A stretch of 64,000 bases of DNA, from positions 61,729,501-61,793,500 of the forward strand of contig JAVUNC010000004.1 of assembly GCA_032173965.1 (NCBI GenBank). Direction: 5' to 3'. Origin of the DNA: Sitta carolinensis (lineage: Eukaryota; Chordata; Aves; Passeriformes; Sittidae). Shown in pieces: positions 1-64,000 of the stretch. The position numbers and the translations under genes were made by a program. Every line of letters starts with the position of its first letter. Within the stretch, counting starts at the first letter, position 1. The notes under the pieces were generated by a model. It was not told the origin of the DNA. It searched no databases and worked only from the letters and a program-made list of their open reading frames with translations.

Positions 1-1128
1 GCATTTTATGTGACAAGGCTTAAATACAGGGGAGCAGATCTGACACATTTCAGCATCTTTCCATCTTCTTGAGAGGTAAGCAAGTAAAGGTAGGCCATTA
101 GTGCGTGACATTTATTGTTTCTACATTAGTATGTATTAACCAAGTGATTGGGTGAATGAAATTTTTCAGCAATGATCAGTAAAAGTATGATTACCAGTTG
201 ACTGAAATTTTTGATAAGGAGGAGAATAGAAAGGAATAACTCCTGAGTTTTAGATTACTCATTAGTATTACTTTAAAATATCATCCCAGCATAGTGTCTG
301 TTGCCTTAATTTTCCTTTCATTTTATGACATGAGTGCCACCATAAATGAGTAACTTCCAGGTCATTCACTGAATGTGAATTACATTGAGTAAATTACAAA
401 CGGGAAAGGCATATTCTGCAAAACATATTCCCCTGATGAGATGGAGTTAGTCTTGCACATTTATTTCCAGTATTTTGGCTAGGCGCGTACCTGTGTAAAG
501 TACTTAAAAACCCACAAGATTATTTTCCAGAATTCCACTGTGTAATTTTTGCCATTAAACACTAAAAAGGAAAAATAAAAGTCAACCATTCACTATTAAA
601 AGGCTTTAATTATTTGGAACACTAACATAAAAAATGTTTACTTGAAAAGGTTTCTTTCCATTTTAGTCCATCTTCAAACCTGTTACACTATATTTCACTG
701 ATTATTATCACATATTACACTGACAAGTTTCCTTAAAGTTGCAAAAGATAGAGCTACAGTAAATTGTTTCACAAGTTATTTAGAAAAAAACATATAAGAA
801 ATTATTCTTTCCCTCTTCTTCTATGATGAAGCAGAAACTTAGCATTAAAGGAACAAGAACAGTCATTATAGTGCTAAGTATATTTGACATATTTAACCTC
901 ACAAATAAATAAATATGTACAAGGGAGGTTACAGCATGTCAACTACAAAACAGAAGCTTTACACTGTAGAACTGAGAGCATTCAAGAGCAACTAAGTGAC
1001 ACAGACAGTTTAAGATTACTACATGGTAGTAAAAAAAGAGAGAAAATTTAATTCAGCAAAAATACAGGTAGCTGTACATTAAACTGATAGGTTACAGCTC
1101 AGCTTCATTCAGGATACTGTGTTTTCCT

Positions 1129-1145
1129 TTTATTTATATTTTATT
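1129..1145 (-). terminator. Candidate distal polyadenylation signals (AATAAA pair)
   Basis: Minus-strand AATAAA at 1129-1134 and 1140-1145, about 2.1 kb after the stop codon. These could end a longer 3' UTR. The choice between this and the proximal pair needs transcript 3' ends. Confidence 0.3.
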
Positions 1146-2173
1146 GATCTATTAAGTTTTATTGATTCCTCATTTTTTCAGGAATGTTTGCTTTTCCTTC
1201 TCTTCACTTTTGGACATCTTAATCAGATAGAAATCTGACAGTAAGCTGCTATGTGAACACTATTATCTACAGTAGTTAAGCAAATGGGATGATAAAATAT
1301 AAGTCCAGTAAATGCTTGTACATAATCTCTCTGTAAATTATTTCAGTTATTCAAGATTATCTGACAACACTCACCCCTGCTATTAATTACAGTTTGAGTG
1401 AATGGGGCTGACTTCCATTCATACACCAGAAATGCACTTGCAGTGATGAGACTGAGGTTCTCTTCAGGCCCCTGTAGTGACAGCAGTGTTCCTGGGTGGA
1501 ATTCCAGCAGGACATCCTCCTCCCACCCGCCAGGGCTTTGCAGCCAGGGGAAAGGTGCCATTTGTGCGGTCACAGCTTTAAACGATCTCTGCACACGAGA
1601 GCACGTGCACAGAGCAGAGAAAGCACAAATCCACGTCCCTAGTCAGTGAGCATCTACCTGCTTGGCAACTGAAAAACCTCAGCACAGCTTTATGCTCTCT
1701 CAATTCAAATAATTGAATATGTGGCTAAAAATATTTTGGTTACAAAAAGGGATAATTTTAAAAATTAAAACTTCCATTAGGAGATATTCTCCTCTGAAAG
1801 CAGTACTTGAAAAAACCCTTTATGTTTCTGCACATACCTTCAGAAATGTGCAGCTACAATTTTTATGAAGCTTGTCATGGGGTGAAACATGATTCATGAG
1901 AAGAGATGCCTTTTTGGCTCTCAAGATCACCTGCTACTATGTCACACATTTATAGTGAGTAAAACAAGTAAGCATTTTATGCTCGTCTGTTCTCTGCACA
2001 CACACATCCACACCCCTCAGCGTCATTGTGGACACAGTATAGCAATGTGAAATTCCTTAATATTGCCTGAACACCATTTAAACTCTGTGCATCCAACAAC
2101 TTCAATCATGTCATCCAACAGGGCGACAGAGGGATACTGATACTGATAACATTATGTGCCCAGAAAGATGTTA

Positions 2174-2183
2174 TTTATTTATT
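2174..2183 (-). terminator. Candidate polyadenylation signals (two overlapping AATAAA)
   Basis: On the minus strand AATAAA occurs twice, at 2174-2179 and 2178-2183, about 1.0 kb after the stop codon. They fit the canonical hexamer, but AATAAA is common by chance in AT-rich DNA, so use as the cleavage signal is only possible. Confidence 0.3.
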
Positions 2184-3202
2184 TTTGGTAAACAGATTCC
2201 AGGTTATCCTAATGTTGCAATGCCATCTGATGGAGGCGTCTATACATACAGTATATGTGAACAACAGAGACTGAAAAACTCATGGATTTACAAAGAATTA
2301 ATCTTGTATTTAAATATTTAAACTTGAGTTTTAGCACCGTCCATAGTTTTTAGATTGTCTCTGGTACATATTGTCATACTTACTGTGTGTATTATTATAA
2401 AAATTTGTGTAGAGAGAGTTCTAGGTATACATTTATACATCTATATATAGTTGAATGTCTTTTTGTTACTTTGTTTTGCAAAAAAAAGAACATTAAACAT
2501 AGACTTGTGATGGAAGACACTGCATTTCATACATACCAACCAATAAATGCTGAAATACAACTTTGTGTAAACTGTTTTTCTGTGTATATGGATACAAACT
2601 GGCCTGCACAGCACATACTGTTTTGGTGAATAAGGTTTGCATGATCAGGTCTATTTAGGCAAAAATGGTTTAAAATAACCCTTTAAGTGGTGCTAAGGTT
2701 TTACTCACTTATGAATAAAGAACAGCACTAGACATTCAAGAAGCAAGAAACTAACAAGTGTCATAGGGAAAATCCATATTTTTCAAAAGAAAAAGACCAC
2801 CAGCAAACTGTGCAATAAAAGCTTGCCTGTACTGCATGACACTTCTACTATTTTCTCCAGGAGTCAAGGCTTGCTTTTGTTTGGATTATATAATATAAAA
2901 TTAGGCTCGTGGCTCTTTGGTCTTAAAAAGATATTTACACAGGATTACAATTAGCTGTACAGGCATCATGCTGGCTGGCACACGTTTAAAAACAGCTCAA
3001 TAGCAGGGTAGAAAATTATCATTTTCCCTAATATTAAAACCTGAAAAAAATCAGTCCTTAAGTGGAAGCTGTTTGCAGGAGAACATTATAAACTGGGAGT
3101 AAATAACTGAACAGGTCACATTCTATGACATCCGAGATTCTCAAATCCAGGCAGAACTTTTGTATTCTTTTGATTTAAAAAACCAGTAAATCGAAAACCC
3201 AA

Positions 3203-3381
3203 TTAGAACTTCGTGCTGCGACTAAATGTGTCGGACATGATGATATTTTTATAGAAGTTGTCGGAGTGAGGATTGCAGTATCCTTTGACCTTGTCAATAA
3301 CCTGGTGGACAGGGATGATTGACGTCTGTTCTCCATCCTCTTGGGCAAATTTTGAAGATGGCTTGTCAAGAAAAACATTCT
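3203..3381 (-). CDS. ADGRG6: ADGRG6 last coding exon: long-form C-terminal tail and stop
   Basis: The coding part is 179 bp and encodes residues 1042-1100 then TAA at 3203-3205. It begins [19 protein letters not shown], continues [17 protein letters not shown], and ends [13 protein letters not shown]. This is the longer of the two tails known for mammalian ADGRG6 isoforms. Acceptor tttcccctccccttag, phase 1. The alternative shorter tail of mammals was not recognised between this exon and 7617. The exon continues leftward as 3' UTR. Confidence 0.96.
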
Positions 3382-7779
<4,398 letters not shown>

Positions 7780-9722
7780 TTAAGAAGTTTTACATTAATA
7801 ACTACCATAGATAATAAATGCCTCATTAATCAATTATTATTACTTAAAATATCTGATGCATTTCTTAGTGTTGCATGTAACAAATATCCTATCCTTTTCC
7901 TCTTAGATATCCTCTCTGGTTCTTAAAAACCATAAAATTATTCCAACTTGATTTACTCTACCACAACAGTTGAAATTTGTGGCTGTAACATTCTAACAGT
8001 TTGTCTGGACAGCAGAATTGCAAGTATGACCTGGCTTACCAGAAGAGCAGAGAAGCTCTGTAGCAGTATAGGGATACCAGACTTTCCTTACCTGAAGAGC
8101 AACATCCAAAGGTGATAGGAAAGGGATAGATAGAATAATTTACAATGACCTTATCATCTCAGGGGTTGATGTTGCTGCTGCTGAAGAAGACACTACATAC
8201 TAACAACTAACCTGTTGCTACACCATGTTGGTGCACATTTTATATAAAAAAATTTATTCAATAGTTTACATTTAAAGAATTTTGTCCAAAGCATTAATAG
8301 AATAGGCTCTTATGCTGGAACAACTTCCAAAATTAAATTCAATAGCTAATACCAATATTAGCTGAAGAAAACAAACACTTAAAAACTCATCACAAGTGTC
8401 CCATTAGCAGTAGAATAAAAGTATCTAACTACTTTTGTACTGTACAATTGCAGGTAAGTGCAGGAAGTTTCACAATTTAGTCATCTTGCTGTTATTCACT
8501 GTACTTCAATGAAATTCACAAAATGGAAGAGAAGTCCAAGTCAAATACATGTAGGCCACTTTAGCCTGGATTTAAATCAAGGCAAATACTTTATACTAAA
8601 TTATTGCTAGAGTGTTTAGGAATGCAAGTTCACATTTGACTTACATTTCACTATTCTGCCTGAAAACAGTATCAGGTTCATGGAGACTAAAATCGAGATA
8701 AACTGGTTAATTCCAGACATAATGATATCACATTAACTATACCACCAAAATATTCAAATCCTTCATGTTTTTATTTCTACCATATTCATACCCACAAGCA
8801 TTTTAAAAAAAAGCAAATAATTTGAGCCATCTTTGTTTTTCAGTTCAGGAGTTATAGGATAAATCACACAGAAACTGAACATATGAAACAATTTGGATAT
8901 CTGATCAGAATGAATATGATTTTCCTAGTTTGTATTAACTCTTTGAAATAACGAATGAAGTTTTCTTACTACAAAATGAAAGCTTACTATAGAAAGCAAT
9001 GACCTTATGCCACCTTACACCAGATGTAGATTTGAACACCGATCATTGAATGAAAACCATAATGAGAAAGAATTATATGGTCCAAATCGCCACATCAGAC
9101 AGCAAAGGAAGAGCCAGTTGCCTGAACACAGAAGTCTCATGCCATCCAAGATGGCCAAAGGTATAGGAAAATATAAATGTAAGTATAGTGGCCCAAGCAT
9201 TGCACTTTTTCTGCATCCAAACCAACATCTCTCCATTCGCTCTGATTATTGCAGATGAAGGTGAACTTTAGTTCTAGAACATAATCAGGCTTCTGTTAAA
9301 GGAATTTTCCATGTTTCTGAGTCTCTAATAGTCTCTGAATTCAATGGCAAAGGACAGGACAGTTTAAAAAGGCAAAGATAAAAGCAAAAGAAGTCAGAGT
9401 ATTTTTATGCAACTTTTAAGATTTGCTCCTACAGGAGCTTAACAGTCCACACAATTCAAAGTCAACATACTTTAATATAGGAGAAAATGAGTAAGACTGG
9501 GTTTGGAATGACAAAGTTTGAATCTCTGGATTCTTTTTTTTTTTTTTTTTCCAAAACCATGCCCATAGCACTACAAAATTTACCAGCTGCCTTTGATGGA
9601 ACCCTGAAATATTTGAGAATTTTTATGCAGTGATATCTGAAAAGTCCCTTGGCAATTATTAGTACACAAGTGCCAGCCTATGATTAACCTATTTTTCCAC
9701 ATCTCTGGCTTACCTTTTATTA

Positions 9723-13775
<4,053 letters not shown>

Positions 13776-14059
13776 CTTGCAATGAATTGAAAATTGAGAA
13801 GAGGTACAGGAAAGGAAGAGTTAAGGGACCCCAGGCAAAAAATGCAAAGCCCCATGTCATGCCCAGGAGGAAGGTCAGGCTGACCACACTCCGGAGGTTC
13901 CTCAGGATCTCTTCCTTCAGGCTCCGATTGGTTCTTTTCCCATTCCTCCCACAGATTTGCACCATCACCACAATAAACATGGCCACATTCATCAGAAACA
14001 TGATCCCAAAGTAGCCAGCACAAGTGACATAAAAGACAACTTCATTCTTGATCCAGCAG
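13776..14059 (-). CDS. ADGRG6: ADGRG6 exon: ECL2 cysteine, TM5, ICL3, TM6, start of TM7
   Basis: This 284-bp exon encodes residues 862-956: the FCWI cysteine that pairs with TM3, TM5 ([20 protein letters not shown] and onward), ICL3 with [22 protein letters not shown]6 ([20 protein letters not shown]), and [12 protein letters not shown] entering TM7. ICL3 and TM6 are almost identical to mammalian ADGRG6, the strongest evidence for identity over ADGRG2 or ADGRG4. Acceptor aatttttttacag, donor TTGCAAG/gtaagc, phases 2 and 1. Confidence 0.98.
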
Positions 14060-15087
14060 CTGTAAAAAAATTAAAAAAAAAAAAAATATTATTTTTGGTT
14101 AATGGAAACTATCCTCCAGTTAATCATATGACTATGACTGGAAAGGAAAATGAGCCAATTTCTGATACCACTGATGCAGAACTATAGTGTAAAATGAAAC
14201 ATTTCTCCATTTTCTGTTTGGAAACAGAAGCCCAGAGGCATCTTAAGTGACTATGGCAAATAATGTTATCATATGAGAAATCTGAGGGCTGTACCACATT
14301 TCAGTCAAAACTGATTAGAAAATTGGGAAGTGGTGGGAACTGCAATCCCATCATGAAAAAATTTAGACTCAGTACAAAAAAATTCACTGCTGTCATCTGC
14401 ATGAAGAATTGAGTGCTTTAGTAACAGAATGGGCAAACTTGGATCTTCAGTGTCAATATCTCAAGTTTCTGCCACTGGAGCTAAAGGAGAACTTGAACTT
14501 GAGCATGACTGGAGAAGTAGCAGGACTTTTGGTAGCCATTTGACAGTCAGCTGTATGAGAGCTCTAACTAATTCCTCTTGCAGCAAATGGCCTGAATGCT
14601 CAGCATGATACTACAATAAAATTAAAAAATTAAAGTTTTATTTATCGTGACGAAGCTTTGCCAAACAAGGAAAAGAGCACTCACATAAAATTTTTGGCAT
14701 TTGGAATTATTGTCTGGACATCAAGAGAAGAACATAGAGGACTATTGAAGTACATTGGCAAAAGGCTGCTTGATTTACAAAGGAAAACTATTTTTATACA
14801 AATTCTTTCTTTGCTCTTACCTAGAAAATATACTTTTCATTTCAAACCAAAAGAAGTATTTTTATTTTATTTTCCTGACAAAACATATAAATTAATCTTT
14901 TGCCAGAGGCCTGTTTGTACCTGGCATTGGGTAATGCAGGTTTCCCTCCAATTATTCTAACAGCCTTCTTCACATTACAGATTCTAATAATTCAAAGTTC
15001 TGCCCTTTTTGCTTGTTTTAATGCACCATCAACTTTTCCAAAGCAACTATAAATGCTAAATTTTAAGAGATCAAAAGAAATACTCAC

Positions 15088-15202
15088 AAGTCATCCCCTC
15101 CTTGCCCCTTAGCATCTCTGCCATATAACTCTTTGCCATAAATATGACTTGCATTTGTATTAGCGCTTGCTAAAACAATTGCTATCACCAGAGCTGGCAA
15201 AC
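15088..15202 (-). CDS. ADGRG6: ADGRG6 exon: TM4 and second extracellular loop
   Basis: This 115-bp exon encodes residues 824-861: GLPALVIAIVLASANTN, then IYGKELYGRDAKG and DDF with a split codon. It corresponds to mammalian [26 protein letters not shown]. Acceptor tcttgtgttacag, donor ATGACTT/gtgagt, phases 1 and 2. A sequon (NAS) lies in the loop. Confidence 0.96.
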
Positions 15203-16707
15203 CTGTAACACAAGAAAACTTGTGAGCTTTCACATCTCCTAAACTTTCAAATTCATCATGCAAAGCTGAATTACTGATGTCTCCATCCCTGTTGTTTTAG
15301 TGCAGAGCATCCTGAGAAAACTGCGCTAAAAAGCAGAAGGAAACAATTTTTCAAACAGTACAAATATATAGAACCACCAAAGCAATTAACAGGCATTAAT
15401 TAATAAGCCTTCTAATGTTCTGTAAAGAAGAAGAAGTTTAGTATGCCATAGGGAAATTAAAGTAAAATAATAACCCTTAATTACCCAAAGTTAAATTTGC
15501 AACTGCAGACAGGCTCTCATTATATAGTGAGAAGATTAACAAATTATTGCAAAAATGAGAACTAGTGGAGGGATGGTATTAGGAATTTTTTGGGAGATTT
15601 TTTCATACTAATGTGAATTCATTAGGTTGTGTAACTGGGGAACATGAACTTAAACCTGTAATTTCTCCACTGCTTCTCTCAGCCACACTTTATTATACAC
15701 ACCATATTATTTATCTTCTACAGCATTACACATATTATATACACTTTATTTATATGTGGTCCCCTTGCTTCTGTAAAGCAAATTATGTGTATTTCTTAAT
15801 AAAAAAGCAGAGGGGGTATTTGGAGAAAACAGAAAACTATACACAAGAGAACTCTGAAGAAAGGTAGAGCTACACAAAAGAAATGTACATTTCCTGATAT
15901 GCCCTATTTACATGTCTTATCCTTGCTATAACAGAACAGATTCAAAGGGGAAGAGGTTAATTTGCTTTTCCGACCACTCAGTCCTTGTCCTCTGCTGAGG
16001 TTGCCAAAGAGGATGCTAGCTGCCAATGGAAAGACATCAATTATCAGCTGTACTGAGGTCAGTGCTCTAGCCGTAAGGTTAATGGCTTTGTATTGTGTTG
16101 TATTATTTCAAACACAATATGTGCATTCAGGGAGAAACCACAGATTCCTGATACAGACAAAAGGGAAGAATAAAAGTCTTGCTGCCCGAGCCTTGCAGTT
16201 ATTTTTCAGTATTACTTTTTCCATTTCTGTCCTGCTGTGTACATTGCTCAGGGCAGCCAGAATCTCTTTGTGGTTTAAACATTGTGCTGAGCCTCAGAAA
16301 ATTTTGGTTGTTTCTGATTCCACAATAGGCTTTGTGCTTGCTGGCAAGAAATTTAAGTTCGACTTAAAAGTTTTTGAAAGTCAATGCAAAACCTCCATAG
16401 GTTTTGCAGTAAATGCAAAGGTTTCTGCATTCCTTGTGTGACACAGTTCTCCATCTCTGACATGACACGCACATTTTCCCACTCTGGCCTCTTTGGCAAA
16501 CAAGACCAGTTTATCTGGTCTCTCAGCTCACTCTGGGGCTGGGAGCTGCTCTGGGTGGAGAGTGCCAGTGAGAGTGTATTTACACAGAATCACACGGGGG
16601 AATGGGGACAGAGAGGGCTGGCTGCCTGCCGGCACTGCTGAAGGCTGCGGGAAGGAAACGACACACTGATATAAATTCTGCTCTGTATTTCTGAGAGAGA
16701 GCTCTTA

Positions 16708-17139
<432 letters not shown>

Positions 17140-18353
17140 TCAATAAAAGGAACTCCTGCCAGTGGGGTTTGTGCAGTAAGACAGTGGCGTGTACATCTGT
17201 GTGGGATTGTTGAAGGCGTCAGCTTCTGTGTGATGGGGGTAAGCTACCACTTCTTTGGGTCCATAATGAGCTAATTAACTGCTGCAATATTTTAGCAACT
17301 GAGATTTTATTAAAAACCAACCAAACAAAAGAAAAAAAAACCCTTTCAAATGAAATATAAACTGGTACTTTTTATTTCAAATGAAAACAAAAATATATAG
17401 CTGACCAGAAGGTAATCTGTGATTATTTTATATGTGGCCTTATATATTAGCTTAATTTTTGGAATATATTTGTCCAGTGGATGTGGTTTTCTGTTTGTTT
17501 TTAAATAGAATCTTAGGAATATTGAAGAACAAGTAATTCTTTTAACTGATCCCTATTGAAATTTGGGTAATGAGGTACAGTAAACAATTTCTGCGAACTT
17601 GAACCAGAACAGTATACCATAGGTAGTGCAATAGGAATGCAATCATTGAAGACATTCAAAACTTGAAAACCCCTTCTCCAGTTCCCCCCACCCCATCCCC
17701 AGAAAATTATCCTCCTTTAGCAGCTACTGTGTTTTGTCCTGTTACTGGAAGAGTGCTTTCTTTGTGTTGACAGGACTGTTTCTCTTTTTGCTGTTCACAG
17801 AACTGTACCACTTCAGATTTTTTTGCTTTCTCTTGAGTCACTTTCACATTTCAGCAGGACTTCTGTTGAAACTATTGTAACACTTCAAAATTTATTTTCA
17901 ATTCATGTCTCTTCCCACTTTTTGAAGGGCTATAGAATGTAATTGCTCTAGCTGGAAATTTCTCTTTTAAAATTAGGAAACTTATGCTCATATAGGCAAG
18001 TTTTGTTTTTATAAAAAGCCTGTTTGACAATTTTAAAATGATATCCATCTGTTCAAAATCTAGAGGATTCTGACTTGCCAAAAGGAAAATTTTGATACAC
18101 ATTCACGTTATTCCTTGGTCTGAGCAGCACAACACATTAGAATCTGGAAGACAGACCCTGAACATATGACCCCTTGAAAAAGTTTCCACTTTACAACACC
18201 GTGACCCTGATTTTGCAGGTTTGATTTTTTCAAACATGGACTCATGGACCTCCCCTCCTAGGCTAATAAACCACACTAACCACATAACTAACTTATTTTA
18301 TTCTGCACACACAGGTACTTCTTTGTGATGCTCTTCACAGAATTAGTACTTAC

Positions 18354-18481
18354 TCAAAGGCAACGTATGTCAGAAGAGTTGCAGCTGAAAATATAGCAGA
18401 TATCCCACAGCCTACGTAAGTGATAAAGGTCAGGACCTTGGTGTTCTGTGGGTCAATTTGCGTCACGGTTCTCTGGAGGTC
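18354..18481 (-). CDS. ADGRG6: ADGRG6 exon: Stachel linker and TM1
   Basis: This 128-bp exon encodes residues 692-733. It begins [19 protein letters not shown] and runs through TM1 ([20 protein letters not shown], then VAF). The TM1 sequence is nearly identical to mammalian ADGRG6. Acceptor ttctctctcacag, donor CCTTTGA/gtaagt, phases 0 and 2. Confidence 0.97.
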
Positions 18482-21159
18482 CTGTGAGAGAGAAGGAAGA
18501 GATGGGGGTTGTAAGCAGCACCTCTGCAGCACCTTTGCTACGAGCACAGCACTCTTTCTTGGTAATTAGTCAAGCAAAACTGAAAAGCATTCTGGCAATA
18601 CCACTGTAACCTTGACACTGGGGTTCATTTTTACTGTGTGCACTCAGTCTACAGTTGTTACACCTCTCACTTCCTTCCCACAGCTCTTCAAAACTATGCT
18701 TTAAGTGTTATAGCTGCTGGGAACAGCATCCTGACTCTGACCCTTATAATTCAGTTCTAGGAATTCAATGTCCTTCTCTGGATAAGTCTCCAGTGTCCAG
18801 ACTTTTTAATTCTGTTGCTTGTATGCAACTCTTTTTCAGAAAACGTAAGATTTAGAAAAATATGACTTAAAACTATTCAAACTGAGATGTGCAACATTGT
18901 AGGGAATTTCTGGCCTTTTGTTATTAAAAAATCCATAGGAGTCAATGTAACTTATCATCTACAGGTAAAACCAAGGGCAAGGTATTGCTTTTTGTAGCAG
19001 AAAGATTGTAAGAATTTTCTTTTTTTTTTTTTTTTTCCTGTCTAACTGCCACATGGTACTATCTGAGAATAAATGCCAGTGTTATTTCCTTTTTTCAAGG
19101 ACAAGAAAATATGAGAATGTTTGTATTTACATCACTGTGGAGAAAATGTGAGCAAATACTAAGAGATAATGATGTCAATTCTACAGTCATTGTCACTGTT
19201 GTCCCTAGCAAAACTAGCTAACAAAAAGAAACAGTAAATGCTACATAACTTTGCATGCTTTGTAGGGAAAGGCAGGAACAGGGTTTTTTTACTGTCCATT
19301 CCAGCTTATATGACAGTTTATTTTTACATAAGGAGAGTATTCTTTGGAAATAATTTAATATCTAAATTAAAGTCAAAAGGAATTATTAAAATGGAAAAGC
19401 AACCAGAATAGTCAAAACTGTAAAACATCTATTGGAATGCAGCCCAAATTCAAAGGCCTTCTGCCTTATTTCCTACTGACACTAAAGCATTCAGGGGAGA
19501 GAAGGGACTCATTGAATATATCCTAAAGAAAGCCTTTTTTTTATCCCTTTGGGGATGAAAAGTGGAACAAGACCATAATTTATCTTGCAAGAAGACACAA
19601 AGTTTCTGGCTTTTCCATATCTACATCTCAGCATGATGTGAAGAGAGCAGTTCTATTGAGAAGGGTCTGGAAGGCCAAAGCTGAGAGAGTTCATGCATGT
19701 GGCTGCCTTGTGTGGTTTAAGTCCCATTTGACCCTGCCACAAGTTACTTCAAACCCCAAAGACTTCCACTTAGGAATTATTCCTGCTGTGACCAGGAGCC
19801 AACATCTTTTCTGCAGCTATGTTTTACAAGCCAAAGAATGTTAATTTCAGCTGGGAAAAAAATGTATCAGCCCCTTATTGAGCATAAATAACCACCAAAA
19901 GTTAAGAAAAGATAGCATTATTTCATTTTTCATGTTGGGATTTTTTTTGCTCTGAAAAACACTTCACAAGTGCACATTGCTGGAGGCAGCTGAGGGCTGG
20001 AGGCTATGCTGCTGAGGCTGAAGTGCCCCTTATGGTTCCCTCTTTCATCTCCTGGATAGACATTGCTCTGCCAGCCACCCTGTCTGGAGACTTTGCTTAA
20101 GGCTCTGACTGAGTATGGGCTACATGTTTAACACCAGTGCTCCGTGAGCAGTCTTTTTCTGAGAGAAGGCCTGCAACATAAAGCATCCCCAAAACTCTCT
20201 AAAACCAAGTAAGGAAACAGTCAATATGGTCTTACACATTATGCAAAAGGTGCCACTTCATAGTTTATGACATTAGCTAAATCTTGTCAAATTTGCAAAC
20301 TAGATTTACGAGGGACAAGTCAGTCTTATGATCTAAGGATCAAAGAGGATGATTGGTTCCCTTGACTTTTCATCCTCACTACTATTTCTACTGTCTGGAG
20401 GATTTTTTTCTTTCCCTGGTTTTCCCTACAAAGAGTGTCTCTTCTTTTTGTTCTGAAAACAGCATTTCTAACTATTTCTCATGGTTTTTTTTGTTTTTTT
20501 TTTCTTCTCTGCAAGCAACTTCTCACTTTCTCAATCTGGAAATTTCAAATATACTTAGACTTCTTTCTTATTCACTTCCCTCTTGTTACACATGTCCTGC
20601 CTCAGCTGCAGGTCACTTTTGTCAGATTATACTGTTAAGGGATATGTCAGAGATTCCCTGCAACTTAGGACTCATTAAGATTACTTTTTTTCCTGTCTCC
20701 CTAGTGGAAATGTTAGTACTGGACCTTGGCTGTATTAAGTTGGATGTTATAATAAGTTATTTGTATTTTGGTATCACTCAGAAGTCTCAATCTCAGGTCT
20801 TTTGTAGCACCATATTTTTAGAACATAGAAAAAGCTCATGGGTACATTTAAATTAAAAAATAATATTTAGCCACTTGTAAAGAATTTAATAACGATAATA
20901 GTAACAACAATGATAATAATCTTCCATTGCTGATTTTATTCATTATCTCATCCCTGAATCCTTATCACTAGCTACTTTTTTATGAAAAAATAACTTTATG
21001 AAAATAAGAGGGAAAATCACATATTATTATTACTATTATTAAAAATTATATGCAAAAGAAAGAACCCAAGTAACGAAAATGAGAGTTGTCTTGACACCAG
21101 ACAAAAGCTGTTTTGCTGTTCCTAGGAAAGGTAACTTGGTGAGCAGTGAGTTTGCCTAC
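18482..21159 (-). other. Intron between TM1 exon and GPS exon (about 2.7 kb)
   Basis: No exon seen. It contains a T run near 19020-19036 and T-rich and pyrimidine-rich stretches near 20400-20600 that account for the 167-residue plus-strand frame there. Confidence 0.55.
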
Positions 21160-21266
21160 CATTAGGACTCCAAAATGTGTGAGGTGGTTGCATAGGCACA
21201 CAGTTTCATTTTCATTGGACTCTGCATCCACCTGGCAGCCCGCAGGGTTCCAGCCACCACTGCCAC
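21160..21266 (-). CDS. ADGRG6: ADGRG6 exon: GPS cleavage site and tethered agonist
   Basis: This 107-bp exon encodes residues 656-691: GGSGGWNPAGCQVDAES, then ETVCLCNHLTHFGVLM. All GPS landmarks are present: the GGW block, the C..C.C cysteines and the HL/T cleavage tripeptide. Autoproteolysis between Leu and Thr would expose THFGVLM as the tethered agonist (Stachel), identical to mammalian ADGRG6. Acceptor catttccccag, donor CTAATG/gtaggc, phases 1 and 0. Confidence 0.97.
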
Positions 21267-22955
21267 CTGGGGAAATGAAACACGAGAAACTGCTGTCCAA
21301 CAAACACATGTCAGCCTCTCTTTTAGCAGATTTCTCACTTCATCTTGTGCAAATGCAGAAGTGACTTCTCAAATTGAATGAGCCAGCATTAAAAACAACT
21401 GTGAGAGAAACAAGCATCAGATTTCCTAGTTTCTGCAAAGAATCAGCCCAGATGAGTATCCCAGAAATGGACTACTGAGCAGAAGCAATAGATGGAGATG
21501 TATAATTAAGGTAGGGAGCTTTTTGGTCAGTGAGTAAGACGTGGATCACGCATTAAGACACGCCTTAGTTTTACCCAATAATAAGATGGTTTTAGAACTC
21601 CTTTTTCCCCCACTTGATGTGATGTGCAGGGAGGCACCTGCCTGCCTCCCACTCGTATCCTCAGGCACATGAAAGCTTTTACAGCCCAGGAGCAGAGGGT
21701 CCCACCCTTCCTTTCTGCAGCATGTAATGCAGAAAGTCAGAGTGGGTAATCCCAATGAACTCTGGTGGCCTTACAGAAAAAATGAACTAGTCCCAACCCG
21801 CCCCACTTGAAAAGACCATTCTGAAAAAGAAGTAGAGAGAATTTAGTTTTAAAAATTAAATACTAGAAAATAAAATTTGTTTCTTTTTTCATTTTTTCCC
21901 TGCCAAAATATGAGCTAGTTTTGTGAAATCATTCATATTCTCTGACTCTTAAAGACATTTTTTCTCACAGCTCTTGACAAAATCCAGCATAATTTGCTTA
22001 GTAACTTCAAGACAATCAAACAATCAAATTGTAGACATTCTCTCAAAATACTGTGAAGAATACTGTGAAGATGTTCCAAAACCACTTAAAACTCATCTCC
22101 ACTCAAGCAACCACTGGGAATAGTTTCTCCCTCCCTGTATGTTTCTCCTTTAATGTGATTCTTAAGTTCAGCTTCCTAACTAGTTTCTATGATCTTTTGC
22201 TCATTTTAATCCTCCCACATTCTCCTCAGTTGCACTGTCTGTATTTCCTGCTTGGAAATACAAATTTGGACGGTAAATTTTATTTCTTGCAAGACTCTGA
22301 ACCACTCCATCCAAAATCCTACAACTCTACCTGTTTAGTTGTAAGGAAGAGAAACATCTCAGCAGTGATCTCTAAAACAGAGACATCTGGAAAGTCATCC
22401 CAGAGAACAACTTTGCACAAAGGATTAAGAGCCTAAGTAAAACATCACACACAAGTTTGGCAGCAGTGACCATTCTATGATGAAGAATGGTCTAAAATGT
22501 TGCCCTATTAATGCCTGCCTCCATATGTGACCAAAAAAGCTTAAGATCTGTAACAGTCACAATCTTACACCTATATAACCCAGTTTTTTAAAAAATGAAC
22601 AGTTAAAAGTGTGGCTAAGAACCATTCATGTGTCTGAGTAGCATTATAATTTAATTTGCTTATACAGAAAGATCAGTGAAAAACTGCAGATATGGGAAAA
22701 AAATGGAAAAACTTAATTGAAAAATTTAAAATGTTAAAAACATTTACATTTAAAACAAACTTTAAAAAGTAGTATTTATTATTTGCTGTTACAAGTTACT
22801 ACACTACCCAGAAGAAATTATACACTTCATTGAGTGGACTTTATTGAATCCTGTAAGCATTGATTTGGAAGAAAATAGCCAATACTGTGACCAGTTCTAA
22901 ATGTCAGATGCATTTATTCTCCTCATGAAAGGAATGACAGGATTTTTAAACTTAC

Positions 22956-23001
22956 CATTTTTGTTCATATCCCAGAAGACACAGGTAGGCTTAGGATCTT
23001 C
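22956..23001 (-). CDS. ADGRG6: ADGRG6 exon: start of GPS motif
   Basis: This short 46-bp exon encodes residues 641-655, EDPKPTCVFWDMNKN plus one base. CVFWD is the first cysteine and tryptophan block of the GPCR proteolysis site (CxFWD in the family). Acceptor atctgttcttag, donor AAAAATG/gtaagt, phases 0 and 1. Too short to show as an independent reading frame, but fixed by its neighbours. Confidence 0.93.
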
Positions 23002-24116
23002 CTAAGAACAGATGTAAAAGTAAACTCTGTATATCTCTTCAGACAAAAATCTCATCAACATTTACAACAGATGTTGCAAAGCATTTATTTTCATTTAATG
23101 AGCAGAAGAATCCATATCATTAGGTTGTCAAAAAGTTGCCTAGTGCCAAGTTAGAGATATTTTTCTGCTAGAAAGATGGATTTGTCCAATTTGCAAAATT
23201 TAGAGCACTGCTTCCATGTACTGTTCAATGGTTCCTTTTGCACATCCTCAGAATAATGAAGTTTTTTTGTGTTACTGAAGTTATCCATGAATATGATGTC
23301 TTTACAGAATATTTTTACTTTTTACTGATTATTTCCTTAGGGCTTCTCCATGAATCCTTTACATAAATCTTGAAAATGTGCAAATGCCTACTGAACCCAA
23401 GGGTAGGTTGTTTTGCCTCACCTTAAAATATTCATTATAATGCAATGCAAGATAAAGTTAATCGAACTGTGAAAATTACAAACCAGGTTCTCATTACATA
23501 AACAATTTACTTAGGTATTGAATTTTAACATTTTCTTTAATGTTTCTAGTACTATTGCCTTTTTTGGATTAGACACTGAGAACAGAGTCAAGCTCACGCA
23601 TTTTCTAACTGGAGCAGTATGTGCCAAAAGGTTGCATTTGTTCTGTATTTTCCTAAATTTACTGTAGGCATCTTTTATTAATGTGTTTCTGTCCATTCCT
23701 CTGATGAAAAACCACATAACAACAAAATAATTTCGGGAACTATTAACAAAGTGAATAATGTTTGGTCAAAGAATTTCAGTAATTATGAAGTTCCAGTGTA
23801 ATAAATCATGTCCCCGGTCATGAATATGGTCATTAACAAAGGTCTCATCTACACTTACTGGCACAGAAATTGCTTCTGAGGGGCAGAATCAATGGTCTGG
23901 CAGATAAATGTTAAGTTATGAATGGAGTGTGAACGCATGAGGATGGGAGAGATTATTTATTTCTACATTTTGCTTACCTGCTTTTGTTCTAGACTTCTTA
24001 ATTTCGATTTAAGTTTGATCTTACTCAAAATCCACCCATATAAATCAGGCTATAATCTTAGCCTTTACATATATAACCTGCATTCCCATTCCTCTGAATA
24101 ATCAGCCTTGTTTTAC

Positions 24117-24233
24117 CTGAATTTTGGTATGCTTGATTGTAACCTTCACATAATCCTCAAGATCCTGGATGGTTAAGTTTCCAATACTGCATGCCACCAC
24201 AAAACTGGTTAAATTGGCAGGATTTTCTGCATC
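24117..24233 (-). CDS. ADGRG6: ADGRG6 exon: GAIN subdomain B
   Basis: This 117-bp exon encodes 39 residues (602-640), phase 0-0: [19 protein letters not shown], then [18 protein letters not shown]. It corresponds to mammalian [30 protein letters not shown]. The proline usual after the LKD-type turn is replaced here (EDYVKV). Acceptor cacctcttgaag, donor ATTCAG/gtaaaa. Confidence 0.95.
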
Positions 24234-27200
24234 CTTCAAGAGGTGAAGAAAAATATAATAAGTGCTTACATGGCACATAACATAAAAGCCAGAGTACACA
24301 GTTTCATTTTTGCAGTGTGCCAGAATAAGTAAGTTGTCAGCATTTCTGTATTTTTGATCACACTATATAAGAGCATTATGTTTATAAAATCAAATTATGG
24401 GTTAGCCTCATGGAAACTTCCCTATTTTCCTTGTAGCCATAAACATGCATAGGCACAATTATAGAGAGAGGTTAGAAGGCAAACAAAATTATAACTCAAG
24501 CAATGTGGCAGATAACAACACAAGATATGATTAGCTCATTTCCCTAAACGAGCATGAACAAGCTCACTTATCTTATTGTTGACACTGTCCTTTAGTAAAT
24601 ACAAATTTTCTAGGGAATAAACTGTTTTCTGCATATAGTCCTGTATATAAATCATCCTCCATCTTAAAATGAATGACTATGAAGTAGTAAAAAAATTCAA
24701 AGCCATGTCACATAGTGAATAGCATTTTCTGTAAGGTCTTACTTGATAGGAATTTAAATAGAATTTCGACATTATCACTGACCAGTAGGATTTTTAAACC
24801 ATAGCTGACAATTTTCCAGAAGAGGTTTCCTTGGAAACTAATTATTTATTGAAATGGAAGTGCATTGGCAATGTTACTTCATTTTGATAGGCGTCTACTG
24901 AAACCTGCATATTTAGATGCCTGGTTGGAAAGCTTGGTCACTGCCTGGGACAGATCTTAGGTCAAATGAAGTCTTCTGTTGCCACCCATTTTCTCTCCCA
25001 AAATCTAGTCTGTCAAACTCCTGAGCCCTTGATTTCTTCCCTTTAGGAGTTTTGTTCACATAGCAAGAGGTCAGGTTTCAGCTCATTGCTGTACTTTTGA
25101 GATCCCACCACTCATGAGAGACACAAGAGCTTCAGTTATTAAGTGCATATTATCCTGAGAAGAATATTTTATTCCTTAAGAACCATATCCAAGAATTTTC
25201 AGACACAAGACACAGTATTTCAGATTACACTGGAACTTTGTGGCAAAATTTCCTTAAACCCTAAAAATTGAAGAGGAATGAAAATGCAAATTTCTAGGCA
25301 GTTCTTGAGTATTCAGACAAGAAAAAGTCTCTTGGCTACCACCTAAATTTGAACATCTGACAAAGTCTATGAAAGTCCTTGGACATATTTCCACAGGTTT
25401 CAGTGGATTCTGTCTGTAGCTGATAAGAAAAACGAGACACAGTTGGTATCTTTTGGGAAGGCAATTTGATATATTCTTATGTGTGCATTAAAGTAAAATA
25501 AAGATTACTATTTATTTAGCCATAAGGCTGTGTTCAGCTGAAGTTCAACAGTTCAGGTATAGATGTTTACACTAAACACACTTGCCTTTAGTGAAGTGAG
25601 TCCCACCCTGAACAGCTTTTATATAGTCCTCTAAGTAATGGAACTATGAATTACAAGACAGAACTTACTAGAATTCTCTCAGCTGCAATAAAATAACCCA
25701 CCACTTCCAATGCTGCAAAGTCTGTTTCGCTGTTATGTTGAACACTTTTAAGGAATACAGCTAATAGCATTCAGATGTCTGTAATTGCACGTGGAAGAAA
25801 TATGAAATGCAATAAAAATGGAGTACTCTCATAGATAAAGTTATTTGGTTTGAGATGCCATGTGGATCAGTTTATTTGTAGGCTTTATTTTAATCCGGTT
25901 TTTTTTAACCTCCTTTATTTTTAGACTTCCTAAAATTGTGAGGCTCCCACATTTTTATTTTGTTGTGTTAAACACATCACCCATGAAGAGTTTGAAAAAC
26001 ACAAAAAATGAAAGGCATTTTAGCTGCAAATTAAGGTGCAATTTTTATGGGTTTTGTTTTTCAATGGCTTATTAAGTACCACTTAGAAATGCATTCTAGC
26101 ACCATTAAGGGACACATTCTGACTTCATATGATTTTATGCCATTATGACCAGTCTCCATCTGTAGTCTTCTGGGTTTTTTTATTAAAGATATCCATCCTG
26201 TTTTTCTCAAAAGCAGGCTTAAAACGAATACAATTTAAAATAAAAGTACTTTGGGGTGTATTTCAGAAGGCAACTGTGGGTCATGGGTATTTTCTTGCCT
26301 AGATTATCTGAAGAATCTGGATACACTGCCAATTAAAACGATAATATAGGGACAATACAATACTACGGAGTTCTGCGGATGCACAAGAGCCAAAGGTCAC
26401 TTGAAATACTGATGGGAAAACAAACTCAAGTCTTCTGAGACACATTCTACAGTTCACCATGAAACAATGTTTCCTTCTTAATTAACTCTTTTTTTTTTTT
26501 TTTTTTTTTTTTTTCCCCAAATAAGTGTGGTTTTGGTTTTCTTTTTCCAAGATGCAAACTCTTAATATTTTTGGCACTTACCATGCAGGCACTATTTACA
26601 ATTACCATTTGATAAGATCCAAAAAAATAAAACATCAAATCTACCTGAGCATGTTTAGGTTTCAGATATTGTTCTCCTTATTCCTGTTAAAATATGGTAT
26701 GCTTATGAGAACACAAGTATGAAAAAAATAGTGTATAAATATGAACAAAAGTTCTCTGGCTGCTTGCCATCAGCCCAGGGTATCCAACTAAATATAAAAT
26801 AGTCAGCTGGATATGACTGCTAACCAGTTCTCAAAAGGAAAGGAGAGTACTTGGCACTGTTATATGCCAAATTCCCTCCTGATAGAAAAGAACCTGGCTC
26901 TACTGAACATCAGGGAACATTAACGCATTTTAACAGAAGCTGAAGGGTTTTTTTAAAGGCTTTTGCTGCTTTCCTCGGATTTTAAGCAGTTGGGATACAG
27001 TTTTCCATAGATTACCCTGAGAAAAGGTTTATTTCACATGTAAGAGGAATTTGCAGTTAAGCACTGACTTCAACACAACTTGGACACTTCAACTATTTTG
27101 CTTCTCTGAACATAAGGCTGTCTTTAGTGCCTACATTTGCTATTTGCTTTAAGTTCCTGTACCTCATGAAATATTGTGAAAGGATTACACTACAGGAAAC

Positions 27201-27260
27201 TTTTAGCCCCTGACTTTGATTCACCCTATCTGAAATGACTTCAAGCACATTAATGCTTAC
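24234..27260 (-). other. Intron within GAIN domain (about 3.0 kb)
   Basis: No exon or known repeat recognised apart from a 26-base T run at 26489-26514. Confidence 0.55.
26489..26514. repeat. Poly-T tract (26 bases)
   Basis: Uninterrupted T run in an intron. No SINE body is recognisable next to it, so it is recorded as simple sequence only. Confidence 0.9.
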
Positions 27261-27401
27261 CTGAAAGAGACCATTTTTATTGAAGAAAGTAAACTGAGCC
27301 CTGGATATAACTTCAAACTCATCTTGACTTAAATTCTTCAGTAAACTTGGTGGCAGAACAACAGAAGCGATGGCACTTGTCTGATCCTTGTCAAAATCTA
27401 T
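27261..27401 (-). CDS. ADGRG6: ADGRG6 exon: GAIN subdomain B
   Basis: This 141-bp exon encodes 47 residues (555-601), phase 0-0: IDFDKDQTSAIASVVLPPSL, then SRAQFTFFNKNGLFQ. It matches ADGRG6 SVILPPNLLENLS and RAQFTFFNKTGLFQ. The FTFF beta strand is part of the GAIN beta sandwich. Acceptor ttatttaacag, donor TTTCAG/gtaagc. Confidence 0.96.
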
Positions 27402-30400
27402 CTGTTAAATAAAAACAAGAGGAGAACATGTTCAAACAATAAAGAAACCATCTGTTGTCCACAACTGGGTTCACACTCTTACACAGAAATATCTAGATAT
27501 GGGACTAGAACAAATCAACACTAAAATTACTTGTGTCTATATAAGAGTTGATGCAATAAGTAAGTTTTTTAAAGGCTGGGAGGTTTCCCACTTTTCCAGC
27601 ATGAGATCAGCCTCCTGCTACAAAAAGATACTAGATAAAACCAAGAAAGAAACAAACTCCTTCACTGCTATAATGATGATTTTGAAATAATGAGATTATT
27701 ATGAGAGTCATAACCATTTTCAGTAATGTTCAAGATACTTTTCCTCATAGCAAACAATACTGAGAACTAAAAATTATGCTCTGAATCCTTCCTTGTTAAA
27801 TTACATTAGTTAGCTTGATCTGCACATCTGAAATAATTCTCTTATGAAATTTTACAGTTCCTCTGTTACAGAAAGGAGATTTAAAAATTATTAGTGTCAC
27901 TTCTTTGTATTTATTATATAGCACAAAAAAGACACTTTCTGACATCATATAAATTTAATCTTTACTGGCAATGTATCAGAAATCTAAAAGCCCTCTGTGG
28001 CCCAGGAATGTAACAAGTGAGTAGGAAATAAAAGAGGATGCAATCCTGCATTTTATTAGTAATTTTATGACTGATCACTTTCCCACCATGGCCTACTCAA
28101 GGTGTGCAACCATTTCCTTTGGAGGAAGGGGAGCAAGCCAGCTCAGATTGGCTCTCTAGTTAAGAATGTTACTGTGAGATATGAGAACTCCCACTACTGA
28201 CTTTCCCAGAGGAATCCTCACCGTGTATTTATGCCTCTCATGGACAATTGTGTAATTCTAAAAGCACGATTAGCTAATAGAAAGTTAAGTCATTGGCTAT
28301 TGACAGATTATCCACCCTTGCAAATCAGTAAGAAGTAGCTCATAGACATCTCCTGACATGCATAAATATAGTTCAAAACCAGGTGTTCAGAGGTTGATTC
28401 TGCCACAGTAAACAGAAAGTGTGTATGTAATAAAGATGTCCCATTAGGCACTGTCTGCAAATAGAGTAGAAGAGGCTTCTTGAAAGAAGCATGGATATAT
28501 TACAGGAACAATTTAATAATATGAATCACCAAAACCTATCTTAGTCAAAGGTTTGGCAAGAAACATAAAGACACAGGGGAATGAAATAGAATCTTTCCAA
28601 ATTGCCATGGATAAATTTGCTTGGTATCTACTTTAAGAAAAAAATACATACACAAAAAAAAAAAAAAAAAAAAAATCTGGAAACATTCTGACACACAGCT
28701 TGAAGAGTTTAATGTTCCCTGATGAGCCTAGGATAGATCATCACATCACTGGTGAAAAACCTGGGCTTTCACAAGGGAATCTCCCTTCAGCAGGGATAGT
28801 ATCTTTCTGACAGGCATGGAAAATATAAACACCCACAGCTGCTGCAACGTTTCTGGTAGGAAGGATGCTAAGAATTCTCAATCAGCTGTTGGAAATGTGA
28901 AAGTCTGAGAAGAAGCTTATGTTCCAATAGGAAAATTATAAATAATTTGACGGAGTTTGGGTTTTATGATTATTTAGACAGCGCTGTAATAAATGATTCC
29001 AGGACGAGAAAATTCCTGGATGTCCTCAAGCCACAGATGGTAATTCCTGTTCTACGCGCGATCATCCAAAACCTGGCTTTAGAATTTTCCTTTCCTCTTT
29101 CCAAAAATAAATGATCTGCAGGAGAAACATTCCCTTGATAACAAAGAACTATTCAGCTTCACAAACAGCTATTGAGCTTCATTAATAGGAGAGCTAAACA
29201 AAAGTAGATTTACAATCACCAAAGATATCTGATAAAACTGATTCAAAGAAATTTGAATAAATAAATCCTAAAATATCTAGGAATATACATATGTGAAAAC
29301 TCAAGTACATTAAATCTATTTTTATCTATTTAAACAAGCATTTGAGTTTTGAACCAAAGTCCATGTCCATATATATGCACAAGTCCTAAAGGCTACTATA
29401 TTACTACTACTTTTTCTAGAAAGTAGACTTTTTTCTGTCTCCATTCTTGTTTTGATTTTTACAGTATATAGTATCTTATAAAATTATCAGATCAGACATT
29501 TATTAGGATTGTTGTGTTGCCACTTTGTAGCAGGAATTAATTTGTTTCCATACAATAGTTACAGTCTAAGTGATTAGTTTTTAACTGTTTTTATTATGCC
29601 ATATTTTGTTGAATTCAGTTTTAGTTCCTCTGGCCCAAATGACAGCAGATTTTTTTCTTTTTCTGTGTAATATTTTCTATGTGTTTCTCCAAGTAATTCT
29701 CACTGTACTTGAACAGTTAAACACCCAGGAAACTGAGATTACATTACCTCTGTCACAGACTTCCTACTTAACTGATAAAAAATTTAAATTGCACTGCATT
29801 TTTAAAAGCATTTAGGTGCCATAAGATGCAGACAGGCATGTACTGAAATTTATAAATTTTTGGCACCTCATCACTATTGATTTCAGAAGAACCTTTGGAA
29901 AATCCTGTAGGTGCTCATGCACAACTCAAACAGTATTTCAAACTTAAGATGTATGGTTGTTTCTATTTGGGGAAAAAAGCAAAGCAAAAGTATTTTTGAG
30001 TTGATAACAAATATCTTAACTACAGTATCCTGTCTATATACTGTAGCACTGGAGACCTTCCTAAAATTTGTGTGATCTCTGTTTTATTTTTAATGTCTAG
30101 GCTGGTCAAGCTCCACATGACTGACTTTAACTGCCTCAGATATCCTAAATGGTACAAGCTAATCAACCTATGTGTGGACATCTGGAAAAGACTTAGGTTT
30201 CTTTTAGCACTAAATGTTTAAACTGTACTGGAAGGTTGAAGAACTATTGTATCTTCATAAGTACATATGTAGATACCTATATCTAGGCATCTTATTTTAA
30301 AGCTGAAAGACATCAAAAGAGTTGTTAGATATTGTACAATGATCAGTACTGGAGATTGCTAAAGGTTATTTTATTTTTTCACTAGTAAAAAACCCCACAA

Positions 30401-30657
30401 AACTAAAAAAGGGTCAAGTGTGTTCTGGATTTATAAGCCAAATTACTTTTTATCTGCATGGAATGTGAGTTTATCTGTGTTTCCTGTCACTCAAGGAAAT
30501 ACTACATTAATCTGTTATCTGTTTGGATGATTGTAGGAAAAGGAAATAGAAAGTAGGGGGAGAACTGGGAGTTGTAAGTAGATTTATAGGAACCACAGTA
30601 AACACACTTGGAACAACAGGCACATTTCATGTTTGAATACAACTGCTTGCTCTGTAC
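27402..30657 (-). other. Intron within GAIN domain (about 3.3 kb)
   Basis: No exon recognised. Holds an A run of about 22 bases at 28654-28675. Otherwise ordinary AT-rich intron sequence. Confidence 0.55.
28654..28675. repeat. Poly-A tract (about 22 bases)
   Basis: Uninterrupted A run in an intron, with no recognisable element body upstream. Confidence 0.9.
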
Positions 30658-30823
30658 CTGGAAATCAGATGCATTGTTCTGTGGACTGACGCTGAAAGAA
30701 CCACCTTTGAACAAAGTTGAATTTATAGAAGACACTCCTAGAGCAAGATTTCGTGTTGAAATACTCATGGATGGTCCAGCAAAATGGATCTTTAAAGCCA
30801 AGGCATCAATAGTTTTTAGAGCT
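30658..30823 (-). CDS. ADGRG6: ADGRG6 exon: GAIN domain, middle
   Basis: This 166-bp exon encodes residues 499-554: ALKTIDALALKIHFAGP, then ISTRNLALGVSS and NNASDFQ. The STRNLAL.VSS motif is characteristic of ADGRG6 (ITTRNLALSVSS). Sequons NST and NAS. Acceptor tttctgattttag, donor TTTCCAG/gtacag, phases 2 and 0. Confidence 0.95.
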
Positions 30824-31286
30824 CTAAAATCAGAAAGAAAAATTACTCTGAAAACTGAATATGGAAAACCCCCCCACCCATGCTCTGCATGCTTCTCACA
30901 CCACAAGATGATCCTCTTGTTACTGACTATGTTTCTATAACCCATCTGTGCATTCACAAGGAGACAGTTAGACTGTAAATTTATGTCTCTCTCTTGAAAA
31001 CAAAAGGCTTTCACTGACAGAAACTGTGTGACTACATATCACTGGTTCTGAAATAATTTTCCAATACTGAAATCTATGCTCTGTCATGTATCAGAAGGCT
31101 TCTTTTCCATCCAAATACATTGTCATGCATACAAAAAGAAGAAATATTTGTGTATCTATTTTGGAAATATTCTTTTTAATGGAAATCAGAAAACTTCGGT
31201 TTTGTGGTTTGTCTATACAAGGAAGGATGAATCCGTACAGCTTGCAGGTTGCTCTCATAAGTTTTCTCAAATGCAGAGATACTTAC

Positions 31287-31494
31287 TCTGAAGATGAGGC
31301 TGCCAAGACACTGTCTGAACTGGCTAAAATATTGGAAAAAATGGTCACCACGGTAGAACCCAGAGATTCATCAATTTCTTCATCATTCACAATTTTTTTG
31401 AGCTTCTGCACAACGTCATTTACTTTGTCTGAGGTCAGCTGCTGCCCCTCACCAGTGAGATTCAGAAGCTGATTGGCAATATCTGCGGCATTTT
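31287..31494 (-). CDS. ADGRG6: ADGRG6 exon: GAIN subdomain A
   Basis: This 208-bp exon encodes residues 430-498: ADIANQLLNLTGEGQQL, then LKKIVNDEEIDESLGSTV, TIFSNILASSDS and ASSSE. This is the helical first half of the GAIN autoproteolysis-inducing domain and agrees closely with mammalian ADGRG6 (VANQILNLT, TLGSTLMNIFSNIL). Acceptor gtatgctcacag, donor TCTTCAGA/gtaagt, phases 1 and 2. Confidence 0.95.
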
Positions 31495-32894
31495 CTGTGA
31501 GCATACAGAATCAAGCAGAAAGAGAATATAATGCATTACAGTCCTGAAGTAATCCAGAAATACAAATTTTTATCATCACTGTTGAAATCTAGAGTATGTC
31601 CTATGGTATTTGTAACGAACATAGGATTGCATCATTTTGTCTAGTTAATAATTTTTCTTAAAAGTATATAGGACCTGCTGATTATATACTATCCTCATTG
31701 GCTGTGCCTTTCTTTTCTTTGTTTTCATTTGAATTTTTAAATTAGAACTATTACAGAAAGGGGTGAATGAAATAGAGAGGAACACAATGCATAGTATCTT
31801 TTTTCCTCCTTATGCTACCCTTTATAACTGGGAAAAAGTTTCACTCTTGAAGTGACACAAATGCATCCAAAGTCTCTAGTACTGAAAAAGTGTTCAGTCT
31901 TTTAAGCTTTCTGAAGAAAATCTAGTCCCCTTGCAAATATTTAAGTTTTTTCAGAGGTTGCTACTCTTACTTGTCAGAGGTCTGGCAAGCACAACACACA
32001 AGCAAATTTCATGAGAAGAATCTTTCTGGTAAGGAAAGTTTGATAGCATGTCCAATGGCAAAACATGTTCAACTATAATTTCAATGCCACCTGGACAGAA
32101 AACTAATATAAACACTAACCTTTAGCAACATAAAAATATTTGAGATTTAATGGAATTTGCAAATAAGGTTTTGAAAGATCAACATTCTTTAGTTTGCAAC
32201 TGGCTGAGGGTTGTTTTTTATAATACAGTGTTTTGATATATTTACTGTACAATGTTCATTTTACGTGACCTATAAACATGTAACATGACATTCATATAAT
32301 CTGACTGCAAGTACCCAATCGACTGAGTTGGGTAGCCAGGCTCCCTAGGACACCTCTATCAAAAAGGAAAGAAAAAGAGGCTTCTCCAAGACAGCAATTC
32401 AGAACAAGAGCTTACTGTAGGTGCTCTGAAATACATATGACTATATAATTCTCTTCACAAGCTTTGGCACCAAAAAAAAGGGACCATTAACATTGTTGTC
32501 TTGTTATTTTATTTACTCCTTCATGGCCAGAATGGCATAAAGGGGTATTTTAGAAACAGAGAATAAATCTGAAAATGCCTGATTGTAAGTCCAGTGAAGA
32601 GAGCAGGAGTCTTTCCCCTGGCAGACATTCAAAATATTTAAAAATTTGTCCTAACCTGAATATCAAATAGAGGTAAGATACCACCTTCCTTTACTCTTGA
32701 TTAAATTGCCTGAAGAGTTTGATTTAATTCAGTAATTGGTTTCCAGAGCTTTAAATGGGTGAGCTGAATTAACTTGGCTGAACTTCCTCAGAGTTTATTT
32801 ACTTTATTTACTTTGCACTGATTTTTTTAGAAATATTTTTAAACAATTTAGCATAAAGAGAAAATATATCCTTCCGAAGACCAACAATACCCAC

Positions 32895-32956
32895 CTGTGC
32901 AATTTCTAAGATCAGGTTGACCCCAGTATGATGTATAATTCTGCAGACCCAAATAG
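32895..32956 (-). CDS. ADGRG6: ADGRG6 exon: hormone-receptor domain, second part
   Basis: This 62-bp exon completes the HormR domain (residues 409-429). It reads YLGLQNYTSYWGQPDLRNC after the split cysteine. The YWG and C spacing equals mammalian YWGPVDISNC. Acceptor tttttcctctttag, donor TGCACAG/gtgggt, phases 2 and 1. A second AG (gtctgcag) 16 bases inside the exon is rejected as the acceptor because it would create a TGA at the junction. Confidence 0.93.
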
Positions 32957-33450
32957 CTAAAGAGGAAAAATGACAAAATTCACATGAAATATTGTAAAAA
33001 AAATTACATAAATATTTCATAATTCTTCTGTAGATGTCACAGTGATCCAGTCTTCTCAATTCCCAATATTGTAGCAACATGGTCCCTAGTGAAATTACAG
33101 TGTGTATACTTGACAGTGAAAGTATATGATTAATTAAATGATACTGCTGAGTTTTTCAGTGGAAATTCCAGCCTTGTATTTCAGGAAAGACCCAAATTTT
33201 AACACAAACTATTATGCCCCTATTATGGCCTAGTCAGACACTGTTTCTATAATTTATCCTTGATATAAATGGCTTTGATCTTAGCAAGACATAACACCTC
33301 TTGTAAGAACATGCACAGGAGCCATGTGAAGGTATATATTTATTCCACCAATGAAAACTAGGGTAAGTAAATACTGGATCCAGGTCCAAAGTGAGGGGCA
33401 CATATAAAGATTGTTTTTATTTATTTTTTTTAAGGCCTTACCATAGCAAA

Positions 33451-33595
33451 ACACAGAATCACAGAATGGGTTAAGTTGGAAGGAACCACAGTGGTCATCT
33501 GCTCTGACCTCCCAACTCAAGCAGGGAGGCCCAGCTCCCTCAGCCTTTCCTCTCAGGAGAGATGCTCCAATCTCTTAATCATGTTTGTCACCCTG
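33451..33595 (-). mobile_element. CR1 LINE 3'-end fragment (minus orientation)
   Basis: The left end reads ACAGAATCACAGAATGGG, the reverse complement of the avian CR1 tail, followed by TTGGAAGGAACC, then AGGCCCAGCTCCCTCAGCC and the rest of the CR1 3' region. Only the 3' end, about 145 bp, remains, as is usual for 5'-truncated CR1 copies. Its 3' end faces left. It sits in the intron between the two HormR exons. Confidence 0.9.
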
Positions 33596-34754
33596 TAAAA
33601 ATGGCTCCAGAATTAAATGTACTTGCCTCAGTTTTCTTTAAAGACAATCATGTGGTCACAACATAGAAAAAGGCAGGATGGTAAATGGGAAAAATTTATC
33701 CCTTTACTGAGCACATGATAAAATAACATTACTCCTCAGCTGATCACATTTAATGTAACAGCACAGGTAATCACCTATTGTGGAATGCAGATGACTAGAG
33801 GAGACTGTTAGAAGAGCTTCCTCTTGTCTCCAAACAAATTCCACCAGTGTTCCACATTGGCAAAAGCTAGGCAGAGGTAAGGAAGGCACAGCACAGGGCA
33901 GAACCCAGTAATTTATTTTTTTATGAAAAGTGCTGTACACAATCAGTGGTAGACCACAAATGAATAATAAAGATAAGCAATGCTGGGACAGCAAAGGCCA
34001 GAAACCTTATTTTTTAATGATTCTGAGGGTCTGACATTAAAACCAATTTGATTACTGCACTACTCACTTTACAACAAAAGTCGGTTAGTCAGAATCAGTT
34101 CTTGTACAAGATTAGGAGGCTGAGGAAGTGAGTTATTTAAATATAACGCGGGTTGCTTTCCTGTTTGGCACCAAAACTCAAAGCTGATTCATATCCATGT
34201 TGCCATACTGTTTGGAAAAAGTAAGATCTGGTCTTCTCAGAACATGTTCCAGATGCAATGTGGGTGGACAAGGCTAATATACTGCATTTAATAGTAATCA
34301 TCCTAAATACTGAAGGAATTAATTAATATTGCATCAACATAACCATGTTCAAGGTACTCAAAGGAGACCAAAGCCATAATGTTTTGGTAATATATAAGCA
34401 GAAATAATAATATTCTCATTTTACAAATGGGAAATGGACATACAGAGTCAAAGTCTTTAGTAGATGTTTGCAAAAAAAGCCCTACATTACGGAAAAATTC
34501 TTAAACTTTAAAAACTCAAGTTCAAATCTTTAAGTATAAGATTATCCTCACCTTCAATTATGACTAACTACAGGCAAAATATTTGTTTCACAATTTCTTT
34601 TACTTTTTTTCCCCTAAAGAGATGAGGTGTTTTGGATTAAACCAAACCCATATCTCATCTTCACAGAATTTTATTCTAATCCTTACACAAGTCAGATAGT
34701 AGTGGTGGAATGGTAGCAAATGTGAAGCTTTGGGTATGGTAACATAAAGGTCCT

Positions 34755-35375
34755 GCGTGTGAGCCAGGGCAATCTCAAGCACAAACAGAGGCTTGTGAGG
34801 AGAATGGATTGAAAGCAGCCTTGAAGGGAAGGACTCGGAGATGTTGGTGGAAGAAGCAGCCCAGAAAGCAAACCATATCCTGGTTGCATCCAGCTCTGGG
34901 GCCTGCAAGGTAAGGAAAATGTGGACTTGGAGCAAGTCCAAAGGAGGCCCACCAAAACGATCAGAGGGCTGGAGCACCTCTCCTATAAAGGAACTGAGAG
35001 AGCCGGGGTTGTTCATCCTGGAGAGGAGTAGGCTCGGGGGAGTTTCCAGCACCTAAAGGAGGCTGCAAGAGATCTGGACAGGGACTTTTTACAAATGACA
35101 GGAAAATGGCAAATGGTTTTAAACTGAAAGAGATTAAGTTTCATTTAGACATTTAGATATTAGGAAGAAATTTTTTTTTGAGGGTAGTGAGGCACTGGCA
35201 CAGGCTGTCCAGGGAGGTTGTGGATGCCCCATCCTTGGAAGTGCTCCAGGCTAGTACAGATGGGGCTCTGACCAACCTGGTCTAGTGGGAAGTGTCCCTG
35301 CCCATGGCAGGGGGGTTTGGAACCGGGTGATATTTACACTCTCTTCCAATCCAAACCCATTCTATGATTCTATGA
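34755..35375 (+). mobile_element. CR1 LINE fragment (plus orientation, about 620 bp)
   Basis: Contains many CR1 blocks in order: AGAATGGATTGAAAGCAGCC, CATCCAGCTCTGGGGCCTGC, GATCAGAGGGCTGGAGCACC, GGTTGTTCATCCTGGAGA, GGCACTGGCACAGGCTGTCC, ACCTGGTCTAGTGGGAAGTG, and the terminal ATTCTATGATTCTATG. Truncated at the 5' end with several small deletions; it includes the end of the reverse-transcriptase ORF but no intact frame. It lies just left of the first HormR exon and opposite in orientation to the CR1 copy 1.2 kb away. Confidence 0.95.
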
Positions 35376-35667
35376 CTTGAATAAAACAGTTTCATTCTGT
35401 AAGAAGTTGTTATTTTTATAGTCATGTTGAACATGTATTAATTGTGGGCCCCAATATGCCCTACAGAACTGGTAGATGAATCTTGTTTTCTTATCAATGA
35501 AATACATACTACTACTGCATCCACCTAATTTCTCACAGTATAGAAAAAAATCTTCCTGAAAACAACAGCAGCCAATGGCAACCATTATATGTAACTAAAT
35601 AATAATTATTTATAACCAGACTGTTGCATCAGAAACAATTCAGCTTCTCAGATATTTGAACACCTAC

Positions 35668-35782
35668 CAGGTTCTTGATGCAGTCTGAACTGTGCTCCCG
35701 TGGCAAAATGTGATGTTGGTCACAGTAGGCCTGGTATCTGGCCAAAAATAGTTTGGGGGGTTTTCTTCAGCTAAACATTTTT
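35668..35782 (-). CDS. ADGRG6: ADGRG6 exon: hormone-receptor (HormR) domain, first part
   Basis: This 115-bp exon encodes residues 371-408: EKCLAEENPPNYFWP, then NITFCHGS and TASRT, ending in a split cysteine codon (TG/C). The spacing of cysteines and the W-P motif match the HormR domain of ADGRG6 (HCLA..YYWP..PCP..ASRIC). Acceptor tttttacag, donor GAACCTG/gtaggt, phases 1 and 2. If the donor were not used the frame would stop at once at TAG, which supports the boundary. Confidence 0.93.
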
Positions 35783-36464
35783 CTGTAAAAATGAGTATAT
35801 TGGTGTTAATAGTAAATTTCTTCACCTAATCATCTTCCATTTGTTGTCCTCAGCTCACCAACAAAATTACAGCACAAAATTGTCTTCCAATGAAATGCTT
35901 GGTTGTTTGCAATAGTGTGGCAATAGAGGGGTGCACAATGGGGGATCACCCATGCTGCTGCTGCTCAAAGGAAAGACTTGACCGTGCATGCTGCATCCAT
36001 CTGCACTCCAGCAGCCTCACCTCCTCCCTCCCAAAGGAAGGTGGAAGCTGAATGGGAAGAGATGAAAGCTAAATGCAGATTGATTAAGGGCAACAGTTGT
36101 CAGGAACAAACACCACTGAGAAGTGGGAATGAGGGGCCTTGGAGGTCCAAAGTGTCTCATTTTAGCTCTGGCTGTAAAGAACATTTTGTTATCCTCAAAC
36201 CATCAGAGGAGCTGTCAGGAAGCACCCCAGCCTCTTTGAACCACAGTAAGACACTGACTAAAGCAATGTGGACAACTCTGTGTTAAAAGTGCTGTTTTGA
36301 GCATAGCTCTTTGAGGTTAGTGGAACAACGAGGCTTGTAGGGACAATTTAAAATCTGAAAAAATCATACTGTTTGGAAATTACTGTGTAACTATTTTAAC
36401 ACAGAAGAAACTTATTTATGAACAAGGAAAAAAATATTGTGTAACAAAGCTGAACACTACTTAC

Positions 36465-36607
36465 CCACTGGATCAACATCTACAGTATGAAGTTGATAAC
36501 CTTCTTCCATGCTTCGATTATTACTTATGAGCTTCTGTCGAATGTCTTCCTCTTCTAAATTGATGTTGTTGGTAGAATTATAAACCAGAAGAGCCAAAGC
36601 ACTAAAA
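36465..36607 (-). CDS. ADGRG6: ADGRG6 exon: C-terminal half of SEA domain
   Basis: This 143-bp exon encodes residues 323-370. It reads [14 protein letters not shown] near the start and [14 protein letters not shown], then LHTVDVDPV at the end, agreeing with the mammalian ALLVYNATNN and LHTVNV segments. It enters in phase 2 and leaves in phase 1. Acceptor attttccttgcag, donor CCAGTGG/gtaagt. Sequons NST and NRS are present. The intron upstream, about 9 kb, is the largest between two confirmed exons apart from the one that holds the giant reading frame. Confidence 0.95.
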
Positions 36608-37780
36608 CTGCAAGGAAAATTATCCAAGTGTTTCAGTCAGAAGAGCAGAGGCCAAATGTGTGGAAATAAAAATATCTGACAAACTCTGGTTTTCTGAGTA
36701 TGGAACAGCGTCACCAAAACAGCATCATTCATTAGCTGTAAATTAATATTTTTGTGTATATATAGGGCCATGACAAGAAAACATGGTTGGGAAATTTCAT
36801 CTTCTAGCTACCTTTAAAGAAGCATCTCATCAGAAGAGCTAAGAAAAGTTTTCAAAAGAGTTCAGAGGATGAAACCATGGAGTTGTGAGTTCTAAATGGC
36901 TCCCAATTAATTTTAAAAGTCTGGTTGCTGATGGCTTAGGGACCTAAGAACTGACTCATCACACTTCACAAAACTTGTCAGGGTGGGACAAGTCATCCTC
37001 CAGAGGATCCACCTCTACAGTGATTACAGAGAAAGACTAGGAGATTAACAAAGAACAGATGCCTAACATTTAAATCTCTTAAGTTTTTTATGGAGTGAAA
37101 AACACCCTGACATACTTCTGAAACTTTTAGTCATAACTAGGAAAGTCAAGTTCCTCAAATGACTAATTGAAGTTTGAGCACTAATAGCTCAAATTCTAAT
37201 AGCTCTAATTCTGTACTGTAGCCCACTGCTACTTTCTTGGGTATAAAAAGTAGTTCAAAGTGCCCAAGCCTCTTTCCTGTGAACAAAATAAAACAGTCCC
37301 CACCCCTGTCCAAAAACATAGCTTTTTGGGAAGGGAAATCATGAACAGCAAACCAGTTCTAGCAGGACACAGGAAATAAGCCCAGAGTGGAAGGCACAGA
37401 AATTTCCTCCTGGGAGAAAAGGAAATGCTGGAGATGAGAATATGTCAGTACCCAAGAGCATTGCTTGGCTCTGCCTAGTAGGAGGTAAGGCACTAAAGCA
37501 TGGAACATTGGATGTCCATGGGAGCCAAAATGTGGAAAAAAGGAAAAAGCAAACATGCTTTGGGCTGTCTTCATCTTAGCCTTGCCCTTGGATACACATC
37601 AGCCTGCATAAAGACAGACCTTTGGAGTGTGTGAGCTGTTCCTGGCAGCCTGAGGAGTGGTGGCAATGCCAGCATACATACAGTGAGCAGGGCACACACC
37701 CATCAGCTTTCACCTGTAGCCCCCTGTGCAAAAAATGAACTGAGCTAAAGGGGCTTGCAGTCCACAGGAAAAAGAATAGC

Positions 37781-37803
37781 AAAAAAAAAAAAAAAAAAAA
37801 AAA
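37781..37803. repeat. Poly-A tract (about 22 bases)
   Basis: Uninterrupted A run in the large intron between two SEA exons. No retrotransposed gene body was recognised upstream. Confidence 0.9.
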
Positions 37804-39219
37804 TTAAAATCTGTAGGGGTGCTAAAGAGGGCCAGTAGGGTTTTCAGGTACTCCTTCCTAGGCAGACCAGGACTCAAATTAAAAAAATATTTCAGAAAGA
37901 CATCCCCATGATGACAGCTCAGAACTGCACTTTCCAGATGTGCCTAATTTTCTTGACATATTCACTGTTTTACTGGTAACATGTTGTTGGAGAAGAAAGA
38001 TAAAAATGTGGCCACCTGCAGGCTTGGCTTTCTCTTTTCCCAGCAGATGTATTTTAGCAGAGAAATTCCAGCTATCTCTGGCCAGGTTGTTCCTTCCCTG
38101 CTCCCAGAGATATTGAGTTCCTCCTAACATTCCTTCGGTCTCTGTGGAGTGTTTAACTTGTATATGGTAAATAACCTCAGCAGGGTGGATATGCATTAGC
38201 AGGCTTTTGCTGTATACCTCAGATACATTACAAGCACAAATTTATTATGGCATTTATTTTTAGCAGAAGTATGGAAATTACCTACGGGATTGCCAATTCC
38301 TTCAGCCCTCCCGTGTTTCAACCCCAGAGTCTCCTGGCACTTAACCATCTTTCCTAAAAGATTCTGCCTCCATTCATCTATTCCCTTTACTTCAGAAGAG
38401 GAAAACTTAATACACTGATGCCACTCCCTACCTCAGAACTCTGGCTGCAGAACAGACATTCTGAACAGTCACTACTGCTTAGCTGCCTGTTTCAGGATTC
38501 CCAACTAACCAAAATGATATTTAGTATCCATACCTGTGAGGAAGGACAACACCAACAAAATAGAAAGGATAATGATAGATGAGGTAGAACTGGTTGCAGT
38601 TATATTGAAAAATTATAGAGAAAAGAATTGATTATGAAGCACTGCTAAATATAATCCCTTAAACCAATCTGTTGTTTTCTGAGAAACTCTTAGAGCACAA
38701 GTAATGTATACTGTATAATAAGAGCCTACTCCATAATACGATGAAAACAATTTCCACAAACTTCAGAATGACTCATGCTAACTTCCCAGACTAAATAAAT
38801 ACCTTTTAACTTGACAGCTGACGCAATATGATGTTGAGTGCTTCCTTCCACTTTTGTCACACTCAGATCCCAGAAAGAAAACATTATAATGGTGAAGAGC
38901 AAATTCTCAATTTAGGAAACAGTAGGCTTGCGATCAAACAAATGGCAATGCTGCCATGCTCTGCTGGTGTCACTGGATTTGCTACACCCAACTTTAAATC
39001 TTTTGTGTGACATATAAAGAAGATCAATTTTCACAGAAGTAATCAATTGCAAATTACACATCATCTACAGTAACATGTACTGCCAACATTACTGCCATCA
39101 ATATAATAAAAAAAAATGGACAGTGGTGTAGGTAAACACAACAGGGATTAGTATGTTTCTCTTTCCTTTGACTGAAATGGTGACAGCTGAAGTAAGCAGG
39201 AAAGCTTGGGAAAGACCAG

Positions 39220-39540
39220 CATCTATCCCACTTTGTCCTGGTCCGTTGAGCTAAGCTGGCTCGGAGAGAGGAATTTACGAAGCTGCATCCTCATCAGAGG
39301 CACAGGAGGCGGTGATGGAGCCTGTGCTGCCACGGCCCGGGCCACAAAGCCAGCTTTCTTCTCCGGCAGCGTGACTCAGAGCTATTCCAGGACAGTGTGC
39401 CTACACACGGGCTGTGGTCTCGCTGCTGCGCCCTGCGAGGAGCCCGAAGGCAGGATTAACAAACCACGGGAGCCCTGCAGCACAGGCCGGCTCGCACCTG
39501 GGGAGATGCGGCTGATAATTAGCAATGCGCATTTCTCCTT
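39220..39540. promoter_or_regulatory. CpG-rich intronic patch, possible regulatory element
   Basis: About 320 bases stand out from the AT-rich surroundings with clustered CpGs (GGTCCGTTGAGC, CACGGCCCGGGCC, CTCCGGCAGCGTGAC, CTCGCTGCTGCGCCCTGCGAGG) and a homeodomain- or POU-like stretch GATAATTAGCAATGCGCAT at its right end. The 115-residue plus-strand frame over it shows no recognisable domain. An enhancer or internal promoter is possible but unproven. Confidence 0.3.
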
Positions 39541-42500
39541 TCTGTTGGACTAGACAGGCTGAACTAATTCTGAATTGCTGTTGTTGTCAAACTGTTTCAC
39601 AAATCACTATTCATTTCTTTCAAAGCTAGTGTAATTTGATTTAAAGAATATAAGGAACTACTTTTAAAGAACCTAAATACAGAATCTAAATTTCCAATAA
39701 AAGTCAATGGGAATTCAGTGCTGACTACCCTGGCATATTTTAAATAGTTTTCAAATGTCAACATTAAATTCTTTACTAATCCCACCATTATGTTGTCTCT
39801 GAAGATAAGTGGTGATGGGAAGATATAACTGTAACTGGCAGCATAGCTAGGCCCACAGAGTCACCTGTGAAGTTTTAACTACTTCACATTAACTGGACAG
39901 AAAAAAGAGTTGACCTGTAAGCCACTCAATAAAGACACAATACAAAGAGCAGACAAAATGTTAGAAAACACACAGAATAAGACAGAAATAAGTATGAAAG
40001 CAGAGGGAAACTAAAAGCATTCCACAGAAACATCTGAGTTGTGAATAGTCTTTTACTTGAGGTGAATTTGACTGCAGTACATTAAAATGTTGAAAACAGA
40101 GAGCAAAAAAATATTACTTGACATAAGAGACACATTCAACGAAATGTCAGGGATGAACAGTTTCTTTTCCCTGGACAAGGTGATGTTATAGTTAGAATAT
40201 AAAATCTGAGACTTCATGACACAAAACTAAAAATTGCACCTACTTTTTGGACTACTAAAAATAAAATCATCCTAAGTCTTCCTTTTAAGTTAATGACCAT
40301 TGAGGCAGAACAGTTTTGCAAGCACCATGGTCACGCCTCATGCCTTGGCTTGCATCTCTGGGTCTTGCTCCTCCTTGCAGATCTGGTGTGGGAATACAAT
40401 CAACTATGACTTTTCAACAGAAAGCACTTATAATATGTGCTAATTTGGTATGAGGGCTATTCATTACTAGAGAATGTTGCCGAGTCAAACCAGAAAGGAC
40501 TGGAATCCCTCACATGGAACAGTTGGTCTTTGCTGAAATGAGTTTTTGGTTACACTTCCACTATGTTCGGGAAAAATGAAGAAAACCCCCATTCCCTATG
40601 CCTCAGTACACTGATTTTCTAAAAACAGCATCTAACAATGTCAGATCTACACTAAATCTAGTTAAAGTCAGTGGAAAGTCAAAGGAAGACATTGGAAACT
40701 GGAAAAGGGCAGGAAGCTTCAGTAGGAAATTAAGAAGGTATCATTCCTCAGTCACACAAAAGGAAATCCTAAATTCTTCTATCTGTGATGAAAGCTTTCT
40801 TCACAGGTCAGGGACATAAGATGCCAGCAGGGCACTGAGAGAAACCTAAGGATTTTCACTTGGTGCTTTTTTGGTTGTTTTTTCAAACAGAAATATTACA
40901 TAAAGTGTACACGTTATGTGGTATTTTAAAATATTTCTCAGCCCTGGTAAAGGATGACCCTTACTACCTTCAGTAACACTGAAGTTGACATTGTGGGGAG
41001 TAGAGGTGGGCCAGGTCCAAGCCCTTCCTAAAACGTCATTGGTAGAAACCCAGAAAACTTTTGAAATAGGAACAAACATCACAGATAAGATCATTTACAA
41101 CAAAAATAGCAACGTTATTTCATAAAAAATTATTTGAAATAATCTACAAAGAATGGAAAAAGCCTAATACTTTACTTAGGACTAGAAAAGCAAAATTATG
41201 CTGTTCTAGTGTTGCTAGAACTCTTGTCTGAAATGATTACACAATCTAATTAACATTTTATCCAAGTGCATTAAACTTTCCATTAAGCAAAACAACACCC
41301 AAGAACACAGCATGCAGGAGCCTGAATATGCCTCACTGACATTGGTGGCAACACTCCCACAGACTTCAAAAGGACTAGGCATGGGTAGTTCTGATTTCCT
41401 GCTTTCCTCTCTATTTTCATTCCCAAGACAAGGGATTTCTGTTTAGATTTAGTAGTTTTTACGCAGATGGCTACCACTGTGGCTTTTAATTTGGATAAGA
41501 TGTTTGACAGCACTAACATTAATATTATTTCCCATAAAAAGAGCAACCCAACACTGGAAATATTCCAAAATTATGACAATCAAGCAGTGGGAGTTAGAAC
41601 AAGCATAAACTTATTGTATGTTAGGTGGAGAAAAATTCATAAATTAATTGGGGCCTGAATTCTCAAAATTGCTTGCAAAGTAAGAGAAGAAAGGAGAGGC
41701 AAAGGAGCTGAATTCTTTTTCAAAGACCAATTCCCCTGCTATGAGGCAGCCTTATGCAGTCATCTGACAAAACCTAGGATAAGTTGGATGGGGAAAGCTT
41801 TAATTTCCGAGAAAAGCAGCAGCAGCAGTCACAGAAAGTTTTGACAAAGATGCAGAATCATGAAAGGCAAAGAATTAATGAAAGAAACAAACACATTTAT
41901 AGTTTATCCACAAAGTTGGTTCACTTGAATAAAATCCACAAAGTGGTTTCACTTTCAAAGGTTTGTGCAAAAATAATGGGGACAAAGAAATAGCTATATC
42001 CATAGCCCATGCTGAACTCCTGCCCCTTTTGAATAGCTGCCCTGTCATCAAGAGGCAGAAACAGTACAACCAGAGGAAAAATTGAACACTGACTTAAAGT
42101 CAAGTATAGCTTTGATAATATTCAGTCTATTCAAGTAGTTAATAATCTACCAGAGTATTAGCTTGATATATGCTGCTGTCATCCAGAGATGTCACAGCAT
42201 TAAAGGTGCTGATAATAATATGCACTTTTGGACTTGGCACTTTGTCTCTCATCACTGGGTACATAAACACCCAATAAGCGTGGTGTACTTTGGATTTCTG
42301 CAGCTCATACAACACAGCAATGAAAGAGAAGCAATCCACTTCAATAATTTTGTTTTGTTTTGGTCTTCTCCAGAATGAAGTAGTTTAAATTGTTTTTTTG
42401 GAAAACACCTATTTTTAATGTGACAAAAAAAGCCAGCTTCCTACCTCCCACTTCCAGCTACTATTTCTTCTCTGAACCATTTTCTCCAACGATTCTTCCT

Positions 42501-44159
42501 CTTTCACATGCAAGAGGACTAGGTGGGGAGAGAGACAGCTGGAGTTCCTTGATGAGGAAGCAGTGTGGCAAATAAGAGTGGAGCAAAGCAAAATGCATAG
42601 AACAGGCTTGGGGATGTTGTTCTTTCTGGGTTTTTTAACTGCTGTATAAAATACTAATCCAAAAGGAATGCAAAAAATATGTGATCTGTATCACAATAAC
42701 ATGAATTCATCTAAAGAGACAAGAAGCCTTCTTAAAGAACAATTTTAGGAATTATTATACTGCCTTGGAAATAAGAAGGCTGTGATCTTGTGGCAAATTC
42801 AGAAAAGAGAAATAAGGCTTAGTGAGTTAAGAGTTAAGACAAATATGTTCACTTCTGTAAAAGATAAAATTAAGGCCATAATAATTTTGTGTTAGGTCTT
42901 AAATTTTAACTGTGGAGTGAATTTCTGTTAAGATGAACATGAAAGTAAGTACTCCTTTTTAAGTACTTAAAACCTAAAGGAAATAGAATGTCTAAGAGTG
43001 CAAGACTTATCCTTGACTATCCAAAATGAAGAAATAAGAAAATATTTGGGCAGCTATTCACAGCAATAATTTATAGGAACATTTAATTTATAGTAACTGC
43101 ATGAAATCACACTGTGAGCAAGTTACATACAAGAATTCAGCCATAACATTTCAGTGAATCACCTAGGCAGTCAAGAATTACCATTACTTCCATCAGGTAT
43201 TTAGAACTTCTAACATGTAAACTGCTCATTTTCCACACTCTCAAATGTTACCCTAGCATCTTGCAGGATTTCCTATGAATCCTATCCAGGAAAAATCCAG
43301 GGAAAGTCTAACAAAGAATCTTGACAGCAATAATCTGGAAGCAGTTGGAAAAAAGGTTTGCTTTTTTGATCTTCAGAAATTCAACAGATTTCTTCCCCAC
43401 GAAATGCAGAAACAGATGTGTGAACCTCAAAGAAGTAAGGAACTGGTGACTAAATCCAGGAACACTGAAGGCTACTGGGAAGCTGATCTTTTTTTGGTTT
43501 CAGAAGGGAAGGATGTACAAGCATAGATATAGACGCAAGAAACCTAAGACCTAAAGATGCTTCAACAAATTTTTCTCAAATGTTTCTTCTGTAAGAGGTA
43601 AATAATGCATGAAAATGTATTCAAGACATGAAAGTTATACAAAAAAAGGCAGAAAATCATGTATATATATATTTCTATATATGTGTATGTACATGCACAG
43701 TGTGTAAAAAGTGAAATTTTTGTCAGCCACGTATCATGTAGCTCACTTAAATTTTTAATTATCCCTGCATTACCCCATCTGGATTTCCAGGTTGAGCAGG
43801 ATCTCAGGATCTTGACTTGTCTTTTTTTTTGTTTGTTTTTTAAGAAAACATTCACAGCAGGACAGTGCTGATTGTTTGGTGAACATTAAAATTTGGTGTG
43901 ACATGACCAGCATTTATGCTAAATTATTCAGAATGATGAAAAAATGCCATTTGACCTTGACAGAAAGTGTACTATAGCCCACAAGAAGACTAGTTAGTCA
44001 TTAGACCAGGCCTTCCTTGAAAAATGATGTATTATGAACATGTCATGGCCTCTGAAATTGCATATAATGAACAAAAGAAATAGAGATGGGGTTACTACTT
44101 CCCCATAAGACTAATACATTATGAGAAGTAATTTAGTGGCATATTCACTGTATGTCAAA

Positions 44160-44357
44160 AAGGAGGGAAGGGAAGGAAGGAAGGGAAGGGAAGGGAAGGG
44201 AAGGGAAGGGAAGGGAGGGAGGAAGGGAAGGGAAGGGAAGGGAAGGAAGGGAAGGAAGGAAGGGAAGGGAAGGGGAAGGGAAGGAGGAAGGGAAGGGAAG
44301 GGAAGGGAAGGGAAGGAAGGGAAGGGAAGGGAAGGGAGGGAAGGAAGGGAAGGGAAA
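44160..44357 (+). repeat. GGGAA/GGAA purine microsatellite (about 195 bp)
   Basis: Nearly pure purine on the plus strand, made of GGGAA units mixed with GGAA and GGGA variants. The polypurine strand means pyrimidines on the transcribed RNA-like strand of ADGRG6. The Lys/Gly/Arg/Glu frames read from it are artefacts of the repeat. Confidence 0.97.
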
Positions 44358-45668
44358 TTACTAAAATAGTTTCTGCCTCTTCAACTTTTTTTTTTGAGGA
44401 GACTAGAGAGTAGGAAGAAAAACATAGGCCAGAATGGTGGGAAGGTGAGACAAGAAGAAATCAGGTGTACAGTTCAGCTGCTAGACTCATTAAAAGATAC
44501 AGGAATAAAGATGGGGAAAGCTTAACATTCCTCAGCAGTATTAGATTGTTGGTAAGACCCAAGGTGTGGTCTCCACTTGAAAGGCCTTGCTGGCATAACC
44601 GTATCATTTAAAAGTGTGAAAAAAACCCTACCCACATCATTACACCCTACTGCAAATGTAGGTCAAGCAGCAAAATAGCCCATTCAGAGACTGGGCTTAC
44701 AGTGTACCAGTTAAAAGGTTTTGCCAATAAAAGCTGTCTTTCTGCTGTGGCTATGTGGGAAGGAGATACTACCTTACTACAGAACTTTTCATGTCTAGGC
44801 AAACTCTTGGAAACTGGAAGCACCACTAATTACTTCCTGATGGTAAATTGGGAATATTTGGCTATCTCTGATATTTAAAAGCACAACTTTTACAGCCATT
44901 ATCATGACAGTTCTCAAAGTTAGAAGTCTTTTCTTAACAGGACTCTGCCTACAGTGCAAACAGATACATCCCATACCCACTTATTGCCCCATCCTCACAA
45001 GACTAATTATGTTTTGGTTTCCTCTCCTTAAGTTGGTCCTAAGTTTCCCTCCCTCCCCAGACATCCCTCAGAAATCATCCTGCTGCTTTCAAAGAAGCCC
45101 ATGGAGGCCAGATTTTCAAGGGGGAGGGTGTGACCCATCTAACTTTCTCTGCTGCCTTTGAGGTCGTTCCAACTCCAGCGTCTCCAAGCCCAGCAGAAGT
45201 CAGGAAATGAGAGCATATGGTAAATAGTTTAACTCACACTCGTTTAGCTTTCAATTCTAGTATAATTTTTTTGTGTTTTCCATCTAGTAAGATGTTAACT
45301 CAAGAGTGTCTGGTTCAAGAGAACAAATGCAGAGACAGTAGAAAGATACCAGTGTACCAAAGGTTGTTGTTAAAGAAAGCTGGGTGTGTCATACAGCTTA
45401 AATATCATACATCTATTCAGTTTTGTGACAGATGAAATCTGAGCTCTGAAAAAATTATCTGTTCAATAAGTTTAAACCAAAACAAACATGATAACCAGTA
45501 TTATGTTTCATTCAGAACACTGAGATTGTCAGCAATCATATATTTACTGACTTGCAGCATATGCCAAATAATAGGCAATGAATCCAATAATCGACATAAA
45601 GACTGTTGTAAAGCCACTTGCAACAGCAGCTGTTGCCTCTGTTGGGAAAATGTCTTTCAAAATATTAC

Positions 45669-45722
45669 CTTTTAATACTTCTTTTTTGTCTTGCTCCCTC
45701 TCTCATAGAAGCAGGGTGGATG
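45669..45722 (-). CDS. ADGRG6: ADGRG6 exon: SEA furin-cleavage segment (RQKR/S)
   Basis: This 54-bp exon, phase 2-2, encodes about 18 residues (305-322) read as SIHPASMREGARQKRSIK plus a split codon. RQKR followed by Ser fits the furin rule R-X-K-R and lies where mammalian ADGRG6 has its furin site (KVKR/S) in the SEA domain. Cleavage there leaves two fragments held together non-covalently. Acceptor tgtttctttcatag, donor TTAAAAG/gtaata. The exon is somewhat shorter than the corresponding human segment. Because it is symmetric, skipping it would keep the frame and remove the site. Confidence 0.88.
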
Positions 45723-45804
45723 CTATGAAAGAAACAGACATTATAATTAGGGTGGATTAGTTCTCCAAAGGAATACAGCATAAATATCTTCCTCCTTAAT
45801 TTAC

Positions 45805-45857
45805 CTGATATTGACCACATACACAGTGTAATTCCAGTTCTGGAAAGTACGGTTCAG
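45805..45857 (-). CDS. ADGRG6: ADGRG6 exon: SEA domain core strand
   Basis: This 53-bp exon encodes residues 288-304, LNRTFQNWNYTVYVVNI plus two bases of the next codon. It is almost identical to the known ADGRG6 SEA segment. It has two sequons (NRT and NYT). Acceptor cctgtttttcag, donor ATCAG/gtaaat. It enters in phase 0 and leaves in phase 2. The next exon lies only 82 bases away across a very short intron. Confidence 0.95.
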
Positions 45858-46412
45858 CTGAAAAACAGGAAGACATTGATCACACAAATGACGAGATGTT
45901 AATGGGGCTCTTTGTTGCTTAAAGCAGTGTTAGAACTTCTCCCTTCTGCCCCTTGAGAAATCCCCTTCAGTTTTGCAAAGCAAAGAGAACACTCTCTTTT
46001 CAGTGAGGTGATTGTAGTACAACTGGTAGTGAGAGATGTGGCTTTTTTGCAGACAGAAGGAAATCTGTATAAGGTCATGACAGAGTGAATAGGTGAGTAC
46101 ACAGGATCCTGACCTTTTCTCCCTCTTTTCCATATCTTAAATCCTCAGATACACTTTGAAGAGATTAGATTTACTGAAAAAGCTACCAGCTAAATTTTCA
46201 CCTGAAAGTCTTCAAACTTATGATGATCTTCTTTTCAGACCTTTGTACTCTTTATTCTGAGTGTTCAACAGCTGCTCAGTTTTCCCCCAAGAGACAGCCC
46301 TGCTAGGGCCAAGTGACACTTTTAGTTTCTTTGGCTCAGGCACCTATGTACTGGGTACTGCATCTAAGGGAACAACCCTGTCATGTGTGGATTTCAATTC
46401 TATTTTGTAGAT

Positions 46413-46414
<2 letters not shown>

Positions 46415-46458
<44 letters not shown>
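46415..46458. repeat. (AT)n microsatellite, about 22 units
   Basis: Uninterrupted alternating A and T over about 44 bases, in the intron between the first and second SEA exons. Confidence 0.97.
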
Positions 46459-46460
<2 letters not shown>

Positions 46461-47195
46461 TGGTTTATGGATTCTTTGGTTTCAAATAGTTGAAATCTCC
46501 AGGTTTATTAAAAGAAAAAAAAAGAATAGTTGACATATTTAATGATATCATATTTTCATGTAAGTAGTTCATATGAAGGTTTTATAAATTGTGTGAGTGG
46601 AACCATATGTGTCAAAAGGACAAAGAATATCTTTATTCAGACAAGAACTTTTAGAGGCAAGAACTTCAAGAATCCCTCACTCAGAGAGGAGATTATGTCT
46701 GCTAAAATGGGCTGAAAACCCACCAACTGACCTATGGCAGAAACCTTTTGAAGTAGCAAACTTTAGGATGAGTTGGAAAAGTTTATTGACTCACACAAAT
46801 CAATGCTTCCAGGTGTTTCTATGATTTCTGCCACAATATAGGTTCAAAACCATATTAGCACTTGGGAACAAAGTTATTATCCTGTATAGTGACGTTGGAA
46901 CTCTTTTGGTGGATGATTCTGATTTCTCCATACTTTCCAAAATCTCACCTACTATCTACATTTTTTAAGATGCTAGGAAGTATAGTGCAGACTTTTCAAA
47001 TTTTATCCATAGTGCTGAAGAGCCCCAGCTAGACCAGAATTTATTACTGCACAAAAAAATAAAAGAAAGATATTTGGAGAACACATGTGAAGAGTTCTTT
47101 TTGTAGTCTCTTTTTTTTTTTTTTCTTTTCCAACTGACAACAGAGATGGGCCAGATTCAAACAGGTAATCACAGAGGAAAGAAAACTAAACTTAC

Positions 47196-47281
47196 CCATT
47201 CTGCAACAACATCATGTACTTTCGACACTGAGTTGGGGTTGGAACTAGAGACAACTATAGATATCCTGTAGAATAGGCCAC
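47196..47281 (-). CDS. ADGRG6: ADGRG6 exon: start of SEA domain
   Basis: This 86-bp exon encodes residues 259-287, with GLFYRISIVVSSSNP and ending VVAEW. It matches the first strand and helix of the ADGRG6 SEA domain (mammalian form IIYRISVV, then KVAEW). It enters in phase 1 and leaves in phase 0. Acceptor aatggacag, donor GAATGG/gtaagt. It receives the junction either from the 84-bp linker exon or from the candidate giant exon; both donors leave one base and give an intact codon. Confidence 0.95.
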
Positions 47282-49915
47282 CTGTCCATTAAAAACAGCA
47301 TGATAATGTTAGAAACTGAGCAAATTTAGCTTTTTTATAATGAACCTTCAGCTTCATGATTGATATAAAAATTGTGCTAATACAAGGCCACCTCACACTC
47401 TTGTTGGCATTTAAAGTCTGAAATTAATAAGCCTTGCAGGTTTGGGCCCATTCTCACTAGTCCTATTGATTTTGACAAGAATTCCCTCCCCTTCCATATT
47501 TTCAGAGGCACTTAAAATGTGACATGGAAACTCACAGACAACATGCATCAAAATAGTATTTTGCATATGCCTCTAATGTAGTGTGCAAAATTAAGATCTT
47601 GATAGTGTCAGGAATTTAAAAATTATTATAATTAATGAATTCTGTAAACATGGATAAATTCTGCTCTTAGGCATATTGTTATAATATTGTTATATGCTCC
47701 AGATTATAGTTTAAATATTGTGAGAGCAGATAGAGCTCATCAATTAAAAATAGCAAGGTAACTGAGGAGAGAATTAGGTGTGAGAAAGGATACAGAGCTC
47801 TTGTTTCCAAAGTACAGTCTTGCTCTCAGGCCTGGAATGGCCAGACAGTAGAAGAGCCCATTATTAGCTTTACAAAACTGGCAGCTGAATAAACCATCTT
47901 TCAGTCATGAAATGTGTAACACTTGGCTTGGTGCAATTTTATATTCAGAAAACTGTTTTGAAATGGCACTGAGTAAATATAAATTCTCTTTAAGCTCATG
48001 AGTGGGTAGGCAGCATTACAAGATTTCACATCTAATAAATAACATCAATTCATTTCATAGTTATGCCCTGTCTTAAAAGTCTGTACTTTCCACAAGTCTG
48101 GATTTTTTTCATTAAGCTACTAAACATTCTGTAAGCTCTAGTTGGGTAAAATTTCCCAGGATATGGGGGAGGTTTAAGAACTTCTGGATCAATTCATTTG
48201 CATGTATGTGCATTTGTGGCATTGCCTGGTCTTGGGCTGTTACCCAGGTTGTGGGTCATGCTCACAGATATATGCATTTATATAATCTTATGTAAATCTT
48301 ACAGAGACACTACATAGGACAGAGCAGGACACGACAATAACTGCACAGAAATCCCTTTCTGTTTCTGATTGGAAAGGAACTCTATCTTTTGGAATCTAAA
48401 TAAAAGACCTTTTATTCTAAGTGGAGCAAATGTCATAATTTTACAACTTCATAGATAATTATTGTAGAAGAGCTTGAAATAAAGGCATTTTGAAAAAAAT
48501 TTGAAGTTAGTATTTTCCAAATTAAGTGGGCATGCATTGGTTACTTTTTATGAAATGGTTGTAGTATTGTTCTTTCTTTACAATATGGAATCAATTATAC
48601 GAATATTGAGATTGGCACAAAAATTCATTTATGATAAAACACTAAAGCAGATGGTTTACTAGATGCCTTCTTTGGTAAGCTATGATTGAATTTTTGATAT
48701 GAGCAGAATGAACTTCATTTTAATTTACTATCTTTTTTAACTCTTCTGAGAAGGCACACAAATCTGATGTACAGTTTAATCTGAAAATGTATTTTAATTT
48801 ACTAATACTATGATAGTTTCAAATAAAAAAAATATTTTAAAAAAGTTAAGTCTTTGGAAGAAGAAATTTAGACTTTGGGCTAACTGAAAACACTTGCAAG
48901 ACCTGGATGTCCTTTATATGTATATATCTCTATATAAACACACATTAAATTTTAAATCTATATGTACCTTTTATATGTGCAATACAGATACACATGTACA
49001 GAAAATGTGCATTACATATATTCTCACAAACTCATATATAATTATATATCTAATTATAACCTTATTTAAATAATTATGTATAGTGACAAAAATCACCTTA
49101 ATATAGGTATATGCAAAGTATTTTAAAAATCATGCACAGTAACTATAAACTAGGCAACAGCTTCAAGATCTCCACCAGATGGTGACCCAAAGCGTGTTTT
49201 AATTAGGTTAAAAAAAAGAACAAGAACTAATCTGCGTTTTAAAATACTCTCAGGAGACTGCAGTGGCAGATAGTAAAAACTAAAACCTGTTTATCCCTCT
49301 TCAAATTAAACAGTTGAAATCCCACCTCAAAATGCTGAATAATTTAAAAAAAAAAAAAAAAAGAGTATAACATTGGTGAAAAGTAGCCAAAGAAAAGTTG
49401 AAAAAAATAAGAGGAAAAAATGGCCTGGAAAACAATGCTCCCTACACGCACCACCAACTACAAAAATGTAACCATCAATCTAATGTATTTTTAAAAATTC
49501 TGATAGGAAAATTATCCAAACATTTAGTTTTGAAAAATCTTTTTTTTTGAAAGCGAAATCCTCAAAAATATGTCCGTAAAAAACATTCATACACTCCTGA
49601 ACAATAAATTGTCACCAAATTATATAAAATGCATGAAAACCATTATATTATCCTCACAGTCTCATGAGAGCTGTCTTAGAGAAGTGGAAAAATATTAGAA
49701 ATCACACATTAATGACATTTACTATCACTACAATGTTACAAAATCCCTTCTACTGTAATTATATTATTATTATTATTATAAAGCATCTTCATATGCTAAA
49801 TGGTCCTATGTCTAAAGGAAGAAAGCTACTTCTACATTCAGTCTACAAACTGAATATCTAATAGATAAGATGATCTGGGTTTTTTTTCTACATCTCACTT
49901 AACAGCTTGACATAC
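47282..49915 (-). other. Intron between candidate giant exon and first SEA exon (about 2.6 kb)
   Basis: AT-rich sequence with alternating TA stretches near 48.9-49.1 kb and an A run near 49.35 kb. No exon recognised. If the giant exon is not used, this is part of a longer intron of about 7.1 kb reaching the 84-bp linker exon. Confidence 0.55.
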
Positions 49916-52900
49916 TGTAGTGGAACTCAGGTCGACACAGGCAGCCCAGCTCAGTGAGGGAGTCACACAAACAAGGCAAAAGGACTGCAGCAGAGTTAGT
50001 AAGTTGTTTCAGCGGTGGGTAAGAGGTGCTGTTTTTGCTTGTCCCAGATGGTAAATTGGCCAAGGAATAAACATGGGCTGAGACTGATGATTGATGGTAT
50101 GTCACAGAAGAAAGGGATGTTTGGATCTGCGTGAAAGAGTGATGGATGGCTGCTGCAGCTGCTGTCAGAGTGCCTGTCAAGATGGTCTCTTTGTGCTGAA
50201 TAAAATCTTTGCTAGATGAAGATGGCAAAGGTACCACATCATTCATTACTACAGTTCTTGATGACTCCAGAACAGAAGAGAGATTTGCAAAATGTCCATA
50301 ATCAGCATGTTCAAAATTGAAGGCATTAGCAGTAATGATAGACATTGCTTCTCTGTTCCTGCTAAACGATCCATACACCTCCCCTTCTGAGTTCCACTGA
50401 GAAAGCCTCGGTATGTTTGTTGATGTCAGAACAGCAAAATCCCTAATGTCTATATTACTGTCAATGATTTCTTGTTCAACTGCCCAGAGAGAGTATCTTG
50501 GACCGTCCACTTGATTTTCAATGGAGTTTTGTCCTGAAACAGTTAGATAATTTCTTGGTGTTTCTGTTGTTGGCAAGTTTAACTCTCCTACATCCCACTG
50601 AGGCAGCAGGCTTGGAGAAATTGTATCAAGGAGGTTTTGAAAACTTTGTGGGAGTGGAGGTGTGGAATAGCTTTTAGGAGGTACACTGTCTCTGAATTTG
50701 GACTCTGAATGAAGTAGTTGCCTTAATTCCAAAGATACTGGAAGAAAGCCAGAACTCATTGAATTGATGCTTTTTAAAAAAACACCTGCATCTTTTTGAA
50801 CTTTACTTCTTGGTTTATCAATGGTATTTGTTATAGCATCATTGTCCAGAAGACTTTGAGACTGTGGCATTCTGTGTGTTCTTGTACTGCTTATCAAACT
50901 CTTAACTATGCAAGTAACCTCAGCCCCAGGTGTACTCATCAAGAAAGGAGCTTGGCTGTTCCTTGAACAAGAAGGCTGGCTTCCTGAACTTGTTGGAAAG
51001 ACAGAAACAGACTGATGCCTACTGTTTAGGAAGGTCATGTCAGTTTGATCACTCAATGTGTCAGTTCGAATCTGCATGTGCAAATTATCTGCAGAGCTTT
51101 CAAGTACCTGATCAAAAGGGCTTACCTGTGCCCATACAGGAGATTCAATGTAAGGTGCTTCCAGCGAAGGGAAAGGAAAATCAAAATAAAATTCACTGCT
51201 GGAAGACACAGTTAGGTTTGCAAAGTTCATTGTTGACTGCAATTGTGATATTGACCTGTCATTACTTTCTGAAATTCTCTTTGAAATGCCTGGAATAAAT
51301 GAACTTAAGATTTGTGTTTCCAAAGTTGATACATGACTAGAAAAATTAATTTCTTCAGCACTGTGACCTAAAAATCTAATGGCAGATGTTTGTTCAGAGA
51401 TACTGTCAGCATATAAACTAATGGACAGCAATCTCTCTGTTGGGGAAGAAAGCAGTTTATTAAATGAGAGCCAGAAATTTTCTGATGGCTCCCCCGAAAA
51501 CACTTGCGATGCTTCTTTCAAATGATGGGAAACAGTCCAGAAACTTGCTCTTAAAGAGGGGGAAATATCTACATATTTTGTTGGAAAATCTAAGTAATCT
51601 GAGTCCCAGGAGTCAGCAACTGGATTCGTGTTCTCTGGCTCTAATATGGAAAAAGCTGACTTTTCATTTTCATTACTACCATGAAATGCATCTAAGTTAT
51701 TCTCCAGTGCTCCATTTATGAGGGTCTCACTTGGGTTTTGAAAGTGTAATGAAGGCTGTAAATAGTGAGACCAGTAATTGCTATTAGATATAAATATGTT
51801 GTCACTTTTCAAATATGTGTCAGTCAACAGCTGTTGATAAACAGGCAGGGTTGTTGCAACATGCTTAAATGCTGAGCTTGTCCAGCCTGGTTCTACCAGA
51901 AATGCTGAAAACATTGATAGTTCTCTTCTGTGTCCTTGGACTGAATTTGTCAATTGGCTGTCACGCATAAATTTCGTGTATGTTTTCTTCATGTTCTGAA
52001 AAGAACTTGTTGGTTTTGCATGTAGAATCTCCACAGAGGTTAATTTTGAAATGCTTCCTGAGTGATGTTCCTTAATGTGCATAGATTTTGTAAACTGAAA
52101 TGCACTGTTTGCTGTTAGCGTAGAAAATGTTTTCCTGTCAGCATTGCCTTCTATCATTTCCAGGTAAAAATTTTCAAGTGCCAAATTTAGCAAATCTAAC
52201 CTACTTTTTGGGAATGGTTTCTCATCTATAGGTGAAACAGCCAAGCCAGAAAGAAAATGATGTCTGTCTACTTGAATGTCAGAGGTGATATGATGATGAA
52301 ATGCAGGCTCATTCCACCAGTTCACAGGCTCCAAGACATTGCTTGTATGCATGAAATTGCTTGTGTCGCTGTTGGAGAATGAAATCCACAGAGTTTCTTT
52401 TTTGTGTTTGTAAGCAGTGCTGCTGCTCCTGCTGCTGCTAACGGGAGAGCGGAACGCTGGCTCAGAGTCAGAAAGATGGAGCCTACTGGCCAAAGTCCTT
52501 GCCAGCTCTGCATTGGGATTTCTGCTGTGAAGAAGAGGAACTGCTGCGTTCACAGGAGGCTCTGTAAGCGCATCTGCTGCACCAGAATTACCACGGAATG
52601 GACTTCTGGAATAATTTAAAATATTTTCATTTGGCAACTGATTCATTACAGTATTATCTAGGTTGATGTTTTCTGTAAAAGCAGACAAGGTTTTGTTGAC
52701 GGTCTCCTCAGAAGGAGTTGGTGTGGACAAAGTCAGAAGGAACAAGCTGTATGGGTTTTCTCTTTCTGGGTTATCATCTGCTGAATTTTTACTGAAACGC
52801 AGAGGCCTTTGCTTCACTGGCCAAATAATTGGGGTTGAAATAATTCCTATTGTTTTGATCCCTTCTATCCTAGATTCTTGCTGCCACTGTGGTCGTGAAT

Positions 52901-52939
52901 GGGAAAATTCAGGTGAATTTCTCTTCATTCTGAAGATAA
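49916..52939 (-). CDS. ADGRG6: Candidate giant serine-rich cassette exon of ADGRG6 (about 1,008 codons)
   Basis: A single minus-strand frame is open from about 52982 to a TAA at 49899-49901, far longer than any other frame in this AT-rich window. The product is serine-rich with Thr and Pro, has at least six N-glycosylation sequons (NKT, NYS, NFS, NLT, NLS, NST) and no obvious transmembrane segment. Cysteines are rare until a cluster near the end (LPCLCDS, GCLCRP). Two acceptors give phase 1: cttcctgctgcag (right end 52939, used here) and ctacacacag (right end 52969). A phase-1 donor, TACA/gtatgt, precedes the stop. With these sites it fits in frame between the 84-bp linker exon and the first SEA exon, giving HYSGLFYRIS across the junction. 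A stronger-looking donor (gtgaga) follows the TAA directly and would instead end the protein. ADGRG4 has a giant Ser/Thr-rich exon in the same domain position. I see that the frame is open and the phases fit; that it is an expressed exon is inference. Confidence 0.72.
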
Positions 52940-54429
52940 CTGCAGCAGGAAGTCTGAATTCCTGCAGGTCTGTGTGTAGCAAGCCACATAGTTAATGGAC
53001 TAAAGAAAATAGATGTAACTTAACTCGCTGTTCTTGGCTGTCTGTTCTTTGTCTAAAGATCAACTTACCAAGAGTGGAAAATGATGCCCATTAGCTCAGT
53101 GAAAGTTTAATTTGCTTCTACCATAAGCAAACTTGGCTTATTTTTATAGCTTTTCTACTTTTTCTTGGGACATTCAAAGCTAGAGAAAGGACATAATTGT
53201 CCAATTTTAATTCATACTAACATTAATAAGATTTAGTTCATTCTGTCATTTAAAAAAATCAGAGTTAACTGCTCATGGTGAACATTTGTGAGTGGCTCCA
53301 CAAAAAGGAAGCAAACACTACTTGGAAGAAATTTTCAGTATTTTCTTCTTACTTCTACAGCTTATTAAAACCAAACAGTCTGGATTCAGATAAATTCTTT
53401 CACATTGTGTACTGTACTGCCTGATTGCCAGTGTACAATAAATGATCTGCCAAGAGAAAAAATACTCCAAGAGTTTTAAATCCTACAGTAACAACTGATG
53501 GATTGGGGGAAAAAAACACCTAACCAAAAAAAAGCAGCCTAAAAACCAAACCACAAACCCCACCCAGATTCTAATTTATTTCTGTGGAGTACACTGAAAA
53601 AAATAAATCTTTTAAAAAATATACATTTAAGTCTGTGATGAAAATTGGCAAAATCTATTTCCATGTTTAACAACCAGCTTTAACAAACTAATAAATATTT
53701 TAGCAGCACTTCACAAAATGATGCTCAGTCTTTAGGAGACAGTGATATCACAGAATTTGAAAAAGCCTCAAAAGAAATCCTGGCTTTATTCCTGTGCTAA
53801 TAATAGGTTCATTTAGTAGCTTATTTTTTCCCTTAATCTTTCTAAATGAAAAGTAAACGATATCTGATACTGTCAACATTTTCCCTAGTAAAGTCTGATC
53901 CAGCTCTTCTTTAAGTCAGTGGAAAGATTTCTGTTGACTCAGTGGAAGTGTCTTTGCTCCACAGGAATGGTTCCACTTGGCTCCTGTGCCTGAGGAATGG
54001 CAAGGAGCTAGTAAGGAATAGACAATCCAAGCCTATCACCAGCCTGGCTGCACAAGTGGGAGCTACACAGTGTCTGACAATCTGCAGCCATGAAACACTT
54101 CAACAGCACGGCTCTTTTCAGACCTGTTCCAAAAATCCCTCTCCCTTCCCTTGTTCTTTGTGTTGTTAAATGCAATGGGTGACATCAAGTTAGTCCCTTT
54201 CACAGAAGAGCCAGGTAAATGCAAAGCAAATAAACCCTGAGTTTGGTTCTATTCTCATTTGCACCATTCTGACATGGCCCAGAGATTTAGCCCTGATTTA
54301 TTCAGTGTAAATGAGATCAGAACTGAGATATGACCCTTGACATTATGATGGTAGGAAAAACACACCTTAAAATACAACAAATTTGCTTTAGACACAGTAC
54401 AAGGAAAAATGTAACACAGGATTTCTTAC
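52940..54429 (-). other. Intron between candidate giant exon and 84-bp linker exon (about 1.5 kb)
   Basis: No exon seen. Just upstream of the giant frame lies a strong-looking acceptor (tctattttctttag, AG ending near 53008). Its use in phase 1 meets a TAA almost at once, so it does not serve as the in-frame acceptor. Confidence 0.5.
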
Positions 54430-54513
54430 CATTGTTTGGCTTATCGTTTCTATTAGTATCGGGCATGTTAGTGGTGACAGTGGGTGGTGTAGGAGTAGTA
54501 GCATTTACAGTAG
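54430..54513 (-). CDS. ADGRG6: ADGRG6 exon: Thr/Pro-rich linker (84 bp, alternatively spliced in other species)
   Basis: This exon encodes residues 231-258, beginning ATVNATTPTPPTVTTNM and ending DKPNNG. The Thr/Pro-rich sequence matches the ADGRG6 stalk segment TVTTNMP. Length 84 bp, phase 1-1, acceptor ttattaccag, donor AACAATG/gtaaga. The human gene has an optional exon of the same size in this place, and skipping here would also keep the frame. The segment likely carries O-glycans, and there is one NAT sequon. It lies directly upstream of the intron holding the giant serine-rich reading frame. Confidence 0.94.
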
Positions 54514-57500
54514 CTGGTAATAAAGATGAGAAAGAGGTGAACTTGAATGAAATATGAATGTTAATAAGGTAAGACAAAATGGGAACAATGCATGACAATG
54601 TAAAATGAAACAATCTACACACAATGCTGTAAATGTTAAAAAAACTCCACATTATTTTTTCTGTACAAAGTAATGGGTATATATGAACTGAGGCCCCCAT
54701 CCTGCAATCCTCACTTGCACTGACTTCAGTGGGAATTTTGCCAGTGTAAATTTTGCAGGATCAGTCCTATGCCCCTTTCATAAACTCAAAATCCTCTCAT
54801 GAGAGACCTGGTTGTGTGAAGACCAGAAAATAGAGAAGTTCTAAGATGCATGCACTTAGAATGCTGCTTGTGAAAAGAATCTTCATCCCTCCTCAAAAAC
54901 TGAATATAACAAACAAATGAAGAACTAAAACACTCATGTAAGGGTTCAATTAACTCCACTGGACTCAAAGCAATGAAGAGAATTAAAATCAGTCTTGGAA
55001 CAGGTGAAGTAACTATTCTGAAAGCTTTATGTTGAAACTCAGCTGTATGGTTCCCACTGACACCAACAGGAGTCACTCCACAAATCCTGGAGAACCAGCT
55101 GAACACTTCAAAATTAGAAGGAGGAGCCAAAATTGCAAATTTCCCCATGATGGACTGGGAGAGTATATGTGTTAGAAGAATTCAAAGATCATACCACTAA
55201 ATTTTCAAATAATGGTTTGGGAATTAGTTTTAGTTAGTTTTAATTTAGTTTTGTTCAGTAACTCCCAGGGGATACAAATCCATTCACTGATAGACTTTTT
55301 TTCCTGAAAACCCTTATTTAAAATCTGAAGGTTGGTATGGTGAAATCTCCCAGTGTTACATGGTTTTGGAAGATTTTGACTGAGAATCAAACTAGTGAGG
55401 TTAAGCAGTTACATTTTGGGCAAGAAATCACATTTTTTATATTTTGCTAGGTTGATTTATTTAACCTTTTGAGTTCAAAAGGCACAAACTTGTCACAGCT
55501 TAGGGAGTAGGTTCATGTTCAGGTTTCAGTGAGACAAGAAAATTAGAGAAAGAGGAGGAAAAGTTGAACATTGAAACAAACAGATTCTAACTGGGAAAGT
55601 GAGCATATAAAGTGACACCTTGAAGTATAAAAAAAGCTCTTCCATGAAACTTCAGATTTTATATATATATAAACTTTATATATATATTTATAGATATATT
55701 GTCTGAGGAATAATTTACAAGGCTTCCTACAGATTGTGTCTTCCAGCCAATGCTGCTAAAGAAGGCATCTAATGAACAAAAATATTTACTAAGCATAATG
55801 GAGAAATCAGTTCTTTCATCAGACATAGCTGACATAACCTGGCATCCACAAACATTTTTACTGTTGTTATTGCACAACACCCAAGAAAAAAAGGAATCCC
55901 TGGCCTCTCAGTTTAGACAAAGTCTGTGGTATTGACAGAAATAGACAAGCAGACATATGTTTATGATTCTCATTATTATGACAATAATTATGATGCTGCT
56001 GAGTGAGATAGACCTGATCTGGCATCTTATTCCAAAGTGACAAACTGAACACAAGGGACAATTTACCAAACATTTTTTTTACAGAAGGAAAGATTATTAC
56101 CTTCATGAAAATACTCATATTCTTTATTAAAGTCTTTATTGATGGCTTAAGAAGTTAAGAAGTCAAGTTTGAAAGGCAGCATTTTTTATCAGAGGCAATA
56201 TCTACTACTAGACAAGTTGTTAAAGCTGGGATAAAGGATGAGGCTTTTAGAAAAGCAGGCTTGTTTAGCTGAAAGTGTGTCCATTTCTGCAGCCATATTA
56301 GCTGATGTTATGAAAGATATTCTCTCCCTTTCATACCATGCCATTTTAACAGAGGAAAACACTCAGAGATCTTCCCAAAAAATGGACCAAGATATTAATA
56401 CAGTGGTACCCTCTACATATAAAAAGACTAATACTGAGTAATTGTGGATGCCTCATTTACCCAAACTATTTGAGTAGCTGTATTTAGGTCCTACTGTGCT
56501 TTGTGAATATGATGCCTGAAAATTGCGATTTAAAATCTGATTATGGACATTAATGGCATTTCACTTTCTCTGTGGAGACCAGTACAATATGCTCCAAGTA
56601 TGTGAACCAAATTTACCTCGGGAAAATCTGAGAAAAGTACACTGAAAACTGACATAGCTCTCTAAATGACTTTCCAAACAGAGTGCGTTTTCCCTTTTAT
56701 TTTTAATCTAAATCTGATTTACTTATAAGTATTAGCCTAGAAAGAGTTCTGAGACTTCTTGTTCTCCTCTTCTATTTTTATTCTCTCCTTCCACCATTCA
56801 GCTGGAAAGGAGTTACAAAGATAGATATTTTTGGTGCAGTTGCTGCTGTAATTAAAGTTTAACACAGCATGCCAATACTTTGTAAGGCCTGTGCTCATGA
56901 AGGCATTGTGGAAATGGGTTGATGTTGCTCATGTCAAGCACTTTTTATGGAACTTCAGCATCTGAGCAGAACAGTAAAAATTAACTATCCTTGCATGCCC
57001 ATTGATTCATGTGACATGGAAATCTGTAAGGTTCACCCATTCCTTGCATTCAACTGAGCTGATCTTTAAAAACACCTAATGAATTTCTATATGTGGTGAT
57101 TTTTACATTATTAATCCATCACTAAGTGATGTAGCATGTTCTTCTTTTTCCAAAAGCTGCTGAATTCTGCAGTTTGATGGCAATTATTTAACCTGCTAAT
57201 CTCAAAGTATCTAGCCTCAAAACAGCTTATTGAAAAAATATCTTGAATAAAAGCTAATTCCTTTATATACATCTGCTCTTTTTTTTACAGATTTACCTAC
57301 TTCTTATACTGGTTAATATTTTACTGTGAAAATGTGCAGGAGGAATAGAGGTGGAGAAAGAAATGAAAGGAGTCAGTTAATTCAGTTTTGATATAATGGA
57401 GACTATTTGGGAAATGTATTATCAAGGGAGTGATCACATTTTTTCCACATATTGTATGTACAGAACACCCACATACTTGATGAGACTAAAGAATTCCTTT

Positions 57501-57624
57501 CCTTGCTGTTTTTTATTGCCACTCACGCTTTTATAAGTGATAATAAAAAAGAAACAGAATAAAACCCTGAGGAAAATTAAGATATCCCAAGGATGAAACT
57601 GTGAAAAGGATCTAGGTTTCTTAC
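54514..57624 (-). other. Intron between the two small linker exons (about 3.1 kb)
   Basis: No exon or known mobile element recognised. A short AT-alternating patch lies at about 55657-55697. Confidence 0.5.
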
Positions 57625-57693
57625 CTTGGCAAAGGCTTCCTAGGTTTGCACAACTGGTTGGTTCAATTGAAGAAGAGGGAATTAGATATGAGC
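57625..57693 (-). CDS. ADGRG6: ADGRG6 exon: linker after PTX (69 bp, symmetric phase 1-1)
   Basis: This exon encodes residues 208-230, reading GSYLIPSSSIEPTSC then ANLGSLCQ, close to the ADGRG6 segment that follows NLSCG in mammals. The acceptor is tcctttaaag and the donor is TGCCAAG/gtaaga. It starts and ends in phase 1, so including or skipping it keeps the frame. It forms the first part of the flexible linker between the PTX and SEA domains and contains two cysteines, which probably pair with each other or with the PTX domain. Confidence 0.94.
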
Positions 57694-58014
57694 CTTTAAA
57701 GGAAGAAATCAAATAATTTAGAAAGAGTTAGTTACTAAAACACATTATATAGTGCAGTGACACATTCCTCTTCCTAATTTCTCTCAGTGGCAAAATTGAC
57801 TCTGCCATTTGCCTGTAAGGCTTACAAGTCTTCAGTTTCTGTTGCAGCTCAGGGATCCTTGAAAACCCTGCTGACTCGCAAGTTAGAGTTACTTACCTAT
57901 CCTCCTGTGGTTTTCTTAGCTTTCACTAAATAACATCACATTGAAGGAATGCAGCCTGTGTGTACTCTGTGAAATGGGTTTAAGCAAAGGGGTCAGTATG
58001 GCCACGGGATTTAT

Positions 58015-58170
58015 GCGATTTTCATTACAACACGTGCCTCGGAGGAGCGGCTGCGCTCTGCTGCTGCAGCCCAGGCTACCCAGAAAACACTTCTGAGTAA
58101 TCTGCATGTGACAGACACCAACGAGATAAAAGGTGATTAAACTTGTTCCTCTGCCCAGGGCGAGGGTGTG
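58015..58170. promoter_or_regulatory. Small CpG/E-box patch, possible regulatory element
   Basis: Within about 155 bases are CACGTG (an E-box), CTCGGAGGAGCGGCTGCGCT, a GAGATAAA GATA-type site and GGGCGAGGG. This is a local CpG cluster in AT-rich intron DNA. Motif matches are short and could be chance. Confidence 0.2.
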
Positions 58171-59034
58171 ATTAATATTCTGGTATGCATGATTTATAAA
58201 CAGATAATGTTATAAGTCTGTATCTCTATAGAATTATTCATAACAACAAGCATTACACTTTGATGATCTGGAGACAAACCCAAGGCACATAAGAATGGCT
58301 ACAGAAAAAGAATTGGTGCAACTGCATTAATTACACTACACATATCCCAGAGGTTCAGCTGCAGATACAGCTGCCTTTGAACACTGTGTTGAACATAATG
58401 GGACCATAGAGCTCTAGCAAAATATGAACTCCCTAGGAGTTTTACACTTATGGCTTTTGCTTTACTTCAGAATCATATTGACTGAATGAGGTTCTCTCAT
58501 GAAACACATTAACCTTCCATAAAATTAGCCACCAACAATCAGCTTGTAAAGATAGCAAATATTTCCTGTGATGCAAGAAAAAATGAAGCACAGAGCTTTG
58601 ACACAGAAATTATATTGTGCCATAGATACTGCTGCAAGTATTGCCAGCAAATATAGGGTGAAATTAAAACAAGTGATCCTCAACAAATGTTAAATTTCAC
58701 TGATTTTTTTTAATGGATTAAGAGATAGAGGAAAATTCAGTTTCTTGGTACACTTTCTATGAACTGCAGGAAGGATGTTCTAAGTGAGTGTGCTATCCCC
58801 AACATGAGATGGGTTTTTTTCTCCCAAAATAAATTTGCTAATATTAAACAGTCAATTTCAAAACCTATTCTAAGTTTCACCCACATTGTGTAACATGGAA
58901 AGATGACCTGAGAGTTGGGTGGAAATACTGTGGGTGTTCTTATTTTCTTCACTAAATTTTTTAAAACAAGATTGTGATTTTATTTGGTGAAACTAAAAAA
59001 AAAAAAAAAAGGGATTTTAAAAGGGGGAAAAGTT

Positions 59035-59530
59035 ACTGCACAGCATCAATTGCAGCCAAGAGAGGAGTGAGAATGTGTGGGAGCAAAATCCCACAGACAC
59101 CAAGGCCAGTGAGGAAGGAGGGGCAGGAGGTGCTCCAGGTGCCTGAGCTCAGATTCCCCTGCAGCCCATGGGGAAGCAGCTGTGCCCCTGCAGACCCTGG
59201 AGATCCATGGTGGAGCAGAGACCCACTGCAGTCCCTGGAGATCCATGGTGGAGCACAGACCCACCTGCAGCCCCTGGAGATCCATGGTGGGGCGCAGATC
59301 CACCTGCAGCCCCTGGAGATCCATGGTGGGGCGCAGATCCACCTGCAGCCCCTGGAGGACCACATGCTAGAGCAAGTGAATGCCTGAAGGAGGCTGTTAC
59401 CCCAGGAAAGCTGGCCCTGGAAAAGACTCCTGGCAGGACTTGTGGACCCGTGAAGACAGGAGCTCATTCTGGAGGAGGTTTGCTGACAGGACTTGTGACA
59501 CCACTAACCTGGTGGTTACAGACACAGTGT
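59035..59530 (+). mobile_element. Probable avian LTR-like dispersed repeat with internal minisatellite
   Basis: GC-rich block resembling, from memory, avian dispersed repeats of LTR/ERV type, with phrases such as GCAGCCCATGGGGAAGC, CTGGCAGGACTTGTGGACCC and GAGGAGGTTTGCTGACAGGA. No flanking target duplication, retroviral gene or partner LTR was seen, so a solo LTR or other fragment is likely and the class is uncertain. Frames on both strands here follow the repeat and are not genes. Confidence 0.45.
59195..59361 (+). repeat. Minisatellite, about 4 copies of a 39-bp unit
   Basis: The phrase CTGGAGATCCATGGTGG recurs four times about 39 bases apart, followed each time by a variant of AGCACAGACCCACCTGCAGC. 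The last two full copies are almost identical and a partial copy ends the array. Because 39 is divisible by 3, all frames stay open and give repeated peptides. Confidence 0.9.
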
Positions 59531-62261
59531 GTGATACATCTCACTTCAAATGTCTAAAACTCAGACACCTGTATCTGCTTGTCATGCTAGACTTTGCAGT
59601 CAGTGGAGAGGAACAGGCACTCCTACAAGAAGAGAACTTTGACTTCACTGAGACATCTTTTCCAGCATGAGATGCACTGACCTGTGGAATAGCCTTTTCA
59701 ATTCCACTGTTCATAAAAAGCACTGAGGGCAATTATCTTAGCCTGAAACATTGTCCAGCTGCCTAAGGCAGACACATCCCACACTGAGTTAAATCTGAGA
59801 GTGAAATTAAGGATTCCTTTGGCCTTTGGGAATTAAGGACTAATGAAATGCACATGAAAAAGAAAATTGCAGGCATGGACAGATATGTGACCCTGTTGCC
59901 TTCAAAATGAGTAGATCATATCCTGCTATAGCTCTAGCCAGTGGAGGCTTCAGAATCAGAACCAGAATTTGGTTAAATGCTCCTCAGTTTGCCTACACTG
60001 AATTCTGTACTGATGATCAATATATGTACTTGTGTCATTACCTATATTACTTGTTTTAAATCAGTCCAGATACCTAAGCTGTGTATGCATACCTTTAAAT
60101 GCAATCTGCACAATGGTATGGCAATGAAAACACAACTCTGTCAAGTCTTAGCACAAACGCCCCACCACAACTGCACAGCTGTGAAAACATTAGGCTAAGG
60201 AATAAACTAATAAAAGGTAAAATGATGAAAAGATTATCTGAAACAGTTTGCTGGTGTTTTATGCTCCATAAATCTACTTGTGAAAGCTTTGTTTGAAAAA
60301 CCATGAAAATAATACCCCTTGAAAATGTAAGCACTGTTCAGATAAAGATATGTTGAGATCACTGCTAAATGCTCGGTTTGCTTTTTTTTAAGTTACAGTC
60401 CACTTCCTGGTGAAGCATTATTGGAGCTGTGTGAAAAACTCCTTTCTGCATAAATCCATTCACTGCTGTTAAATGAAGCCTAATTAGAGTCAGCTCCCCA
60501 ATGTCAGTGGTTTATTCATGGTTGACAGCCTGACTCATCAACTCTCCTGTTGAAGGCTGGCTTTACAAAGAAGGCTTTTACTTGCGAGGAGGAAGGGAAG
60601 ACAATTCTAGCAATTTCATCTCTGGGATTAGTAACCATCTTTGAAATGGCACTGCACCCAGAATTTTCTTTTAGGAATACTCTGGCTCAGGAAAGCCTGT
60701 ATCACAGAGGGTGATTTCATATCAAGGAAAGAAAAAGCCAGGCTAGTGAGTCAGTTTCCTCATAGGCTTATTTAGAGGCAACAACAATCTTTATATGCAG
60801 ATTCATTTTAAAAGACTTGTATTGATACTGGGCCTAAAGTAGGAACACTAATATACTTTTTCTAAAATGATGTTCTGCTGCAGGAAAACTACTGATCACT
60901 CGCATCCCAAGGAATAAAACTGTGGGATGAAAATAATTCTATTGTTTCTATGACCACAGTTGTGATATTATATTTGTGTCTTAGGATTGTACAGTCTTTA
61001 ACAGAGAGAAGAACAAGACTCCCATTCCAGTCAAAATTAAATGAGATTGCAGTTTTTACAGAGATATGTTGTTGTTAAAAGTGTTATGGTAGACATCACA
61101 GCGTAACAGAGTAAGAAGAGTATGATTTTCTGGGAAGTTATTCTCTATCAGATCACTTTGTACTGATGAAAGAGAAACAACTTTTTTGTGCCGAAAAGCA
61201 GTGGTTAGATCAGCACCTTCATCATTCGTGGTTAGATCAGCATTTTCTTTGTTCATGTAGAAAGGTGAAGGCACCTAGTTGCTTGTGGTTTTATACAGTG
61301 TTGCTTATTTTATTTTAGCAGAGGCATGTTGAGATCTTTCTCAGTAGTTCTAGCTGTGAATGGGTATCCCACACTTTGATATGAGTACAAGAAAGCAAGA
61401 AAAGCAGCTTTTTTAGCCACCTTCATCCTTCATGAACCATTAGATACAGAAACTAGCACGCCTTAGTGATGGCAGCTTCTCTTCTAAACTAAGGATTCTC
61501 AGAATGCTGACAGATGCTCCGTCACATATACAAAAAATAATCCAGGATATTTATGTGAATCGAGTGTCTGAGCCATAAAATGAGAATAAGGTGGTAAATG
61601 TATTGAAATTTATCTTCTGGAATAATCTCCAGGAAAAAAGGTACTCCAGTAAGTCCCGGTTAAAAAAAAGACTGCTAATATGTCATCATGAAGAAAAAAA
61701 TCTCATGATTTTCATCTCAAACTCCTCCTTCCTGTCCACCTCTTCTAATTTAATATTTTCTTCTAGTTTCTTGTCTCCTGTGCACTGCTTTTATCACTGC
61801 TTTTGCTGGCTTTGCATATACAGCATGAGGCTAGCATGGGCTCCTCTGGCCAATCAAAGGGCCAAAGGGCAGGTACAAAAACATTCAGTAATTAATTATC
61901 TAACACACATTTTTTTCTCCAGAGACTACAGTAAACTTATTTGAGGCTAGCAGCCGTTATCCCCCTTTTGTATGAGCCAATAAGGAGTGTTTAAGAAATC
62001 TTTGATCTGCAGATCACTTCTAGCAGCAACTCAATACACTTAGGGGACTTGTTCTTTTCCTTTAAGGAATCCACTCCATACCATTTCAAAGCCTCTGTGT
62101 AAAAGTTGAGCTATACTCTAATAAAAGTAAGACCTTGCTATTTTTCTTTCACAGGAATGCTCTCATTTTTTTCCATGTTGGTATGTGATATCTTCAGCAC
62201 AATACAGAAGGAAGGGGGGGAGTGGGAAATAAGCAAAAAAGTTTTGGCAAGGCATACTCAC

Positions 62262-62882
62262 CACAACTCAAATTGTTTTCTGCTTTCAGTGCTGAAGTTG
62301 GAATACTCCAGAATTCATTTTCCCAGTCTACAATGTTTCCTTTCACATCACAGCTGAGGTTGGCCAGTGTTTGTGCATTCATGGTGAAATTCCAGAGGCG
62401 GAAGTTGTAAATGTCCCCATTTAGAGAGCTCACTTCATTGCTGTTAGAGCCCAGCATCAGCCTCCCATTTCCAGGGATAACTTTGTCAAAGACCTCTGGA
62501 CAGTCCACCAAATGATAGGTGCTTTTGGCATATACACCTATAGTGCCTGAGAAGCTATCCCATACAACACACAGCTGTTGAAAGGTTCCTGTGAAAAACT
62601 CTGCATTTCGGGGCAATGCATTCTTAAGGATGCACTGCGTGCCTGAGATGGACAGAAAATGGCCTTTTGTGGTCTTCCCGAAGCTGAAGAGCTCTCTCAA
62701 CAATGCATCAGTGTAGGAGAAAACCTTCCAGTCATCGTTGTCATCGCTGCTGCCCTTGGTTGCTTCAAAGCACAGTGTAAACTGTCTCAGCTCTGGCACT
62801 GAGACTGTCTCTGCCACAGACACAGCATCGATGTCAGGAACCTGGGGAATGATGACTTTCTGATTCCTCAGAGACACGGCAA
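62262..62882 (-). CDS. ADGRG6: ADGRG6 exon: pentraxin (PTX/laminin-G-like) domain
   Basis: This 621-bp exon encodes residues 1-207 of the in-window protein, phase 1 at both ends. The acceptor is ttgattctag and the donor is TTGTG/gtgagt. The translation has the PTX features of ADGRG6: FTLCFEATK, a cysteine in [15 protein letters not shown] followed by GTIGVY, the strand motif [13 protein letters not shown], and [11 protein letters not shown] near the end, closing with NLSCG. Sequons NFT and two NLS suggest N-glycosylation in the ectodomain. The domain follows CUB in the full receptor and is extracellular. In-frame TTG and CTG codons upstream are intronic and not a start, so translation begins in exons outside the window. 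Confidence 0.96.
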
Positions 62883-64000
62883 CTAGAATCAAGAGCAGAT
62901 AAGTAAACTAACAAAAAAAAAAAATCATCACATAGGAATAAAGGCAGATTGGCAGCAGGGGTTAAAGTAACATTCATTAAATCAAACCAAACATTCATCG
63001 GGCTATTTTTATCACTGTAATATACCAACAGCACACACCAAGGGGAATTTGACTTGGGAGTGCATTCAGCTGAAAATATGCAGAAATCCTCTCAATGGCA
63101 CAGAGAATGTTGTGTGACACACAGTTAACAACCACAAAAGTTGCGTTAAAAGCAATATTAGGACATATTACCTACTGACCTCCAACTCTGCTTCAGCTCA
63201 CTTAATAAAAATTACTTCTCATTCATCTAATAAGGATGCATTAAGCAATGGAATAAACCAGTGATTTGAACAATACAGTATGACTTGCTTTTAAGGTACA
63301 TTATTTCAATTACTTCTCTGCACGACTGCTTTACACCAGTGAAGTTCAGGCCTTCCTTCTTTTAAATATCGCAATAGAAGAAAGCCCCCATTACATTTCT
63401 TGGCAAACTGAAGCCTTTTGTTGCTGAATTCAGCTAATGGGTATTTCTGCAAAGCCTTAGGCATCCTCTCATTTCATCCTCAGCAGTTTTCTGGGCTAAT
63501 ACTGCAATTGTGTGCTCATGAATATTTCTATCCAAGATATTCCCTATTTGCTAAGAGCTGGGTCAGCAGTTTTGGATTTTGCATAAGTATCTAGAAATTT
63601 CTAGTCCTACAGCAATTTATGTATTGCTGTAAGGGTATTTGGGCAGAATTGCTCTAAGTGTTTTAAGTATTCTCGTCTGCATGGGCAAAAATGACAGCAA
63701 GCAAATGAGAATGTATCACAACACACACTTTTTCTCCATGAGAACACAAATGACAATTCTGTTCACTGTATTTCAGAGAAGATTATTTTTCAAAACAAAA
63801 TGTTAATATCCTCAGTTTTACTGGCACATTTATGGCAGCGCAATTCTTCCAGCAAATTTCTCCACGGAAAAGTTTCTGGCTACCAGACATGCAAAGGTGC
63901 CTGGTACAAATTGCAACAACCTTTGGTTTTACTTCTGGCTCCTCAGTTCTGCCTCAGACCTGTATTTCCAGCAAATGTCTCCTATCTCTTACATGTTTTC
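62883..64000 (-). other. Intron upstream of PTX exon (runs off window)
   Basis: No CUB or signal-peptide exon is recognisable in these 1.1 kb. The preceding ADGRG6 exon must end in phase 1 beyond the window. Confidence 0.6.

Follow-up and report, generated by a model that had tools for sequence, protein, structure and literature searches.

ADGRG6 is a matrix- and force-sensing receptor, and in its relative ADGRG4 (GPR112) the stalk is encoded by one exon. In passages of PMC10687090, residues 279-2244 of human ADGRG4 are called mucin-like, and passages of PMC2987804 describe a region of more than 1,500 residues in mammalian GPR112 that forms an extended coil and is absent in zebrafish GPR112. 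The latter source also states that the long GPR112 domain "is not present in GPR126", which counts against the exon discussed below. For ADGRG6 itself, alternative splicing of exon 6 is described for human and zebrafish in a part of PMC6954182; in zebrafish, according to passages of PMC6954182 and PMC11475505, inclusion of this 23-residue exon disturbs the closed ectodomain and alters signalling. We found no giant ADGRG6 exon in the full-text literature on the stalk of ADGRG6/GPR126, a body of text that covers few subscription journals and that we draw on in part. Our analysis of a genomic stretch from Sitta carolinensis leads us to consider it likely that a giant open frame within this gene is a protein-coding ADGRG6 exon, which follows exon 6, precedes the first SEA exon (SEA1) and is probably used as a cassette in some transcripts.

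The window, by which we mean the whole 64-kb stretch of DNA that was analysed, carries ADGRG6 on its minus strand, as identified by tblastn and by a structure-sequence match. The exon map was drawn with tblastn from an approximate human ADGRG6 sequence; 18 exons or exon parts were matched, with E values from 1.9e-77 (PTX) to 0.49 (first SEA exon), while exon 6 and the exon with the furin motif were placed by eye. The joined PTX-to-SEA protein matched 6v55, the zebrafish Gpr126 ectodomain, with an E value of 1.7e-45 over two stretches (PTX-linker and SEA), compared with 5.9e-9 for ADGRG4, confirming that the gene in the window is ADGRG6. Its CUB exon was located within the adjoining 10 kb of the contig (L002:4810-4487). 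The giant frame is on the coding strand of ADGRG6 and is flanked by exon 6 (54513-54430) and by the first SEA exon (47281-47196), so that the placement between linker and SEA exons made in the first-pass annotation agrees with the exon map (Table 1). A CR1-like 25-mer is also present, with 1 mismatch to the pattern, as suits bird DNA.

Table 1. Features of the ADGRG6 locus in the window, and the serine/threonine/proline-rich exon of ADGRG2 from the same genome.
Feature	Position	Strand	Remarks
ADGRG6 pentraxin (PTX) exon	62262..62882	minus	donor phase 1; tblastn; 6v55 E 1.3e-33
ADGRG6 exon 5, linker with Cys pair SCANLGSLC	57625..57693	minus	phase 1-1; tblastn
ADGRG6 exon 6, 28 residues	54430..54513	minus	phase 1-1; placed by eye
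Preferred acceptor AG, exon start 52939	52940..52941	minus	score 6.1
Whole stop-free frame, 1,030 codons	49899..52991	minus	span includes TAA at 49901-49899
Giant exon (proposed), 3,024 nt = 1,008 codons	49916..52939	minus	phase 1-1
Strongest donor in 53100-49800, CAG/GTAAGC after 51126	51124..51125	minus	score 12.3, phase 0
Giant-exon donor GT, ACA/GTATGT, last exon base 49916	49914..49915	minus	phase 1, score 3.4
First SEA exon (SEA1)	47196..47281	minus	5' phase 1; tblastn E 0.49
Second SEA exon	45805..45857	minus	tblastn
SEA exon with furin-type motif RQKR/S	45669..45722	minus	by eye; consensus from a part of PMC6954182
Last SEA exon	36465..36607	minus	tblastn
ADGRG2 Ser/Thr/Pro-rich exon, 689 nt, 229 residues	C1:100520335-100521023	minus	bounds set on AG, GT

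From stop to stop, the frame extends from 52991 to 49899 of the minus strand and holds 1,030 codons without a stop. The frame claimed in the first-pass annotation is thus present on that strand, with a 5' edge (52982) that fell three codons inside the true one. It is the longest of 35 frames of at least 100 codons in the window; the runner-up, of 237 codons, surrounds an ADGRG6 pentraxin exon. When order-2 Markov sequences of 64 kb were simulated, 100 for each model, the longest frame did not exceed 209 codons after training on the window, or 290 codons after training on the giant frame itself. The stop-free run is therefore far beyond chance, bearing out the earlier expectation for some 3.08 kb without a stop.

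Does the frame also carry the marks of coding sequence? Our main null consisted of 500 simulated sequences of intron-like order-2 composition with no in-frame stop, and since these are stop-free themselves, lack of stops alone earns the giant frame no credit. Against this null, the codon-position chi-square of the frame was 70.0 (null mean 12.9, maximum 36.8, n=500), and its mean codon score, from a table for which known ADGRG6 exons supplied 955 training codons, was -0.022 (null -0.130, sd 0.014, maximum -0.089, n=500). As a control from real introns, those of ADGRG6 were joined and cut into 51 overlapping windows of 3,024 nt; chi-square reached at most 13.7 in the 51 windows, and the highest codon scores were -0.047 among the 153 window-frames read in sense and -0.053 among the 153 read in antisense. 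The residue content departs from that of 200 null sequences, with z values of 7.0 for Ser, 5.1 for Asp, 4.5 for Glu and -6.5 for Cys.

The signal is not confined to one part of the frame. When it was divided into thirds, the codon score of each third was matched by 0 of 500 null runs, and the chi-square by 5, 0 and 2 of 500. No null run scored as high as the first 100 codons or as the last 100 (0/500 each), whereas the 100 codons directly upstream of the frame were matched by 369 of 500. The 333 codons at 51125-50127, which could be removed as an internal intron (see below), were matched by none of the 500, and the final 70 codons (50126-49917) by 2. By these single-sequence statistics the giant frame is coding-like along its whole length, and the coding nature attributed to it at first reading is upheld by a position bias and a codon usage that exceed all 500 nulls and all 3-kb intron windows. 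Several observations count against the coding signal: in a leave-one-out comparison, 11 of 12 known ADGRG6 exons (-0.030 to 0.158 overall) scored above the frame's -0.022, one antisense frame of the same stretch has a codon score of -0.032, near the sense value, and among short ADGRG6 intron windows of 600 nt, 9 of 447 window-frames match the score of the giant frame. GC at fourfold sites is 0.249 in the giant exon and 0.451 in the other ADGRG6 exons, with a GC of 0.329 in the flanking introns; we count the gap to the other exons against the reading as a coding exon.

Splice sites were scored with an approximate consensus table rather than a trained model. An exon from 52939 to 49916 has 1,008 codons and is phase 1-1, fitting exon 6 and SEA1. 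The phase match proposed in the first-pass annotation holds for the acceptors at 52939 and 52969 and the donor at 49916, since phase 1 is also found in exons 5 and 6 and at the 5' boundary of SEA1. No stop arises when the giant exon, from either exon start (52939 or 52969), is joined to exons 5 and 6 before it and SEA1 after it, and the frame is also kept when exon 6 or the giant exon is skipped. By this table, the acceptors score 6.1 (52939), 4.3 (52969, in frame) and 5.4 (52999), compared with 5.0-14.9 for 11 known ADGRG6 acceptors; a start at 52999 brings in one in-frame stop when joined, which counts against a simple exon. The donor at 49916, at 3.4 by the same table, lies below all 10 known ADGRG6 donors that were scored (5.5-12.3), two others having been left out because they were placed one base off, and a TAA/GTGAGA donor at 49899 scores 5.3 in phase 0. 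This weakness, together with the stronger but out-of-phase internal donor at 51126, likewise speaks against a simple exon; neither these two points nor the acceptor at 52999 figured in the first-pass annotation. Sites of such strengths are common, with 405 donors of at least 3.4 and 338 acceptors of at least 6.1 on the minus strand of the window. The internal donor at 51126 is one of 8 on that strand that score at least 12. Joined to SEA1 it results in a stop; if it were paired instead with the acceptor that precedes 50126 (score 9.4), an in-frame stretch of 999 nt (51125-50127) would be taken out. Taken together, the splice sites look more like those of a weak cassette exon under regulation than of an exon that is always included.

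What kind of protein would the exon encode? Its predicted product contains 15.7% Ser, 7.1% Thr and 6.3% Pro (Ser+Thr 22.8%, S/T/P 29%) and 6 Cys. No Pfam family matched the frame up to an E value of 10, Rfam gave no match to the region at gathering score, and internal protein repeats were absent at E 1. The sole row from the PDB, a DnaJ homolog at E 2.2, was rejected as chance level. AlphaFold2, run without an alignment, returned a mean pLDDT of 31.7, and none of the 1,027 residues reached 50; values below 50 throughout fit disorder and demonstrate just the absence of a predicted fold, and we regard the stalk as probably disordered. The S/T/P density peaks at 37 per 100 residues, as against 53 in the ADGRG2 exon, and there are 6 N-sequons where 14.2 are expected, a number as low as this occurring in 0.35% of 2,000 shuffles of the same residues. 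The giant exon falls short of the dense Ser/Thr/Pro composition that marks a mucin-like (PTS) domain, and given the few sequons and the density below that of the ADGRG2 exon, the term "mucin-like" is not earned; "glycosylatable", the other word applied to the stalk at first reading, fares little better. The earlier proposal of a long-stalk exon thus stands as to coding signal, position in ADGRG6 and phase fit, and is not borne out as to mucin-like character.

Other readings of the frame have to be weighed against a cassette exon. In one that we regard as unlikely, it is an alternative last exon that ends at the TAA at 49901-49899 and is followed by a poly(A) signal, so that the protein would be soluble and consist of CUB, PTX and stalk, with SEA, GAIN and 7TM missing; in a variant of this reading, splicing would continue past the TAA and the transcript would be lost to nonsense-mediated decay. 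Coding-like codon usage does persist up to the last codons, the donor at the 3' side has a low score, and ATTAAA hexamers follow downstream at 49203, 48798, 48780 and 48724, with AATAAA at 48416. However, hexamers like ATTAAA are frequent in AT-rich DNA, and the donor at 49916 is the only one in phase 1 that scores at least 2 within the final ~870 nt. It falls 17 nt before the end of the frame, a distance in which ~0.04 such donors are expected (405 in 64 kb, one third per phase).

It is also conceivable, but quite unlikely in our view, that the frame is a relic, an ancestral giant stalk exon that recently lost its splicing in this species while its frame is still intact. The weak donor, the rival acceptor that brings in a stop and the strong, out-of-phase internal donor would all be accounted for. 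Such a loss must be very young, however: in a neutral-decay simulation with assumed rates (CpG weight 6, indels at 0.1 per substitution, 80% of them frame-shifting), the median divergence at which the frame broke was 0.002 substitutions per site, and 99% of runs had broken by 0.013. Such quick decay implies that constraint acts on the frame now or did so in the recent past.

Searches of the species' own genome (1.03 Gb in 252 contigs) and of the rest of the window found no second copy of the giant frame, and none of the viral contigs and prokaryote genomes searched held a relative, as expected for vertebrate DNA. In the absence of a second copy, a recent retrocopy would be without a visible source, and together with the local base composition (fourfold-site GC of 0.249, flank 0.329) this gives no sign of recent insertion. 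An independent gene or retrocopy nested in the ADGRG6 intron is thus very unlikely: a single long intronless frame and an ATG at codon 22 of the stop-to-stop frame (52928-52926, MKRNSPEF) would suit it, but the genome holds no other copy or source, Pfam and the PDB offer nothing beyond chance, the composition is at the local AT level, and no direct repeat longer than 9 was found between the flanks searched.

We therefore return to the cassette exon in ADGRG6 and propose the following model for its action. Splicing of the giant exon between exon 6 and SEA1 would insert about 1,008 serine-rich, cysteine-poor residues, possibly glycosylated, between the CUB-PTX tip and the SEA-HormR-GAIN-7TM part of the receptor. 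Since the insert would part the tip from HormR, the compact, closed ectodomain could not hold. Instead, the insert would form a long tether with a contour of ~0.4 micrometre, at 4 A per residue (a figure given in a passage of PMC10687090), and the tethered tip might attach to matrix at a distance from the cell membrane and exert pull on SEA and GAIN. A furin motif, RQKR/S, is retained in the SEA exon at 45722-45669, below the stalk, and because it is located below the insert, we propose that cleavage would free CUB, PTX and stalk as one piece under force. Use of the in-frame internal intron of 999 nt may yield a third form with a shorter stalk.

How does the giant exon relate to the stalks of other family members in this genome? 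ADGRG2 lies on contig C1, where the 7TM exon is closer to ADGRG2 (E 6.1e-54) than to ADGRG4 (E 5.0e-40), and it has a PTX exon. Like the giant exon, its Ser/Thr/Pro-rich exon is single and large, separates PTX from the GAIN/7TM part and ends in phase 1. Unlike it, the ADGRG2 exon encodes 229 residues, has 46% S/T/P (29% in the giant exon) and starts in phase 2; with phases 2-1, it is not simply the same exon as the giant one of ADGRG6. The similarity between the two is weak and of low complexity (best E 0.031 without composition correction).

The presumed ADGRG4 is represented by a 7TM exon at C9:24255 (67% identical), which begins 24 kb from the start of its contig and is nearest to ADGRG4 by just 2-3 bits over ADGRG6 and ADGRG2. 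Within C9:1-39700 there was no PTX match and no frame longer than 228 codons, and the 18 pentraxin-type matches in the genome listing all fall on other contigs. The missing stalk may reflect the contig end, or loss. A tblastn match between the last part of the giant frame and C9:17935-18087 (E 0.042) was taken as chance. The parallel with ADGRG4 drawn in the first-pass annotation thus has a counterpart in the stalk described in parts of PMC10687090 and PMC2987804; in the presumed ADGRG4 of this species, no giant exon was found within C9:1-39700.

What would be the relevance of such a stalk? We speculate, as a possibility that we hold to be doubtful, that use or skipping of a cassette exon gives bird ADGRG6 two mechanical forms, one compact and one in which a disordered tether of ~1,000 residues keeps the matrix-binding tip away from the membrane and above a furin-cut SEA domain, and that ADGRG2, ADGRG4 and ADGRG6 share large stalk exons as a module whose size has changed repeatedly. 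If true, this would provide a natural test of tether length against the force response of an adhesion receptor, with a tether of ~1,000 residues placed exactly where an insert of 23 residues is enough to alter conformation and signalling, and the receptor model used for chick embryology would change.

Among the systems described, exon 6 of ADGRG6 (the +ss or S1 segment) is the precedent at the same junction: like the giant exon it encodes a Ser/Thr-rich linker and is phase 1-1. The two differ in length, with 23-28 residues in exon 6 and about 1,008 in the giant exon, and they adjoin each other here. ADGRG4, in which, by passages of PMC10687090, a stalk of great length separates the N-terminal PTX domain from SEA/HRM, resembles in this architecture an ADGRG6 that includes the giant exon. 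The proposed ADGRG6 stalk is about half as long as that of ADGRG4 and, unlike it, is not dense in Thr and Pro.

Within the giant frame, the long stop-free stretch of ADGRG6, a donor that scores high against a consensus splice-site table is followed, 999 nt on and in frame with it, by an acceptor with a good score. It is possible that the interval they enclose represents an internal, exitron-like intron, although its own codon usage is coding-like. The cluster CLCDSLTELGCLC holds four of the six cysteines of the proposed giant exon; it is found close to that exon's 3' end, adjoining the SEA domain, and by eye resembles the cysteine pair SCANLGSLC of the exon 5 linker.

ADGRG6 introns also carry two tandem arrays, one of them, the minisatellite, in the intron between the pentraxin (PTX) exon and exon 5, and a CR1-like 3' motif with one mismatch lies near the HormR exon.

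Coordinates of the features (window positions, or C1, the contig carrying ADGRG2)
Feature	Position	Strand	Detail
Candidate internal intron	51125-50127	-	
Cysteine cluster	49973-49935	-	
Minisatellite	59166-59357		4.9 copies of a 39-bp unit
AGGGA array	44164-44356		about 40 copies
CR1-like motif	35206-35230	+	
ADGRG2 pentraxin exon	C1:100543691-100544194		225-codon frame
ADGRG2 Ser/Thr/Pro-rich exon	C1:100520335-100521023		689 nt

The presumed ADGRG4 sits on the 20-Mb contig C9, with its 7TM part 24 kb in from the contig start, and no pentraxin exon turned up in C9:1-39700. The gene's N-terminal part may be absent from the assembly, or may have been lost. A human ADGRG4 PTX fragment matches the ADGRG2 pentraxin exon of the same genome (E 1.4e-14), and ADGRG2 also has a Ser/Thr/Pro-rich exon. 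The adhesion receptors described as carrying a PTX domain in PMC10687090 are ADGRD1, ADGRD2, ADGRG4 and ADGRG6.
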